64,000 nucleotides of DNA. Origin: Rouxiella badensis. GTDB lineage: Bacteria; Pseudomonadota; Gammaproteobacteria; Enterobacterales; Enterobacteriaceae. The notes beneath the pieces are model-generated. The model ran no database searches, was not told where the DNA came from, and saw only the letters and a program-made list of their open reading frames with translations. Of the stretch, positions 1 through 64,000 are shown in pieces. Position 1 is the first letter of the stretch, and the number at the start of each line of letters is the position of its first letter. The stretch lies in assembly GCF_002093665.1 (NCBI RefSeq), contig NZ_MRWE01000006.1, positions 1 through 64,000 on the forward strand, given 5' to 3'. The position numbers and the translations under genes were made by a program.

Positions 1-133
1 ATACCACTCTCTACGGTCCGTTTTAGCTAGATGATCCTGGCATTCTGCTATATATTAAACATACATTATAGAGACCATTGTTTTACTATTTCGGAGCTCA
101 TCGGCCCACTTCAGATAGACTAAAGAAGCCACT

Positions 134-319
134 ATGCGTAAAAAATACAACATCAAGATGACCAGAATTATTCTGACGATCAGCTTTATTATCCTGTTTG
201 GTCGCCTCATCTATGCCGCGATCGGGTCCTATTCCCATCATAAAAATCAGCAGCAGGCCCAGATTGAACAACCCGTGACACCCGTTTCGTCACAAGACTC
301 GTCAGAAAAAGCGCCCTAA
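134..319 (+). CDS. yfgG: YfgG, DUF2633 single-pass membrane protein
   Basis: A 61-residue protein with a basic N-terminus (MRKKYN), one hydrophobic segment at about residues 11-30 and a polar Gln/Ser-rich tail. The pattern K-M-T-R-I-x-L-x-I-S-F-I followed by F-G-R-x-I-Y matches my recollection of E. coli YfgG (63 residues, DUF2633). The family's biochemical role is not well established; the topology suggests an inner-membrane protein. In E. coli yfgG sits between ppx/yfgF and guaA, and here it precedes mgtE by 65 bp. Bases 1-133 upstream carry no recognisable gene. Confidence 0.8.
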   Translation: MRKKYNIKMTRIILTISFIILFGRLIYAAIGSYSHHKNQQQAQIEQPVTPVSSQDSSEKAP

Positions 320-384
320 TTGTTGGTCATTTTGTTGGTTTTTCGCCCCAGCAATTTTGTTTACAGATAGCAGAAGGACTCTGA

Positions 385-1818
385 ATGTCAGCAGCAAAAC
401 CGCAGAACCACTCTCAGAAATTGGCGGAAGTTCGTCACCATATCCTTGATTTACTGCTTAATAATGATGATTTAGCCGACAGTATTCTCGGCGAAAAAAC
501 CGCAGACCCGCGCAACACCTTGCTGATGGACCAAACCGCGGATCTTAGCGCCAGCGTCGCCACCCTGCACGCCGCCGACCTCGCCGATATTCTTGAAGCT
601 CTGCCTGAACACCAGCGTCTGGCGCTGTGGAGTCTGGTCGAACCCTCGGTGCGCGGCAAGGCGCTGGTCGAGGTTTCGGAAACCGTATGGGACAGCCTGA
701 TTGAGGAGATGAGCGACAGAGACCTGCTCCGCGCCATCGCCTATCTGGATCTCGACGATCAGGTTTATCTGGCCGAATACCTGCCGCGTGACCTGACCGG
801 CCGCGTCCTCACCTCGCTGGAGCCCCGCCTGCGTGACAAAGTCCGCGAGGTGATGAAATTCGGCAAGAGCTCGGTGGGCAGAATAATGGATTTCGAGCTG
901 TTGACTATTCGCCCGGACGTCACGCTTGCCGCCGTGCAACGCTATCTGCGCTTTCGCAAAATCATTCCTAAAGGCAGCGACAAACTGTTCGTCACCGACC
1001 GCAATAACCTGCTGCTGGGTGAACTGCCGTTGACCACCGTGCTGCTCAATGCGCCGCTGCAACGGGTTGAGGAGGTCATGAACGACGATCCGACCACTTT
1101 CAGCCCAGACGACAAAGCCGACGACGCGGCCAGCGCTTTTGAACGATACGACCTGATAACCGCTCCGGTGGTAGACCTGAAAGGCAAGCTGATGGGCCGC
1201 CTGACGGTCGAGTCGATTGTTGATTTCGTTAACGAAGATTCAGACGCTAACCTGCGCCGTATGGGCGGTATCAGCCCGGAGGAAGACGTCTTTTCCCCGG
1301 TCGGCAAGGCGGTGAAAAATCGTTGGGCGTGGCTCGCCATTAACCTGTGTACCGCCTTTGTTGCCTCAAGGGTGATTGGGTTGTTTGAGCACACGATTTC
1401 CGAGCTGGTCGCGCTGGCGGCGCTGATGCCCATCGTTGCCGGTATCGGCGGCAACACCGGTAATCAGACCATTACGATGATCGTGCGCGGACTGGCGCTG
1501 CATCAGGTTCAGTTAAGCAATATGCCGTTCCTGCTGTTGAGGGAACTTGGCGTAGCCTTGATAAACGGGCTTATCTGGGGCGGTTTGATGGGTGTCGTCA
1601 CCTGGCTGCTGTACGGCAATATGGCGATGGGCGCAGTCATGACGTTAGCAATGGTGCTGAATTTACTGGTGGCTGCACTGATGGGGGTGTTGATTCCGCT
1701 GACGATGGTGCGACTCGGGCGTGACCCGGCGCTGGGCTCCAGCGTGATGATTACGGCACTCACTGACACCGGCGGATTCTTTATCTTCCTCGGACTGGCG
1801 ACAATCTTCCTGCTTTAA
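385..1818 (+). CDS. mgtE: Magnesium channel/transporter MgtE
   Basis: A 477-residue MgtE family Mg2+ channel of the inner membrane. Residues about 1-130 form the acidic superhelical N-domain, 130-260 the paired CBS domain that senses cytosolic Mg2+, and about 310-477 the five-helix pore domain. The pore carries the family motif GIGGNTGNQ (Gly-Gly-Asn near residue 355) and a C-terminal TDTGGFF motif whose Asp (residue 461) corresponds to the conserved ion-selectivity aspartate. Length is typical. An AAGGAC ribosome-binding site lies just upstream of the ATG. E. coli K-12 has no mgtE, which helps separate this organism from Escherichia. A hairpin at 1832-1854 follows the stop codon. Confidence 0.93.
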   Translation: MSAAKPQNHSQKLAEVRHHILDLLLNNDDLADSILGEKTADPRNTLLMDQTADLSASVATLHAADLADILEALPEHQRLALWSLVEPSVRGKALVEVSETVWDSLIEEMSDRDLLRAIAYLDLDDQVYLAEYLPRDLTGRVLTSLEPRLRDKVREVMKFGKSSVGRIMDFELLTIRPDVTLAAVQRYLRFRKIIPKGSDKLFVTDRNNLLLGELPLTTVLLNAPLQRVEEVMNDDPTTFSPDDKADDAASAFERYDLITAPVVDLKGKLMGRLTVESIVDFVNEDSDANLRRMGGISPEEDVFSPVGKAVKNRWAWLAINLCTAFVASRVIGLFEHTISELVALAALMPIVAGIGGNTGNQTITMIVRGLALHQVQLSNMPFLLLRELGVALINGLIWGGLMGVVTWLLYGNMAMGAVMTLAMVLNLLVAALMGVLIPLTMVRLGRDPALGSSVMITALTDTGGFFIFLGLATIFLL

Positions 1819-1831
1819 TTCGCTTACAAGC

Positions 1832-1854
1832 CGCTCCCTGAAATTCAGGGAGCG
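1832..1854 (+). terminator. Hairpin after mgtE
   Basis: Inverted repeat CGCTCCCTG / CAGGGAGCG (9 bp, loop AAATT) 13 bases after the mgtE stop codon. It has no T-tract, so it may stabilise the 3' end or be a weak terminator; it could also serve the convergent cio operon. Confidence 0.45.
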
Positions 1855-1912
1855 ATGTGGTCTATCCCAACATACTCGCAGCTAACTTTCCCGAACACGC
1901 ACTCAGGGCGGA

Positions 1913-2095
1913 TTAGCCGTGGGTTTTCATACCGGCTGCGAACATCAGGATGTGGAAGGCACTGGCCACGACTAAAAGGGCTAAAACGCTGCCGCCGTAG
2001 ATAAGCACTAACCAGGAAATCTTTTTCCAGAAGGAGACGCTTTTCGCCGGAACGGTTTTGTCATCCATCTGTTGAATTGTAATAAGACTTTTCAT
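1913..2095 (-). CDS. DUF2474 small subunit of bd-type oxidase
   Basis: A 60-residue single-pass membrane protein with a polar N-terminus, the family-typical stretch F-W-K-K-I-S-W-L-V-L-I-Y-G-G-S at residues 22-36 and one long hydrophobic helix. DUF2474 proteins are encoded directly after cioB/cydB-type genes in many proteobacteria and are regarded as the counterpart of CydX, the small subunit that stabilises cytochrome bd. Here the gene follows cioB on the same strand with a 72-base gap that contains a hairpin (2120-2145). It has its own strong ribosome-binding site, GGAGG five bases before the ATG. Assignment rests on sequence pattern and position. Confidence 0.8.
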   Translation of the reverse strand: MKSLITIQQMDDKTVPAKSVSFWKKISWLVLIYGGSVLALLVVASAFHILMFAAGMKTHG

Positions 2096-2119
2096 TCAGT
2101 CCTCCAATCTTTTAAACAT

Positions 2120-2145
2120 AAGGGGCAAGGCTCGCCCTGCCCCTT
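2120..2145 (-). terminator. Intercistronic hairpin between cioB and the DUF2474 gene
   Basis: Inverted repeat AAGGGGCA / TGCCCCTT (8 bp) in the gap between cioB and the small subunit gene. No T-tract follows on the minus strand, so partial termination or an mRNA processing/stability element is more likely than a full stop. It could set the ratio of the small subunit to CioAB. Confidence 0.4.
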
Positions 2146-2167
2146 TAATCATAACTTCACTACGTTA

Positions 2168-3175
2168 TCAGTGGTAACCCTGGTCCGGCGTGACTTTGCC
2201 GCGGAACACATGGTAGCCCCAGAAGGTGTAGAACAGGATGATTGGGATAATGATCAGCGCACCCACCAGGATGAAGCCCTGACTTGCTGGTGGCGAAGCG
2301 GCCTGCCAGAAAGTGATGGACGGTGGAATAATGTTTGGCCATACGCTGATACCCAAACCGCTATAACCCAGGAATACCAGTACCAGAGTCAGAATAAACG
2401 GCGAGTAGTGTGCATTACGGTTAACCGCTTTCACAATAAAGAAGGACACCAGCAGAACCAAAACAGGCACTGGCAGGAACCAGAACAAGTTAGGTGTGCT
2501 GAACCAACGGTGTGCGATGTCGGCGTGAGTCATTGGCGTCCAGATACTGACGACTGCCAATACTGCAAGCAGTACGAACAGCAGTGGCTTAGCCAGGTCA
2601 TGCATACGCTGTTGCAGGCTGCCTTCAGTTTTCAGGATAAGCCAGGTACAACCCAGCAGAGCGTAGGCAACAATCAGGCCCAGCCCGCAGAACACGGTAA
2701 ACGGCGTCAGCCAGTCCATCGCACCGCCAGCGTAGACGCGGTTAACCACCGGCAGACCGTCGATGAAGGCGCCCAGAACCACACCCTGACAGAAGGTCGC
2801 TATTACGGAACCCCAAATGAAGGATTTGTCCCAGATGTGACGCTTCTCTTCGCTCGCCTTGAAACGGAACTCAAAGGCAACACCACGGAAGATCAGGCCA
2901 AACAGCATGATAGTCAGCGGCATGGCCAGCGCGTCAAGGATGACCGAGTAAGCCAGTGGGAACGCACCATAAAGGCCCGCACCACCCAGCACCAGCCAGG
3001 TTTCGTTGCCGTCCCAAACAGGGGCAACGGTGTTCATCATAACGTCACGGTCTTCGCTCTTTTTAACGAACGGATACAGCAGACCAATACCTAAATCGAA
3101 ACCATCCATAACGACATACATCATGATGCCGAATACGATAATGACGAACCAGATCAACGGTAAATCGATACCCAT
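2168..3175 (-). CDS. cioB: Cyanide-insensitive-type bd quinol oxidase subunit II
   Basis: A 335-residue, mostly hydrophobic CydB/CioB family protein, subunit II of the bd quinol oxidase in the inner membrane. The N-terminus shows the diagnostic YVVMDGFDLGIG segment and the motif N-T-V-A-P-V-W-D-G-N-E-T-W at residues 48-60, followed by GAGLYGAFP. It forms an operon with cioA: only 10 bases separate the two genes. A separate cydAB set, expected in Enterobacterales, would lie elsewhere. Confidence 0.9.
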   Translation of the reverse strand: MGIDLPLIWFVIIVFGIMMYVVMDGFDLGIGLLYPFVKKSEDRDVMMNTVAPVWDGNETWLVLGGAGLYGAFPLAYSVILDALAMPLTIMLFGLIFRGVAFEFRFKASEEKRHIWDKSFIWGSVIATFCQGVVLGAFIDGLPVVNRVYAGGAMDWLTPFTVFCGLGLIVAYALLGCTWLILKTEGSLQQRMHDLAKPLLFVLLAVLAVVSIWTPMTHADIAHRWFSTPNLFWFLPVPVLVLLVSFFIVKAVNRNAHYSPFILTLVLVFLGYSGLGISVWPNIIPPSITFWQAASPPASQGFILVGALIIIPIILFYTFWGYHVFRGKVTPDQGYH

Positions 3176-3185
3176 TATCAGCTCC

Positions 3186-4592
3186 TTAACTTAATTTTTC
3201 ATCTACAGCAGACAGAGGACGAGCTGGGGTACGTTGTTTACCCGGGCCACCATCTTCATGATGTTCGCCTTCGTGCTCCTGAGGACCTTTCTTGATCAGA
3301 CGCATCATGTAGCCGTAGCCGACGCCAAATACTGAGCAATAGATAACAACAAAGGCAATCAGGGTAATGCTCATGTGTACAACACCGTGCGCTGAAACAG
3401 CGTCTTTGGTACGTTGCAGACCATAAACAACCCAAGGCTGACGACCCACTTCAGTGGTGATCCAACCCGCCAGCAGAGCAATCAGACCAGAAGGTCCCAT
3501 GCACAGCATGAAGCGCAGGAAGGTTTTGTTGGTGTAAAGGGTACCGCGTTTACGCATCCACAGACCGACGAAGCCAGACAGGATCATCAGCATACCCAGA
3601 CCCGCCATGATGCGGAATGTCCAGAAGATGATGGTAGAGTCAGGACGGTCTTCTTTCGGGAATGACTTCAGCGCAGGGATCTGCTTGGTCAGACTGTGCG
3701 TCAGGATGATGCTTCCGAGATCGGGAATTTCAATCTTGTACTTAGTCTCTTCGGCGGTCATGTCAGGCCAGCCTACCAGCACCAGCGGAGATGGCTTGTC
3801 ATCTGGATTTTCCCAGTGGCCTTCAATCGCTGCGATTTTAGCAGGTTCGTATTTCAGGGTGTTCAGTCCGTGCGCATCGCCCACCACTGCCTGAATAGGA
3901 GACACGATCAGCGCCATCCACATTGCCATGGAGAACATTTTACGTGTTGCAGGCGTGTTGTTTCCGCGCAGCAGGTGGTAAGCAGCAGAAGAAGCCACGA
4001 AGAATGCAGATGCCAGGAACGCCGCAATACTCATGTGGAACAAGCGGTACGGGAATGACGGGTTGAAAATAACTTTCAGCCAGTCAACTGGAACAATCAG
4101 GCCGTTAACGATGCTATAACCCTGCGGCGTGTGCATGAAGCTGTTCGACGCCAGGATCCAGAAGGTTGAGATGATAGTTCCCAGAGCAACCATGCAGGTG
4201 GAGAAGAAGTGCAGACCAGGTCCAACACGATTCCAACCAAACAGCATAACGCCCAGGAAGCCAGCCTCCAGGAAGAACGCGGTCAGTACTTCATAGGTCA
4301 ACAGGGGACCGGTGATGTTACCCGCGAAGTCAGAGAATCCACTCCAGTTGGTACCAAATTGATAGGCCATGACCAGACCAGAAACCACGCCCATACCGAA
4401 GTTTACGGCGAAGATTTTGGACCAGAAATGATACAGATCACGATAGGAATCTTGTTTAGTTTTTAGCCAGAGCCCTTCAAGGACAGCCAGAAAACTCGCC
4501 AAACCTATGGTGATCGCCGGGAAAATAATGTGAAACGACACTGTAAAGGCGAACTGGGTCCTTGCAAGATCCAGTGCAGTTAAGCCAAACAT
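3186..4592 (-). CDS. cioA: Cyanide-insensitive-type bd quinol oxidase subunit I
   Basis: A 468-residue CydA/CioA family subunit I, which carries the three haems and oxidises quinol while reducing O2 without proton pumping. His21 in FTVSFHIIFP is the conserved haem ligand near the N-terminus. The C-terminal GWITTEVGRQPWVVYG segment is the haem/quinol motif with GRQPW. The protein is shorter than E. coli CydA (522 residues) and the periplasmic Q-loop is compact, as in the CioA subgroup; that is why I call cioA rather than cydA. Cyanide resistance itself is inferred from the subgroup. The C-terminal tail is charged (EHEGEHHEDGG). Confidence 0.88.
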   Translation of the reverse strand: MFGLTALDLARTQFAFTVSFHIIFPAITIGLASFLAVLEGLWLKTKQDSYRDLYHFWSKIFAVNFGMGVVSGLVMAYQFGTNWSGFSDFAGNITGPLLTYEVLTAFFLEAGFLGVMLFGWNRVGPGLHFFSTCMVALGTIISTFWILASNSFMHTPQGYSIVNGLIVPVDWLKVIFNPSFPYRLFHMSIAAFLASAFFVASSAAYHLLRGNNTPATRKMFSMAMWMALIVSPIQAVVGDAHGLNTLKYEPAKIAAIEGHWENPDDKPSPLVLVGWPDMTAEETKYKIEIPDLGSIILTHSLTKQIPALKSFPKEDRPDSTIIFWTFRIMAGLGMLMILSGFVGLWMRKRGTLYTNKTFLRFMLCMGPSGLIALLAGWITTEVGRQPWVVYGLQRTKDAVSAHGVVHMSITLIAFVVIYCSVFGVGYGYMMRLIKKGPQEHEGEHHEDGGPGKQRTPARPLSAVDEKLS

Positions 4593-4774
4593 GGCATTAC
4601 CTCAGATTGCATAGAAAGTTTCATAAGACAGACAGTCAGTTTGTTCGAAAAAAAGTCACAGCAGTCCAGATGCCAAAGCAGCACCCAATAACCAAGAGAC
4701 TAAAATAAAATCAAATTTTTGTGGCGAGCCACGGGTACAACACGATGTCTGTATGTATAAACGCAGGTGATCAG

Positions 4775-5239
4775 TTAAAACGGTGGAGCGCGGGGTTGAA
4801 ACTCCAACTGTTTAAAGAAGCTCAACAGCGGAGAATCGAAATGTTCTCTGGGTACGAAAGCACTGAGATTACCCGACCACTGAAGCATTACATTTCCCAA
4901 GCTAATTATAGACAACTGGTCAATTAATGCACAATGAGAGCAAGGTAAATCTTCATGCACCGAGACATCATTCGCCGACGCGTTCAACTGCATTTGCATG
5001 CGGCTGAGTTGTTCTGAGATTGATGACTGATGGTCCTTCATACCGGTTGCAATGACTCTATTTGCCCCTGATACAAAGCTCGCTACCGAACCCGTCGCGA
5101 CAGACGTTTTCGCAGCGCCCATACTAAAGTGGTCCAGAGATCGGGAGATCGCTGGCGTCAGCATTAATATGAGGATCGCGAAGATACCCCACCACGCAGG
5201 TGAGAAACTTCGAGAAGAATTGATCAGGATTAAAGACAC
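4775..5239 (-). CDS. Small secreted or anchored DUF2946-like protein
   Basis: A 154-residue protein from a GTG codon, with one N-terminal hydrophobic segment (about residues 14-30, WWGIFAILILMLTPAIS) that could be a signal or anchor. The middle contains H-E-D-L-P-C-S-H-C, a Cys-x-x-Cys pair with nearby His residues typical of DUF2946 proteins, which are often linked to copper genes. The rest is not conserved to my eye. It stands alone between cioA and alkA. A 5' AGG is seven bases before the GTG. Function is unknown; metal binding by the HxxxxCxxC element is only a guess. Confidence 0.6.
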   Translation of the reverse strand: MSLILINSSRSFSPAWWGIFAILILMLTPAISRSLDHFSMGAAKTSVATGSVASFVSGANRVIATGMKDHQSSISEQLSRMQMQLNASANDVSVHEDLPCSHCALIDQLSIISLGNVMLQWSGNLSAFVPREHFDSPLLSFFKQLEFQPRAPPF

Positions 5240-5441
5240 ATTCAGCCTAATGCAGTAGAGACAATTTCGGTTCGTATGAATTGTACGTGTATTTCTTTAA
5301 AATGTTAAAAAACTTTCGGCCACTTTGTGCGGTTTTTTGATTTCAAATCCTGACGATGTAAATAGGATTTCATTTATTTAATAACTGCATCCTTACAGAC
5401 ATCATGGGATAACATTTATTACCATCAAATTTAACAATTGA

Positions 5442-6329
5442 TTATTCTGGTTTCCAATTCGGGCTATTCCAAATAAGTAACGTAGCGTAACTTCTCCAGG
5501 GTTTCCAAATTTCGGCATAGCGATTTATTGTTCCAGGCGTCATATTTGGGAACCGCTGCTTTATTAAATAGTCGCTGTGTAAAAAGAGGTCTCTCTCGCC
5601 CCAGGCGCGCATAGCAATGTAGCTGGCGGTCCAGCCGCCGATCCCCGGCATCGCCAGCAGCTGCTTCATCCCCTGCCGTGCATCGGTAATGCCGTAGAGC
5701 GGCAACTCCCCGTTTTCTATCGATTTTGCCAGATTAATCAGGCATGCCGCACGCTTGGCCTGCACGCCGAGGGCGCGCAGCGCATCCACTTCAAGTGCTG
5801 CTACGCGGGCCGGGGTGGGAAACAAGTGCGTCAACGCTTCGTAGGGCGTATCAATCGTCTCGCCGCACAGCCTGGCCAGTCTGGTGCAGAAGGTTGCCGC
5901 CATCTTGACGCTGACCAGCTGGCCAAGAATGGCGCGGACCGCAAGCTCGAAGCTGTCGATACAGCCGGGCAAGCGCAGCCCCGCCGCCTCTTCCGCTAAT
6001 GGCCCCAGTGCCTGCGCGATGGCCTGCGGGTCAGCGTCCAAATCCAGCAGATTGCGCACTCTTCGTTTTACCGTCTCGATGTGTGGCACGAGAGAAAGAG
6101 AGACCTCCAGCTCAACGGCGTGCAGGCTTTCCCGGGGCCGCCAACTGAGCCAGCCGCTGACGCTTACATCCTCTTCCTTTATTGCCAGCGTTCTTTTATA
6201 GCTGAAACCTTCGGGCCCCTGGTCGTCAAACTGTTCAATGCCTGCGAGCGCCCTCGCCCCGAGAAAGGCGGTCATCCAGCCCCAGTCATAAGGAGGATTA
6301 TAAGGAAGGAGATATTTTGCGTTGGCCAC
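5442..6329 (-). CDS. alkA: DNA-3-methyladenine glycosylase II
   Basis: A 295-residue AlkA base-excision repair glycosylase that removes N3- and N7-alkylated purines and related lesions. The AlkA N-domain (about 1-110) precedes the helix-hairpin-helix fold. The hairpin is at MPGIGGWTASYIAMRAWG (228-244), with Trp233 in the lesion-pocket position. The catalytic Asp is Asp253 in FLHSDYLIKQRF. The C-terminus WKPWRSYA is as in E. coli. The start is a GTG at 6329 preceded by AAGGA at seven bases. No Ada-type domain is present. In E. coli alkA is the neighbour of yegD, divergently placed as here, so this pair is a conserved syntenic unit. Confidence 0.92.
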   Translation of the reverse strand: MANAKYLLPYNPPYDWGWMTAFLGARALAGIEQFDDQGPEGFSYKRTLAIKEEDVSVSGWLSWRPRESLHAVELEVSLSLVPHIETVKRRVRNLLDLDADPQAIAQALGPLAEEAAGLRLPGCIDSFELAVRAILGQLVSVKMAATFCTRLARLCGETIDTPYEALTHLFPTPARVAALEVDALRALGVQAKRAACLINLAKSIENGELPLYGITDARQGMKQLLAMPGIGGWTASYIAMRAWGERDLFLHSDYLIKQRFPNMTPGTINRYAEIWKPWRSYATLLIWNSPNWKPE

Positions 6330-6715
6330 CGGGAAGTCCTTAATAAATGGTTAACATCAGACAGATTAATAAATGTAGCCTACGCGGCGCGAAGGCCTGC
6401 ATCAGCGCCGTAGAGTCATCATTAGCTAAAGATTGTCTTAGTCAACAGCCTTTAATGAAATATGACCGGACGATAGGGTTAGAGTTATTCGTTAATTGTG
6501 AATATTTTGTTTTATCAAGTTAAATAATATAGGCGGTTTATTTGAGCAATGAAATCATCGGCGATAAAAAATGCCGCTAATTTGTTCGCAGCTGGGGTCT
6601 TTTTTATCCGTCATTTGTTAACAACCCTTCTTCCCTCTTTATCTCCTACTTCCTTCTTGCCTGCCGGCAACGACTCCGGTAAAGTCGCCCCCCTTCTTTG
6701 GCATGGGGAACCGTG
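6330..6715. other. Divergent intergenic region between alkA and yegD
   Basis: A 386-base AT-rich stretch that must hold the promoters of both divergent genes. I see no convincing small ORF, repeat or RNA gene. The yegD ribosome-binding site GGGGA is at 6703-6707. Confidence 0.5.
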
Positions 6716-8068
6716 ATGTTTATTGGATTTGACTACGGTACGGCGAATTGCTCCGTCGCCGTGATGCGTGACAACGACGCAGAGCTTTTGGCGTTAGAAA
6801 ATGGCGATGCCTATTTGCCTTCCATGCTTTGTGCACCGACGCGTGAAGCAGTCAGTGAATGCTTGCATCGTCACTGGCAGGTACCAACGGGCAGCGATGA
6901 GAATCAGCAGCTGTTGCGCCGCAGCATGAGCTTCAACCGTGAAGAAGATATTCAGGTCAACAGCAACAGCGTGCACTTCGGTCTACAGGCGCTGGCGACC
7001 TATATGGAAGATCCGGAAGACGTTTACTTCGTGCGGTCGCCGAAGTCGTTCCTCGGGGCCAACGGCCTTAAGCCGCAGCAGATAGCTCTGTTTGAAGACC
7101 TGGTCTGCGCCATGATGTTCCACATCAAGCGCCAGGCCGAATCGGTGGTACAGCAGACCATCGAGCAGACCGTGATTGGTCGCCCGATCAACTTCCAGGG
7201 TATGGGTGGCGAAGAAGCCAACCGTCAGGCGCAGGGTATCCTTGAACGTGCCGCGGCGCGTGCCGGTTTCCGCGATGTGGCCTTCCAGTTCGAGCCGGTC
7301 GCAGCGGGTCTGGACTTTGAGGCTACGCTGACCGAAGACAAAACCGTGCTGGTGGTCGATATCGGCGGCGGTACCACCGACTGCTCCGTGCTGTTGATGG
7401 GACCGAGCTGGCGCGGCAAGGCTGAGCGTCAGCACAGCCTGCTGGGCCATAGCGGCTGCCGCGTAGGCGGTAACGATCTGGACATCATGACCGCTTTCAA
7501 ACAGCTGACCCCGCAGTTTGGCATGGGCAGCGAATCACAGAAAGGCATCGCGATGCCGTCATTGCCCTTCTGGAATGCGGTTGCCACCAACGACGTTCCC
7601 GCGCAGCAAGATTTCTACAGCGTGGCAAACGGCCGTATGCTTCGCGACATGATCCGTGATGCGGCGAATCCCGATCAGGTTAAACGCCTGCTGAAGGTCC
7701 ACCAGCAGCGCCTGAGCTACCGTCTGGTGCGGGCGGCGGAGGAGAGCAAGATTGCGCTGTCCGAACGCCAGAGCGTTACCGCCGCATTGGACTTTATCGA
7801 GTCGGGTCTGGCGGAAAGCATCAGCCAACAGCAGCTCAGCGAAGCCATCGCGCAGCCGCTGGAACGCATTCAGGAGCAGGTCAGCCTTGCGCTTGCCAGC
7901 AGCGACATCAAGCCGGACGTCATCTATCTGACCGGCGGTAGTGCGCGCTCACCTCTGTTGCGTACAGCATTGCAGGAACAGCTGCCGGGTATCCCGCTGG
8001 TCGGGGGCAACGATTTTGGCTCGGTTACCGCCGGTCTGGCGCGCTGGGCGCAAACGCTGTTCCGTTAA
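6716..8068 (+). CDS. yegD: Hsp70-like chaperone YegD
   Basis: A 450-residue actin/Hsp70-fold ATPase, the YegD class lacking the canonical C-terminal substrate-binding lid. The start MFIGFDYGTANCSVAVMRD matches E. coli YegD (450 residues). The phosphate-2 loop VVDIGGGTTDCS is near residue 218 and the adenosine motif YLTGGSARSPLL near the C-terminus. An upstream in-frame ATG at 6698 would add six residues, but GGGGA seven bases before 6716 and the family length favour 6716. Clients are unknown. A strong terminator follows at 8091-8123. Confidence 0.92.
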   Translation: MFIGFDYGTANCSVAVMRDNDAELLALENGDAYLPSMLCAPTREAVSECLHRHWQVPTGSDENQQLLRRSMSFNREEDIQVNSNSVHFGLQALATYMEDPEDVYFVRSPKSFLGANGLKPQQIALFEDLVCAMMFHIKRQAESVVQQTIEQTVIGRPINFQGMGGEEANRQAQGILERAAARAGFRDVAFQFEPVAAGLDFEATLTEDKTVLVVDIGGGTTDCSVLLMGPSWRGKAERQHSLLGHSGCRVGGNDLDIMTAFKQLTPQFGMGSESQKGIAMPSLPFWNAVATNDVPAQQDFYSVANGRMLRDMIRDAANPDQVKRLLKVHQQRLSYRLVRAAEESKIALSERQSVTAALDFIESGLAESISQQQLSEAIAQPLERIQEQVSLALASSDIKPDVIYLTGGSARSPLLRTALQEQLPGIPLVGGNDFGSVTAGLARWAQTLFR

Positions 8069-8090
8069 CAGCGACCGACCGCCTGATAAA

Positions 8091-8123
8091 AGAAAAGCGC
8101 CAGACTCACGTCGGCGCTTTTCT
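8091..8123. terminator. Bidirectional terminator between yegD and the aldo/keto reductase
   Basis: Perfect 11-bp inverted repeat AGAAAAGCGCC / GGCGCTTTTCT with an 11-base loop. The arms supply A- and T-runs on both sides, so it can stop yegD and the convergent reductase gene. Confidence 0.8.
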
Positions 8124-8158
8124 TGTTTATTAACCGGCTAACCGGTCAAAACCAGGCA

Positions 8159-9115
8159 TTACTTCCAGGCGCTGGCCTTATCCAGAGCCTCGATGTCGCC
8201 TTTGTCGAGTTTCAATTTGGTGGCCAGAGAGAGATCCTCAAGCTGCTTCAACGAGGTGGCACTCACGATAGGCGCGGTGATGCTCGGACGCGCAATCAGC
8301 CAGGCCAGCGAAACCTGCGTCGGAGACGCGCGGTGTTTCTCGGAAATTTCATCCAGCGCCTGAATGATTTTGTGCCCGCGATCGTTAAGGTATTTTTCAA
8401 CCACACCGCCGCCGCGCTTACTCTTGGTGGCGTCTTCCTTGCTGCGGTATTTACCCGACAGGAATCCGCTCGCCAGCGAATAGTAGTTGATCACGCCAAC
8501 GTCATTGTCGGTCACCACTTTCTCCAGACCTGACTCATAGTCTTTGCGGTCGTAGAGGTTGTACTCGGGTTGCAGCGTCTCGTAACGCGCCAGACCCTGC
8601 TCTTTGGAAACTTTCAGCGCCTCGGCGAAGCGGGTCGCCGAATAGTTGGAGCCGCCGATGGCACGAACCTTACCTTCTTTGATCAGTTCATCGAAAGTGG
8701 CAAGCGTGTCGGCTAACGGAGTGTCTTCGTCATCTTTATGCGCCTGATACAGGTCGATGTAGTCCGTTTGCAGACGCTTGAGCGAGTTTTCAACCGACTG
8801 TCTAATGTAGCTCGGGGACAGGCCTTTTTGACCGTCGCCCATCTCCATGCCCACCTTGGTCGCCAGAACAATTTTATCGCGCTTGCCGCTCTTCTTCAGC
8901 CAGTTACCGATGATGGTCTCCGACTCACCGCCCTGATTACCCTCGGCCCAGCGAGAGTATACGTCGGCAGTATCGATAAAATTAAGTTGGTGTTCCAAAA
9001 GCGCATCAAGAACGCTGAAAGAGGTCGATTGGTCGATAGTCCAGCCAAATACGTTGCCGCCAAAGGTCAGCAAAGGAACCTGGATACCGGAACGACCCAA
9101 TTCTCTTTTACTCAT
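8159..9115 (-). CDS. Aldo/keto reductase
   Basis: A 318-residue NADPH-dependent (beta/alpha)8 aldo/keto reductase. The catalytic tetrad is visible: Asp48 and Tyr53 in FIDTADVYS, Lys87 in LATKVG and His126 in YQAHKDDEDTP. GGSNYSA and the C-terminal PIVSATSLKQLEDL are also family-like. It belongs to the Tas/YajO-like oxidoreductases rather than to a sugar-specific reductase; the substrate cannot be read from sequence. Two adjacent ATGs exist (9118 and 9115); AGGAG is three bases from the first and six from the second, so I prefer 9115. It occupies a position between yegD and mdtD that other genes fill in E. coli. Confidence 0.85.
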   Translation of the reverse strand: MSKRELGRSGIQVPLLTFGGNVFGWTIDQSTSFSVLDALLEHQLNFIDTADVYSRWAEGNQGGESETIIGNWLKKSGKRDKIVLATKVGMEMGDGQKGLSPSYIRQSVENSLKRLQTDYIDLYQAHKDDEDTPLADTLATFDELIKEGKVRAIGGSNYSATRFAEALKVSKEQGLARYETLQPEYNLYDRKDYESGLEKVVTDNDVGVINYYSLASGFLSGKYRSKEDATKSKRGGGVVEKYLNDRGHKIIQALDEISEKHRASPTQVSLAWLIARPSITAPIVSATSLKQLEDLSLATKLKLDKGDIEALDKASAWK

Positions 9116-9544
9116 CATGCTCTCCTTTTTCTGATGACTTACTATGAATGAAGAATTTGATTAGCCTGCAAATCACAGTACTAACCTTAGCACCTTGAGC
9201 CGATAATACTCAGTCATCATCACCCGGTTTTATTGTCACAGAATGAAAGGGACTCCTTATTTCCTCCATTTTTTCACCCCCGAGATTCGCTAAACTGTGC
9301 AACGATGTGAAGGTGATTTCTGCTCGCTAAAATAAAAAATCAACGAATCAGAACGTTGAATGAAGTCCGCCAAGGAAGGCGTTAACGTAAAAGTCCGGAT
9401 TTCTAGGGTCGACGCGGGTGCTCTATCCGCTTATGCTTTTATTCTCTGTCTATTTCCACGGGTATTCGGTAAGCCAGAAAAGCTGAATCAACGCAGTGAG
9501 CAATAACCTCAATTTAGGCACTATTTATTGGGCACGACAAATCG
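9116..9544. other. Intergenic region upstream of mdtD; no mdtABC remnant
   Basis: A divergent promoter region of about 430 bases. I looked for the 3' end of mdtC, which precedes mdtD in E. coli, and found no residual reading frame resembling it. A partial resemblance to the published BaeR box lies at 9259-9276 (CTCCAT core), roughly 12 of 18 positions and therefore weak. No repeat or RNA gene is recognised. Confidence 0.5.
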
Positions 9545-10999
9545 ATGACTGAGGCTACAGGAACCACCCTACCTATTTCAGTGCGCTGGCAGCTATGGAT
9601 TGTCGCCTTCGGCTTCTTTATGCAGTCCCTCGACACCACCATCGTCAACACCGCCCTGCCTTCGATGGCCGTAAGCCTCGGCGTGAACCCGCTACACATG
9701 CACAGCGTGGTGGTTGCCTACGTGCTCACCGTGGCGGTGATGCTGCCCGCCAGCGGCTGGCTGGCCGACAAGGTTGGCGTCAAATGGGTGTTCTTCTCGG
9801 CCATCGTGCTGTTTACCCTCGGCTCACTGCTCTGCGCGCAGTCGACCACGCTGCAACAGCTGGTGATGTCGCGCGTGCTGCAAGGAGTCGGCGGTGCGAT
9901 GATGGTGCCGGTCGGGCGGCTGACGGTACTCAAGATAGTGCCACGCAGTGAATACATGGCGGCCATGACCTTCGTCACCCTGCCCGGACAGATTGGCCCG
10001 CTGATGGGCCCGGCGCTCGGCGGTTTTCTGGTGCAGTACGCCAGCTGGCACTGGATCTTCCTGATTAACCTGCCCGTGGGGCTGGCAGGCGCTATCGCCA
10101 CGCTCACGCTGATGCCAAACTACAAGATGCAGACGCGGCGCTTCGACATCAGCGGCTTTGTCATGCTGGCGGTCTGCATGGCAACCCTCACGCTGGCGCT
10201 GGAAGGAAACAAAGGCCTGGGCCTTTCGCCGCTGACGCTGGTCGCCCTGGTCATCGTCGGTGCGGCGGCGCTCGGCGCTTATTGGCTGCACGCGCGCGGC
10301 AATCTCTCGGCGCTTTTTTCGCTGCGCCTGTTTCACACCAAAACCTTTTCCATTGGGCTAACCGGCAGTTTCCTCGGCCGCATCGGCAGCGGCATGCTGC
10401 CGTTTATGACGCCGGTATTCCTGCAACTGGGAATGGGCTTTACCCCGTTCCACGCGGGGCTGATGATGATCCCGATGGTGCTCGGCAGCATGGGGATGAA
10501 ACGTATTGTCGTCAGGCTGGTCAATAAGCTCGGCTATCGCCGGGCGCTGGTGAGTGCCACGCTGCTGCTTTCTGTAATAACCCTTTGCATGCCGCTGGTC
10601 GCCATTTACGGCGCCTATTGGATGATCCCGGTGGTGCTGTTCTTCCAGGGCATGGTCAACTCTCTGCGCTTCTCATCGATGAATACGCTGACGCTCAAAG
10701 ATTTACCGCCGCGTCTTGCCAGCAGCGGTAACAGCCTGCTGTCGATGATTATGCAGCTTTCCATGAGTCTGGGGGTGAGCGTAGCCGGCATTCTGATTGG
10801 CCTGTTTGCCCATCAGCAGATAGACCCCGGCAGCGACGCGATGCAAAGCGCCTTCATTTATTGCTATTTCTGCATGACGCTTATCATTGCCTTCCCAGCG
10901 TGGATTTTCCTGCGCGTACCGGACGAATCGCAAACCAACGTCATCCTTGATCGCCGCCACAACGCCACGGCCTCCTCCGACCCAGCGAGAAAATCATGA
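9545..10999 (+). CDS. mdtD: MFS transporter MdtD (DHA2 type)
   Basis: A 484-residue inner-membrane major facilitator of the 14-helix DHA2 (EmrB/QacA) class. [21 protein letters not shown] at the N-terminus, [14 protein letters not shown] (loop 2-3) and the antiporter motif around GPALGGFLV match E. coli MdtD (471 residues) almost residue for residue. In E. coli mdtD is the fourth gene of mdtABCD-baeSR; it is not needed for RND efflux and has been linked to citrate/iron-citrate efflux (also called iceT). Here it is the first gene of the operon. Its stop overlaps the baeS start by four bases (ATGA), so it is translationally coupled to the sensor kinase. Confidence 0.92.
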
Positions 11000-12387
11000 A
11001 ACCAGGTATCACCGCCAAGCTGTTTCTGGCCATCTTTCTCACCAGCAGTCTGGTGATGGTCACCATGAACTGGGGCGTTCGAATGAGCTTCGAGCGGGGC
11101 TTCATCGACTATATCCGCCACGGCAACGAGCAGCGGGTGGAGATGATCGCCGACTATCTTCAGCAGCAGTACGAGCAGCACGGCAACTGGGATTTCGTTA
11201 AAAATAACGATAAAGCCGTCTACCAGATGATGCACACCTTCGACCAGAACGACGAAAACAGTCAGATTTTGCCACCGGTCGGCTGGCGGACAAAATTCTG
11301 GATACTCGACAGCAGCAATCAGCGCATCGCCGGTTCCGAGTCGGATATCCCGCCCGATTTGGTCGGCACCGGGCGACAAATGAGGGTCAAAGGCGAGCTT
11401 ATTGGCACCGTAGTCTCCACCCCCGCCGAGCGCCTGACCCGCAATGCCGACATCAACTTTGACCAGCAGCAGAGACGCACCAGCTGGATAATCATGGGTT
11501 TCACCACGCTGCTTGCCGCCGCCGTCACCTGGCTGCTCTCGCGCGGCATGCTGGCGCCGGTGAAAAGGCTGGTCAAAGGCACCCATCAGCTGGCCGCCGG
11601 TGATTTCAGCAGCCGGGTCGAGGTGGGCACTCAGGATGAACTCGGCAAGCTGGCGCAAGACTTTAACCAACTGGCGATGACGCTGGAAAAAAATGAGCAG
11701 ATGCGGCGCGCCTTTATGGCCGATATCTCGCACGAGCTGCGCACGCCGCTGGCGGTGCTGCGCGGTGAGCTCGAGGCAATACAGGACGGCGTGAGGAAAA
11801 TGTCAATGGAGTCGCTGGCCTCGCTACAGTCCGAGGTCGCTATCCTGACCAAGCTGGTTGACGACCTCTACCAGCTGTCGCTGTCCGACGCGGGCGCGTT
11901 GGCCTACCGCAAGGAAGAGACCGACGCCGTGCATCTGATTCAACTGGCCGAGGCCGCCTTTCGCGAACGCTTCCACGCCAAGCAGCTGCATCTGACCAGC
12001 ACGCTGCCCGACAAGGCGCCGATATTTGGCGATCCGCATCGGCTTTCCCAACTGTTTAATAATCTGCTTGAAAATAGCCTGCGCTATACTGATTCAGGTG
12101 GCGGTCTGGATATTATCGCCACCCGTCGTGACAAGTGCCTACAGGTTTATTTTCAGGACAGCGCACCGGGCCTGAACGAAGAGCAGCTTCTGCGGATATT
12201 TGAGCGTTTTTACCGTACAGAAGGATCGCGTAACCGCGCCAGTGGCGGTTCCGGTCTCGGGTTGGCTATCTGCCAGAACATCGTCGAGGCCCACGGAGGT
12301 AAAATCAGAGCCGAGCATTCTCCAACGGGTGGCATCAGGATTATCCTGCAGCTGCCACTTTCACTTCCTAGCGGACAAAGAATGTAA
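10996..12387 (+). CDS. baeS: Envelope-stress sensor histidine kinase BaeS
   Basis: A 463-residue inner-membrane kinase. Membrane segments are at about 8-26 and 164-183 and flank a periplasmic sensor domain. HAMP follows at about 183-236, the H-box [13 protein letters not shown] has the phospho-acceptor His246, and the ATPase domain has NLLENSLRY (N-box) and [19 protein letters not shown] (G2/F region). Length and layout agree with E. coli BaeS (467 residues), which responds to envelope damage, indole, zinc and similar stress. It overlaps mdtD (ATGA) and baeR (TAATG), so all three genes are coupled. Confidence 0.92.
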
Positions 12388-13106
12388 TGAATGAATTCGC
12401 CCATGCGGAAGCACAACCGCTTAAAATTTTGATCGTTGAAGATGAACCCAAGCTCGGCCAACTGCTGGTGGATTACCTACAGGCTGCGGGCTATGCCACC
12501 GAGTGGCTGACCAACGGCAACGACGTGGTGCCGCTGGTGCAGAGCAATCCACCGACCATGATCTTGCTTGACCTGATGCTGCCCGGCAGCAGCGGGCTTA
12601 GTATCTGCCGTGATATCCGGCAGTTTTCTGATATTCCAATCATGATGGTGACGGCGAAAACCGAAGAGATCGACCGCCTGCTCGGGCTTGAGATCGGTGC
12701 CGATGACTATATCTGCAAACCTTACAGCCCGCGCGAAGTCGTGGCACGCGTTAAAACCATTTTGCGTCGCTGCTACCGCCCGAACGAACCGATGGCCGAC
12801 GGCGTAGGGCTACACATCGACGAAGGCTGTTTCCAGGCACATTATCAGGGCGTTGAACTGGACCTGACTCCCGCTGAATTCCGCCTGCTCAAGACGCTGT
12901 CGATAAAACCGGGCTACGTGTTCACTCGTGAAGCGTTGCTAAACAATCTGTACGATGATTACCGCGTGGTGACCGACAGGACCATCGACAGCCACATCAA
13001 AAATCTTCGCCGCAAGCTGGAGTCTATCGACGGTGACAAGGCGTTTATCCGCGCCGTCTATGGGGTAGGCTACCGATGGGAAGCAGATCCTTGTCGGTTA
13101 ACATAA
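12387..13106 (+). CDS. baeR: Response regulator BaeR
   Basis: A 239-residue OmpR/PhoB-type regulator. The receiver domain shows the acidic pair in VEDEPKLGQ, the phosphorylation site Asp62 in ILLDLMLPG, the conserved MVTAK and the CKPYSPREV lysine. The C-terminal winged helix includes [12 protein letters not shown] and [13 protein letters not shown]. It overlaps the baeS stop codon by one base. In E. coli BaeR activates mdtABCD, acrD and spy; here mdtABC is missing from the locus, so its main local target would be mdtD and its own operon. Confidence 0.92.
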
Positions 13107-13165
13107 GTCTGCTGCATATGTCACAAATTCATCTGAAAATCTAAAGTAACGGGTTTTTCCTGCGG

Positions 13166-13190
13166 TTGAAAATTAACCATTGGCTATAAT
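13166..13190 (+). promoter_or_regulatory. Probable yegP promoter
   Basis: TATAAT at 13185-13190 (context GGCTATAAT) lies 36 bases before the yegP ATG. No good -35 box is at the right distance; TTGAAA at 13166 is too close. The CTATAAT form would fit RpoS-type use, which is a guess. Confidence 0.4.
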
Positions 13191-13225
13191 GAGTGATGGA
13201 TTATTCAACTACTGGAGGTACCTTT

Positions 13226-13570
13226 ATGGCGACGGGTCACTATGATCTTAAAAAAGCGAAGAACGGACAGTTTCACTTTAACCTGAAGGCCGGTAACGGA
13301 GAAGTTATCCTTAGCAGCGAAATGTACGCCAGCAAAGCGTCTGCTGAGAATGGAATTACTTCTGTGCAAATCAATGCCGCCGACGAAGGACAATATGAGA
13401 TCAAGCCCAGTAAAGACGGGCAGCACTATTTTGTGCTGCGGGCAAAAAATCATCAGGTCATTGGCGTCAGTGAAATGTACACAGCTGCAAGTGCTGCTCA
13501 AAAGGGCATGAAGTCGGTAGTCCAAAATGGTCCGAGTACGGACATTCGCGATCTGACGACTCATCACTAG
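13226..13570 (+). CDS. yegP: YegP, tandem DUF1508 (UPF0339) protein
   Basis: A 114-residue protein made of two copies of the roughly 50-residue DUF1508 repeat. Copy one contains GQFHFNLKAGNGEVILSSEMYASKA (given in parts: F-H-F-N-L-K-A-G-N-G then S-E-M-Y) and copy two GQHYFVLRAKNHQVIG then S-E-M-Y. E. coli YegP is 110 residues with the same duplication. Function is unknown. I chose the ATG at 13226, preceded by TGGAGG, over an upstream in-frame ATG. It sits between baeR and yegQ exactly as in E. coli. Confidence 0.88.
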   Translation: MATGHYDLKKAKNGQFHFNLKAGNGEVILSSEMYASKASAENGITSVQINAADEGQYEIKPSKDGQHYFVLRAKNHQVIGVSEMYTAASAAQKGMKSVVQNGPSTDIRDLTTHH

Positions 13571-13611
13571 CTAAACTTGAGCACCTTGGTGTGAAACTCG
13601 GTGTGAAATAC

Positions 13612-13645
13612 GACGCTGCCCCGTAAAGGCAGCGTCAATAGTTTT
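13612..13645 (+). terminator. Rho-independent terminator after yegP
   Basis: Perfect 9-bp stem GACGCTGCC / GGCAGCGTC (13612-13620 / 13628-13636, loop CCGTAAA) followed by AATAGTTTT. Confidence 0.75.
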
Positions 13646-13798
13646 AAAGAAGTTGATCTGCATCATTCCAACCGCAAATAGCCTTAATCCCCTACTTCTC
13701 TTCGCTATTTTCATCGCTACAATTCCGGCCTTTCTCCCCCGCAGCGTCTATCGTCGCGGCCCTGACCTGAAATCAGACAATAGCCATAGAGACTCGCC

Positions 13799-15181
13799 AT
13801 GTTAACCCCAGAACTCCTCTCGCCCGCCGGTACGCTCAAGAATATGCGTTACGCCTTTGCCTACGGTGCCGACGCCGTGTACGCCGGTCAGCCGCGCTAC
13901 AGCCTTCGGGTCCGCAATAACGAATTCAATCATCAGAATCTGGCGCTCGGTATCGCCGAAGCGCATGCGCTGGGCAAGAGATTTTACGTAGTCGTCAACA
14001 TCGCGCCGCACAATGCCAAGCTGAAAACCTTTCTGCGCGATCTCCAGCCGGTGATCGACATGCAGCCTGACGCATTGATCATGTCAGATCCGGGCCTGAT
14101 CATGATGGTGAGAGAGGCTTTTCCACAGATGGAGATACACCTGTCGGTGCAGGCCAATGCGGTAAACTGGGCAACGGTCAAATTCTGGCAGCAGATGGGG
14201 CTCGGCCGCGTCATTCTCTCTCGTGAACTGTCGCTGGAGGAGATAGCCGAGATCCGCAAGCAGGTTCCTGAAATGGAGCTTGAGGTGTTTGTGCATGGCG
14301 CGCTTTGCATGGCGTATTCCGGCCGTTGTCTCCTTTCAGGCTACATCAATAAACGCGATCCGAATCAGGGGACCTGCACCAACGCCTGCCGCTGGGAATA
14401 CAAGGTTCAGGAAGGCAAAGAGGATGAGGTCGGCAATATCGTCCACCAGCACCCGCCTGTCGCCATTAAGCAAATTGAAACGGTCACGCCAACCTTAGGC
14501 GCAGGGCAACCAACGGACCGCGTATTTATGCTCGAGGAAGCCCTCAATCCGGGTGAGCACATGAGTGCGTTCGAAGACGAGCACGGCACCTATATTATGA
14601 ACTCCAAAGATTTGCGGGCCATCGAACACGTTGCCAGCCTGACGCAGATGGGCGTGCATTCATTAAAAATTGAGGGTCGCACCAAGTCGTTTTATTACTG
14701 TGCCCGCACGGCGCAGGTCTACCGCCGCGCCATTGACGATGCCGTCGCCGGTAAGCCCTTTGACCCGACGCTGCTCACCACGCTAGAAGGCCTCGCCCAT
14801 CGCGGCTACACCGAGGGTTTTCTTCGTCGTCACGTGCATCAGGCGCAGCAGAATTACGACTATGGTTTCTCCGTCAGCAACAGACAGCAGTTTGCCGGCG
14901 AATTCACCGGACAACGCGGCAGTGGGCGTAACGAAGGCTGGGCCGAGGTTGACGTCAAAAATCGTTTCTCGGTCGGCGACAGCATCGAAATCATGACCCC
15001 CGAAGGTAACGTGCAGTTTTTCATACAACAGATGCATAACAAGAAAGGGGAAGACATCGACGTCGCACCGGGAAACGGCCACTTTGTTTATTTGCCGGTG
15101 CCGCAGGAAATGCCTTTGGCCTTCGCGATTCTATTAAGGAATCTGCTGGATAATACTAATACCCGTAATCCAAACCTTTAA
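13799..15181 (+). CDS. yegQ: tRNA uridine-34 hydroxylation protein, U32 peptidase-like
   Basis: A 460-residue U32 family protein, matching E. coli YegQ/TrhP (453 residues), which makes 5-hydroxyuridine at position 34 of several tRNAs using prephenate-dependent chemistry. The start MLTPELLSPAGTLKNMRYAF and the cysteine-rich segment GALCMAYSGRCLLSGYINKR with NQGTCTNACRW (iron-sulfur ligands) are present, as is SLKIEGRTKSFYYCA. There is no sign of peptidase activity in the family despite the name. It is monocistronic with a terminator at 15189-15218. The extra length is at the C-terminus and in the segment around residues 215-235. Confidence 0.92.
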   Translation: MLTPELLSPAGTLKNMRYAFAYGADAVYAGQPRYSLRVRNNEFNHQNLALGIAEAHALGKRFYVVVNIAPHNAKLKTFLRDLQPVIDMQPDALIMSDPGLIMMVREAFPQMEIHLSVQANAVNWATVKFWQQMGLGRVILSRELSLEEIAEIRKQVPEMELEVFVHGALCMAYSGRCLLSGYINKRDPNQGTCTNACRWEYKVQEGKEDEVGNIVHQHPPVAIKQIETVTPTLGAGQPTDRVFMLEEALNPGEHMSAFEDEHGTYIMNSKDLRAIEHVASLTQMGVHSLKIEGRTKSFYYCARTAQVYRRAIDDAVAGKPFDPTLLTTLEGLAHRGYTEGFLRRHVHQAQQNYDYGFSVSNRQQFAGEFTGQRGSGRNEGWAEVDVKNRFSVGDSIEIMTPEGNVQFFIQQMHNKKGEDIDVAPGNGHFVYLPVPQEMPLAFAILLRNLLDNTNTRNPNL

Positions 15182-15188
15182 TTAAATC

Positions 15189-15218
15189 AATAAACACCGT
15201 TTCAATGCGGTGTTTATT
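15189..15218 (+). terminator. Terminator after yegQ
   Basis: Perfect 11-bp stem AATAAACACCG / CGGTGTTTATT, loop TTTCAATG, ending in TTTATTTCC. It begins 7 bases after the yegQ stop codon. Confidence 0.85.
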
Positions 15219-15234
15219 TCCACTTTAGATGCAA

Positions 15235-15256
15235 AAACTAGAATTTGATCACAATA
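15235..15256 (+). promoter_or_regulatory. Candidate CRP site upstream of the CyaR-like RNA
   Basis: A 22-bp site with an intact right half TGATCACA. It matches the CRP consensus at about 14 of 22 positions, including the right-hand TCACA; the left half is weak. Its centre (15245/15246) is about 43 bases upstream of the predicted start of the small RNA, near the class II spacing of 41.5. Confidence 0.5.
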
Positions 15257-15288
15257 CGGCTTCGGCCTTTCGGGTTAATATATTTCCC

Positions 15289-15377
15289 GCAGCAAGACCC
15301 GAATGGAAAAAAACCGTATAAAACAGTCACCACCTCTTCGCCGGCTCAAACACCCTTGAGCTGGCACTATTTTATTT
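15289..15377 (+). ncRNA. cyaR: Probable CyaR (RyeE) small RNA
   Basis: E. coli encodes the 87-nt, CRP-activated, Hfq-dependent sRNA CyaR immediately downstream of yegQ. At the same place here is a stretch of similar size with the CyaR-like core ACCACCTC (15329-15336), followed by a 10-bp terminator stem GCCGGCTCAA / TTGAGCTGGC (15340-15349 / 15356-15365, one G-U pair) with a C-rich loop and ATTTTATTT. A -10-like TAATAT is at 15276-15281 and a CRP-like site at 15235-15256. No competing ORF exists. The 5' portion is diverged from E. coli, so the exact 5' end is inferred. CyaR represses ompX, luxS, nadE and others in E. coli. Confidence 0.7.
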
Positions 15378-15594
15378 GTACCTTATCCCGTTTTTCCCTC
15401 CTCATTAATAATTAATTAACACCTTGCTAATTTAAAAATATATTAATAGTTAATGGCTCAGCTGTTTAATTACTGCGCAATTATTACCATTAATCTCAGG
15501 CCTGTTGGCGCTTTTCCTTGAAAATTCTTATGGCTATTAGTAACAATAATCATTTACTTTATAGCCATAGACTAAATTAAGCATGGAGGGTGCA

Positions 15595-16494
15595 ATGAAG
15601 GTTCAGACACAGGCACTGCTGATAATCAATGGAAAAGGTGCCAGCAATGAAGCCCTACGCGAGGCGGTGTACAACCTGCGAGCAGAAGGCGTAGAGCTTG
15701 CCGTTCGCGTCACCTGGGAGCACGGCGATGCCGCACGCTACGTGATTGAAGCCATTGAGCTCGGCGTTGAAACGGTGATTGCCGGCGGAGGTGATGGCAC
15801 CATCAACGAAGTCGCGAGCGCCCTTATCACCCATTCAACGGATTCGCGCCCTGCCCTGGGGATTATTCCACTTGGCACCGCCAATGACTTTGCCACCAGT
15901 TGCAGCATCCCAATTGAGATGGATCAGGCGCTGAAGCTCGCCGTTCAGGGCCGTGCGACGGATATCGATCTGGCGCGCGTCAACAACGAGCACTATTTTA
16001 TCAACATGGCGACCGGCGGTTTCGGCACGCGGATCACCACCGAAACGCCCGAAAAACTCAAGTCTGCGCTGGGGGGCGTTTCATACTTTATCCACGGCCT
16101 GTTGAGAATGGATACCCTCAAAGCCGACCGCTGCGAGATTACTGGCCCCGACTTCACATGGCAAGGCGATGCGCTGGTCATTGGCATTGGCAATGGACGT
16201 CAGGCCGGCGGCGGTCAGGTGATTTGTCCCGACGCACTGATCAACGACGGGCTGATACAGCTCCGCCTGCTGACGGCGGAAGAGCTGTTGCCATCGTTTC
16301 TGCGCAGCCTACTGAGCGACGAAGAGAACAAGAATATTCTCTCGGCCTCGCTGCCGTGGTTGGAAATCAATGCCCCTCACGATATGACCTTTAACCTCGA
16401 CGGTGAACCGCTCACCGGAAAGCATTTTCGCATCGACATCCTGCCAAATGCGCTACAGTGCCGCCTGCCGCCACACTGTGCACTGCTGGGGTAA
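15595..16494 (+). CDS. yegS: Lipid kinase YegS
   Basis: A 299-residue diacylglycerol-kinase-fold protein, the same length as E. coli YegS, which phosphorylates phosphatidylglycerol in vitro. The nucleotide-binding motif [14 protein letters not shown] is at about residues 62-75, with PLGTANDFA following and [16 protein letters not shown] in the C-terminal half. I place the start at the ATG at 15595, preceded by GGAGGG; an in-frame ATG at 15583 lies upstream of that site. In E. coli yegS also lies a short distance beyond yegQ and cyaR. A terminator overlaps its stop codon. Confidence 0.9.
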
Positions 16495-16513
16495 TCCCCG
16501 GCAGTTTTGCTTT
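16483..16513 (+). terminator. Terminator embracing the yegS stop codon
   Basis: Stem CTGCTGGGG / CCCCGGCAG (16483-16491 / 16496-16504, one G-U pair) with loop TAAT, followed by TTTTGCTTT. The TAA stop codon lies in the loop, so the last sense codons are part of the terminator. Confidence 0.75.
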
Positions 16514-16595
16514 ACCGCTTCCTTCTGCACGTCCCCGACTGAGTGAATAACAATCGCGCAACAAACTGTGATCTCATCCTGCAAAAATCGATCTG

Positions 16596-16607
16596 CATAC
16601 TTGTATG
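16596..16607 (+). promoter_or_regulatory. Candidate GntR-type operator upstream of rspA
   Basis: Interrupted palindrome CATAC-TT-GTATG, 69 bases before the rspA ATG, of the size used by FadR-class GntR repressors. The rspR homologue of the same locus (21867-22553) would be the natural ligand. No second copy was found upstream of the MFS genes. Confidence 0.35.
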
Positions 16608-16675
16608 GTAGTTAGATAAGGGCGTATTTTTTCATCAATGCATAACGCCTGTTCTCCTGCAAAAGGTCTTGTCTG

Positions 16676-17890
16676 ATGAAAATAGTTAACGCCGAAGTGT
16701 TCGTTACCTGCCCAGGTCGCAACTTTGTGACCCTCAAAATTACCACCGACGACGGCCTCACCGGCCTGGGTGATGCCACGTTGAACGGTCGTGAACTGCC
16801 CGTAGCCTCTTATCTGAAAGACCATGTCTGCCCGCAGCTGATAGGCCGCGACGCGCATCAGATTGAGGATATCTGGCAGTTTTTCTACAAGGGCGCGTAC
16901 TGGCGTCGTGGCCCTGTCACTATGTCGGCGATTTCAGCCGTTGACGTGGCGCTGTGGGACATCAAGGCCAAGGCCGCCAACATGCCGCTTTATCAGTTGC
17001 TGGGCGGCGCATCGCGCACCGGCGTGATGGTGTACTGCCACACCACCGGCCATTCTGTCGATGAAGTGCTGGAAGACTATGCGCGCCACAAAGAAGAAGG
17101 TTTCAAGGCCATTCGCGTGCAGTGCGGCGTACCGGGGATGAAAACCAGCTATGGCGTCACCAAAGGCAAAGGCTTGGCCTACGAACCGGCCACCAAAGGC
17201 AATTGGCCAGAGGAACAGCTGTGGTCGACTGAAAAATACCTCGATTTCACCCCAAAACTGTTCGAGGCGGTGCGTAATAAATATGGTTTTAACGAGCACC
17301 TGCTGCACGACATGCACCACCGCCTGACGCCGATTGAAGCCGCGCGGTTCGGCAAGAGCGTCGAGGACTATCGCCTGTTCTGGATGGAGGATCCGACGCC
17401 AGCTGAAAATCAGGAATGTTTCCGACTGATCCGCCAGCATACCGTCACGCCGATCGCCGTCGGCGAGGTCTTTAACAGTATCTGGGACTGTAAACAGCTG
17501 ATTGAAGAGCAGTTGATCGACTATATCCGCACCACTATCACCCACGCCGGTGGGGTGACCGGTATGCGCCGCATCGCCGACTTCGCCTCGCTGTATCAGG
17601 TGCGTACCGGATCGCACGGCCCGTCGGATCTGTCGCCGGTGTGCATGGCCGCCGCGCTGCACTTCGACCTGTGGGTGCCGAACTTCGGCGTGCAGGAATA
17701 CATGGGTTATTCCGAGCAGATGCTCGAGGTGTTCCCACATAACTGGACCTTCGATAACGGCTACATGCATCCGGGCGAAAAACCGGGGATAGGCATCGAA
17801 TTCGACGAGAAGCTGGCGGCGAAATATCCCTACGATCCGGCGTATCTGCCCGTCGCAAGACTGGAAGACGGCACGCTGTGGAGCTGGTAA
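16676..17890 (+). CDS. rspA: D-mannonate dehydratase family protein RspA
   Basis: A 404-residue enolase-superfamily dehydratase, same length as E. coli RspA. The N-terminal capping domain is followed by the barrel, which has the R-x-Q-C-G-V-P segment near residue 148, metal-ligand regions [23 protein letters not shown] and [10 protein letters not shown], and the catalytic His in RTGSHGPSD. ManD-family enzymes dehydrate D-mannonate and/or D-gluconate to 2-keto-3-deoxygluconate, some very slowly; which one applies cannot be told. It is followed 31 bases later by rspB. A GntR-like operator candidate precedes it. Confidence 0.88.
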
Positions 17891-17921
17891 TCGAATCAAC
17901 GCCTTCATTGAGAGCAACATC

Positions 17922-18935
17922 ATGAAAAGTATTGTTATTCAGCAACCGGGTAAACTGACTATCGAGACCCGCCCGCTGCTGCAACCTGCACCGGGAGAGG
18001 TGCGCATAAAAGTCAGCTACGCCGGTATCTGCGGCTCGGACGTACACATTTTTCACGGCCACAACCCCTTCGCCAAATACCCACGGGTCATCGGCCACGA
18101 GTTCTTCGGCCATATAGACAGCGTGGGCCAAGGCGTTGACCCGGCGCGCATCGGCGAACGCGTGGTGATTGACCCGGTGGTCAGCTGCGGCCATTGCTAT
18201 CCCTGCTCGGTAGGTCGTCCCAATGTGTGCAGCGAATTGCAGGTTATCGGTGTACACCGTGATGGAGGATTCAGCGACTACGCCGTCGCCCCGGCGCAAA
18301 ACGCCTATCAAGTGCCGCCGTCAATTCCCGATTCACTCGCCAGCATGGTTGAACCTTTTACTATCGCGGCCAACATCACCGCCTTCCTGAAGCCGACGCC
18401 TCAGGATACCGCCCTGGTTTATGGCGCGGGCCCAATGGGGCTGACGGTGATTCAGGTTCTCAAGGGCGTTTACGGCGTGCAGAAGGTCATTGTGACTGAC
18501 CGCATCGATGAACGCCTGCAAATGGCACGCGAGAACGGGGCAGACTGGGCTATCAACAATCAGCATCAGTCGGTGGCAGAACCGTTGGCGGTGGAAAACA
18601 TACGCCCAACGCTGGTGATTGACGCCGCCTGTCATCCGGCCATTTTGCAGGAGGCCATCAACGTCGCCTCTCCTGCCGCTCGCATCGGTATGATGGGGTT
18701 CTCCGGCGAGGCCAGCAGCATCACGCAGCAAAGCATTACCAGTAAAGAAATTTCACTGTTCTCGTCGCGCCTCAACAGCCATCGTTTTCCGCAGGTTATT
18801 GAGTGGATGTCGCAGGGCAAGCTTAATCCCGAAAAACTGGTGACGCACTGTATGCCAGGTGAAGAGATTGAAGCCGCAATGACCTTATTCGAGAAAGATC
18901 AGCGCGCCTGCTGCAAAGTGCTGCTCAAGTTTTAA
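17922..18935 (+). CDS. rspB: Zinc-dependent dehydrogenase RspB
   Basis: A 337-residue medium-chain zinc dehydrogenase, close to E. coli RspB (339 residues). Catalytic zinc ligands are in GICGSDVHI and GHEFFG; the structural zinc cysteines are in SCGHCYPCSVGRPNVC; the NAD(P)-binding loop is YGAGPMGL. It probably oxidises a sugar acid or polyol to a keto acid that joins the RspA product (RspB-type enzymes have been linked to L-gulonate). It forms a two-gene operon with rspA, ending in the terminator at 18946-18969. Confidence 0.88.
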   Translation: MKSIVIQQPGKLTIETRPLLQPAPGEVRIKVSYAGICGSDVHIFHGHNPFAKYPRVIGHEFFGHIDSVGQGVDPARIGERVVIDPVVSCGHCYPCSVGRPNVCSELQVIGVHRDGGFSDYAVAPAQNAYQVPPSIPDSLASMVEPFTIAANITAFLKPTPQDTALVYGAGPMGLTVIQVLKGVYGVQKVIVTDRIDERLQMARENGADWAINNQHQSVAEPLAVENIRPTLVIDAACHPAILQEAINVASPAARIGMMGFSGEASSITQQSITSKEISLFSSRLNSHRFPQVIEWMSQGKLNPEKLVTHCMPGEEIEAAMTLFEKDQRACCKVLLKF

Positions 18936-18945
18936 TGCTTTATTT

Positions 18946-18975
18946 ATGGGCCTGAAATTTGAGGCCCATTTATTT
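18946..18975 (+). terminator. Terminator after rspB
   Basis: 8-bp stem ATGGGCCT / AGGCCCAT (loop GAAATTTG) followed by TTATTT, 11 bases after the rspB stop codon. Confidence 0.75.
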
Positions 18976-19056
18976 AATACCAAAAGTCTTAACCCTGAAT
19001 ACCCTAATTAAAAACCTCACGCATCACTATTAAAATAACACCAAGTGGAGCTGCTC

Positions 19057-20346
19057 ATGTTTAAGAATCTACGCTGGATCATCGTACTCCTGCTGTGTCT
19101 GGTCTACATGATAAATTACCTCGATCGCGTTGCACTTTCGATTACTGTCCCGATGATAGAGAAAGAGCTGACTATTAATCCCGAGCAGTTTGGGATGATA
19201 TTTGGCAGCTTCTTCTTCGGCTACGCCATATTTAATTTCCTTGGCGGATTAGCGGTCGATAAATTTGGCCCGACGTTAGTCATGGGTCTCGCCGTCGGGC
19301 TGTGGTCAATATTCTGCGGCATGACCGCCATCGCCACCGGTTTTTATTCGATGCTGATTTTGCGGGTATTATTCGGCATGGCCGAAGGCCCTATCTGCGC
19401 ATCGGCGAATAAAATGATCAACGGCTGGTTTCCGAAAAAACAGGCCGCGACCGCGATGGGCTTACTCAGCGCCGGATCACCGCTCGGCGGAGCAGTCGCT
19501 GGCCCGATTGTCGGCTATCTGGCGATTTCTTTCGGCTGGCGTCCGGCATTTATGATTATCGCCTCAATAGGTATTGTCTGGATGCTGGTATGGTTCTTCA
19601 CTGCTGCCGATAATCCAGAGAAAAGTCATCGCGTTACCGAGCATGAGCGCCAGTGGGTTAATCGGTTGAAAACCGAGAAAATCAATGACGAAGAGGACCT
19701 GACCCAATCTGCGCAGACGCTGGGGTATTATCTGCGCCAGCCTATTATTCTGGTCACCGCCTTCGCCTTCTTCTGCTACAACTATATTCTGTTTTTCTTC
19801 TTAAGCTGGTTCCCGGCGTATCTGGTGCAGGCGCACGGCTTGAATATTAAAGAGATGAGTCTGACGACGGTTATTCCGTGGATTGTCGGATTCTTTGGTC
19901 TGGCACTCGGCGGTATTATTTCCGATAAAATATTTAACCTCACTGGCCGCCTGCTGTTATCACGCAAAATTGTGTTGGTCGTCAGCCTGTTGGCGGCAGC
20001 GATTTGCGTCGCGCTGGCGGGCGTAGTGACCCGCGTGGTACCCGCGGTAATGCTGATGTCGGTGTCTATTTTCTTCCTCTACACCACCGGCGCAATTTAT
20101 TGGGCGATTATTCAGGACGTGGTGCATAAATCGAAAGTCGGCAGCGCCAGCGGCTTTATTCATCTCATCGGCAGCGTGTCCGGCATTATTGGTCCGATTG
20201 CCACCGGCTTTATTGTGCAAAATACCGGTCACTTCGACAGCGCCTTTATTCTGGCCGGTGGCGTGGCGGCGCTGGGCGCAATTCTGGTGTTCTTTGTTAT
20301 CAAACCACCAAAACATCAGCCCCAGACCCGTATCTCTCACTCCTGA
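19057..20346 (+). CDS. MFS sugar-acid transporter (ACS family)
   Basis: A 429-residue 12-helix transporter of the anion:cation symporter family, which includes D-galactonate and hexuronate carriers. The N-terminus YMINYLDRVALSITVPMIEKE and the loop motif GGLAVDKFGPTLVM are typical, as is GMAEGPICASANKMINGWFPKKQ. The start at 19057 is chosen for GGAG at seven bases; an in-frame GTG lies 12 bases earlier inside that site. Between rspB and a second transporter it most likely imports the substrate of RspA/RspB. Confidence 0.85.
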   Translation: MFKNLRWIIVLLLCLVYMINYLDRVALSITVPMIEKELTINPEQFGMIFGSFFFGYAIFNFLGGLAVDKFGPTLVMGLAVGLWSIFCGMTAIATGFYSMLILRVLFGMAEGPICASANKMINGWFPKKQAATAMGLLSAGSPLGGAVAGPIVGYLAISFGWRPAFMIIASIGIVWMLVWFFTAADNPEKSHRVTEHERQWVNRLKTEKINDEEDLTQSAQTLGYYLRQPIILVTAFAFFCYNYILFFFLSWFPAYLVQAHGLNIKEMSLTTVIPWIVGFFGLALGGIISDKIFNLTGRLLLSRKIVLVVSLLAAAICVALAGVVTRVVPAVMLMSVSIFFLYTTGAIYWAIIQDVVHKSKVGSASGFIHLIGSVSGIIGPIATGFIVQNTGHFDSAFILAGGVAALGAILVFFVIKPPKHQPQTRISHS

Positions 20347-20354
20347 GCCCATTC

Positions 20355-20374
20355 CCCCGGCCTGACGGTCGGGG
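20355..20374 (+). other. Intercistronic hairpin between the two MFS genes
   Basis: Stem CCCCGGCC / GGTCGGGG (one G-U pair, loop TGAC) in the 47-base gap. It lacks a T-tract and probably acts as an mRNA stability element rather than a terminator. Confidence 0.35.
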
Positions 20375-20393
20375 ATACCTGGAGCACCCTACA

Positions 20394-21740
20394 ATGACAC
20401 AGGTTTCAACCTCGTCTCAGGCCGCGATGTCTCAGCAAGAACGTTCGCTGTTAAAACGCGTCGCCGGAGCATCGGCCATCGGCACGGCCGCCGAGTACTA
20501 CGACTTTTTTGCCTACGGAACCGCAGCCGTGCTGTTCTTCGGCCAGCTGTTCTTCCCGAGCTCTGATCCGCTGGTCAGCACGCTGGCGGCCTTTGCCACC
20601 TATGCCGTCGGATTTCTGGCCCGCCCGCTTGGCGGTATCGTCTTCGGCCACATCGGCGACAAGGTCGGCCGCAAGAAGGCGCTGGTCATCACCATTTTGA
20701 TTGTCGGGCTGGGCACCTTCTGTATCGGCCTGCTGCCCACCTATGAAAAAATTGGCTTCTGGGCGCCGGTATTATTGATTCTGATCCGCGTGCTGCAAGG
20801 ATTTGGCGTCGGCGGCGAACAGGCAGGCGCGGTGCTAATGACCGCCGAATATTCGCGCCCTGAACGTCGTGGATTCTTCGCCAGCTGGGTGCAGATTGGC
20901 GCGCCGCTTGGCTTTTTGCTGCCCTCGGCCCTGTTTGCGGTGCTGAACTCACAGCTTAGCGCCGAACAAATGCTGGCCTGGGGATGGCGCATTCCGTTCC
21001 TGATTAGCCTGCTGCTGGTGATTATTGGCTTGTTTATCCGCTTACGAATTGACGAATCACCGGTTTTCGCTGAAATCCGTAAAACCAAAGCGGTCGAGTC
21101 GCGGCCGGTTATCGAGGTGATTCGCCGCTATCCCGGCATTATCGTCAAAGGCGTGTGCGCGAAGCTTATCGAGGCCTGCGCCTTCGCGATGTTTACCGTT
21201 ATCGTGCTCGCCTTCGGCAAGGCCAATCACCTCAGCGCCAGCGTGCTGCTCGATACGATGATTGTTGCGGTGATTCTGGAAATTATTTCGATACCGCTGA
21301 TGGGTAAACTTTCCGATAAAGTCGGCCGCAGGCCGGTTTACATGGCTGGTACTCTGCTGCTAGTGATAGGTATCGTGCCTTTCTTTCTGGTGTTGAAGCA
21401 GGACACCTTCTGGATGACGCAGATAGCGATGATTCTGGCGCTGACCTTTGGCCACAGCATGTGCTATGCCCCGCAGGCGTCATACTTTCCGGAGCTGTTC
21501 CCCACCCGCATTCGCTGTAGCGGCATCGCGCTAATTTGGCAGATTGGCTCACTCATTGGCAGCGGCGTGCTGGGATTGGTGGCGGTCAAAATCCTGCAGG
21601 CGACCGGCGGCGATTACCATGGGCTAGCTATTTATATGATTGTACTAGGTATCATCTCTTTTATCGGCCTAATGCTCATGCCAGAAACCGCACCCGGCGT
21701 GCGCGGTAGCGAATACCACAGCTGGGGAGAAAAACGCTAA
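20394..21740 (+). CDS. MFS transporter (metabolite:H+ symporter family)
   Basis: A 448-residue transporter of the MHS family (ShiA/ProP/KgtP/YhjE-like). Diagnostic segments are EYYDFFAYGTAAVLFFGQLFF near the N-terminus (E-Y-Y-D-F then F-F), the loop GHIGDKVGRKKALV and the second-half copy MGKLSDKVGRRPVYMAG. Substrates of this family are small carboxylates or zwitterions; it cannot be assigned further. It follows the ACS transporter by 47 bases with GGAG nine bases before the ATG, so the two are probably co-transcribed. Two different permeases in one rspAB locus suggest two related substrates. Confidence 0.85.
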   Translation: MTQVSTSSQAAMSQQERSLLKRVAGASAIGTAAEYYDFFAYGTAAVLFFGQLFFPSSDPLVSTLAAFATYAVGFLARPLGGIVFGHIGDKVGRKKALVITILIVGLGTFCIGLLPTYEKIGFWAPVLLILIRVLQGFGVGGEQAGAVLMTAEYSRPERRGFFASWVQIGAPLGFLLPSALFAVLNSQLSAEQMLAWGWRIPFLISLLLVIIGLFIRLRIDESPVFAEIRKTKAVESRPVIEVIRRYPGIIVKGVCAKLIEACAFAMFTVIVLAFGKANHLSASVLLDTMIVAVILEIISIPLMGKLSDKVGRRPVYMAGTLLLVIGIVPFFLVLKQDTFWMTQIAMILALTFGHSMCYAPQASYFPELFPTRIRCSGIALIWQIGSLIGSGVLGLVAVKILQATGGDYHGLAIYMIVLGIISFIGLMLMPETAPGVRGSEYHSWGEKR

Positions 21741-21866
21741 ACCTTGGCGGGCAAAGTCTTTTCAGACATAGGCCTTTGCCCGCAGCCAAAACAACATCCA
21801 GCGCAAAACCTCTTGGAAAGTCATGCTATTATGAGGCTATCTCAATTTCGGAATTCCGCCTTCGCC

Positions 21867-22553
21867 ATGACAGAATCTTATGAGTTGAACGGTAACGTAC
21901 CGGTAAATCAGCAAATTTATCGCACCCTGCGACAGGATATCGTTGCCTGCGTGATACCGCCCGGCGCGTTTCTTTCCGAAAAAGAAATCTCGGCACGGTT
22001 CAACGTTTCCCGCCAGCCGGTCCGCGAGGCCTTTATCAAGCTGGCCGAGGCCGGACTGGTCCAGGTGCTGCCTCAGCGCGGCACCTTCGTGATGAAGATT
22101 TCAGCCAAACGCGTTGCCGATGGGCGTTTTATTCGCGAGGCGCTGGAGACGGCGGTTATTCGCCGGGCGGCAGGCGTAGTGACAGACCACGACCTCTCTC
22201 TGCTGGCACACAATCTTCAACGCCAGGAACTGGCGGCAAAAAGCCATCAGGCGCAGGAGTTTTTGCAGCTGGATGACGAATTTCACCGCCTGATTGCACA
22301 GATTATTGACTGCCGACTGGCGTGGGAAACGATTGAGAATATCAAGGCCACCATGGACCGTGTGCGCTTCTTTTCACTGAGCAAAGTCTCTCCACCAGAA
22401 AATCTTATCGCCCAGCATTACACTATCTATGCCGCCCTCGAGGCAAGAGACCCCGACGCCGCCGAGCAGGCGCTGCGTGCCCATTTGCAGGAGATGATCT
22501 TCTCTATCACGCCCATCGCGGAACAAAACAGCGAATGGTTCGACGTCGAATAA
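21867..22553 (+). CDS. rspR: GntR-family regulator RspR
   Basis: A 228-residue FadR-subclass GntR regulator. The winged helix is at about residues 14-80 (VNQQIYRTLRQDIVACVIPPG, then SEKEISARFNVSRQPVREAF, then LVQVLPQRGTFV). The FCD ligand domain follows, with metal-binding Asp/His residues in LDDEFHRLI. Length and sequence agree with E. coli RspR (YdfH, 228 residues), the repressor of rspAB. The reading frame is open further upstream, but 21867 gives the family length. It lies on the same strand, about 130 bases after the second MFS gene. Confidence 0.85.
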   Translation: MTESYELNGNVPVNQQIYRTLRQDIVACVIPPGAFLSEKEISARFNVSRQPVREAFIKLAEAGLVQVLPQRGTFVMKISAKRVADGRFIREALETAVIRRAAGVVTDHDLSLLAHNLQRQELAAKSHQAQEFLQLDDEFHRLIAQIIDCRLAWETIENIKATMDRVRFFSLSKVSPPENLIAQHYTIYAALEARDPDAAEQALRAHLQEMIFSITPIAEQNSEWFDVE

Positions 22554-22668
22554 CGGCAATCAACCGCAAATAGAGTGCGATCCGCTCCACGTTTTATGCA
22601 GTCCGAGCCAACCTGTATAACAGGGTAGAGTAAGCTAACTACCACGACTTACTGGCAGGAGACACGTG

Positions 22669-23553
22669 ATGACGGTCATTGACGCTTTATCTACGCCGCT
22701 GCAAAAACTCTACTACAATGCCCAAAATACGCTGCCGTTGTCTCATCTCGACGAAGAGAAGATCTGCCAGATTGCCCGCGATCTCGACAGCGTGGGCAGC
22801 GACAAAGAGCACTACGTCACCGGCTGGATGGCGCTCAATCCGGTGGTATTGATCCGCCGCTATCAAAACAAACGCGGCAGCGCCGACGGTATCGTATTCA
22901 CCCGCAGCAATCAGTACCGCCTGAGCGTGCAGTCGGTCATGTTTAGCATCCCCAAACCCTTACTGTGGATCACCTTTCGTCGCCGGCCAAGGACAATGAA
23001 AGTGATTACTTACAATCGTTTAGACACCACGCAGAATGGGCTTCAGCAATATCAAAATATTCAGGAAGACGAGGTTAAGGCGCGGCTTGAGGCCGACTGG
23101 CGCGAGCTGAATGATTATCTGGGGCTCGCCTGTTGGCAGCGGGAAAACGGCCAGCCGCTGTGGAACGCGTTGCAGGACAGCATCACGGCCGACAGGCTGC
23201 TCGGACTGTGCAATAGCCTGTTCTTCACCAACGGTAAGCTGCAAAAAGAGGGAGAGTTCGAGGGACTGTGGCACAAGGGGATGTTTATTGCCCGACGCAA
23301 CGACGGTGCGGCAGCGTTTATGCTGGCCTGGCAACATCCCGAGACCCACGAGGTGGCCAGCTATCTGTTTGAAATATTGAAAAAGAATACTGGCCCCACT
23401 CGCCTCAGGCTTTCACTTCGCCCCCACAAGCAGGAGAAGTTCTACCCGTTAAACCCCTTCGATGCGCAGCATCTACACGATGCGCTACAAATGTTTGAAC
23501 GGGCAGAAGGTGCCTTAGGCTGCTTTGAGCAACAGCGTCACCACCAGCGATGA
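22669..23553 (+). CDS. Conserved-looking protein of unknown function
   Basis: A 294-residue soluble protein that I do not recognise. It has no signal peptide or transmembrane segment. It is rich in charged and aromatic residues, with an Arg-rich stretch FRRRPRTMKV near residue 104 and several Trp residues in the second half. AGGAGA lies about eight bases before the ATG; an alternative GTG is immediately upstream. The composition and codon use resemble the neighbours, so I take it as a real gene. Its 3' end overlaps the convergent thiD gene by 16 bases. No context points to a role. Confidence 0.7.
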   Translation: MTVIDALSTPLQKLYYNAQNTLPLSHLDEEKICQIARDLDSVGSDKEHYVTGWMALNPVVLIRRYQNKRGSADGIVFTRSNQYRLSVQSVMFSIPKPLLWITFRRRPRTMKVITYNRLDTTQNGLQQYQNIQEDEVKARLEADWRELNDYLGLACWQRENGQPLWNALQDSITADRLLGLCNSLFFTNGKLQKEGEFEGLWHKGMFIARRNDGAAAFMLAWQHPETHEVASYLFEILKKNTGPTRLRLSLRPHKQEKFYPLNPFDAQHLHDALQMFERAEGALGCFEQQRHHQR

Positions 23554-24356
23554 AAATGGTGAACCGGGCCGATGCCCTCACCCACTTCCAGAGAGTCCGC
23601 CTGCTGCAACGCCTGCTGTAAATAGTCTTTGGCTGCGCTGACGGTGTCAATCCAGTTAGCTTTTCTCGGCCTGATTGCAGCCAGCGCGGCGCTGAGTGTG
23701 CAGCCAGTGCCGTGCGTATTACGGGTGGCAATGCGCGGCGCAGTAAAGCGTTCACGATAGTGAGCGGTCATTAACCAGTCAGGGCTTTCACTGTCACTCA
23801 GATGGCCTCCTTTCATCAATACCGCTTCACACCCCATCTCCAAAAGCGCTTCACCCTGGCGGCACATCTCACGCTCGTCGGTCGCGACGGCGCAGTCCAA
23901 CAGCGCCGCCGCCTCAGGTAGATTTGGCGTAATCAGCGACACCTGCGGCAACAGCCATTTACGCAGCGCCTCCACGGCGTCCGGCGTCAGCAGCGGGTCA
24001 CCGCTTTTTGCCAGCATCACGGTGTCCAGCACCACGTAGGCCGGAGCCTTTTCCAGCTTACGGTAATAGCGCAGCCGCTCTGCGACCACTTCCACCACCT
24101 GTGTGTTGGCCAGCATGCCGATTTTGGCGCTGTCAATGCGCACGTCGCTCAGCACCGAGTCGAGCTGTGCCCCCACGAATAGCGGATCAATGTGATAGAC
24201 CGACTGCACGCCACGGGTGTTTTGCGCCACCAGTGCGGTGATAACGCTGGTGCCATAGGCCTCCAGCGCGGAGAAAGTTTTCAGGTCAGCCTGAATACCC
24301 GCACCGCCGCTTGGGTCAGTGCCTGCAATGGTGAGCGCATTAATACGTCGGGTCAT
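23538..24356 (-). CDS. thiD: Hydroxymethylpyrimidine/phosphomethylpyrimidine kinase
   Basis: A 272-residue ribokinase-fold enzyme that phosphorylates HMP twice for thiamine synthesis. Family features: [20 protein letters not shown] at the N-terminus (substrate loop G-T-D-P-S-G-G-A-G), [11 protein letters not shown], the TPNLPEAA segment and the anion hole [15 protein letters not shown] with its catalytic Cys. Its ATG overlaps the thiM stop by four bases, so it is translationally coupled to thiM and thereby to the TPP riboswitch. In E. coli the order thiM-thiD is the same and the pair lies at 47 min. Confidence 0.93.
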
Positions 24357-25159
24357 AGCGCCCCTCCGTTAAGCTTTTCAGCATCAAGCAGATAGAGATT
24401 GTCCATAAATGCCGGCGTAAAGCTGCCCGGCCCCTTAGCCACCTCGCAGGCGAGCTCACCGGCGCGAGACATCACGCGGCAGGCCGCAGCCACGTTTGCC
24501 AAACGGTCGCCCGGCAAAGAGGTAAAAGCGGCAACCACGGCCGAGAGCGCACAGCCAGTGCCCACTACGCGGGTCATTAGCACATTGCCACCCGGCACTG
24601 ACACACTGTTTTCACCGTCGGTGACGTAGTCAATCTCGCCGGTGACCGCAATAATCGCACCGGTCTGGCGAGCCAAAGTTTGCGCAGCAGGCAGTGCGGC
24701 CAATGAAGTGTCGGCGCTGTCGACACCACGACCAGAAGCCGCCAGGCCGCTGAGCGCCATGATTTCAGACGCGTTTCCGCGGATTGCAGCAGGCTGAAGT
24801 CTGATAATTTCCTGACAAAACTCTGAGCGCCAGCTGAGTGCGCCGACGGCAACCGGATCAAGCACCCACGGCTTCTGCGCCTGGTTAGCGGCGTGAATGG
24901 CGGCAAGCATGGATTCGGCACGGGATTCGGTGAGCGTACCGACGTTCACCAGCAGCGCGCTGGCCATGGCGCTGAACTGCGCGGCTTCACGCGGGTCAAC
25001 CACCATCGCCGGAGAAGCCCCGAGCGCCAGAAGAACGTTCGCGGTGATCGACTGCACCACGTCATTGGTGATGCAATGCACCAGCGGAGAAGCTTGACGA
25101 AGATGTTGTAAGGCACTGGCGGCGTATGCGCCGGGAAAAACGGTAGGTCGAGTGGTCAT
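24353..25159 (-). CDS. thiM: Hydroxyethylthiazole kinase
   Basis: A 268-residue ThiM, the kinase that salvages the thiazole moiety of thiamine. Motifs: [27 protein letters not shown] at about 26-52 (C-I-T-N then A-N-x-x-L-A-L-G), [17 protein letters not shown] and the active-site GTGCALSAV. The ATG at 25159 has GGGAG only four bases upstream, and that site is paired in a hairpin that belongs to the riboswitch expression platform. First gene of thiMD. Confidence 0.93.
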
Positions 25160-25164
25160 AAAAC

Positions 25165-25199
25165 TCCCAACCGGCGATCAAGAAGGGGTACCGGTGGGA
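25165..25199 (-). promoter_or_regulatory. thiM Shine-Dalgarno sequestering hairpin
   Basis: On the minus strand TCCCACCGG (25191-25199) can pair with CCGGTTGGGA (25165-25174) with one bulged base. The GGGAG ribosome-binding site of thiM lies at 25164-25168 and is largely buried in this stem. This is the expected off-state of a translational TPP riboswitch. Confidence 0.7.
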
Positions 25200-25202
25200 T
25201 AC

Positions 25203-25285
25203 CACGACTTCCCTACGCTGGCATTATCCAGATCAGGTAATACGGGTATCTCTCAGCCTTCACAAAGAAGGGCACCCCGAGTCAT
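25203..25285 (-). promoter_or_regulatory. TPP riboswitch (THI element)
   Basis: On the minus strand the conserved elements appear in order: CGGGGTGCCC, GGCTGAGA, ACCCG, ACCTGATCTGGATAATGCCA and GCGTAGGGA, with closing helix P1 formed by GACT / AGTC. These are the hallmark sequences of the TPP aptamer. Binding of thiamine pyrophosphate would repress thiM-thiD, here by hiding the ribosome-binding site. Confidence 0.95.
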
Positions 25286-25566
25286 TGAAGCTAAGGGGTT
25301 AGCATAAGGGATGTAGGTGACTTACAGCAAGCTCTCTATTGCTCTCTCTCACGGCCTGTACCCACAATATACACGACATAAACCATCGCCGAAGCCTGCG
25401 GGGTTTTCGGTTAAATAAACAGTGGGTTAAGGGTTGGAAATAGCGTGCGGGTATTCTGGTTATTACGTTTTGGTCCTTAACAATGGCCTGCGCGAATACA
25501 GGTTTTTGAACGCCGCAAATCTTTCGAAATTGCGGCGTTTGATTATCTTGTCAGGACATTGGGGCG
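25286..25566. other. Intergenic region upstream of the thi riboswitch
   Basis: Contains the thiMD promoter region and the hairpin at 25509-25539. No gene is recognised. Confidence 0.45.
25509..25539 (-). terminator. Hairpin after the DUF1471-like gene
   Basis: Perfect 10-bp stem AACGCCGCAA / TTGCGGCGTT with an 11-base loop, 28 bases downstream of the stop codon. It lacks a long T-run on either strand, so termination is likely but not certain. Confidence 0.5.
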
Positions 25567-25872
25567 TTAATCGTAGGCCAGTTTATGATTAATATTGTAG
25601 AGCGTGGCCGTACCTGCCATGACGTGCTGTCCTTCATTGCCCTGTTTATGGGATTCCACGTTGGTGATGTGGTAGCCGACGGCACCGGCATCCAAAGCTT
25701 TCTTAACAAAAGCGCTATTTAATTCCTCCAGGGTGGTCGCCCAACTGACGGAGGTCACGCCGACGGCGCGCATGGAGGCTAATTCACGATGTGATAACCC
25801 AGAACGGATCAGAACCGGTTTAACGTCGTGTGGAGAGAATATTGATAAAACGTCTTTAACTAAATCTTTCAT
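25567..25872 (-). CDS. DUF1471-like small stress protein without signal peptide
   Basis: A 101-residue protein. The C-terminal half, A-F-V-K-K-A-L-D-A-G-A-V-G-Y-H-I-T followed by G-T-A-T-L-Y-N, follows the pattern of the YdgH/BhsA/McbA (DUF1471) fold, in which a helix with D-x-G-A-x-x-Y-x-I precedes a terminal G-T-A-x-x-Y strand. Most family members in Enterobacterales are periplasmic with a signal peptide; this one begins MKDLVKDVLSIFS and looks cytoplasmic. Several such proteins are biofilm or stress factors, but I cannot transfer a role. It is flanked by thiMD and an OprD porin gene. Confidence 0.6.
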   Translation of the reverse strand: MKDLVKDVLSIFSPHDVKPVLIRSGLSHRELASMRAVGVTSVSWATTLEELNSAFVKKALDAGAVGYHITNVESHKQGNEGQHVMAGTATLYNINHKLAYD

Positions 25873-26183
25873 AGCCTTACTCCTCAGTATTCGTCTTCAA
25901 ACTGGAGCTTTTGAAGCGGATTATTCAGCGCCATTGATAAATCCAGGTGATTACCTTTCTAAATCATTTAACGGCTTCGTCCCTAATAAATACCTTTCTG
26001 CAGCGGCAGTTTTAGCTTTAGTTGCTAAATAATTGTTAAGAAAACTTTAGAAATATTTTAAATAGTTTTTAATGAGGATATTACCAGCTAGTTACAGTTT
26101 GGCTTTTTTTGAAATGGTGTTTTAGCAGAGATTGCCTGAGTGAAGAGCTCACTCAGGCAGATAGTGCGCTTAGTCGAGGTCGA
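25873..26183. other. Intergenic region between the DUF1471-like gene and the OprD porin
   Basis: About 310 bases, AT-rich, holding the promoter of the DUF1471-like gene and the hairpin at 26133-26159. No small gene stands out. Confidence 0.45.
26133..26159 (-). terminator. Hairpin after the OprD porin
   Basis: Perfect 11-bp stem TGCCTGAGTGA / TCACTCAGGCA with a five-base loop, 25 bases downstream of the porin stop codon. The T-tract is poor. Confidence 0.6.
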
Positions 26184-27455
26184 TTAGAAGATAGAAATTG
26201 GGTATTCGACGTAAACGCGCACTTCGTTACCGCCTACGTTATACGAAGAGGCATCGGAAGATACGCGCAGAACCGAGTAGCGCAGTTTGAGCTTCAGGCC
26301 TTTCGCCACGCCGTCTGGCACCTTGTACTGAATCTGGTTAAACAGTTCGTGCTCGTGGCCGTTGGTGGTTTCGGAGGTCTGAATATTATCGCCGCGCACG
26401 TATGCCACGTCATAGCTCAGGCCCTGAACGCCAAGCCCACTGAGGTCAACCGAGTAAGCCAGCTGCCAGGAGCGCTCGCCCTGACCGTTGAAATCTGACC
26501 AGTAGGAGTTTGACAGCCAGATGGTGTTGCCGCCATCGCCAACCCCGCCATTTTTGCGGTAGCCGCCGTAGTTATAGCCGGTGCTGCCGTTGCTCTGCTG
26601 GTAAGCCAGTTTGAAGGTGTGGATGCCGGCGACATAGCTAGTTGCCAGGCTCCAAATATCGTTGCTGCGCCCGGTATCGAGCGTGTTGGCATAGTCTTGA
26701 GTCAGGCGTGATTTATAGCCGTTGAAGTCGAAAATCAACGCATGCTCTGGCGCCAAAGGCTGACGATAGGTCATGCCCAGATACTGCTTGTTCAGCACGC
26801 CTTCTACGTTCGATGCATACAGTGAGCCGCTCAGACGATCGTTAAACTGGTAGCGCGCACCGCCAAAGCTCAGGCCGTGCAGGCCGCTGTTGTGGCTGTC
26901 ATCACTTTTTTGCTGTTCGTCGGTGAAATGACCGGCGGTAATATCCAGCCCGTCGATTTCCTGCGAATCAATCATAAAACCGGTGTAGGTTTCATCAAGC
27001 AGGCGTGAACTATCGGCGGTGAGGATAGGCAACTCAGGTGCCTGGGTGCCATAACTCAGAACGGTTTTGGAGATACGCATTTTGGCCGTTGCGCCAAATT
27101 TGGCGAGGTCAGACTTGGCGCGTCCGTCCTGGTCCTGCGAGAAGAAGTCGATGCCGCCTGCGCCGCTATGACCACGACCACCGTCGAGGCGAACGGCGTA
27201 TTGGCCAAGCGCGTCAAAGCCGAAACCTACCGGACCCTGTGTAAACCCAGAAGTGAAGTTGGCGATAAGGCCCTGGCCCCACTCTTCACGCGTCCGCACG
27301 CCGTCTGGTTTGTAGTTACGGTCGATATAGGCATTGCGCAGCAGCACATTGAGATGGCTATCGGCGATAAACCCATTGTTATCCTGGACGGTGTCGGCAT
27401 AGGCAGACTGCGCACAAAGCGCTGCCAAAAGCGATAATGGCAAAATTTTTTTCAC
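26184..27455 (-). CDS. OprD-family outer-membrane porin
   Basis: A 423-residue outer-membrane beta-barrel with a signal peptide (cleavage after AYA near residue 20). The mature start, G-F-I-A-D-S-H-L-N-V-L-L-R-N-A-Y, followed by Y-I-D-R-N-Y-K, is the OprD (Pseudomonas-type) signature. The family also shows EWGQGLIANFTSGFTQGPVGFGFDALG (here in short: W-G-Q-G then G-F-G-x-D). The last residue is Phe, as expected for Bam-dependent insertion. OprD porins take up amino acids, peptides and aromatic or sugar acids; the substrate is unknown. It is monocistronic. Confidence 0.88.
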   Translation of the reverse strand: MKKILPLSLLAALCAQSAYADTVQDNNGFIADSHLNVLLRNAYIDRNYKPDGVRTREEWGQGLIANFTSGFTQGPVGFGFDALGQYAVRLDGGRGHSGAGGIDFFSQDQDGRAKSDLAKFGATAKMRISKTVLSYGTQAPELPILTADSSRLLDETYTGFMIDSQEIDGLDITAGHFTDEQQKSDDSHNSGLHGLSFGGARYQFNDRLSGSLYASNVEGVLNKQYLGMTYRQPLAPEHALIFDFNGYKSRLTQDYANTLDTGRSNDIWSLATSYVAGIHTFKLAYQQSNGSTGYNYGGYRKNGGVGDGGNTIWLSNSYWSDFNGQGERSWQLAYSVDLSGLGVQGLSYDVAYVRGDNIQTSETTNGHEHELFNQIQYKVPDGVAKGLKLKLRYSVLRVSSDASSYNVGGNEVRVYVEYPISIF

Positions 27456-27607
27456 GGTGCGTTAACCTGTTTTTTCTTATCTAAAGTGATTCATAAATAT
27501 ACAAATCCGGAAAACCCTATTTCCGGCGGGGCAAGCATACCCTACTTGCGAAAATGCCAAAAAAATAATTCGCGTCCTAAGCCTATTTTTTTTAGGCGCG
27601 ATGACAG

Positions 27608-27635
27608 AAAAAAAATGCCCTGAGAGATCAGGGCA
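27608..27635 (-). terminator. Terminator of the small membrane protein gene
   Basis: 8-bp stem TGCCCTGA / TCAGGGCA with a four-base loop, followed on the minus strand by eight T residues. A strong intrinsic terminator for the gene ending at 27667. Confidence 0.85.
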
Positions 27636-27666
27636 TCGTTAAATACTTGTAAATATGTGGAAAACG

Positions 27667-27930
27667 TCAGGTTCTCGGATAACCTTTAACCGAATGATCG
27701 AGATTGGATTCTAATTTAGAAATACGCAGTGAAAGATATATCCCCAATCCTACACAGCCCAAGGCCAGAAGCGTCTGAATCAGCAATCTCGGCGTGGGTT
27801 CAGGCAGGGAGACATAATTGATGATTGCCGAAAGCGCAGCAACGATGCTTGCCATAAAGCACCAGCGCATAAGGCTGTCCATACTCCGCAACATAGGCGC
27901 GATGTCCGCCGGGTTGTGTTTACACACCAT
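27667..27930 (-). CDS. Small two-helix membrane protein of unknown function
   Basis: An 87-residue protein with two hydrophobic segments (about residues 24-41 and 50-67) and a basic tail, so an inner-membrane hairpin is likely. I use the ATG at 27930 because GGAG lies five bases upstream; the frame is open for 24 more codons but without a ribosome-binding site. It has its own terminator. I do not recognise the family. Confidence 0.65.
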   Translation of the reverse strand: MVCKHNPADIAPMLRSMDSLMRWCFMASIVAALSAIINYVSLPEPTPRLLIQTLLALGCVGLGIYLSLRISKLESNLDHSVKGYPRT

Positions 27931-28198
27931 AGTCGCTCCTTTTCTCTGATGTTTATACCTGATGCTGATAACTATAGACGGTAAAAGTATCTTGGTTAAC
28001 ATTTTGAATGTGCGGCTTTTATCACATTAATGATTAAGGTAGCATTAAGACAATAATTATTGTTATAAAAATAATGTCATATTGAAAAATAAGGCATTAT
28101 ATCTTCATTCTCTTCCACATTATTTAATTCTACAACCTTTTGAGGTTCTGAAAAATACCCGTTTTGAGATAGCGATCACCCAATGAAGCACAGCCTTT

Positions 28199-28711
28199 CT
28201 ACACCGACTCGCGCTGGATCCGCCGCAGGAGATCTTCGGCAAAACGTTTAACGCTGAAAGAGAGCGTTTTTTCCGACTTAAATAGCATCCAGGCACGGTA
28301 AGTATCCATTTTCCATTCGGGCAAAATACGGATAAACTCCCCCTTTCTCATCGCCTCACGCGCCATATAGTCGGGAATATACACAATACCCGTTCCAGCT
28401 ACCGCCGAGCTCAGTAATATTGTGCTGTTATTGGCTCGAAAACGGCTTCGCACCTCAATGTCCAACTTTTGCTTTTCCTTGCGAAAAGGTAACACGATGG
28501 TATGCGCGAAACCCCGCAGCAAAATATAGTCATAACGCGGCAAGTCTTCGTGTTTCTCAATCGCAGCATACTGACTCATATATTCAGGACTGGCGTAAAG
28601 ACCCGAGCTAATATCGGTCAACGGTTTGATTAAAGGACGATCGGGTGCATCGCGACTAATCACGACGGCAGGATCGGCTAAATATGCTGCGGCAGATAAA
28701 AATATAGCCAT
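28199..28711 (-). pseudogene. Beheaded LysR-family regulator (effector domain only)
   Basis: The 170-codon frame encodes only the second half of a LysR regulator. A-D-P-A-V-V-I-S-R-D-A-P-D-R-P-L-I and G-L-Y-A-S-P-E-Y-M are typical of the effector-domain core, and the C-terminus is complete. The helix-turn-helix and linker (roughly 120 residues) are missing; the DNA where they would lie is the 3' end of an intact oxygenase gene. The apparent ATG (28711) is inside the 3' arm of that gene's terminator (28702-28727). So the reading frame is a remnant left by a recombination or deletion junction near 28.70 kb. Confidence 0.8.
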
Positions 28712-28727
28712 CGCTTGATGGCTATAT
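28698..28727 (-). terminator. Terminator of the leftward catabolic operon
   Basis: Perfect 11-bp stem ATATAGCCATC / GATGGCTATAT with loop AAGC on the minus strand, followed by TTTT. It lies 30 bases after the oxygenase stop codon and overlaps the open frame of the LysR remnant. Confidence 0.85.
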
Positions 28728-28756
28728 CATCCGCAACGTTCAATTAAGAGGGGGGT

Positions 28757-29746
28757 TTATCCCTTCGAGAAGTTCGCCTGAATACGCTGTTGCAAATAAT
28801 CCTCGGCGCTGATGGGCGGATATTTCGCGCCCGGCCCCAGAATCTCGACGTCCTTATTTGCCTGGCAGAAGAACGCCAGACTGTAGCGCGGCCCCTGATA
28901 TTCGCCCGGCAGCGGGCTTCTGACGCGGTGGAAGTTCGACGGCAGCTGGTCGTCACTCCAGCGCATCAGCATGTCACCGATATTGCAGGTGATCACCTCT
29001 TCACGCGGCTCAATGCTGGTCCACTGCTGGCTTTCGTGGTCTTTACCCGGGCAAACCTGCAATCCACCCTGCCCCGGACGCTGGAACAACAGCGTCAGGC
29101 AGTCAAAATCGGTATGAGCCCCGGCGCGCCACATGCCCTGCTGCGACTGCTCCGTCGCATAGTAGTGCAGCATGCGCAGCGTGCTCTGATAGGTTTCACG
29201 ATTCGGATTATGCGCCTCCTCAAAGAAGTGTTCGGCAAACCCCAGCTTGAGCGCGAAGCAGGAGAGCAGCTTCATGCCCAGTTGCCAGCACTGCGACTCG
29301 AAGGCCAGCATGGTATTTTTAAACGCAGGCAGCTCCTGTTCACTTGGCCACAGCGGGTCCATCAATGGGCGCGTGATCTGATAAGACTCTTTCTGATCCG
29401 GCGTTTTGGTTGACGGACGCACCTGCGACTTGTTCTCCCATCCAGCGTTTCTCGCTAGCGGATACTGCGCCTTCACCTCGTTCGGTAACGAGAAGAAGCT
29501 CTCTGTCATGTTAAATGCACGACGGATATCGGCCAAATCGATGCCGTGGTGGCTTACCTGGAAGAAGCCAATCTCTACCGCCGCCTGCCACAGCTGGTCT
29601 GCTATCTCACTTTTGCGTTTTTCAAAATCAGAAAGGTCGATGCAGCGCACCTCGCGGGTAAAGGTCTCTTCCCCCATGGCCCCCATCTGAGCCTCTTTCT
29701 CCAGTTCTTTCAGTGCGTAAGCTTGGTTTTGAGTAGTCTGAGTCAT
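28757..29746 (-). CDS. 2-Oxoglutarate/Fe(II) oxygenase, isopenicillin-N-synthase-like
   Basis: A 329-residue non-haem iron oxygenase of the IPNS/flavonol-synthase-like superfamily. The N-terminal DIOX_N region has IDLSDFEKR and VEIGFFQVSHHGID. The iron triad is His211 and Asp213 (GAHTDFD) and His273 (NFHRV), and the 2-oxoglutarate-binding R-x-S is Arg287-Tyr-Ser289. All catalytic residues are present. I start at the ATG at 29746 with AGGA nine bases upstream; the frame opens eight codons earlier. Last gene of an operon with an amidohydrolase and a binding protein, so it probably hydroxylates or demethylates the imported heterocycle. Substrate unknown. Confidence 0.87.
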   Translation of the reverse strand: MTQTTQNQAYALKELEKEAQMGAMGEETFTREVRCIDLSDFEKRKSEIADQLWQAAVEIGFFQVSHHGIDLADIRRAFNMTESFFSLPNEVKAQYPLARNAGWENKSQVRPSTKTPDQKESYQITRPLMDPLWPSEQELPAFKNTMLAFESQCWQLGMKLLSCFALKLGFAEHFFEEAHNPNRETYQSTLRMLHYYATEQSQQGMWRAGAHTDFDCLTLLFQRPGQGGLQVCPGKDHESQQWTSIEPREEVITCNIGDMLMRWSDDQLPSNFHRVRSPLPGEYQGPRYSLAFFCQANKDVEILGPGAKYPPISAEDYLQQRIQANFSKG

Positions 29747-29775
29747 GATGTTTTTCCTGATCTTTATCATAGGGT

Positions 29776-31194
29776 TTATGCGAGCGCACGCTGCTGTAAG
29801 GTTTTTACCGCCGCCATCGCGTCGACGCGCAGGGCGTCAAGGTCGAGGCCCGGCACGCTGTCGTTTTCGACAATCATGCGACCGTTGATCAGCAGGGCTT
29901 TCAGCGAGGCGCGTCCCCCGCAGGCCACCGGGCCAATGGCCATGTCGTGCAGCCCGAAGTAGCGCGGATCGTCGAGACGATAAACGGCGATATCGGCGAG
30001 CATGCCCGGCTGTAGCGTGCCGCTGCGCGATAACCCGAGGATTTGCGCACCGCCCGCACTCCCCCAACGCACCACGTCTTCGATGGTGGCGGCATCGGCT
30101 CCGCCTTCAAAGGTGCCGCCCTCGTAGCGCGGCTGTGCCAGCATGCCTTTACGTGCGCGCTGCAACAGCCACGCGGCGTGCGCCTCACTTTGCATATCCG
30201 CCGCCTCGTTGGAGGCCGCGCCGTCAACGCCGAGCGAAACTGGCACCCCAGCCTTTTCAAGCGCCAGCAGATCGGCAATGCCGCTGCCGAGTCGCCCGTT
30301 ACTTTGCGGACAGTGCGCGATCCCCGTGCGCGTCGCCCCTAACAAGGTGATTTCCTCCGGCAGCAGCTTGACCAGATGCGCGAACCAGACGTCACTGCCT
30401 AGCCAGTCATGCTCGGCGCAAAACTGAACCGGCGTCATGCCGAATTTGGCTCGGGCTGCGTCGAGATAGTCCACGGTTTCTGAGAGATGACTGTGCAAAC
30501 GAATACCCAAACGGCGTGCAAGCTTCGCCATCTCACGCAGCTGTGCACCCGGCGCAGAGTGCAGCAAGGTGGTCGGCGCCATCACCACGCGACGCAGCGA
30601 TTCGGGGCGCGAGTCGTGATAACGCCCGACCAGTCGTTCAACGTCAGTCATGTAGGCGTCGAAACCTTCCGGCCGCAGCGCCAGCGGCAGGTCCTGCTCA
30701 ATGGCGCGCGACTGGGTTGCTCCACCGCGACACAGCACGATGCGCATTCCCAGCGCTTCTCCCTCGCTAAAAATGATATCTGAGGTATCGAAAGGCATAT
30801 CCGGCCAATAAAGATAGTTATGGTCGGCCACGGTGGCGCAGCCGGAACGCAGCAGCTCAATCAGCCCAACGCGCACCGCCAGCCGAAAAGTGCTTTCGTC
30901 GAACGCCGCGCGAAAACGGTAAGGCGTTGCGCTCAGCCACGCGGTCAGACTCTGGTTCAGCCCCTGCGGCTCGCCTTTCAGCAGTGACTGAAACAGATGA
31001 TGGTGGGTATTAACCCATGCCGGGTACACCACGCAGTCGCGGGCATCGATGATGCGCTCGTCGGCCAGCGGGCTCAGTGCGCCCATTGCCTCGATAACGC
31101 CGTCGCGAATCCGCATGTCTGGCCCCGCATGGCGCGACGCCGCACCCGGCAGACCGGTGAGGATCGCGTGAGCATTTCTAATCAGCAGTGTCAT
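29776..31194 (-). CDS. Amidohydrolase, 8-oxoguanine-deaminase-like
   Basis: A 472-residue metal-dependent amidohydrolase of the TrzN/AtzA/guanine-deaminase group. Metal and catalytic residues are intact: His64 and His66 in NTHHHLFQ, His236 and Glu239 in LHSHLSE, His273 in FAHLV and Asp324 in GVDGAASNE. The C-terminal segment R-Y-F-G-L-H-D-M-A-I-G-P-V-A resembles 8-oxoguanine deaminases. Expected reaction: hydrolytic deamination of an aminopurine, aminopyrimidine or triazine. Spacing is 11 bases after the binding protein gene and 29 before the oxygenase gene, which indicates one operon. Confidence 0.85.
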   Translation of the reverse strand: MTLLIRNAHAILTGLPGAASRHAGPDMRIRDGVIEAMGALSPLADERIIDARDCVVYPAWVNTHHHLFQSLLKGEPQGLNQSLTAWLSATPYRFRAAFDESTFRLAVRVGLIELLRSGCATVADHNYLYWPDMPFDTSDIIFSEGEALGMRIVLCRGGATQSRAIEQDLPLALRPEGFDAYMTDVERLVGRYHDSRPESLRRVVMAPTTLLHSAPGAQLREMAKLARRLGIRLHSHLSETVDYLDAARAKFGMTPVQFCAEHDWLGSDVWFAHLVKLLPEEITLLGATRTGIAHCPQSNGRLGSGIADLLALEKAGVPVSLGVDGAASNEAADMQSEAHAAWLLQRARKGMLAQPRYEGGTFEGGADAATIEDVVRWGSAGGAQILGLSRSGTLQPGMLADIAVYRLDDPRYFGLHDMAIGPVACGGRASLKALLINGRMIVENDSVPGLDLDALRVDAMAAVKTLQQRALA

Positions 31195-31205
31195 GGCAGC
31201 GCTCC

Positions 31206-32189
31206 TTAAGGTTCAACGTGCAGGCCCTGCACGATGTCTGTGGTGTAGGCCTGCTTCCAGTCAGTGTCGGCCTTGAGCAGACCGGCGTTGACCATAAAGT
31301 TTCGAGTTTTCTGCCAGCGCGCATCGGTCATGGTGCCCCAGCCCTGCGTTGCCGCGTCGCCGCCGTCAATCAGGTGATGCTGTTTAATCTGCGATACGCC
31401 CCAGGCCAGCAAATCGTCGGTCATCTTCGGATTATCTTTTTTGATCAAGGCATTGCCCGGTGCCGGATTCTGCAAATAGCTCACCCAGCCTTCCATCGAG
31501 GCGCGAACGAACTTTGCCAGTGCCTCTTTGCGGCTGGCAATCAGGTCAGGACGAGCGATCAGGATCCCGCCATACGGCGGATAACCGTGCTCGGAAAACA
31601 GGAAGAAGTTCGACTTTACGCCCGCCTTCTGCGCCTGAAACACCTCGGAACTGACGTAGGCCTGCTGCGCGACGTTGTCGTCGGCCACGAAAGGCTGAAT
31701 GTTGAAGGTGTAGGGGCGCGCCTGCGCGTCGGTGAGGTGATACTGCGCTTTCAGCCATGGCCACCAGGTGGATTGCCCCGAACTGGAGACCAGAATGGTT
31801 TTGCCTTTCAGGCCATCGAGCGAGGTGACGGAAGCGTGGGTCAGCAGACCCTGCGGGTCAAACTGGAAGGGTGCGGCGATAGCCTTGGCCGGAAAGCCAC
31901 GCTGCACGGCGTCGAGCAGCTGTAGGTCATAGCCGATAATTACGTCGGCGCGCTTGGCCAACAGCAACTGCATGCCGTTGACCTGCGGACCGCCAGACTG
32001 AATGCTGACGTCCAGCCCGTAGCGTTTGTAAATGCCGGTCGCCAGCGCCTGATAATATCCGCCCTGCTCGGCCTGAGCGTACCAGGACGTCAGCAGGGCA
32101 ATCTTTTCATCGGCCTGAGCGGCCTGCGAAAAGGCGCCAAGTAGCAGCGTGCCCAGAACACAGCATGACAGCGGCAATCGAGATGTCAT
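31206..32189 (-). CDS. ABC importer substrate-binding protein 1 (NMT1/THI5-like)
   Basis: A 327-residue periplasmic binding protein with a signal peptide (MTSRLPLSCC... cleavage near QAAQA). The mature start E-K-I-A-L-L-T-S-W-Y-A-Q-A-E-Q-G-G matches the NMT1/THI5 family, whose best-known members (ThiY, RibY) bind pyrimidine or flavin precursors. It is a paralogue of the protein at 37264-38241, similar over the entire length (e.g. GGPQVN, PYTF, QPF, YPPYG). It has no adjacent permease or ATPase on its own strand, so it probably shares the importer at 38238-39885. I prefer the ATG at 32189 (GGAG eight bases upstream) over 32195. Confidence 0.85.
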   Translation of the reverse strand: MTSRLPLSCCVLGTLLLGAFSQAAQADEKIALLTSWYAQAEQGGYYQALATGIYKRYGLDVSIQSGGPQVNGMQLLLAKRADVIIGYDLQLLDAVQRGFPAKAIAAPFQFDPQGLLTHASVTSLDGLKGKTILVSSSGQSTWWPWLKAQYHLTDAQARPYTFNIQPFVADDNVAQQAYVSSEVFQAQKAGVKSNFFLFSEHGYPPYGGILIARPDLIASRKEALAKFVRASMEGWVSYLQNPAPGNALIKKDNPKMTDDLLAWGVSQIKQHHLIDGGDAATQGWGTMTDARWQKTRNFMVNAGLLKADTDWKQAYTTDIVQGLHVEP

Positions 32190-32476
32190 TTTCATTGCTC
32201 CTCTCATTGTTGCCGAAGAGGGGCAAAGCAGACGCGGCTCAGCCTCCCATCGGCGCAAAGTGTGAAATGCGAAATGGTTGCTGAGCAATGTCCCGCGCGG
32301 AGTTCCCGCACTGACCGCTTCTACTCACTTTCAGTTATACAAAAACGGTGCCAAGTTGACCAATGCCCTATCCATGCCCTTTGTGCGGAAATTGCCCCCC
32401 AAAAAACCCGGCCCACTCTGCAACCTTTGATTCAATGCAGAGCAGCAGGCACCAAAATAGTGCACCTGGACGACGG

Positions 32477-33388
32477 CTAAGCGCGGTTCTCAATTTGGCT
32501 GAACAGCATCTCCAGTTGTTTGAGCATCATCGAGGCCGCTAACGACAACTGGCGCGAAGGCGCAACGCACAGCGACAGGGTGAAGGATTTCAGTTGGGGA
32601 TCGGTCAACGGAATAAACGCCAGTTCATCGCTGATGACCTCGTCCATGATATCCAGCCAGCACAGAATACCGATGCCAATCTGCTCTTTGATTAATGACC
32701 TGATCATATGAATATTATTGGAAACAGCGACTTCGTTAACCCTGCCACCGTTGATATTGACCAGCGCCTCGACCGGCTCCGACAGCATTAACGGCGCCGA
32801 GGGTATGATAAACGGATACTCGATGCACTGGTTGAAACGCACTCCGCTCCGCCCTGCCAGCGGATGCTCTTTGGGCACCACGATGCCGAGATTAATCTCG
32901 GCGAACGCCCGCACCTGTAGCTCCTTCGAGCTCTGAGGATTGAGCATGATGCCAAAGTCGGCGTCGCCCGACATCAACGCCTGCTGGATATCGATATTGT
33001 TCATGGTGGTCAACGTGAAAGAGATATTCGGATATTCGTGATGGACCTTTTTGAGCATCGACGAGAAGAAGTGCCGGTTAATGGCGTCGATGGTCGCGAT
33101 ACGCACATGCCCGCGTCGCAGTCCACGCAGGTCGTCGAGCTGTTCGCAGACGCGGGAGAAATCTTTCTTCCAGTTATTGGCCGCATGCAGCAACAGCTCC
33201 CCGGCGGCAGTCAGTCTCAGCCCGGTCGGGTGTCTTTCAAACAGCGGCATCGCCAGCTCTTTCTCAACCCGCAGTATCTGCCTGTCGATGGATGAGGCGG
33301 CAACGTGCAGGGTTTCCGAGGCCTTGCGAAACGATCCCTGACGGGCAACTTCCGTGAAATACAGTAGAAAACGGGAGAATGCGAACAT
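32477..33388 (-). CDS. LysR-family regulator of the catabolic island
   Basis: A 303-residue LysR regulator. The helix-turn-helix is in F-L-L-Y-F-T-E-V-A-R-Q-G-S-F-R-K-A-S-E (residues 6-24) and A-S-S-I-D-R-Q-I-L-R-V-E-K-E-L, and the effector domain is complete. I start at ATG 33388, the usual family start; 14 further codons are open upstream. It sits between two divergent arms, upstream of the leftward operon (287-base gap) and divergent from the rightward one (235-base gap), so it is the obvious local regulator. The inducer is probably the heterocycle or its first breakdown product. Confidence 0.87.
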   Translation of the reverse strand: MFAFSRFLLYFTEVARQGSFRKASETLHVAASSIDRQILRVEKELAMPLFERHPTGLRLTAAGELLLHAANNWKKDFSRVCEQLDDLRGLRRGHVRIATIDAINRHFFSSMLKKVHHEYPNISFTLTTMNNIDIQQALMSGDADFGIMLNPQSSKELQVRAFAEINLGIVVPKEHPLAGRSGVRFNQCIEYPFIIPSAPLMLSEPVEALVNINGGRVNEVAVSNNIHMIRSLIKEQIGIGILCWLDIMDEVISDELAFIPLTDPQLKSFTLSLCVAPSRQLSLAASMMLKQLEMLFSQIENRA

Positions 33389-33517
33389 ATTTCGAGTGCT
33401 CTCTTTTATGCAACGGGATGTGCGAATCAAAGCGCTGGACGCAACGGTTTTATAACAATAACGTAGTTTTCAAGGCAACAGGAACATTCGTTTCAAAGCA
33501 CATAAAGCGATCGATTT

Positions 33518-33532
33518 GGCGGGTATCCCGCC
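33518..33532 (+). promoter_or_regulatory. Palindrome in the lysR/reductase divergent region
   Basis: GGCGGG-TAT-CCCGCC, a perfect 6-bp inverted repeat, lies between the divergent lysR and oxygenase-reductase genes, 92 bases before the latter. It could be an operator of the LysR protein or a transcript hairpin; LysR sites are usually AT-rich, so this is uncertain. Confidence 0.3.
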
Positions 33533-33623
33533 GACGGTGCGGTTAAACGCGTTTATGGGTTGAGTCCACATTCATCACAAAAAAACTCAACGTGATTAAT
33601 TAACGGTAAAACGGCAAATCATA

Positions 33624-34592
33624 ATGAAAGATGCAGAGTTAATTCCAGTCACAGTTAAAAAAATGAATAATAATGGTGCAGGGAATATTTCATTACAGCT
33701 TATTGCCCAAGCTGGAAGCGTTTTACCGCGTTATTCTCCGGGCGCGCACATCGACGTTTTTATTCCTGAAAAAGGTCCACGGCAGTATTCTCTTTGCGGT
33801 GAAAATGGCGGCGAAGAATATTACGAGATTTGTATTAAACTGGCACCATTATCAACCGGCGGATCGCACTATCTTCACCACCAGCTCAACGTCGGTGACG
33901 GCCTGAAAATCTCTGCACCACGCAATCATTTCCCTCTGCCGCAGGCGCGGCGTTTCCTGCTGTTTGCGGGCGGCATTGGCATTACGCCGCTGCTGGCAAT
34001 GGCGGAGGAAATTGCTAAACAAAATATTGATTTTGAAATGCATTACTATGTCTCACGCGAGCAGGAAACGGCGTTTATGTCGCGTTGCAGTGCGCCAATG
34101 CTGGCCAATCACGTCTTTCTTCACTACAGCGACGCAAACGATTCCCTGCGCGCGCGTACGCCTGCCTGTTTACGCTCACCGGATGCCGAAACGGCGGTAG
34201 TGGCCTGTGGTCCAGACGGCTTTATTAAACGCCTACAGGATATTATGCAGTTTAATCGCTGGCAGCCTGCGCAATTATCGTTTGAGCGTTTTAGCAATGC
34301 CGAATTAAATAACAACGCCGATAATCAGGGCTTCCATATTCAGTTAAATTCGACCGGACAAAGATTTTTAGTGACGCCGAGTCAAACCATTGCCGAAGTA
34401 TTGTTAAGCGCAAAGGTTGATATTATGCTGTCCTGTGAACAGGGCGTGTGCGGATCCTGCATTACAGACGTGATCGAGGGTATTCCCGATCACCGCGACT
34501 GCGTATTAACCGAGGAAGAGCGCGCCGAGAATACGCAAATTACGCTGTGCTGCTCTCGTTCGAAAAGCCCCGTTCTGGTGCTGGACCTGTGA
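33624..34592 (+). CDS. Phthalate-type oxygenase reductase (FMN, NAD, 2Fe-2S)
   Basis: A 322-residue reductase with the order flavin domain, NAD domain, plant-type ferredoxin. The flavin-binding R-Q-Y-S-L is at residues 53-57, the NAD motif FAGGIGITPLLA at 114-125 and the 2Fe-2S cysteines are Cys271, Cys276, Cys279 and Cys309. This architecture is that of phthalate dioxygenase reductase and vanillate demethylase VanB, which pass electrons to a Rieske oxygenase. No Rieske oxygenase gene is in the window, which is unusual. Its stop overlaps the next start (TGATG). First gene of the rightward arm. Confidence 0.88.
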   Translation: MKDAELIPVTVKKMNNNGAGNISLQLIAQAGSVLPRYSPGAHIDVFIPEKGPRQYSLCGENGGEEYYEICIKLAPLSTGGSHYLHHQLNVGDGLKISAPRNHFPLPQARRFLLFAGGIGITPLLAMAEEIAKQNIDFEMHYYVSREQETAFMSRCSAPMLANHVFLHYSDANDSLRARTPACLRSPDAETAVVACGPDGFIKRLQDIMQFNRWQPAQLSFERFSNAELNNNADNQGFHIQLNSTGQRFLVTPSQTIAEVLLSAKVDIMLSCEQGVCGSCITDVIEGIPDHRDCVLTEEERAENTQITLCCSRSKSPVLVLDL

Positions 34593-35893
34593 TGTCTACG
34601 CCGAGCCAGTCAATGGCGAACCTGAGCCTCAACGCGCCGTTAAACGGCCTCGCCCATGCTCGCCTGCCCGCATGGACGCTTCCTGCCGACTGGCCGCAGC
34701 AAAACGGTGAGCCCGTGTTGGCCGATATCCATTTCAGTCAGGGTCTGATTACCTTACTGACGCCGAGCCAGGCGTCGAATAAACACTTATGGAATCTTGG
34801 CGGCGCGCTGGTATTGCCGGGATTGATAGAGCCCCACGCCCATCTGGATAAAACCTTTACCCTCACCCGCAGTCGTCCGCAAGGGCCGGGTTTGCTGGCC
34901 GCCATTGAGGCGATGCATCAAGACCGCCAGCACTGGACGCCGCAGGATCTTCGCCAGCGCGCCTTGCGCGGTCTGACGTGGGCGGCAGCGCACGGTGTCA
35001 CGCATTTACGCACCCACATCGACTGGTTCGACCCGACGCCGCCGGTTGCCTGGCACGAGATGGCTGCACTCGCACCAACCGGCTTGACGCTTGAACGGGT
35101 AGCGCTGGCGCCTTTGACGCTGTTCACCGACGTTAACTCGGCCGATGCCATCGCACGCGCAGTGGCGCAGAGCGGCGATAGTTGCCTGCTCGGCGGCTTT
35201 ATACACTCGTCGAACTGGAACCCGTCCGCCATGGCGAACCTGATGGAAAGCGCCGCCCGCTGGCGTCTTAACCTCGATTTGCACATCGACGAAGAGCTGT
35301 CAGAACGCGCCAACGGGCTAGTGTGGCTGGCCGACTATCTCTCAAGGCACGACTTTCCCGGACACATCTGCTGTAGCCACGGCTGCGCTCTGGCCTCAGG
35401 CAGCGAACAACAGGCGCAACAGGTGCTGGCCGAACTGGCAAAGCATCGCGTGACGCTGATTGCACTGCCGATGACCAACCTGCTGCTGCAGGACGCGGTT
35501 GTCGGCCGTACCCCGCGCCAGCGCGGCATCACCCGACTTAAAGAGGCGCAGACAGCGGGCATCCCCACTCTACTCGGCTGCGACAACGTGCAGGACGCGT
35601 TTTGTCCCGCAGGCAGCTATGACCCGCTCGATACCCTTAGCTGTGCCCTGTTTAGCGCCCAGCTCAACCAGGTATTTGACCAGCAGTCGCGGCTTATCTG
35701 CGACCTCGGCGCGCTGACCGGCGCAAAAGCACAGAGCTCACCGCTGAACGCAGGCAGTGCGGCCAATTTGGTGATTTTCCCGGGAAGCGACAGCGTAACC
35801 TGGCCTCTAAACAGCGCGGCGCGCCGGGTTATCAGCCACGGCAAGCTCACCTATCAACGGATGTGGAATCAGGAGTTTACCCATGAGTCTTGA
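34592..35893 (+). CDS. Cytosine-deaminase-like amidohydrolase
   Basis: A 433-residue amidohydrolase of the CodA group. Residues expected for catalysis are present: His82 and His84 in EPHAHLDKT, His142 in RTHID, His231 and Glu234 in LHIDEE, His263 in CCSHG and Asp331 in GCDNVQD. CodA-type enzymes deaminate cytosine, isocytosine, creatinine or related N-heterocycles. The start ATG overlaps the reductase stop codon by one base; its end overlaps the next gene by 11 bases. It is the second deaminase of the island. Confidence 0.86.
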   Translation: MSTPSQSMANLSLNAPLNGLAHARLPAWTLPADWPQQNGEPVLADIHFSQGLITLLTPSQASNKHLWNLGGALVLPGLIEPHAHLDKTFTLTRSRPQGPGLLAAIEAMHQDRQHWTPQDLRQRALRGLTWAAAHGVTHLRTHIDWFDPTPPVAWHEMAALAPTGLTLERVALAPLTLFTDVNSADAIARAVAQSGDSCLLGGFIHSSNWNPSAMANLMESAARWRLNLDLHIDEELSERANGLVWLADYLSRHDFPGHICCSHGCALASGSEQQAQQVLAELAKHRVTLIALPMTNLLLQDAVVGRTPRQRGITRLKEAQTAGIPTLLGCDNVQDAFCPAGSYDPLDTLSCALFSAQLNQVFDQQSRLICDLGALTGAKAQSSPLNAGSAANLVIFPGSDSVTWPLNSAARRVISHGKLTYQRMWNQEFTHES

Positions 35894-36353
35894 AGCCGGT
35901 GCGGGCAAACCGCTCGCGCAATACGCCGCCTGGCGACGTGCAGGCGATTACATTTTCCTGTCGGGGATTATTCCGGTGAATCCGCAGACGGCCACTATCG
36001 TGCGCGGCTTTGCGGATATTCCCGCCGAGGCACGCAGGCTGCTCGGTGAGACCGGCGAGTTCTCGACCGACGCCAAACAGGGACCGATCCTAGCGCAGAG
36101 CTGGTACGTACTGGAAAGCATACGCCACACCCTCGAAGAGGCCGGTGGGCAAATGAGTGACGTCATCAAGCTGGTGCAGTACTTCCGTAACCTCGACCAC
36201 TTCCCCTACTACAGCCGGGTGAGAAAGCTGTTTTATCCCGGACAACCGCCGGTCTCGACGGTGGTACAGGTCAGCGAAATGTTGCCCAGCGCCGAGGTGT
36301 TAATTGAAGTGGAGGCCACAGCATGGCTGCCACAGTCCTCCTTAATAAAATAA
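35883..36353 (+). CDS. Rid-family protein lacking the RidA catalytic arginine
   Basis: A 156-residue protein of the YjgF/YER057c/UK114 (Rid) fold, longer than classical RidA (about 128). The family frame G-D-Y-I-F-L-S-G-I-I-P-V near residue 20 and the C-terminal S-E-M-L-P-S-A-E-V-L-I-E-V-E-A-T-A are clear. RidA's imine-hydrolysing Arg (in PAR-S) is replaced here: the aligned segment is P-P-V-S-T-V-V. An insertion of roughly 25 residues lies at 40-65. So it belongs to the non-deaminase Rid subgroups, often found in catabolic operons. Its start overlaps the upstream gene. Confidence 0.82.
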   Translation: MSLEAGAGKPLAQYAAWRRAGDYIFLSGIIPVNPQTATIVRGFADIPAEARRLLGETGEFSTDAKQGPILAQSWYVLESIRHTLEEAGGQMSDVIKLVQYFRNLDHFPYYSRVRKLFYPGQPPVSTVVQVSEMLPSAEVLIEVEATAWLPQSSLIK

Positions 36354-36368
36354 ACGACGAGGCACAGT

Positions 36369-37250
36369 ATGATTAACGGCTACATTCCCGCAGCGCGCTT
36401 TCTCCCGTTTCTAAGCTGGACGGCCATCGCTGCCCTGCCTGACAAGGCCAACACCGTGATTGTGTTGCCGACCGGTGCCATCGAGCAGCACGGCCCGCAC
36501 CTGCCGTGTTCGGTTGACAGCGTCATCTCCTCTGGCGTGGCCGGTCACGCGCTGGCTCGCCTGCCGGCCGATATTCCGGCCTACGCTATTGCGCCTATCA
36601 CCTACGGCAAGTCCGACGAGCATCTTAACTTCCCCGGCACGCTCACGCTGACCGGCGACACGCTGCTGCAAACCATTCTCGAGGTTGCCGAGTCCCTGTA
36701 TCGCGCCGGTTTTCGCAAGCTGCTGATGATCAACGGGCACGGTGGACAACCGCAGGTGCTGCAAATGGCCTCGCGCGAGATGCGCCTGCGTCACGGCGAC
36801 ATGATTATGATCCCGCACGACGTGTTCCGCGTGCCTAACGTTGAGACCCGCTATTTGAGTGCCCAGGAGCAAAAAATGGCGATGCATGCCGGTCACAGCG
36901 AAACCGCCGTGATGCTGGCGCTGGCCCCCGAATGCGTACACATGGAACATGCCGTAGCCAATTATCCGCCGGAATTCCCCTGTCCGACGCTGTCGAACGG
37001 CCGCCCTGCCGCCGCCTGGGCCTCCTACGACTTTGGGCCGAGTGGCGTGATTGGCGACCCGACCCCGGCGACCGCCGAACAGGGCCATGCGATCCTCGAC
37101 TCCCTCGCCGCAAGCTGGGCGCAGGCCATTACCGAAATCCACCAGATGGAGTGGAAAACACGCAGCGAACCGACGTGGGGCAAACACCACTGGAATGGCT
37201 TCGTGCAGAGCAGTTTTACGCCTCCTTCGTCCTCCTTGGCCTCTGAATAA
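36369..37250 (+). CDS. Creatininase-family amidohydrolase
   Basis: A 293-residue creatininase-family metalloenzyme. Metal ligands are in place: Glu39 and His41 in GAIEQHGPHLP, Asp50 in CSVDS, His124 in NGHGGQ and His173, His176 and Glu178 in MHAGHSETA. The family opens cyclic amides (creatinine), deformylates pyrimidines or hydrolyses related amides. In this operon it would act after deamination to open the ring. It starts 15 bases after the Rid gene. Confidence 0.87.
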   Translation: MINGYIPAARFLPFLSWTAIAALPDKANTVIVLPTGAIEQHGPHLPCSVDSVISSGVAGHALARLPADIPAYAIAPITYGKSDEHLNFPGTLTLTGDTLLQTILEVAESLYRAGFRKLLMINGHGGQPQVLQMASREMRLRHGDMIMIPHDVFRVPNVETRYLSAQEQKMAMHAGHSETAVMLALAPECVHMEHAVANYPPEFPCPTLSNGRPAAAWASYDFGPSGVIGDPTPATAEQGHAILDSLAASWAQAITEIHQMEWKTRSEPTWGKHHWNGFVQSSFTPPSSSLASE

Positions 37251-37263
37251 AGGAATGTCCGCA

Positions 37264-38241
37264 ATGAAACCTTCACCGAGCTATACCCTGCTTGCCCTGC
37301 TGTTGGCCTCAGCGTCGCTTTCCGCGCAGGCAGAAGAGAAAATCACCTTCCTGACAAACTGGTATGCGCAGGCCGAACACGGCGGTTTTTACGAGGCGCA
37401 GGCCAAGGGGATTTACAAGAACGCCGGTCTCGATGTCACCCTTAAAATGGGCGGCCCGCAGGTTAACGTGATGCAACTGATGGCCGCCGGTCAGGCCGAC
37501 TGTACTCTGGGCGACAACGGTCAGGCGCTGGAAACTTGGCAGGCAGGCGTGCATGCGGTGACGGTTGCAACCGTGTTCCAACATTCGCCAACGGTGTTTA
37601 TCAGCCACGACAAGGTGAATAAGCCCGAAGAGCTGAAAGACAAGACCTTCCTGCTGGCGACTGAGGCCTACACCTCTTTCTGGCCGTGGGCCAAAAGCGA
37701 GCTGGGTCTCGCCAACGCCAAAATCCGTCCTTATACCTTCAGCGTGCAGCCGTTCCTGGCCGACAACAACCTGGTGCAGCAGGGCTACGTGACCTCGGAG
37801 CCTTTCTCGGTTGAAAAGGGCGGCAAGCCGTTCTATGTCTACCCGCTTAGCGACTGGGGTTATCCACCTTACGGCAACTCGATTATCTGCATGGCCGACA
37901 CCGTCAAGAAACGCCCGGCCGCGCTGGCTGCCTTCATCAAGGCGTCGATGCAGGGTTGGAAAGCCTACTTGCAGGACCCTACGGCGGGTAACGAACTGAT
38001 CCGTAAGGATAACCCACGCATGGGCGTCGACCAGATTGCCTTCGGGATTGCACAAATGAAGAAATACCAACTGGTTACCGGCGGTGATGCTCAGACCGGC
38101 GGCATCGGCATCATCACCGTGCCACGCCTGAAAGAGACCTGGGACATGCTGGTCAAAAACAAGCTGATCGACCCGAGCAAGGTGCCGTTTGACCAGACCT
38201 ACAGCCTCGACTTGATCAAAGACGCAAAGGTCATGCCATGA
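37264..38241 (+). CDS. ABC importer substrate-binding protein 2 (NMT1/THI5-like)
   Basis: A 325-residue periplasmic binding protein; signal peptide cleavage is expected after SAQA near residue 22. The mature start EKITFLTNWYAQAEHGGFY is the NMT1/THI5 signature. It is a paralogue of the protein at 31206-32189. The ATG at 37264 is the best start, 14 bases after the creatininase stop; the frame extends upstream inside that gene but without a signal peptide at its N-terminus. Its end overlaps the ATPase start by four bases (ATGA). It forms the importer with the next two genes. Confidence 0.9.
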   Translation: MKPSPSYTLLALLLASASLSAQAEEKITFLTNWYAQAEHGGFYEAQAKGIYKNAGLDVTLKMGGPQVNVMQLMAAGQADCTLGDNGQALETWQAGVHAVTVATVFQHSPTVFISHDKVNKPEELKDKTFLLATEAYTSFWPWAKSELGLANAKIRPYTFSVQPFLADNNLVQQGYVTSEPFSVEKGGKPFYVYPLSDWGYPPYGNSIICMADTVKKRPAALAAFIKASMQGWKAYLQDPTAGNELIRKDNPRMGVDQIAFGIAQMKKYQLVTGGDAQTGGIGIITVPRLKETWDMLVKNKLIDPSKVPFDQTYSLDLIKDAKVMP

Positions 38242-39068
38242 ATACCGCCCCCAATCTGACGGTGATAGGCGAAGAACGCCCCCACCACGCGCTCGGCACA
38301 CCGGCCATTGAGGTGCTGTCGGCGGAGAAAATATACAGCAACGGCACGCGCGCGCTGCTGCCGGTGAATCTGACCATTAATCAGGGTGAGTTTGTGACGC
38401 TGCTCGGGCCGTCCGGCTGTGGAAAAAGTACGCTGCTGAAAATGGTTGCCGGACTGGTTGAACCGAGCGACGGCAAGCTGATGCTGTGGCGCAAAGATAG
38501 CCGCGAGAAGGCGCAGGTGCCGCTCTCCTTTGTGTTTCAGGAGGCGACACTGATGCCGTGGAGCAACGTGCATAACAACGTGCGTCTGCCGCTGGACCTC
38601 GCCGGTGTGCCGCGCGCCGAAGCCAATACCCGGGTCAGCGAGGCGCTGGAGTTGGTCGGACTGGGTAAGTTCGCCAAGGTGTTGCCGCGCGAGCTTTCAG
38701 GCGGCATGCAGATGCGCGTGTCGATCGCCCGAGGGCTGGTGACGCGCCCGAAACTGCTGCTGATGGACGAACCCTTTGGCGCACTGGATGAAATCACCCG
38801 CAACAGGCTCGACAGCGACCTGCTGCGCCTGTGGCGCGAACAGGGCCTCACCGTGGTCTTTGTGACTCATTCAATCCACGAAGCGGTGTTCCTCTCGCAG
38901 CGGGTGATCATGATGGCAGCGAGGCCGGGCCGCGTGGTGGAAGACATCGCCATCAACGAACCTTTCCCACGCGACGAGGATTTTCGCGTCAGTCCCACCT
39001 TCGCACGCTACGCCAGACAGCTACAGGACAGTCTGCTGCAGGCCAGCCAATCGGGTATGGAGTCATAA
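38238..39068 (+). CDS. ABC importer ATP-binding protein
   Basis: A 276-residue ATPase of the nitrate/sulfonate/taurine (SsuB/TauB/ThiZ-like) class. Walker A GPSGCGKST is at residues 57-65, Q-loop V-F-Q-E-A, signature ELSGGMQMR, Walker B LLLMDEPFGALDE and H-loop VTHS. Together with the permease and binding protein it completes an importer. The 4-base overlap with the binding protein gene indicates coupled expression. Confidence 0.92.
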   Translation: MNTAPNLTVIGEERPHHALGTPAIEVLSAEKIYSNGTRALLPVNLTINQGEFVTLLGPSGCGKSTLLKMVAGLVEPSDGKLMLWRKDSREKAQVPLSFVFQEATLMPWSNVHNNVRLPLDLAGVPRAEANTRVSEALELVGLGKFAKVLPRELSGGMQMRVSIARGLVTRPKLLLMDEPFGALDEITRNRLDSDLLRLWREQGLTVVFVTHSIHEAVFLSQRVIMMAARPGRVVEDIAINEPFPRDEDFRVSPTFARYARQLQDSLLQASQSGMES

Positions 39069-39069
39069 G

Positions 39070-39885
39070 ATGAATACTGCCAAAACGTCACCGTGGATGA
39101 GTAATCCTACTTTTCGCAAAATTTTATATCCGACGCTGGTTGCCGTCGCCGTGATCCTGCTGTGGCAGGGCTGGGTCAGCTATTTCAAGATCCCACAGTT
39201 TCTGGTGCCCTCGCCGATGGTGATGCTCGAAAGCCTGTGGATCAATCTCGGTTCGCTGATGATGTCGCTGCTCTATACCCTGAAAATCACGGTGATCTCA
39301 TTCCTGCTGTCGATAGTTATCGGTGCACTGGTGGCCTTCGTGCTGGTGCAGAACCGCTTTGTAGAAACCGCGCTGTTTCCCTACATCGTGTTCTTACAGG
39401 TCACGCCGATTGTCGCTATCGCGCCGCTGATCATTATCTGGGTCAAGGACACGACGCTGTCGCTGGTGGTGTGCTCGACGCTGATGGCGGTGTTCCCAAT
39501 CATCTCCAACACCACGCAGGGGCTACGCAGCGTGTCGCCGGGACTGCTGAGCTATTTCCAACTGAGTCACGCTAGCCGTCTGCAAATTCTGCTGCGCCTG
39601 CGCATACCTTCGGCGCTGCCTTACTTCTTTGGTGCGCTGCGCATTTCCAGTGGTTTATCGCTGATTGGTGCCGTGGTGGCGGAATTTGTGGCCGGTACCG
39701 GTGGCAATAACACCGGGCTGGCGTATCAGATTTTACAGGCCGGATATCAGCTGGATATCCCGCTTATGTTCGCCGCACTGCTGTTGATTTCCCTGACCGG
39801 TATCGCGCTGTTTGGGGTGATGTCATGGATCTCCCGCCGTGCACTCCGCGCCTGGCATGAAAGTGAAGCGGTGCAGTCACATTGA
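39070..39885 (+). CDS. ABC importer permease
   Basis: A 271-residue BPD-type inner-membrane permease with about six membrane segments. The cytoplasmic EAA-like loop runs from T-T-Q-G-L-R-S-V to L-R-L-R-I-P-S-A-L-P-Y-F, followed by A-L-R-I-S-S-G-L-S-L, as in SsuC/TauC/ThiX. It begins one base after the ATPase stop codon. It acts with the two binding proteins of the island by inference; only the second is adjacent. Confidence 0.9.
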   Translation: MNTAKTSPWMSNPTFRKILYPTLVAVAVILLWQGWVSYFKIPQFLVPSPMVMLESLWINLGSLMMSLLYTLKITVISFLLSIVIGALVAFVLVQNRFVETALFPYIVFLQVTPIVAIAPLIIIWVKDTTLSLVVCSTLMAVFPIISNTTQGLRSVSPGLLSYFQLSHASRLQILLRLRIPSALPYFFGALRISSGLSLIGAVVAEFVAGTGGNNTGLAYQILQAGYQLDIPLMFAALLLISLTGIALFGVMSWISRRALRAWHESEAVQSH

Positions 39886-39922
39886 CCGTCGCGCAAAGGT
39901 TTTAATCGATTGAGGGAAGAAG

Positions 39923-41326
39923 ATGGAAAGTGAACAACGCAAACAGGCGGTAGCGCAGATACAGCAGGCGCTGCCCGACCTCGAGTGGACGTTGCAGGCC
40001 CCGAAGGTGAAACGCATGTCGCGTGACTTTCACTGGTTTAGCCCGGTACTGAAACGCCAGCTTGAAGACAAGCAGGCCGATGCGGTGGTACGCCCTCGCG
40101 ACGAAGAAGAGCTGCGCCTGCTGGTGGCAGCCTGCGTGCGGCATCAACTGCCGCTGATTATGCGCGGGGGAGCGACCGGCAACTACGGTCAGCTGGTGCC
40201 GCTCGAGGGCGGGATTCTGGTCGACATGACGGCGTTTAATCAGGTCTGTGAGTTCGGTAATGGCGCAGTACGTGCACAGGCCGGGATCAAGCTGGCAGAG
40301 ATTGAAACCCACACCCGTCCCCATGGATGGGAGCTGCGCTGTATGCCGTCCACCTATCGTCTTGCCAGCCTCGGCGGCCTGTACGGTGGGGGCTTTGGCG
40401 GTATAGGTTCCATCAACTACGGTCCGCTGGGTGCGACGGGCAATGTACTCAGCGTAAAAGTGATGACCGTTGAAGCCGAGCCGCGGGTGCTCAGCGTACC
40501 CGCACCTCAGGCCCTGCTTTTGCATCACGCTTATGGAAGCAATGGCATTGTGCTCGAGGTAGAGCTGGCTCTGGCACCGGTTCATCGTTGGATTGAACGT
40601 CTCGACGCCTTTGATGACTTCACCGACGCTCTCGATTACGCCGACGCGTTGGCCCGCTCGCCGGGCCTGGTTAAACGCCAGATTGCGCTATTTGCTGCCC
40701 CGATCCCCAGCTATTTCAGCCACCTGAACGGCAGCTATCGCGCGACACAGCACGCGGTCATCAGCGTCGTCGCCCAGGAGAGCGAAGGGTTGAGTCATGG
40801 CTTAGTCGCGCGCTTTAACGGCCATAACGCGGTCCGTCAGACGGCGGAGGAGGCGCGCGAGACAAATACCTCACTGCTGGAATATTGCTGGAACCACACC
40901 ACGCTCCATGCGCTGAAAGTCGACAGCTCATTAACCTATTTACAAACAGCTTTTAATTATTCTAATTATCGCCAACAAATAATTAACATGAATACCTTAT
41001 TTGGCGATGAAGTTATTTCGCACATTGAGTTTCTGCGCGATAACGAGGGAAATATCACCGCCAGCGGTTTGCAGTTAGTACGTTATTCCACCGAGGAGAG
41101 ACTGAATGAAATAATGCAAATCTTCCGCGAGCGTGACGTAAAAATAAACAACCCGCACGTTTTTCAAATTGAAGACGGTAAACAGGGAAACATCCGTCCG
41201 GAGGTGGTTTCCGTTAAAAAATCTCTGGATCCCAATGGGTTACTTAATCCCGGAAAGCTGCGCGGCTGGGAAATACGCGACCAGTTAATTATTGATGACA
41301 ACCCTCTCTTATTGACTGACCGATAA
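39923..41326 (+). CDS. FAD-binding oxidase (VAO/PCMH type)
   Basis: A 467-residue flavoprotein of the glycolate oxidase/D-lactate dehydrogenase type. The PCMH FAD domain has A-D-A-V-V-R-P-R-D-E-E-E-L, the loop M-R-G-G-A-T-G-N-Y-G and S-L-G-G-L-Y-G-G-G-F-G-G-I-G-S. The C-terminus D-P-N-G-L-L-N-P-G-K-L is the usual family end. It would oxidise an alpha-hydroxy acid or related intermediate. It follows the permease gene by 37 bases. Part of its second half (about 40.9-41.3 kb) is more AT-rich than the neighbouring genes. Confidence 0.84.
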   Translation: MESEQRKQAVAQIQQALPDLEWTLQAPKVKRMSRDFHWFSPVLKRQLEDKQADAVVRPRDEEELRLLVAACVRHQLPLIMRGGATGNYGQLVPLEGGILVDMTAFNQVCEFGNGAVRAQAGIKLAEIETHTRPHGWELRCMPSTYRLASLGGLYGGGFGGIGSINYGPLGATGNVLSVKVMTVEAEPRVLSVPAPQALLLHHAYGSNGIVLEVELALAPVHRWIERLDAFDDFTDALDYADALARSPGLVKRQIALFAAPIPSYFSHLNGSYRATQHAVISVVAQESEGLSHGLVARFNGHNAVRQTAEEARETNTSLLEYCWNHTTLHALKVDSSLTYLQTAFNYSNYRQQIINMNTLFGDEVISHIEFLRDNEGNITASGLQLVRYSTEERLNEIMQIFRERDVKINNPHVFQIEDGKQGNIRPEVVSVKKSLDPNGLLNPGKLRGWEIRDQLIIDDNPLLLTDR

Positions 41327-41454
41327 AAATAACTATTATGCCCCCGCCCCTTTATCGGTGCGGTGGCAACCGTTTGCGTGCAATCCGGGAAACAACAAAT
41401 ATTGGCAGCTTTTTGCTGCTCGCAAATGATACTAATTTTGACAGGATGAGATAC

Positions 41455-42735
41455 ATGACAATGAACAAATTCAGCTTCTCTTTGAAGCTGGGCGCGCTTT
41501 TGGTTTCACAGGCACTCTTTATGGGGCACGCACTGGCCGCCACAACACCCGCAATGTCAGACTGCGACGCCGGCGTCGCCGACTCACTGACCCAAATGTT
41601 CACCTGTGGTTCGGTACACGGTAGCCTGCGTATGCTCGACTACTCAACGCATAACGCCTATTTCTCGAAAGGTTACTCACAGGATACCTTCAGCTACGGC
41701 GGCAGCGTTAAATATACCACTGCGGAATACTACGGCCTGAGCCTCGGTGTAAGCGGCATCTTCCAGCGTGGTATCGACCACAATCAAGACCATCTGGTAA
41801 GCGAACTGGGTCCAAACGAGACCAACTTCGGCGAAGCCTACCTGAGCTGGCACTATCAAGATTTCCGCATTACCGCCGGTGACCAACGCCTCAACATTCC
41901 GTTCCTCGGTGATTACGACTGGCGTATTACCCCGATTCTGTACCGCGGTATCGACGCAAACTATGGCGACGCCGACAACTTCCTGCATGCCACCAAAGTG
42001 ACCCGCTTCAAGCCGTGGGGTGACGATCAGTTCCTGAACACCACCGAATACACCGATGCAGACGGCACCACCAACGGCATGTGGGCTATCGGTGGCGGTC
42101 GTGCGCTCAAGCTCGACGACAAGAAGCTGACTGGCCAACTGTGGTATGAAGACTACAACAACTACACCAAAATGGTGTACGCCGACAGCTACCTGTCTTG
42201 GTCGGATCTCCCTTCCCAACCCAAGATTGGCCTACAGTTTATTCGCGGCGTGAGCGACGGCAAGGCGTTAGCAGGTGAAGTGAACAGCACCAGCTACGGC
42301 GCACAGTTCGCGATGAACTTTACCCCGTCTCTGCGTTGGTCTCTGAACTACGACCACATCGCCGCCAGCGATAACGCCTACGGCGACGGTGCGCTGGTAA
42401 CGCCTTATGCGCACAACAGCTCTTCTGGCCCGTACTTCGCACAGCCGTTCTTCACCAGTACTCAGGACCTGGGCAGCGGCAACGCCTACTCTACCGACTT
42501 GAACTGGACGGCGACCGAGAGCATTTCTGTCGGTACCCGTTACTCGTTCATGGACCTGACCGCCAGCTCAGGCGCGTCAAGCAGCAACCAGTCCGAATAT
42601 CTGGTCTACGGCACTTACAGTTTTGGCGGCGTACTCAAGGGCCTCAGCGTGACCGATTTCGTGGGCGTGCAGACGACCTCGACCTCGGATGCAAACTTCT
42701 GGCAGAACCGTCTGGCGTTGGAATACGATTTTTAA
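41455..42735 (+). CDS. Outer-membrane porin of the catabolic island
   Basis: A 426-residue outer-membrane porin with a signal peptide (cleavage near residue 28, ALA) and ending in Phe. Aromatic beta-strands alternate with loops, e.g. G-S-L-R-M-L-D-Y-S, Y-G-L-S-L-G-V-S-G-I and L-N-W-T-A-T-E-S-I-S-V-G-T-R-Y-S. It resembles OprD-type specific porins, though less clearly than the protein at 26184-27455. I start at 41455 (AGGA eight bases before); the frame opens further upstream. It follows the oxidase and probably admits the substrate. A terminator follows. Confidence 0.8.
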   Translation: MTMNKFSFSLKLGALLVSQALFMGHALAATTPAMSDCDAGVADSLTQMFTCGSVHGSLRMLDYSTHNAYFSKGYSQDTFSYGGSVKYTTAEYYGLSLGVSGIFQRGIDHNQDHLVSELGPNETNFGEAYLSWHYQDFRITAGDQRLNIPFLGDYDWRITPILYRGIDANYGDADNFLHATKVTRFKPWGDDQFLNTTEYTDADGTTNGMWAIGGGRALKLDDKKLTGQLWYEDYNNYTKMVYADSYLSWSDLPSQPKIGLQFIRGVSDGKALAGEVNSTSYGAQFAMNFTPSLRWSLNYDHIAASDNAYGDGALVTPYAHNSSSGPYFAQPFFTSTQDLGSGNAYSTDLNWTATESISVGTRYSFMDLTASSGASSSNQSEYLVYGTYSFGGVLKGLSVTDFVGVQTTSTSDANFWQNRLALEYDF

Positions 42736-42746
42736 TTAGAATGAAT

Positions 42747-42780
42747 TTCCCGGGGAGGCTTCCCCGGGAATATTATTCTT
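42747..42780 (+). terminator. Terminator of the rightward catabolic arm
   Basis: Perfect 10-bp stem TTCCCGGGGA / TCCCCGGGAA with loop GGCT, followed by TATTATTCTT. It lies 12 bases after the porin stop codon. Confidence 0.85.
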
Positions 42781-42793
42781 AGAGGAGTCGCTA

Positions 42794-43228
42794 TTGCCCA
42801 TTCAAATCCGCCCGTATCAGGAAGCCGACCGCCCCTTCTTACGCACCCTGTATTTGGCATCGCGCAAAGAGGCTTTTTTCTGGTTGGACAGCAGCGACTG
42901 GAAGCTTGAGGATTTCGACCGCAAAGTCATTGGCGAAAAGGTGATTGTGGCCGAGCAAGACGGCAAAATACTGGGTTTCGCGTCGATTCATCTGCACGAA
43001 AACTTTCTGCATAACCTGTTTATCTCTCCTGACGCACAAGGTCAGGGCGTCGGCAGCCACCTTCTCGGCATCGTCGAGCAAAACTTCACTCGCACCGGCT
43101 CACTGAAATGCCTGGTCAAAAATGAGAAAGCCGTCACCTTCTATTTAAGCCGTGGTTGGGAAATTATCTCCACCGGCGACAGCGAGACGGGTGAATATTA
43201 CCTGTTTCATTTTCGGATCAAACGGTAG
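42794..43228 (+). CDS. GNAT-family N-acetyltransferase
   Basis: A 144-residue acetyl-CoA-dependent acyltransferase. The core has I-L-G-F-A-S-I-H, the acetyl-CoA loop S-P-D-A-Q-G-Q-G-V-G-S-H-L-L (the Q/R-x-x-G-x-G/A motif) and the C-terminal A-V-T-F-Y-L-S-R-G-W-E. The start is a TTG at 42794 with AGAGGAG six bases upstream; no ATG or GTG fits. Acceptor substrate unknown. It lies beyond the island's terminator and is probably separate. Confidence 0.83.
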   Translation: MPIQIRPYQEADRPFLRTLYLASRKEAFFWLDSSDWKLEDFDRKVIGEKVIVAEQDGKILGFASIHLHENFLHNLFISPDAQGQGVGSHLLGIVEQNFTRTGSLKCLVKNEKAVTFYLSRGWEIISTGDSETGEYYLFHFRIKR

Positions 43229-43305
43229 TCTGATTTAAAACAATTCAACGACAAGTAATCACTGCTATACCTAATTAGTCACATTCAGTTACTAACAGGT
43301 TAACA

Positions 43306-43977
43306 ATGAAAACATACAACAAGGTTATGCTGGCTTCCGTGCTGGGCGGACTGCTGGTGCTCAATGGATGCAGTTCTCAGGTGACGAAACCCGAGAAATA
43401 TTCCGGATTTTTAGGTGATTACTCGCAGTTAAAGCCGGTGACTACGCCCTCTGGCAAAACGGTGATGCGCTGGATAGATCCGTCGTTTAACAAATCTCAC
43501 TACACCTCCCTGTTCTACCAACCTCTGACTTACTTCCCAACGCCTAAACCCACCGATCAGATAAGCCAGGCCACGCTCAACGGCGTGCTCGACTATGCCA
43601 ATACCCGGCTGAAAACGGCGATGCAAAGACGGCTGCCTCTAACCAACACGCCGGTCCCCGGCTCGCTCATCTTCAAAGGGGCGATTACTGGCGTGAGCAC
43701 CTCGACGCAGGGAATACAGTTCTATGAGGTCATCCCGGTGGCGCTGGTTATCGCGGGTACACAAACCGCGACCGGGCATCGTACCAAAAATACCGAGCTG
43801 TTTTTCGAAGGCGAGCTTATCGATGCTGCCACCGGTAAAGCCGTCGTTAAAGTGGTACGCATGGGAGAAGGCAAATCGGTGCCGAACTCCTCTCAACAGG
43901 TCACGGTTAACGACCTGAAAAGCGTCATTGACAATATGGCGGTTGACGTGACGCAGTTTAACGAAGCTGCGCAGTAA
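43306..43977 (+). CDS. DUF3313 lipoprotein
   Basis: A 223-residue outer-membrane or periplasmic lipoprotein. The lipobox is L-V-L-N-G-C with Cys22; Ser at +2 favours the outer membrane. The mature start has Y-S-G-F-L-G-D-Y-S-Q-L, the usual opening of DUF3313 proteins. The C-terminal part is basic and polar. The function of the family is unknown. No operon partner. Confidence 0.82.
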   Translation: MKTYNKVMLASVLGGLLVLNGCSSQVTKPEKYSGFLGDYSQLKPVTTPSGKTVMRWIDPSFNKSHYTSLFYQPLTYFPTPKPTDQISQATLNGVLDYANTRLKTAMQRRLPLTNTPVPGSLIFKGAITGVSTSTQGIQFYEVIPVALVIAGTQTATGHRTKNTELFFEGELIDAATGKAVVKVVRMGEGKSVPNSSQQVTVNDLKSVIDNMAVDVTQFNEAAQ

Positions 43978-44072
43978 TCGTCTCTGAACTCCCGGCGGAC
44001 AACGCGGGCCACCGGGAGGCAGAAAAATATTGATCGAGCACTGACGCTCCCCCATGCAGTCAGGCGCAGACC

Positions 44073-44777
44073 TCAAAATAACGGGTCTAATCCCTTGGCC
44101 TGATAGGCGTTGGCGGCGCTGCTGGACTGTAAATGCTTGAGGAATTCTCGGCTCAATGCCGGATTTTTCGCCTCTTTAAACACCGCGGCGGAGAACGACG
44201 TGGGTTTCTGCACCGCGTCCGGCAGGCGGCCCACTATTTCGATGCCTTGTACCGCCAGCAACTCGCTTATCTGCTGAATCGCCAGGCTCGCCTCACCGGT
44301 CAGCAGTTTTTCCGCCGTAAACCCGCCGGGGAGAGTGGTGGCTTTGGCGTTGATCTCGGCGGCAATGCCCAGTTTCTCAATCAGTGATTTGAAGTAGATA
44401 CCGCTGGCACCGCCGAGTGAATAGGCCACCGAACGGGCCTCCAGCAGCGTGGCGATGAACGCCGCTTTGCTGGAGATATCAGGATGCGCTTCACCCGCTT
44501 TCACCGCGATGCCAATGTTGGACTCGACCAGCTCAACGCGGCTGTCGGCGTCGACGATACCGTCCGCAACCAGTTCATCCATTGCGCTGACCGTAACCAG
44601 TGCGACGTCGGAACGAAACCCGCTGCGGATGCTCTCCATAATCACCGACGTTGTATCCCACTTAACCTGCACTGCGTGACCCTGCTGCTCCCACGCGGGT
44701 AAAATTTCTGCATCGAAGGGCGAGCGCACCACGAATGCGCAAATAACCTCTACTGGCGTTGCTTGAGTCATTGTCAT
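44073..44777 (-). CDS. ModA-like substrate-binding protein without signal peptide
   Basis: A 234-residue type-2 periplasmic-binding fold protein. S-D-V-A-L-V-T, L-L-E-A-R-S-V-A-Y-S-L-G-G-A-S-G-I-Y and G-E-A-S-L-A-I-Q-Q-I-S-E-L look like molybdate-binding ModA. There is no signal peptide: it begins MTMTQATPVEVICAF, so it appears cytoplasmic. Such soluble ModA-like proteins are found near LysR and oxidoreductase genes and may be sensors or enzymes; no function is assigned. It is the gene after the LysR regulator at 44901-45803 on the same strand. Confidence 0.75.
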   Translation of the reverse strand: MTMTQATPVEVICAFVVRSPFDAEILPAWEQQGHAVQVKWDTTSVIMESIRSGFRSDVALVTVSAMDELVADGIVDADSRVELVESNIGIAVKAGEAHPDISSKAAFIATLLEARSVAYSLGGASGIYFKSLIEKLGIAAEINAKATTLPGGFTAEKLLTGEASLAIQQISELLAVQGIEIVGRLPDAVQKPTSFSAAVFKEAKNPALSREFLKHLQSSSAANAYQAKGLDPLF

Positions 44778-44900
44778 TTATCTCATTATTTATCAGGTCG
44801 TCGCGTTGGGCTTCCTGAAGGGGAGTGATAGGGATTGTGGATTTCATCCGCGCCTAAAATGCGAGGGTTCACGTCCGCTGCTTTCAAAATACCTGAACGG

Positions 44901-45803
44901 CTAGCTTTCTAAACATCTGGCAGCAAAAAAATCTCTTAACCAACGGTGGGCTACGTCACGATGGCAGCGCTCGTGCCACAGCATCGCCATTTCAAAACCC
45001 GGTATCTCGATGGGCGGCTCGAAGATCTGTAGCGTGCTGTTCTCCTTGACCAGTCGCGCAGGCAGCATCGCAACCAAATCGGTGCTCGCCAGCGCGGAGA
45101 GCGCAAACAGAAAATGTTGAACCGACAGCACCACCTTTCTCTTCAGCCCGGTTTCTTCGAGCATTTTATCGGTGATGCCATAAAAACCTCCGCCCTCTGG
45201 CGAGACCATCACGTGCTCGAGCGCGGTAAATTCGGCAAGCGTAGGCCGCTTGGCCAGGCGGGGATGCCCCTTGCGGCTGACCAAGACATAACTTTCGTCA
45301 AACAACTTTCTACGCCGCAGACCTGCCGGAACGCCGTCGCCGGTGTGAAACAGCACATCGATATCGCCCTGCTCCATTTTTTTGGCCACCCCCGCAGGCT
45401 GGGTCTCAAATATTGCTAGCCGTGCGTGCGGTGCAACCGCGCGGAATGCGCTCAGCGTGGGAAGCAAAATGGCCGACTCACCGTAGTCTGACGCCGATAC
45501 GTTCCACGTTTTGCTGCTGATTGCAGGATTAAATTCGCTATCGGGCGATACCGCGCGCTCGAGCAGTTCGATGGCCTCACGCAGCGGCTGGCGGAGTTCG
45601 TCGGCCTTGGCGGTCGGCAGCATCCCTCTTGGGCCGGGAAGCAAAAGCGGATCGTTAAAAATATCACGCAGTTTAGCCAGCTGAACGCTTACCGACGGCT
45701 GCGAGAGATTCAGACGCTGCGCCGCTCGCGTGACATTATGCTCGGTCAGTAGCGCGTCGAGCGTCAGCAGCAGGTTGAGATCCATTCTCCTGAAATTGTT
45801 CAT
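44901..45803 (-). CDS. LysR-family regulator (NahR/NodD-like)
   Basis: A 300-residue regulator. The start M-N-N-F-R-R-M-D-L-N-L-L-L-T-L-D-A-L and the helix-turn-helix N-V-T-R-A-A-Q-R-L-N-L-S-Q-P-S-V-S follow the NahR/NodD/LinR subgroup. The effector domain is complete. It is divergent from the quinone reductase gene at 45889 with an 85-base gap, the classic layout of a LysR gene and its target; the inducer may be a quinone or phenol. A repeat CTATACCT occurs twice in this gap. Confidence 0.88.
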   Translation of the reverse strand: MNNFRRMDLNLLLTLDALLTEHNVTRAAQRLNLSQPSVSVQLAKLRDIFNDPLLLPGPRGMLPTAKADELRQPLREAIELLERAVSPDSEFNPAISSKTWNVSASDYGESAILLPTLSAFRAVAPHARLAIFETQPAGVAKKMEQGDIDVLFHTGDGVPAGLRRRKLFDESYVLVSRKGHPRLAKRPTLAEFTALEHVMVSPEGGGFYGITDKMLEETGLKRKVVLSVQHFLFALSALASTDLVAMLPARLVKENSTLQIFEPPIEIPGFEMAMLWHERCHRDVAHRWLRDFFAARCLES

Positions 45804-45805
45804 GG

Positions 45806-45844
45806 CTATACCTGTTATATTTTAAATTCATTTCTACTATACCT
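45806..45844. promoter_or_regulatory. Direct repeat CTATACCT in the lysR/quinone-reductase gap
   Basis: CTATACCT occurs at 45806-45813 and 45837-45844, 31 bases apart, i.e. about three helical turns on the same face of DNA. It may be the recognition and activation site of the divergent LysR protein. No T-N11-A dyad is obvious inside each copy. Confidence 0.35.
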
Positions 45845-45888
45845 CACGGCCACCTACTCTGCGTCTATCACTTAACGGAGAGTTTGCG

Positions 45889-46668
45889 ATGAATATCCTG
45901 ATTGTTTATGCCCACCCTGAACCCCAGTCGCTGAACGGTGCGCTAAAAGATTTTGCCGTAAAACGGCTCGAAGACGCAGGCCATCGCGTTGAGGTTTCAG
46001 ACCTCTACGCGATGAACTGGAAGCCGCAAATAGACTCGGCGGACAACCTCGCCTACGTCAATGATGGCCCGTTCAACCCCGCTGTCGACTCCCGCCGAGC
46101 CTATGAACAAGGCACGCAGAGCCAGGACATCGCCGCCGAGCAGGAGAAGTTGGCCTGGGCCGATGCGGTGATTTTCCAGTTCCCGCTGTGGTGGTTCTCA
46201 ATGCCGGCGATTATGAAAGGCTGGGTTGAGCGCGTGTATGCCTATGGCTTCGCCTATGGCGTCGGAGAGCATTCGGACAGCCATTGGGGCGACCGCTACG
46301 GCGAGGGGAATATGGCGGGAAAACGCGCCATGCTGGTCGTGACCACCGGCGGCTGGGAATCGCACTACAGCGCACGCGGTATTAATGGTCCCGTCGACGA
46401 TCTCCTTTTCCCAATCCAACACGGCGTGCTGTATTACCCTGGTTTCGACGTGCTGCCACCGCTGGTGTTTTATCGCACCGGCAAGACCGATGAAGCGCGT
46501 TTCAGGCAGCTTTGTGACACCTATGGGCAGCGACTGGATACGCTGTTTAGCACCCCACCTATTCCCTATCGCCAGCAGAACGGCGGGGACTATGAAATTC
46601 CGGCGCTGACGCTGAAAGAGGCGTTCGCCGAAGGTCAGAGAGGATTTGGGGTACATTTGAAGGAATAA
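45889..46668 (+). CDS. NAD(P)H-dependent quinone reductase (NQO1/MdaB-like)
   Basis: A 259-residue flavodoxin-fold FAD/FMN enzyme. Features: ILIVYAHPEPQSLNG with the H-P-E-P phosphate loop at residues 9-12, FQFPLWWFSMPAIMKGWVERV at about 97-117 (the flavin/dicoumarol loop) and TTGGWESHYS. It reduces quinones or azo compounds by two electrons, preventing redox cycling. Divergent from a LysR gene, so probably induced by its substrate. A bidirectional terminator follows. Confidence 0.88.
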   Translation: MNILIVYAHPEPQSLNGALKDFAVKRLEDAGHRVEVSDLYAMNWKPQIDSADNLAYVNDGPFNPAVDSRRAYEQGTQSQDIAAEQEKLAWADAVIFQFPLWWFSMPAIMKGWVERVYAYGFAYGVGEHSDSHWGDRYGEGNMAGKRAMLVVTTGGWESHYSARGINGPVDDLLFPIQHGVLYYPGFDVLPPLVFYRTGKTDEARFRQLCDTYGQRLDTLFSTPPIPYRQQNGGDYEIPALTLKEAFAEGQRGFGVHLKE

Positions 46669-46670
46669 AA

Positions 46671-46705
46671 AAAGCCCCCGAATCTCTTCGGGGGCTTTCA
46701 TTTTC
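46671..46705. terminator. Bidirectional terminator between quinone reductase and guaA
   Basis: Perfect 12-bp stem AAAGCCCCCGAA / TTCGGGGGCTTT with loop TCTC. Both ends carry A/T runs, so it can stop transcription from both convergent genes. Confidence 0.9.
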
Positions 46706-46735
46706 ATCAGGCTAATTCATTAATAAATAATGAAT

Positions 46736-48313
46736 TTATTCCCACTCGATAGTCGCAGGTGGTTTACCAGAGATATCGTAAACAACGCGGGAAATACCGT
46801 CGATTTCATTGATGATACGGTTTGAGCAGCGGCCAAGGAAGTCGTATGGCAGATGCGCCCAGTGTGCGGTCATAAAGTCGATGGTCTCTACTGCACGCAG
46901 TGAAACAACCCAGTCGTATTTACGGCCATCGCCCATCACACCGACGGAACGCACCGGCAGGAACACGGTGAATGCCTGGCTGACTTTATGGTACAGGTCG
47001 GCTTTGTGCAGTTCTTCGATGAAGATAGCATCGGCGCGACGCAGCAGGTCACAGTACTCTTTCTTCACTTCGCCCAGTACGCGAACACCCAGACCCGGAC
47101 CCGGGAACGGATGACGATAAAGCATGTCGTAAGGCAGGCCCAGTTCCAGACCAATTTTACGCACTTCGTCTTTAAACAGCTCTTTCAGCGGCTCAACCAG
47201 ACCCAGCTTCATCTCTTTCGGCAAACCGCCAACGTTGTGGTGAGACTTGATCACGTGCGCTTTGCCGGTAGCAGAGGCCGCAGACTCGATAACGTCAGGA
47301 TAGATAGTGCCCTGCGCCAGCCATTTCACTGCGTCTTGTTTACAGGCTTCTTCATCGAAGACTTCAACAAACACGCGGCCAATGATTTTACGCTTGGCTT
47401 CAGGATCGTTCTCGCCCGCCAGAGCAGACAGGAAACGCTCTTCGGCAGCAACGTGGACGATGTTCAGACCGAAACGGTCACCGAACATTTCCAGAACCTG
47501 GTCGGCTTCATTCAGACGCAGCAGGCCATTGTCAACGAAGACGCAGGTCAGGCGGTCACCGATTGCACGGTGCAGCAGCATCGCGGTAACGGAAGAGTCA
47601 ACGCCACCGGACAGGCCGAGGATCACGTGGTCGTTGCCAATCTGCACTTTCAAACGCTCAATCGCGTCTTCGATGATTTTAGCCGGGGTCCACAGCGCTT
47701 CACACTGACAGATATCGATGATGAAGCGTTCCAACATGCGCAGGCCCTGACGGGTGTGCGTCACTTCCGGGTGGAACTGCACGCCGTAGAAGCGCTTTTC
47801 TTCGTTGGCCATAATGGCAAACGGGCAGGTGTCGGTGCTGGCAACGGTAACGAAGTCTGAAGGGATCGCGGTGACTTTATCGCCATGGCTCATCCACACA
47901 TCAAGCAGCGGCTTGTTGTCGGCGCTCAGGGCGTCTTCAATGCCACGAACCAGGGCGCTGTTGGTCTGCACTTCAACCTGTGCATAGCCAAACTCACGCT
48001 CGGTTGAGCCTTCAACGCGTCCACCCAACTGCATTGCCATGGTCTGCATGCCGTAGCACACGCCAAGAACGGGAACACCGGCTTCGAATACGTAATCCGG
48101 CGCGCGCGGGCTGCCTTCTTCGGTGGTGCTTTCCGGGCCGCCAGACAGGATGATGCCGTTCGGGTTGAATTCACGGATTTGAGCTTCGGTCACATCCCAG
48201 GCCCAGAGTTCGCAGTACACGCCGAGTTCACGAACGCGACGCGCTACCAGTTGGGTGTACTGGGAGCCGAAATCGAGGATAAGAATGCGATGCTTATGAA
48301 TATTTTCACTCAT
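46736..48313 (-). CDS. guaA: GMP synthase (glutamine-hydrolysing)
   Basis: A 525-residue enzyme converting XMP to GMP. The N-terminal class I glutamine amidotransferase has the nucleophile Cys in [10 protein letters not shown] and the His/Glu pair in QFHPEV. The ATP-pyrophosphatase loop is [14 protein letters not shown] and the C-terminal dimerisation domain ends TIEWE. Length equals E. coli GuaA. It is the second gene of guaBA, but 224 bases separate it from guaB, longer than in E. coli. Confidence 0.97.
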
Positions 48314-48537
48314 GCGGGTGATTTTCCAGAGCGGTTAAAGTTTTAAAAAAGAACTAAGAAACGGGTAACCCGGCCGAAACCGGGTTTAACACAGACTCAA
48401 TCAACTCGATCAAGGGGCCAGCGAGCCAAGGCAAAAGGGACTTAGGCGAAAAAAGCGCAGTTTACATGCGTAAATGAGCATTTTTGAGCCTGAGTTCAAC
48501 GCAGTATTGCCGAAGCGCAGCAGCCCCAATAACCAAA
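48314..48537. repeat. guaB-guaA spacer with imperfect long palindrome
   Basis: This spacer carries a near-palindrome at about 48447-48483: arms AAAAAAGCGCAGTTTAC and GTAAATGAGCATTTTT around the core ATGC, embedded in an outer GGC/GCC bracket. It looks like a repeated intergenic element of Enterobacterales, but I cannot verify copies. A smaller hairpin AACCCGG / CCGGGTT (48367-48386) lies nearer guaA. Confidence 0.5.
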
Positions 48538-50004
48538 TTAAGAACCCATGCGATAGTTTGGTGACTCTTTGGTAATGGTTACGTCGTGTACGTGACTTTC
48601 CTGAATACCCGCGCCGCTGATACGAACGAACTCAGCCTTGGTGCGCAGGTCCTGGATAGTAGCACAACCGGTCAGACCCATACAGGAGCGCAGGCCACCC
48701 ATTTGCTGGTGAACTATCTCTTTCAGGCGGCCTTTGTAGGCAACGCGACCTTCGATACCTTCTGGTACCAGTTTGTCAGCGGCGTTATCGCTCTGGAAGT
48801 AACGGTCTGAAGAGCCTTTGGACATCGCACCCAGTGAGCCCATACCACGGTAAGACTTGAATGAACGCCCCTGGTACAGTTCGATCTCACCTGGAGATTC
48901 TTCGGTACCTGCCAGCATGCCACCAACCATCACGCAGCTTGCGCCCGCCGCGATAGCTTTAGCGATATCACCGGAGAAACGAATACCGCCGTCGGCAATA
49001 ACCGGAATACCGGTGCCTTCCAGCGCTTCAACCGCGTCAGAGACGGCAGTTATCTGTGGAACGCCTACGCCGGTAACCATACGAGTGGTACAGATTGAGC
49101 CAGGGCCGATACCCACTTTAACCGCGCTCACGCCAGCCTGAGCCAGTGCCAGAGCACCTTCGCCAGTCGCTACGTTACCGCCAATGATTTGCAGATCAGG
49201 ATATTTTGCACGCGTCGCGCGAATACGTCCGAGAACGCCTTCGGAGTGGCCGTGTGAGGAGTCGATCAGCAGTACGTCAACACCTGCAGCAACCAGTGCG
49301 TCGATACGCTCTTCGTTACCAGCACCTGCGCCAACCGCAGCGCCTACGCGCAGGCTGCCGTTTTCGTCTTTACAGGCGTTAGGTTTACGCTCTGCTTTCT
49401 GGAAGTCTTTAACGGTGATCATACCCAGAAGGTGGAACTGGCTGTCGACAACCAGCGCTTTCTCAACGCGTTTTTCGTGCATTTTCTGCAGAACAACTTC
49501 GCGAGATTCACCTTCTTTAACGGTCACAAGACGCTCTTTCGGGGTCATGACCGCGGTCACTGGCTGGTCCAGGTCGGTCACGAAGCGCACGTCACGACCG
49601 GTAATGATACCGACCAGCTCGTTGCCTTCGGTCACCACAGGATAACCTGCGAAGCCGTTGATTTCGGTGAGTTCTTTAACCTGACGCAGCGTAGTTGCTG
49701 GCGTTACGGTCTTAGGATCGGCAACAACGCCGCTTTCATGCTTCTTAACGCGGCGAACTTCTTCAGCCTGACGCTCAATAGACATGTTCTTATGGATGAA
49801 ACCCATCCCGCCTTCCTGAGCCAGGGCAATCGCCAGGTTCGCTTCGGTAACGGTGTCCATGGCTGCAGACAGCATAGGAATGTTCAGACGGATTTTAGAA
49901 GTCAGCTGAGTACTGAGATCGGCTGTGTTAGGCAGAACTGTGGAATGGGCTGGAACAAGGAGAACGTCGTCAAACGTTAGTGCTTCTTTCTTTAAACGTA
50001 GCAT
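48538..50004 (-). CDS. guaB: Inosine-5'-monophosphate dehydrogenase
   Basis: A 488-residue IMPDH, the length of E. coli GuaB; it oxidises IMP to XMP with NAD+. The barrel is interrupted by two CBS domains at about 94-205. The catalytic loop is [15 protein letters not shown] with Cys305-equivalent, and [11 protein letters not shown] and the flap region follow. I start at [16 protein letters not shown] (50004) with GGTGAG nine bases upstream; the frame extends 23 codons further through the promoter and is not coding there. A PurR-like operator and a -10 element precede it. Confidence 0.97.
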
Positions 50005-50056
50005 GGGCAATATCTCACCAAGGTGGTATGCGGAAAAGATAAAATATTGCAGCGAG

Positions 50057-50083
50057 AGTATACAGGCACTCAATCGTTTGCTC
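50057..50083 (-). promoter_or_regulatory. guaB promoter with PurR-like operator
   Basis: On the minus strand the 16-base site GAGCAAACGATTGAGT (50068-50083) keeps the GCAAACG core of PurR boxes and overlaps the -35 region. TGTATACT with -10 TATACT (50057-50062) follows. The order resembles the E. coli guaBA promoter, which I recall having a PurR box just upstream of a TGTATAAT -10 element. The consensus match is about 11 of 16. Confidence 0.6.
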
Positions 50084-50115
50084 TAGTACTATTTCACATT
50101 TTTTATAAAAAACTC

Positions 50116-50143
50116 TTGATTACCTCGAACGTGCCTGTAGTAT
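50116..50143 (+). promoter_or_regulatory. Probable xseA promoter
   Basis: TTGATT (50116-50121), 16-bp spacer, TAGTAT (50138-50143), 41 bases before the xseA ATG. Divergent from the guaB promoter. Confidence 0.5.
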
Positions 50144-50184
50144 CGATTGATTAAGTCTCTGTTTTCGAATTTGATCTGGGTCAC

Positions 50185-51573
50185 ATGCCACTACCTTCTT
50201 CGCCACCGATTTTTACCGTGAGCCGCCTCAATCAGACGGTCCGTGAGTTGCTGGAAAACGAAATGGGTCAGGTCTGGCTCTCCGGCGAAATCTCAAACTT
50301 CTCTCAGCCCTCTTCCGGCCACTGGTATTTCACGCTAAAAGATGCGCGCGCGCAGGTTAAATGCGCGATGTTCCGCAACAGTAATCGCCGCACCCCTTTT
50401 CGCCCGCAAAATGGTCAACAGGTTCTGGTTCGCGCGTCGATTACGCTGTATGAACCGCGCGGTGATTTCCAGCTGATTGCCGAAAGCATGCAGCCTGCCG
50501 GTGACGGACTGTTGCAGCAGCAGTTTGAGCAGTTGAAGCAGACGCTCTCCGCCGAAGGGCTTTTCGACACCGAACACAAACAGCCGCTGCCCTCCCCGGC
50601 TCAATGCGTCGGGGTCATTACCTCTGCCAGCGGCGCGGCGCTGCACGATATCCTACAGGTGCTGAAACGTCGAGACCCGTCTCTGCCGGTGGTGATTTAT
50701 CCTACGGCGGTTCAGGGCGTCGACGCGCCGCTGCAAATCGTCAGGGCTATCACTCTCGCGAATCAACGAAACGAGTGTGACGTGCTGATAGTCGGGCGTG
50801 GCGGGGGGTCGCTTGAAGATTTGTGGAGTTTTAACGACGAACGCGTCGCACGGGCGATTTTCGCTAGCCGTCTGCCGATTGTCAGCGCCGTCGGCCATGA
50901 GACCGACGTGACTATCGCCGATTTCGTCGCCGACCTGCGCGCCCCGACTCCCTCGGCCGCCGCCGAACTGATCAGCCGAAACCAGCTTGAGCTGCTTCGT
51001 CAGATTCAGTCACAGCAGCAGCGTCTGGAAATGGCGATGGATTACTATCTGGCGCAGATGGCACAGCGCTTTACGCGACTCAACCATCGCCTCCAGCAGC
51101 AGCATCCTCATCTGCGTCTGGCACGCCAGCAAACCGCACTGTTCAAACTGCGCAGCCGCCTGGACGAGGCGATGCAAAATCACCTTCGTCGTCTGCTGCG
51201 CCGTGCTCAGAGCCTGCAACAGCGTTTGAGCCAGCATCAGCCGCAGCGACGCATTCACCAAATGCAGCAGCGGGTGCAGAAGTTACAGTATCGTCTTCAG
51301 CAGGCGATGACGGCGCAGCTCGGCGACAGTCGCCAGCGCTTTGGTACCGCCTGTACCCAGCTTGAAGCGGTTAGCCCGCTGGCAACCTTGGCGCGCGGTT
51401 ACAGCGTGACCACCACGCTGCAGGGGGAATTACTGAAGCATACCGCGCAGACGGCACCGGGCGCGATGCTCAAGACTCGACTGGAAGACGGCTGGATCGA
51501 GAGCGAAGTGAAATCAGTCACCGTCGAGAAAAAACCGCGCAAGCGCGCGGCCGCCAGTAAAAAAACCGACTAA
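50185..51573 (+). CDS. xseA: Exodeoxyribonuclease VII large subunit
   Basis: A 462-residue XseA. The N-terminal OB-fold contains [10 protein letters not shown] and G-H-W-Y-F-T-L-K-D, and the catalytic core [17 protein letters not shown] and V-G-H-E-T-D. A long Gln-rich coiled coil at about residues 270-400 binds the XseB small subunits. The C-terminus ends in a basic stretch ([12 protein letters not shown]). Divergent from guaB, as in E. coli. Confidence 0.95.
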
Positions 51574-51586
51574 CGCAGAACAGGCC

Positions 51587-53953
51587 TCACCACAGCAAAT
51601 AGCTGGAGGTCTTCTCGCCCTCAATCCATACTTCGCGCGTTTCTCCGACGGGCAGAACAACGTTCAGCCCGCGCCAGCGTGGACGATATTCTCCACGGCG
51701 CGTAAAATGCAGATTGATTCGCTGATCGGTATATTCGATGTCCCACGCCAGCCACAGCGCCATCCCCTGCTGCCAGTCGTGGCTTTCGCCGTCGTCCTCA
51801 AACAGGCTACCGCTGGCCTTGCCCGCGCCCGGCAGCGGGAACACTTGCAGGCTGCGTTGAGTGTCCAGCTCCACGTCGCAGTGCGCCAGTCGTGCCGAAC
51901 ACGGCAGCGCGCTGCCGCCGCGCACCATTAAGGGCAACCGGTCCAGGGCTGCCGGCAGCAGGATTCGCTGACCACCACGGAACCACTCTCCGCTGTAAAA
52001 ATTGACCCAACCGGTTGCGTTATCGGGCAGATAGACTTCGCGCTCGCGCTGGCCTTTCTCGACCACGCTGGCCACCAGCAGATCACGCCCTATCAGAAAA
52101 TCATCGTTTTCTTCGAAGGTGCTCGCGTCATGTTCGTTGTCCAGAAACGTCGGACGCAGCATCGGCTCGTCGTCAGCGTATGCCTGCCACAGCAGCGTAT
52201 AAAAATAGGGCAACAGCCGATAGCGCAGTTCAATCGCCTCTCGCACCGCCGTCGTCACCTCGGGATACATCCACGGCTCATTCACCGTGCTGTCATCGTT
52301 CCACGAATGAATGGTAAAGCGTGGGTGCATCACACCGTTCTGCACCCAGCGCACAAACAGTTCTGCCTCCGGTTTCGGACCCGCAAAGCCGCCTACGTCA
52401 TGGCCGACGTTGTATAACCCCGACAGGCTCATACCTAATCCCATGCGGGTGTTGTAGCGCAGCGTTGACCAGTCGGTGCGGTTATCTCCGCTCCAGGTCT
52501 GCACATAACGCTGCATGCCCGCACAGCCGGATCGAGATATCAGGTACGGCCGTTTATGCGGGGCAAATTTTAGCTGCGCCTCGAAGGACGCACGCATCAT
52601 CAGCAACGGCATAACAGGGCGAATATGCTTGATGGCGATCGGCTCCCCAAAACCGTAACAACGCGCGTCGCCGTCCCAGACTTCGAACTCGTTGTTGTCA
52701 TTCCAGGTGGAGTCGATGCCTTTCTCCAGCAACTGACGCGTGACCTGTGCCTGCCACCAGGCGAAGGTGGCCGGATTGGTGAAGTCGAGATGCGAGCCTT
52801 CATCGTCCCAGAAGCTGGAGCATTCGGGCGTGGCCGTTTCTGAATCTTGTATAAAAAGCCCCTGCTCGGCCACCTCGGCATACAGCGGATGGTCCTGTAA
52901 CAGGCAAGGTTTGATGTTCGCGGCCAGTTTCAGTCCGGCGTGATGAAACGCGGCGGTCATCGCCTCGGGCCGTGGAAACTTGTCATGGTTCCAGTTGAAC
53001 ACATAGCGTTTGTCGTTTATCGAGGTATAGCCTGACGACAGCTGGAAGGAGTCGCACGGAATACGGTGCTCGGCACACAGGCGGATAAACTTCATCAGCT
53101 GCTGCTGGGCGTCCGGCGCGTCGGTGTAGTGCATGGTTGAGCCGCTGTAGCCCAGACTCCATTTCGGACCGAAGAAGGTTTTTCCGGTCAGGCGCACAAA
53201 CTTCTTGGTGACTTCGAGCAGCGTAGGGCCGATAAACAGGTAGTAGTCGAGATCACCGGCTTCGGCACTAAAGCGTCGATAAGGAAGATGATAGTTATCC
53301 AGCTCGTTCCCCAAATCGAAACGGCAGCTGCTTAAATTGTCGTAAAACAGCCCAAAGCTCACGCCTTCGTGTCGCGTCAGGGTAAAGGGAACGTGCTTAT
53401 AGAGCGGGTCGGTGCTGGCCGCGTTGTAGCCCATCGCGTCGAGGTTGCGCATTTCGAAGCGGCGACCGGTGCGGTTGAGATCCCCCGCTTTCTCGCCGAG
53501 GCCGTAGTAATTGTCCTGCGCATAGCGACGCTGGAAATGTTCCACGCCCTCGCCCTTCGACGGCAGCAGGTACGCCCCCGTTGGCCTGTCGCTCGCAATC
53601 AGCTGCCACTCACCCTCTTGGTTAAGGCCTTCCCACTCGAGGCGCAGCGGCTGGTGAACGGTGACCCGCAGCTGGGATGTCGCCAGGCGCAGCTGGTTCT
53701 CGCTTTGCTCAAAGGTAAACTCGGGCAGACTGAAACCGGCATTGCTCAGGCGATTTCGCCCCTCCACCGGCACGTCCTCCTGTGGCGCAATGCTCCAGGT
53801 TCTGTTGAGTTCCAGCCGACCTTCGCGCTGCAAAAGTACCCGAAACAGCCCCTGTTCGAGCACCCGCAGGCTCATAATATGCTTGCCGTCGACGCGCAAA
53901 TCTATGCCTGCCTCGTGGCGCTTCTCGAGTTCCCAATGTTTTAACGTCTTCAT
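51587..53953 (-). CDS. GH31 alpha-glycosidase
   Basis: A 788-residue glycoside hydrolase family 31 enzyme, in the alpha-glucosidase/alpha-xylosidase group. No signal peptide, so cytoplasmic. The N-terminal beta-sandwich is followed by the (beta/alpha)8 domain; the nucleophile is Asp419 in W-N-D-N-N-E, and the acid/base region is W-S-G-D-N-R-T-D-W-S-T-L. Family GH31 marks G-L-G-E-K-A-G and H-D-V-G-G-F are present. The gene overlaps the upstream MFS gene by four bases (ATGA). The LacI gene lies divergent. It would cleave a transported alpha-glycoside. Convergent with xseA, 13 bases between. Confidence 0.88.
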   Translation of the reverse strand: MKTLKHWELEKRHEAGIDLRVDGKHIMSLRVLEQGLFRVLLQREGRLELNRTWSIAPQEDVPVEGRNRLSNAGFSLPEFTFEQSENQLRLATSQLRVTVHQPLRLEWEGLNQEGEWQLIASDRPTGAYLLPSKGEGVEHFQRRYAQDNYYGLGEKAGDLNRTGRRFEMRNLDAMGYNAASTDPLYKHVPFTLTRHEGVSFGLFYDNLSSCRFDLGNELDNYHLPYRRFSAEAGDLDYYLFIGPTLLEVTKKFVRLTGKTFFGPKWSLGYSGSTMHYTDAPDAQQQLMKFIRLCAEHRIPCDSFQLSSGYTSINDKRYVFNWNHDKFPRPEAMTAAFHHAGLKLAANIKPCLLQDHPLYAEVAEQGLFIQDSETATPECSSFWDDEGSHLDFTNPATFAWWQAQVTRQLLEKGIDSTWNDNNEFEVWDGDARCYGFGEPIAIKHIRPVMPLLMMRASFEAQLKFAPHKRPYLISRSGCAGMQRYVQTWSGDNRTDWSTLRYNTRMGLGMSLSGLYNVGHDVGGFAGPKPEAELFVRWVQNGVMHPRFTIHSWNDDSTVNEPWMYPEVTTAVREAIELRYRLLPYFYTLLWQAYADDEPMLRPTFLDNEHDASTFEENDDFLIGRDLLVASVVEKGQREREVYLPDNATGWVNFYSGEWFRGGQRILLPAALDRLPLMVRGGSALPCSARLAHCDVELDTQRSLQVFPLPGAGKASGSLFEDDGESHDWQQGMALWLAWDIEYTDQRINLHFTRRGEYRPRWRGLNVVLPVGETREVWIEGEKTSSYLLW

Positions 53954-55263
53954 GCATGCTCCCCTTTTGCTGGATTACGACGTTCAGCAATCAGCGCAAT
54001 CAAGAAGACTGCACCAACTAAATCAAAAAATCCCATGGCGATAAATAGCGGATTAAAACCGATGTTGTCGGCGACTGCGCCGATCAGCAGTGAAAATAGA
54101 AAACTGGCGATCCACGCCGAGGAACCGCGCATGCCGTTGACCGTCGCAACCTGATTTTTATCGAAAGACTCGACCACCAACGCGCTCAACATGCAGGAGA
54201 TAACCTGATGCCCAAATCCGCCAATCGAGATCAGCGCAATCGCCAGGTAGGGATCTTTCGTCATCGCGACGAAGGCTAGCGAGACCATCATGAATGCGCC
54301 GGTCACGGAACTGGCCACCACCGAGTTGATGCGCGTGCAGTGGAACCATTTGCGGTAAAGCGTGGTGAGGTATCCGCTCGCCACGCTGCCGATATCGGCA
54401 GCGAGAAACGGCAGCCAGGCGAACATGGCAATATGTTTGAGGTCCATTCCGCGATCGTTGGCGAGATACAACGGCACCCAAAAGCTAAAGACGGCCCATG
54501 CGGGTTCAGCCAGAAAGGCCGGGATAGCGATAGCGTAGAATTTTTTGTTTTTACTCACAATTTTCAGTGAAGCAAGGAACGGCAGGCGCGACTGCTGCGG
54601 CTCGTTGTCCTGGCGAATCAACGCCAGCTCGTCTTTGCTCAGGTTAGGATGGCTCTCGGGCTCGTGATAAAAACGCCACCACAGCACCACCCACAGCAAC
54701 GCTAGAAAACCACAAAACAGAAAAGCACCACGCCAGCCGAAGGACAGATGCGCGATGACCACAATAGGCGGTGCGAGCATCGCACCAATCGAAAAGCCGA
54801 CCCCCGCCCAGCCTGCGGCCACCGGCCTCTCTTTGCGCGGGAACCAGTCAGAAATCGCTTTGGCATTGGCGGGCGTGGCGGCGGCTTCGGCGCTGCCCAT
54901 GAAGAAACGCAGCACCGCCAGATGTATCCAACTGCCGACGCCAGCGTGCAACATGCACACCACTGCCCAAACGGTAGCGAAAATCATGAAGCCCAGCTTG
55001 ACCCCAATGACGTCAATGACCCAGCCACACAGCGGCTGGAAAATAGTGTAGGCCAGCTGGAAAGCGGCCACGACCCAGGAGTAGTGCTCGGTGCTCATGT
55101 TCAGGCTGGTTTTCAGCTCTGGCGCCAGCAGGCCGAGAGAGTTGCGCGTTATGTAGTTTACGGTGACCCCAAGCAGAAACAGCGCCAGCATCCACCAGCG
55201 TAGCGCCTTGAACTTTCTTCGTCCGACAACGGCCGTCGAAGCGGTGTTGATTTCAGTTGTCAT
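53950..55263 (-). CDS. MFS transporter (ACS family)
   Basis: A 437-residue 12-helix transporter resembling hexuronate and sugar-acid carriers (ExuT-like). N-Y-I-T-R-N-S-L-G-L-L-A-P at about 36-48, S-W-V-V-A-A-F-Q-L-A-Y-T and G-S-A-E-A-A-A-T-P-A-N-A-K are typical. It is first in a two-gene operon with the GH31 glycosidase and divergent from a LacI gene; it probably imports the glycoside or aldobiuronic acid that the hydrolase cleaves. Confidence 0.86.
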   Translation of the reverse strand: MTTEINTASTAVVGRRKFKALRWWMLALFLLGVTVNYITRNSLGLLAPELKTSLNMSTEHYSWVVAAFQLAYTIFQPLCGWVIDVIGVKLGFMIFATVWAVVCMLHAGVGSWIHLAVLRFFMGSAEAAATPANAKAISDWFPRKERPVAAGWAGVGFSIGAMLAPPIVVIAHLSFGWRGAFLFCGFLALLWVVLWWRFYHEPESHPNLSKDELALIRQDNEPQQSRLPFLASLKIVSKNKKFYAIAIPAFLAEPAWAVFSFWVPLYLANDRGMDLKHIAMFAWLPFLAADIGSVASGYLTTLYRKWFHCTRINSVVASSVTGAFMMVSLAFVAMTKDPYLAIALISIGGFGHQVISCMLSALVVESFDKNQVATVNGMRGSSAWIASFLFSLLIGAVADNIGFNPLFIAMGFFDLVGAVFLIALIAERRNPAKGEHA

Positions 55264-55362
55264 GCCTTTCTCCCATCCGTCATTCAGTGTGCAGATGATG
55301 TTTATGTCAGGTACTCAGGAAGAGTAGGCAGGCCGATTTGTGAGCGAAACGTGATTTTTTGC

Positions 55363-55380
55363 AAAAGCTTTCACGCTATA
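55363..55380. promoter_or_regulatory. Candidate LacI-type operator
   Basis: GCAAAAGCTTTCAC (about 55361-55374) is an imperfect palindrome centred on AGCT in the divergent region of the MFS and LacI genes. LacI-family operators usually centre on CG, so this is weak. Confidence 0.25.
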
Positions 55381-55476
55381 ACTTCATCACCGAAACAGGG
55401 TCGTCCGAGAGCTTATCCACTCGGCCTCGCCTCTGGTGAAAAAATTTGCATGGATGAATTTGAAGGAGATCACAGT

Positions 55477-56562
55477 TTGAAAGGAAAGTTAAATATCCAG
55501 CAAATTGCTGACCAAACGGGGCTGTCAATCAGCACGGTTTCACGGGTTCTGGCCGGAAAAAGCAATACCAGCGCGCAGGCACGACAGCGCGTTTTGGCCT
55601 GTGCTCGCTCACAGGGCACCCTCGATGACCTCTCGACCGGCAGACTGATGCTCAACAACCTCATTTTGTTTGCTCCGGCACGGGCGTTCGACGTGCGTAG
55701 CGATATCTTTTACTACAAGCTGATTCAGGGGATCCTCGCCGCTACCGCACACCACGAGGTGCGGGTGCGGTATTTCGCGATGGAAGAGGAGAACGCCGAT
55801 GCGGCGCTATTTATCGCCAAGATGACTGACCCGCTGGCCGACGCCGTACTGCTGGTCGGCATCGACGATCCACATATCCATCAGTTGGCCAATGACGTCG
55901 GCAAACCTTGCGTACTGGTGAACTGTCAGGACCGGCTGATGCGCCACGACAGCGTGTCACCCGATCATCAAAGCATGGGTGACTTCGCCTGTGACTATCT
56001 TTTTGCCCAGGGGCATCAACATATCGTGACGCTACAATGTCTGCGTCGGCAGACCATGGAACTGCGCCTCAACGGCATTAAAAACGCCTTTACACGCAAT
56101 CATCAAACCTTCAGCGACAGCCAGCATTTGTTGAGCACATCAGGATTTGGCGCGCAGGAGGCCGAGCAAACGCTGCTTGAGTACATCGACAGTCTGGAAG
56201 ATGGTGCACCGCTGCCGACGGCCATTCTTGCGGGAGGCGACTTTATGGCGGCGGGTGCAGTGGCGGCGCTGCGTAAGAGAGGATTATCGGTGCCGCGCGA
56301 TATCAGCGTCATGAGCACCGACGGCTTTAATCTGGCTGAAATTCACGACGTTGCACTGACGGCGGTTCAGGTTCCCCGCGACGAGCTCGGCGCAGAAGCG
56401 ATTGCTCTGTTACAACGACGCATCTTCCGCCCAGACGCCCCCTTCACCACTCAGCTGTTGCAGGGCAAACTGGTGGTACGTGAGTCGGTCAGAAAAGCCA
56501 GTGCGCGACCGATCGCACTGCGTCAGCACCAACTTTATGATCCCCAGCCGAATCGCCAATGA
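55477..56562 (+). CDS. LacI-family transcriptional regulator
   Basis: A 361-residue regulator. I start at the TTG at 55477 because AAGGAG lies eight bases upstream and the protein then opens M-K-G-K-L-N-I-Q-Q-I-A, the normal length before a LacI helix-turn-helix (I-A-D-Q-T-G-L-S-I-S-T-V-S-R-V-L-A-G-K). A periplasmic-binding-like sugar domain follows, with the D-x-x-x-M-G-D and G-G-D-F-M-A-A-G segments. It is divergent from the MFS-GH31 operon and should repress it until the sugar is present. Confidence 0.87.
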   Translation: MKGKLNIQQIADQTGLSISTVSRVLAGKSNTSAQARQRVLACARSQGTLDDLSTGRLMLNNLILFAPARAFDVRSDIFYYKLIQGILAATAHHEVRVRYFAMEEENADAALFIAKMTDPLADAVLLVGIDDPHIHQLANDVGKPCVLVNCQDRLMRHDSVSPDHQSMGDFACDYLFAQGHQHIVTLQCLRRQTMELRLNGIKNAFTRNHQTFSDSQHLLSTSGFGAQEAEQTLLEYIDSLEDGAPLPTAILAGGDFMAAGAVAALRKRGLSVPRDISVMSTDGFNLAEIHDVALTAVQVPRDELGAEAIALLQRRIFRPDAPFTTQLLQGKLVVRESVRKASARPIALRQHQLYDPQPNRQ

Positions 56563-56661
56563 TCAACACACCAGGTCCTGCATCAAACTAACCAGAAAGC
56601 AGATTCGGATTAACACATCACACCGGTAAAAAATCCCCCTCAGCCCTGCGGTTGAAAATAT

Positions 56662-56691
56662 AAAAAAGGCCCCCTCATAAGCAGGGAGCCT
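56662..56691 (-). terminator. Terminator of katE
   Basis: 9-bp stem AGGCTCCCT / AGGGGGCCT on the minus strand (one G-T pair) followed by six T residues. It lies 26 bases after the katE stop codon. Confidence 0.85.
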
Positions 56692-56716
56692 CTAAACAAC
56701 GCTGGTGATACCTTTA

Positions 56717-58975
56717 CTAGGCAGGAACTTCCTGTGCGGCGGCCTCGCGTGACCAGACGCGGTGTTTCTTCAGCACCTCGATAAACTTGTCGGCCACCTG
56801 TTTGGCATCGTCATCCACAATGACGCCTTCATCCGGTTTCGGCAGCGGCAGCGCCTCATACAGCTTCAACGCATCGCCCTGTAAGCCGATCGCCTTCAGG
56901 TGCTTGAAGGCCTGAAGCAGGTAGTTCTTGGCATTACCATTTTTCTTCAGAGCCTCGATGCTGTCCTTGCCGGTAGCAACGATGACGCCATCGACCAGCA
57001 CCGAAGGGTTACCCTCAATGGTGCCGTCGGCATTCACCGTTTTACCCTGCAGCGTTTTGATTTTGCCCAGACGTGGCGCAAAAATCTTGGTATGAATCCC
57101 CAGCGCGTTTAGCTCAGCGGTAATTTTCTCAACCGAATCACCGCAGACGCCGTCGGCAACCAGAATCGCCACCTGACGGGACTTCACCGGATGCACTTTG
57201 TCGCCGTACAGGCTCAATGCGTCATCTTTTTTCAGGCCGTTAACGTCTTTCGGGATCGGATGCGCACGCTGCTCGTCACTCAGCTCAAGGCCGATATTTG
57301 CCGCCACGCGGGCCGCTAAATCACCATCGATATAAGTGAGTTCATCAACGACGCGCTCACGAATCCACGGACGCACAACTTTGCCCAACTCGAAGCTGAA
57401 GCCACCAACGATATGATCCTGCTCGAATTGGGTCTGGCTCTGCCAGAACAGACGCGGCTGGGAATAATAGTCATTGAAGGATTCGCTTCTGACGCGCACC
57501 TTCTGCCCGTTCAGCGGCTGTGGAGAGGTGGCGAAACCGCCGTCCTTTTTGGCCGGCGGCGTTTCACGCGGCCAGTTGTTGTTGATGGAGTTAGGCTCGT
57601 AGTTCGCTTTACCCGAAATCCCCATTCTGTGCATGCCGTCTCGCTGATGATTATGGAACGGGCACACGGGTTTATTGATAGGGATCTCATGGAAATTGGG
57701 GCCGCCAAGGCGACTGATTTGCGTGTCCAGATACGAGAATAAACGGCCCTGCAGCAGCGGATCGTCGGAGAAGTCCAGGCCAGGTACGATATTGCCGGGA
57801 CAGAAGGCGACCTGCTCGGTTTCACTAAAGTAGTTGTCAGGATTGCGATTCAGCACCATCTTGCCGACTATCTGCACCGGCACCAGTGATTCAGGGATCA
57901 ACTTGGTGGGATCGAGGATATCAAAGTCATATTTGAATTCGTCCTCTTCCGGGATTATCTGTAGGCCAAGCTCGAACTCTGGGAAGTCGCCCGCCTCGAT
58001 AGATTCCCAAAGCTCGCGACGATGGAAATCAGGATCCCTGCCGGTCAACACTTGGGCTTCGTCCCAAATCAACGATGCCGCGCCACAGGTCGGTTTCCAG
58101 TGGAATCGGACGAAGTGGCTCTTGCCTTCGGCGTTGATCAACTTATAGCAGTGGATCCCGAAGCCCTCCATCATGCGATAACTGCGCGGGATACCCCTGT
58201 CGGACATCGCCCACATCACGTTGTGCAGCGTTTCAGGCTGTAGCGACACGTAGTCCCAGAAGGTATCGTGGGCACTCTGTCCCTGCGGGATCTCATTGTG
58301 TGGCTCCGGTTTTACGGCGTGCACAAAGTCGGGAAACTTGATGGCATCCTGGATAAAGAATATCGGGGTATTGTTGCCCACCAGATCAAAGTTACCCTCT
58401 TGGGTATAAAATTTGGTGGCGAATCCACGGATATCCCTTACCGAGTCTGCCGAACCCCGAGCGCCCTGTACGGTAGAGAAGCGTACAAATACCGGCGTAT
58501 CCAGCCCAGGATCGGTAAGGAAACCCGCCTTGGTCAGCGCATGCAGTGACTGATAAACCTGAAAATAGCCGTGTGCCGCCGCACCGCGCGCGTGAACAAT
58601 CCTTTCAGGAATGCGCTCGTGGTCAAAGTGGGTGATTTTTTCTCGCAGAATAAAGTCTTCGAGCAGCGTAGAACCGCGTGCACCGGCTTTCAACGAGTTT
58701 TGGTTATCAGAGATTTTGATGCCCTGATCGGTGCGTAATGCCTGGCCGTCCGGGTCTTCACGATAAGCATCAAGTTGTTCTAGTTTGGCGTTGGTGGTCG
58801 ACGGGGTTTTATCACTGCCTGCAAAGGTCGGCTCCGCACCGGGTGGACTCACGCTTTTTTGCGGTTTTATCGGTGCGCCTTTCGGGGCAGTGTCTTGCAG
58901 ATGGGGTTTCACAGAGGCGGTTTTGTTTTCCAGGTCACCATGTTTACTTCCTGTATTATCTTTATGATCTGACAT
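56717..58975 (-). CDS. katE: Catalase HPII (large subunit, clade 2)
   Basis: A 752-residue monofunctional haem catalase, close to E. coli KatE (753). The active His is His128 in I-V-H-A-R-G-A, the proximal [12 protein letters not shown] provides the haem-ligand Tyr, and the C-terminal flavodoxin/DJ-1-like domain begins near residue 595 ([11 protein letters not shown]). The acidic disordered N-terminus (about 80 residues) is typical. Start ATG has GGAG eight bases upstream; CTATAAT upstream suits RpoS control. In E. coli katE is elsewhere, so its place between xseA and der is a lineage feature. Confidence 0.95.
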
Positions 58976-59021
58976 TAACGACTCTCCATTTAATACTCAC
59001 AAAAAAAAGGGTTACCAAAAA

Positions 59022-59028
59022 ATTATAG
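59022..59028 (-). promoter_or_regulatory. katE -10 element
   Basis: CTATAAT on the minus strand, 47 bases upstream of the katE ATG, without a clear -35 box. This agrees with RpoS-type promoters, which favour C before TATAAT/TATACT. Confidence 0.4.
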
Positions 59029-59128
59029 TCACTGTGTCAGGGACTGCTTTTTTAGGGCCTTGTGAAAAGTGAGAGCGCAGGAAAAATCGGCGGGAGAGCG
59101 GGTCATGCTGGGGGCTGGAGTTAACAAT

Positions 59129-59181
59129 AAAAAACTGCATCTTAATGTTTCAGACTCGAGTCCAAAAGTTGGGATGCAGTT
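59129..59181 (-). terminator. Terminator of der
   Basis: Stem AACTGCATC / GATGCAGTT (59133-59141 / 59173-59181) with a long loop that contains the palindrome GACTCGAGTC, followed on the minus strand by TTTTATTG. It begins 27 bases after the der stop codon. Confidence 0.7.
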
Positions 59182-59207
59182 CTGTTTATCGCGTTAAAGG
59201 GTCGCGA

Positions 59208-60692
59208 TTATTTTTTCTTCAGGTGCGACATCAGCCGTTTACGCTTACGCATCTGGTTTGGCGTCAGGGTATTACGCTTGCCTTCAAACGGGTTCTCACC
59301 CTCTTTGAACTGGATACGGATTGGCGTACCCATGATTTCCAGTGAACGACGGAAGTAGTTCATCAGATAGCGCTTGTAGGAGTCGGCCAGGTCTTTCACC
59401 TGATTACCGTGGATAACCACGATTGGCGGGTTATAACCCCCGGCGTGGGCATATTTCAGCTTCACGCGACGGCCGTTGACCAGCGGTGGCTGGTGGTCGT
59501 CTGCCGCCATCTGCATAATACGGGTCAGCATCGAGGTGCTCACACGTTTAGTCGCGCAGTGGTAAGCCTCGTTGATTGATTCGAACAGATTACCTACGCC
59601 GCTGCCGTGCAATGCGGAGATGAAGTGGATACGCGCGAAGTCGATAAAGCCAAGACGCAGGTCCAGGGTATCTTTCACCGCATCACGCGCTTCCTGAGAC
59701 ATTCCGTCCCATTTGTTCACCGCGATAACCAGTGAGCGGCCGCTGTTGAGGATAAAGCCGAGCAGAGAAAGGTCCTGATCGGAAATACCTTCGCGTGCGT
59801 CAATGACCAACAGCACCACGTTGGCGTCTTCAATCGCCTGTAGGGTTTTGATAACCGAAAACTTCTCGACGGTTTCTGTGATTTTACCGCGCTTGCGCAC
59901 ACCGGCGGTGTCGATCAGCACGTATTCACGCTCGTCACGGACCATCGGAATGTAGATGCTGTCACGGGTGGTGCCCGGCATGTCGTATACGACAACGCGG
60001 TCTTCACCCAGAATACGGTTGGTCAGCGTTGACTTACCGACGTTTGGACGGCCCACGATCGCGAGTTTGATAGGCAAGGTAGTCGGGTCGAAGTCTTCTT
60101 CAACGTCGGCCGGGATCTCGTCTTCGTTCTCGCCCAGTTGCTCTGCCCAGTAAGCGGCGTTGGCCTCTTCTTCGGTCAGCTCGACTTGTTCAGGTTTTTC
60201 ACCGACGAACGGCACCAGCACGTGCTCGATAAGCTGCGTTACGCCGCGGCCGTGAGAGGCTGCGATAGCATAGACGTCGCCCAGACCGAGAGAGTAGAAA
60301 TCTGCGGTCGCGCTGTCTGCGTCGAGACCGTCAGTTTTGTTGGCAACCAGGAAAGTGGCTTTTTCACGGCTGCGCAGATGCTGGGCAATGCCCTGATCCG
60401 CAGGCATCACGCCCGCACGAGCATCCACCATGAACAGCACGATATCTGCTTCTTCGATTGCCAGCAGGGATTGACCCGCCATGCGAGTTTCAACACCGTC
60501 TTCGGTACCGTCGATACCACCGGTATCAACAATAATGAATTCGTTGCCCTCGATTTCGGCACGACCATACTTGCGGTCACGCGTTAGCCCGGGGAAATCC
60601 GCCACCAACGCATCACGCGTCTTGGTCAAACGGTTAAATAAGGTGGATTTACCCACATTCGGGCGCCCAACTAGCGCGACGACAGGTATCAT
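59208..60692 (-). CDS. der: Ribosome assembly GTPase Der (EngA)
   Basis: A 494-residue essential GTPase for 50S maturation. Two tandem G domains: first P-loop [12 protein letters not shown] at residues 8-19, second [12 protein letters not shown] near 209-220, each with D-x-x-G and N-K-x-D (NKTDG and NKWDG). A KH-like domain ends the protein and the tail is basic ([12 protein letters not shown]). Last gene of the hisS-yfgM-bamB-der group on this strand, with a 304-base gap after bamB. Confidence 0.97.
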
Positions 60693-60996
60693 TTTTGAAG
60701 CCTCATTTTTTTATAGCCGATAAACATGCGTAACCCGACGGGCTACAACATCCAACCGCTATAATGCAAATCATTAAAATTCAATTTCTTACAACAGAAA
60801 AGGGGTAACCATTCTTGCTGTTTTTAGAATACGAAACGGCCCCTGAGCAATTCAGGAGCCGTTTAATGGCGTAGCTATTATACCCGCATCTTAAATCATT
60901 TGGGCATATAACCAAAGCATATACCCAAGTAATTGACGCTGTAGCCAGGGTGCGTGAGCAAAGCCAACGCAGCTACAGCGTCCAGGACGCAGGGGA
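60693..60996. repeat. der-bamB spacer with intergenic repeat-like hairpin
   Basis: This spacer holds a terminator (60835-60863) and a second hairpin with 11-bp arms GACGCTGTAGC (60935-60945) and GCTACAGCGTC (60972-60982), flanked on one side by TATACCCAAGTAATT. That flank and the GCCAACGCAGC segment resemble a palindromic repeat common between genes in Yersinia and Serratia. No gene is visible. The der promoter must also lie here. Confidence 0.55.
60835..60863 (-). terminator. Terminator-like hairpin downstream of bamB
   Basis: 12-bp stem AACGGCTCCTGA / TCAGGGGCCGTT on the minus strand (one G-T pair) with a 5-base loop, 134 bases after the bamB stop codon; T-tract short. Confidence 0.6.
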
Positions 60997-62178
60997 TTAA
61001 CGCTGGAAGGAGTAAACCTCGCCGCCTTTAGCCTGCACAACCAGCTTGTCGCTTGCCACAATCGGCGCGCTCAACAGGCCAGAGGAGTCCACTTTCTGTT
61101 GGGCGACAAAGCGACCATCATTGGTGTTCATCCAGTGCAGATAGCCTTCAGCATCGCCAACCACCAGATAGCCGTTGTACAGCACTGGAGCGGTCACCAG
61201 ACGGTGAAGCAGTGCGCTTTGCGTCCAGATAGTGACACCACCCTGGGTGTTGAGTGCCATCACGCGGTCATTCTGGTCGACCATGTAAATACGGTCACCG
61301 TCGATCACGATGTTGTTAACCGAACCGACGTCACGCTTCCACATGATCTGACCGGAGCGAAGGTCCATCGCCACCAGATTGCCGTTGTAGGCAACGGTGT
61401 ATACGACGCCGTTAACGATAACAGGCGTGGTATCGATGTCGCTCAGACGGTCGATTTCGGTCGCACCGCTTGGCTCAGAAATACGTTGCTGCCAGATCAT
61501 CTGGCCTTCTTTCAACAGCACCGCGCTGACGCGACCGTTGTCACCGCCAACGATGGCAGCCCCAAAGGCAACGGCTGGCGCCGATTCACCACGCAGGGAA
61601 AGCGTTGGCATATCGAGGTTGGCGCTCCACGCGATGCTACCGTCTTTCTGGTTCAGCGCCTGCAGAATACCGTTGCTGGTGTGAATCAAGATCAGACCGC
61701 CGCTGACTACCGGACGAGAAATGGCTTCACCGGCTACGGTTGTTTTCCACGCCAGCTTGCCGTCAGCGGTGTTCAACGAGTAAACGACGGCTTTTTCGCT
61801 GCCAATATACAGGTTTGAACCGTCAACGGTCACGCCGCCAGAGAGCTCGGCGGAGATGTTGCTAGAGAAGAAGCCCGGGTTTTCGGACAGGTCAACCTTC
61901 CACTTCTCTTTGCCGTTGCTGGCGTCCAGCGCCTTCACGATACCAAAACGGTCGGCGGCGTAAATGGTGTTGTCTTGCCAGGCCGGATGCAGGTGAGAAT
62001 AATACTGACCTACGCCATCACCCACGGAAGTGCTCCACACTTCGGTCGGCGTAAACTGATTTTCAACTTTTGGCAGCGGGGACATTTTAACGACGTCTTC
62101 TTCGCCGCCAAACAATGAACAGCCGCTCAGCAGGGCAACAGAAACCCATCCCACCAAGAGTGTTTTACGCAATTGCAT
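60997..62178 (-). CDS. bamB: Outer-membrane assembly lipoprotein BamB
   Basis: A 393-residue lipoprotein subunit of the BAM complex. Lipobox L-L-S-G-C with Cys20; an eight-bladed propeller of PQQ-type repeats follows, seen as repeated segments such as N-G-K-E-K-W-K, D-G-K-L-A-W-K, K-D-G-S-I-A-W and S-G-Q-I-M-W-K. The protein scaffolds BamA and promotes insertion of beta-barrels. Co-transcribed with yfgM, 11 bases apart. Confidence 0.97.
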   Translation of the reverse strand: MQLRKTLLVGWVSVALLSGCSLFGGEEDVVKMSPLPKVENQFTPTEVWSTSVGDGVGQYYSHLHPAWQDNTIYAADRFGIVKALDASNGKEKWKVDLSENPGFFSSNISAELSGGVTVDGSNLYIGSEKAVVYSLNTADGKLAWKTTVAGEAISRPVVSGGLILIHTSNGILQALNQKDGSIAWSANLDMPTLSLRGESAPAVAFGAAIVGGDNGRVSAVLLKEGQMIWQQRISEPSGATEIDRLSDIDTTPVIVNGVVYTVAYNGNLVAMDLRSGQIMWKRDVGSVNNIVIDGDRIYMVDQNDRVMALNTQGGVTIWTQSALLHRLVTAPVLYNGYLVVGDAEGYLHWMNTNDGRFVAQQKVDSSGLLSAPIVASDKLVVQAKGGEVYSFQR

Positions 62179-62189
62179 CGGGGTTCCCC

Positions 62190-62810
62190 TTAGCTGGATA
62201 AGTTATTCAATTTCATACGCAGCAAAGTCTGCAGCGTTTGAGATGGCTTGGAATCAAGGCCTTTACTGTATGCATCCCTGGCACCTTTGGTATCGCCCTT
62301 CGCCAGAAGAACGTCACCGCGGACCTCTTGTTGCATCGCCATCCAGCCGTCGCCCTTGACGTTGTCGAGGGTTTTCAGCGCGTCATCCAGCTTGTTTTGT
62401 TGCAGCTGAACGCGTGCCAGACGGTAGTTAACCAGTGATAATAAGTTTTCGTCTTTAGTCAGCTGGCTCGCCTGCGTCAGTTGTTTTTCGGCATTAACGA
62501 AATCTTTGGCCTCAACGAAGTGATCGGCCAGCTGCAAGGCAGCAAAAACGCCATAACTGTTGCTGTTGGTCTGAGCAAACTTCTCTAAATTGGCCACGCC
62601 ATCGGCTTTGTTAGACGTCAGCGCAGTGCTTGCCTGCTGATAAGACGCCGAGGCTTCGGTCAGAGCGGTGTTCTCATGAGTCTGCCAGTAATGCCAACCG
62701 CCTAAGGCAGCAATACCCACGACGACGCCAATAGCCAGCGCTTTACCATTCTCGGCAAAGAAGCGGCGGACGGCATCAACCTGTTCATTTTCAGTGGTAT
62801 AGACTTCCAC
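62190..62810 (-). CDS. yfgM: YfgM, ancillary SecYEG translocon subunit
   Basis: A 206-residue inner-membrane protein with one anchor (about residues 24-42) and a periplasmic TPR-like domain. The N-terminus MEVYTTENEQVDAVRRFF (shown in part) and the W-H-Y-W-Q end of the anchor match E. coli YfgM, which works with PpiD at the Sec translocon and influences the Rcs response. It lies 13 bases after hisS and 11 before bamB. Confidence 0.93.
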   Translation of the reverse strand: MEVYTTENEQVDAVRRFFAENGKALAIGVVVGIAALGGWHYWQTHENTALTEASASYQQASTALTSNKADGVANLEKFAQTNSNSYGVFAALQLADHFVEAKDFVNAEKQLTQASQLTKDENLLSLVNYRLARVQLQQNKLDDALKTLDNVKGDGWMAMQQEVRGDVLLAKGDTKGARDAYSKGLDSKPSQTLQTLLRMKLNNLSS

Positions 62811-62823
62811 GTGGTCCTTCTCC

Positions 62824-64000
62824 TTAACCTAACATCGAGGCCAGACGCACAGCCAAATCGCTCTGCGCCAGCGTTTCTTGCTCACCACTTTGCAGATTTT
62901 TAACGACGACCTGCTGAGCCGCGACTTCGTCCTCGCCTAATACCAGGGCGATACGCGCCCCCCATTTGTCGGCACGGGCAAACTGCTTTTTAAAGTTGCC
63001 GCCGCCGTAGTTAGTCATGACTTTCAGCTCTGGCAGTGCGTCACGCAGTTTTTCAGCCAGTTGCATCGCCGCGCCCTGCGTGCCCGAACCGGAAGAAATC
63101 ACGTAAGCATCGACCGTTGGCGGCGCCTTGAAATCAGGATTAACGGCCTGAACCAGCAGCACCAGACGCTCAAGACCCATGGCAAAACCTACTGCCGGGG
63201 TCGCACGCCCGCCAAGCTGCTCAACCAGACCGTCATAGCGACCGCCGCCACAGACTGTCCCCTGCGCACCAAGACTGGTGGTTACCCACTCGAATACGGT
63301 ACGGTTGTAATAGTCCAGACCGCGTACAAGACGTTGATTGACCGTATATGGGATACCTGCGAGGCCTAAAAGTTCACACAGACCTGCAAAGTGTTCGCGA
63401 GATTCTTCGTCGAGGTAGTCCGCCAGCTCCGGTGCATCGTTCAGTAATGCCTGAACCTCTGGATTTTTAGAGTCCAGAACGCGCAGCGGGTTGGTATACA
63501 TACGACGTTTAGAGTCTTCGTCGAGCTTTTCAATATGTTGCTCAAGGAAGGCGATCAGCGCATCACGATAGTTGGAGCGCGCTTCCAGTGAACCGATAGA
63601 GTTCAGCTCGAGGGAAACGTGCTCGGCGATGCCCAGTTCACGCCACCAGCGGGCGGTAAGCATGATAAGCTCTGCGTCGATATCTGGACCCTGTAGGCCA
63701 AACACTTCGACACCCAGCTGATTGAATTGACGGTAACGGCCCTTTTGCGGACGCTCATAGCGGAACATGGGTCCGACGTACCACAAACGCTGTTCCTGAT
63801 TGTACAGCAGACCATGCTCGATGCCGGCACGAACGCAGCCAGCGGTGCCTTCAGGGCGCAGGGTCAGACTCTCGCCGTTGCGGTCCTCGAAGGTATACAT
63901 CTCTTTTTCAACCACGTCGGTGACTTCACCGATCGCGCGTTTGAATAACGGGGTCTGCTCTACAATCGGCATACGGATTTCGCTGTAGCCGTAGGTGCCA
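62824..64000 (-). CDS. hisS: Histidyl-tRNA synthetase, partial (5' end beyond the window)
   Basis: The coding sequence runs off the right edge: the frame remains open from 64000 with [16 protein letters not shown], which corresponds to about residue 33 of the E. coli enzyme. So about 32 N-terminal codons are missing here. Class II motif 2 is [14 protein letters not shown], the HisA signature [11 protein letters not shown] is intact, as is G-G-G-R-Y-D-G-L. The in-frame ATG at 63972 is not the true start. Upstream gene of the yfgM-bamB group. Confidence 0.96.

Follow-up and report, generated by a model that had tools for sequence, protein, structure and literature searches.

A CyaR small RNA gene between yegQ/trhP and yegS in Rouxiella badensis, with an altered seed region and terminator loop

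Does the spacer behind yegQ/trhP in Rouxiella badensis encode the enterobacterial small RNA CyaR (RyeE; Rfam RF00112), which E. coli K-12 carries at the same place, and would such an RNA still act on ompX? We studied a stretch of 64,000 nucleotides (the window), for which an initial annotation had proposed a CyaR homologue at the syntenic position downstream of yegQ. Judged by its sequence, the stretch between yegQ/trhP and yegS is the Rouxiella orthologue of CyaR, an ordinary RNA of a known kind. Very probably the gene works as cyaR does, with an RNA that would be activated by CRP-cAMP, held by Hfq and silence the outer-membrane protein gene ompX by pairing at its Shine-Dalgarno sequence. The locus consists of the following features:

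13799–15181, + strand: yegQ/trhP, the upstream syntenic neighbour (NCBIfam TrhP equivalog, 829.8 bits)
15189–15218, no strand assigned: stem-loop, scored on the - strand, with probable use on the + strand
~15289–15377, + strand: CyaR small RNA, both ends predicted (Rfam RF00112 and model R1)
15595–16494, + strand: yegS lipid kinase, the downstream neighbour (longest open reading frame from 15583)

The order in the window is baeR, yegQ/trhP, cyaR and yegS. It matches that of E. coli in placing CyaR directly 3′ of yegQ/trhP on the same strand, and differs in the gene that follows, which is yegS in the window and a set of prophage remnant genes in E. coli. The longest yegS frame opens at 15583; the likelier start is 15595, with GGAGGGTG ahead of its ATG. 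The stem-loop at 15189–15218 probably terminates yegQ, separating it from cyaR. Rouxiella is placed in the Yersiniaceae, and among the matches listed for the YegQ protein, where records of the window genome itself may be missing, the nearest named relatives are Rouxiella aceris (G001; 89% identity) and Serratia sp. M24T3 (G005; 88%). Genome comparison assigns both to the genus of the window genome. In an unrooted yegQ tree the window groups with R. aceris at a support of only 0.41. Plasmid records searched with the cyaR region gave no match, and a literature search found no paper covering both Rouxiella and CyaR.

The Rfam test suggested by the initial annotation gave a divided answer. A scan of the window at gathering thresholds returned no CyaR, and only TPP and xanthine riboswitches passed. 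Aligned directly, RF00112 matches 15287–15371 over its full length (1–85) at 32.9 bits (E 2.4e-4 for 417 bases), short of the gathering score of 47 bits, a database inclusion rule rather than a biological feature. The low score does not mean that homology is absent: the genus has diverged in the 5′ half, in the sequences flanking the seed and in the loop of the terminator. The 47 bits were reached by 15 of 60 relatives and, at the syntenic place, by none of the six genus genomes (27.2–37.2 bits). Over the whole window genome (G000; 4.78 Mb, 72 contigs) the CyaR place is nevertheless the best RF00112 match, with E 6.6e-4 against 0.035 for the next. We also built a model, R1, from 30 CyaR loci found outside the genus, comprising E. 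coli K-12 and 29 of 61 trimmed loci located via yegQ, with no sequence of this genus; 18 of the 61 loci, E. coli and five of the six genus genomes made up alignment A2, from which M24T3 (G005) was omitted as nearly identical to G004. R1 aligns to 15290–15377 at 46.6 bits, with E-values (rough, as reported by the search tool) of 7.1e-10 in the window and 5.3e-8 over the genome, where the next place scores 22.4 bits (E 0.15). Both models rank the place after yegQ first in the genome, and R1 does so in all six genus genomes (42.5 to 56.9 bits). Chance would be a poor account of the CyaR-like features.

Candidate second copies in the six Rouxiella genomes were rejected as paralogues. Other places reach only ~16–27 bits with the Rfam model and at most 24.1 bits with R1, and most secondary R1 matches span model positions 56–88, the terminator. 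The highest other Rfam place in the genus (G003:C62:64763) scores 27.3 bits against 30.9 for the syntenic place of that genome, a small lead. The one such place whose sequence was read, G000:C9:19606, is a GC-rich terminator that follows a tRNA-like sequence. No second copy was seen in G004 or G005, where other places stay at or below 22.7 bits (R1) and 18.6 bits (Rfam).

The two riboswitches in the window lie elsewhere on the - strand. The TPP riboswitch (25193–25289, 74.6 bits, Rfam) precedes reading frames 24353–25159 and 23538–24356, by eye thiM and thiD. The xanthine (NMT1) riboswitch (32278–32331, 62.3 bits, Rfam) sits just ahead of frame 31206–32288, by eye a periplasmic solute-binding protein, and near frame 29776–31194, which looks amidohydrolase-like.

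Within and ahead of the RNA we recognize these elements:

15235–15256, + strand: CRP-like site AAAACTAGAATTTGATCACAAT, degenerate on the left and perfect on the right
15276–15281, + strand: -10 element TAATAT, with TANTAT at the same place in six of six genus genomes
15329–15336, + strand: seed ACCACCTC, which complements GAGGTGGT at the ompX Shine-Dalgarno sequence without a mismatch
15340–15365, + strand: intrinsic terminator hairpin, 10 pairs (15340–15349 with 15356–15365), one of them G-U
15366–15377, + strand: interrupted U-rich tail ACTATTTTATTT, read from the sequence and the genus alignment

A CRP-like site is thus present upstream of CyaR at the sequence level. Its right half is a perfect TCACA, and its left half keeps two of the five letters of TGTGA; a weak left half also occurs elsewhere, as in the TAGAAnnnGATCACA of E. 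coli K-12. The half-site TAGAATNNGATCACA is kept in all six genus genomes by alignment, and G[AG]TCACA follows yegQ in 76 of 78 other-genus loci, a count for which, as for the other 78-locus motif counts below, the R. aceris and M24T3 loci (L009 and L010 of the set, respectively) were left out and the stretch after yegQ was scanned rather than compared by column. In E. coli the hexamer TATCAT is followed by 7 nt and the annotated 5′ G; in the window TAATAT is followed by 7 nt and G15289, so the RNA would start at about G15289. The distance from TCACA to the hexamer is 21 nt in E. coli and 22 nt in the window, and the centre of the CRP-like site, at 15245.5, lies ~43.5 bp ahead of the inferred start. 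With a 3′ end between ~15373 and 15377, the RNA would be about 85–89 nt long. The initial annotation's -10 element and CRP-like site at the right distance are therefore found, both conserved in the genus, and its ~89 nt, against 87 nt for E. coli CyaR, stands as a prediction by analogy with the E. coli 5′ end. The 5′ half aligns poorly with that of E. coli, in agreement with the divergence noted there.

The terminator had been described as a 10-bp stem, and all ten pairs were recovered. Across 24 sequences, 99.6% of cells in the stem are paired, against 12–50% when the pairing is slid; four of the ten pairs have changed on both sides, and the covariation score is 0.301 against 0.02–0.09 for slid pairings. 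The loop reads ACACCC in the window, not TCTCCC (AACACCCTT where E. coli has ATCTCCCTT), and it is changed in every genus genome: ATCTCCCTT occurs in 70 of 78 other-genus loci and in none of the six. The U-rich tail lies where known Hfq RNAs carry the Hfq-binding end. In the window, unlike in E. coli, its U-tract is interrupted (ACUAUUUUAUUU), so termination and the grip of Hfq may be weaker.

The claimed seed core, ACCACCTC, is present at 15329–15336. It recurs in 72 of 78 other-genus loci, and its RNA form ACCACCUC in four of the six genus genomes. What surrounds it has changed: the AGGAACC ahead of the E. coli seed is AGTCACC in the window, and CCTCCTT is CCTCTT. The usual AACC ahead of the seed (AACCACCTC) is found in 72 of 78 other-genus loci and, within the genus, only in R. 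aceris; AACC and the ATCTCCCTT loop are typical rather than definitional, being absent also from six and eight other-genus loci. In E. coli, Yersinia similis and Rahnella perminowiae, folding places the seed in an AGGA/UCCU-type hairpin, with a mean unpaired probability of 0.76 at 15, 25 and 37 °C. Both arms of this hairpin are altered in the window RNA (fold of 15288–15377, z -2.6), where no seed hairpin is predicted and the mean unpaired probability of the seed is 0.96–0.98; an open seed is therefore expected at every temperature. The corresponding predictions are 0.85–0.96 in G001, G002 and G003, and 0.73–0.83 in G004 and G005. New here, as read from these comparisons, would be that the predicted seed hairpin of other genera is gone in the window, that the usual terminator loop is altered genus-wide and that predicted pairing with ompX varies widely among the genus genomes, as described below.

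Two relatives help to place these changes. Outside the genus, the 5′ half is most like that of CyaR loci of the Rahnella/Ewingella group (among L011–L024 and L041), which share with the window a CGCAA close to the start and a GAATG leading into an A-rich stretch, but keep AACCACCTCC and the ATCTCCCTT loop. In Yersinia pseudotuberculosis, CyaR levels depend on CRP and Hfq, and a mapped contact shows ompX GGUGGU shielded by CyaR ACCACC (PMC11795201). The same letter runs, a conserved seed and a variable 5′ end are found in the window. The 3′ tail UUCUU of the Yersinia RNA was inferred to close on a seed-region GGAA at 25 °C (PMC11795201). To judge from its letters, the window RNA, with neither a GGAA beside the seed nor a UUCUU tail, should lack this temperature switch; our folding, which gives the same 0.76 for Y. 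similis at all three temperatures, does not reproduce the published switch. In one further relative, Mixta theicola (L082), the seed-like block and the CRP-like half-site are both absent after yegQ, the sole such case among the 78 other-genus loci; cyaR may have been lost there, or the spacer replaced.

If the RNA acts as its parts suggest, CRP-cAMP would bind ~43 bp ahead of the start, and the ~89-nt RNA would be made in the absence of preferred sugars. The RNA would end at the intrinsic terminator, with Hfq holding its U-rich 3′ end, and the single-stranded ACCACCUC would pair with GAGGUGGU at the ompX Shine-Dalgarno sequence, blocking ribosome entry and promoting decay of the mRNA. CRP activation, Hfq dependence and ompX repression are what we infer from work on relatives, and with them repression of ompX by the window RNA when cAMP is high. 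Genes for hfq and crp are present in all six genus genomes, and CRP is 99% identical to that of E. coli. The ompX gene of the window genome was identified through its product, which shares 75% identity with the E. coli protein. The ompX leader contains GAGGTGGTTATG in all six genomes, and ACCACCUC exactly complements its first eight letters, giving eight contiguous exact pairs in the window, one fewer than in E. coli. The predicted CyaR:ompX duplex (24 nt around the seed) has an energy of -15.0 kcal/mol; the background, 51 gene starts among 52 genes called in the window alone by a crude ORF caller, has a mean of -8.3 (sd 3.0), with one start stronger. A nine-pair alternative, UCUUCGCCG with ompX UGGUGAAGG, was set aside because it includes G-U and needs the terminator stem to be partly opened.

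The genus varies around this pairing. CyaR is found in all six genomes, and all six keep TAGAATNNGATCACA, TANTAT, a CCGCAGCAA that spans the start, GAATGRAAAARAAC and the stem of the terminator; beyond the terminator the sequences align poorly. G002 and G003 have the same eight ompX pairs as the window (-14.8 to -15.0 kcal/mol), and R. aceris has 14 contiguous pairs that cover the Shine-Dalgarno sequence and the start codon (-23.7 kcal/mol). G004 and Serratia sp. M24T3 have ACCAACUA in place of the seed but an unaltered ompX leader, and ompX regulation would accordingly not be universal in the genus. In the original register these two reach -4.5 kcal/mol, against -13.0 for the intact 8-mer; their best remaining match, a shifted UGGUCACC with GGUGGUUA (eight pairs, three of them G-U), reaches -7.0 and falls short of the background mean. 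When more of the ompX leader is included they give -11.0 kcal/mol, against -17.8 to -27.0 in the other four. Their OmpX is also the most diverged of the six, at 64% identity to E. coli against 75–77%. A tentative and rather doubtful extension of these observations is that CyaR has been retuned within the genus from a partly closed ancestral seed to an open one, and that the M24T3 branch has largely detached from ompX, acting mainly on other mRNAs or on none.

We also looked for further complementary sites. GAGGTGGT followed within 0–9 nt by ATG, the start codon scanned, occurs at 19 sites in the window genome, and only ompX was accepted as a gene start. Frames at the other 18 are short or seemingly internal to longer frames. 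Those at L148, L156, L161 and L163 have 63, 338, 63 and 161 codons, with 25–83 open codons upstream, a test that is weak alone since even the ompX frame has 32 open codons ahead of its start; L162 is a 56-codon frame opposite a longer one. Two sites lie off the start of a main gene: GAGGTGGTTANNTTAATG (L161, G000:C47:29128), with a short frame ~450 bp ahead of what is by eye speA, and GAGGTGGTAATG (L149, G000:C10:27842), with a 24-codon frame ~80 bp ahead of what is by eye wecA. Both have like-lettered counterparts in all six genus genomes, and CyaR might act on both as leader sites. For the seed of M24T3, a count of TAGTTGGT followed within 0–15 nt by ATG gave no lead, with 20 and 21 sites in G004 and G005 and 10–18 in the other four, fewer than a reversed-pattern control in each of the six genomes. 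The start region of yegS (15595) ranks third of 52 (the 51 window starts and ompX) by predicted duplex energy with the CyaR seed, at -13.7 kcal/mol, which raises the possibility that CyaR acts on the adjacent gene.

The changes in the genus could also be read as decay: the RNA would still be transcribed, with constraint relaxed and ompX regulation being lost, furthest in the M24T3 pair. The terminator loop, standard in 70 of 78 other-genus loci, is altered in six of six genomes, AACC in five and the exact seed in two, and the U-tract is interrupted, all of which would suit a decaying gene. Yet all six genomes retain the CRP half-site, the -10 element, CCGCAGCAA, GAATGRAAAARAAC and the terminator stem, while the sequence beyond the terminator aligns poorly, and in R. 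aceris the match to ompX is longer, with 14 contiguous pairs. We therefore regard decay as quite unlikely beside a working, ompX-silencing CyaR.

Readings in which the RNA is not simply CyaR fare worse. One would make it a dual-function RNA with a small peptide of 18 codons, from ATG 15303 to TGA 15357–15359, the stop lying in the terminator. The 18-codon frame is present in the window, G004 and M24T3, and a 20-codon frame runs to the terminator TGA in all 14 Rahnella/Ewingella-group loci (L011–L017, L019–L024 and L041; for example MQNKAPDYTRNHLLGQLNLP), but no clear Shine-Dalgarno sequence precedes the ATG in either the window or those loci. As read in the genus alignment, in R. aceris the frame stops at codon 5 and in G002 and G003 TGG replaces the stop; the frame crosses the seed in differing phases among genomes, so no peptide is kept; its end consists of letters that the terminator stem fixes. 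We rejected the peptide reading of 15303–15359 as very improbable because the frame is not kept among the genus genomes; the Rahnella/Ewingella frame is probably a by-product of constraint on the RNA. Still less probable is that there is no separate gene at all and that a second terminator or a 3′ fragment of yegQ mRNA resembles CyaR by chance. The place, ~108–196 bp after yegQ on the same strand, would suit such a fragment; yegQ, however, has its own stem-loop at 15189–15218, a conserved CRP-like site and -10 element stand between that stem-loop and the RNA, and R1, blind to the genus, finds the place at E 5.3e-8 over the genome.

The preferred reading, a Rouxiella CyaR that would act on ompX, extends a carbon-responsive small RNA to a genus in which a scan at the Rfam threshold misses it. 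It suggests that a stable promoter and terminator need not prevent change in parts of CyaR that are usually conserved, namely the seed flanks, the seed hairpin and the terminator loop. With pairing that ranges from extended to broken against a near-constant ompX leader, the genus would form a small natural series, in which the weight of seed pairing and of seed exposure in the regulation of ompX could be assessed.
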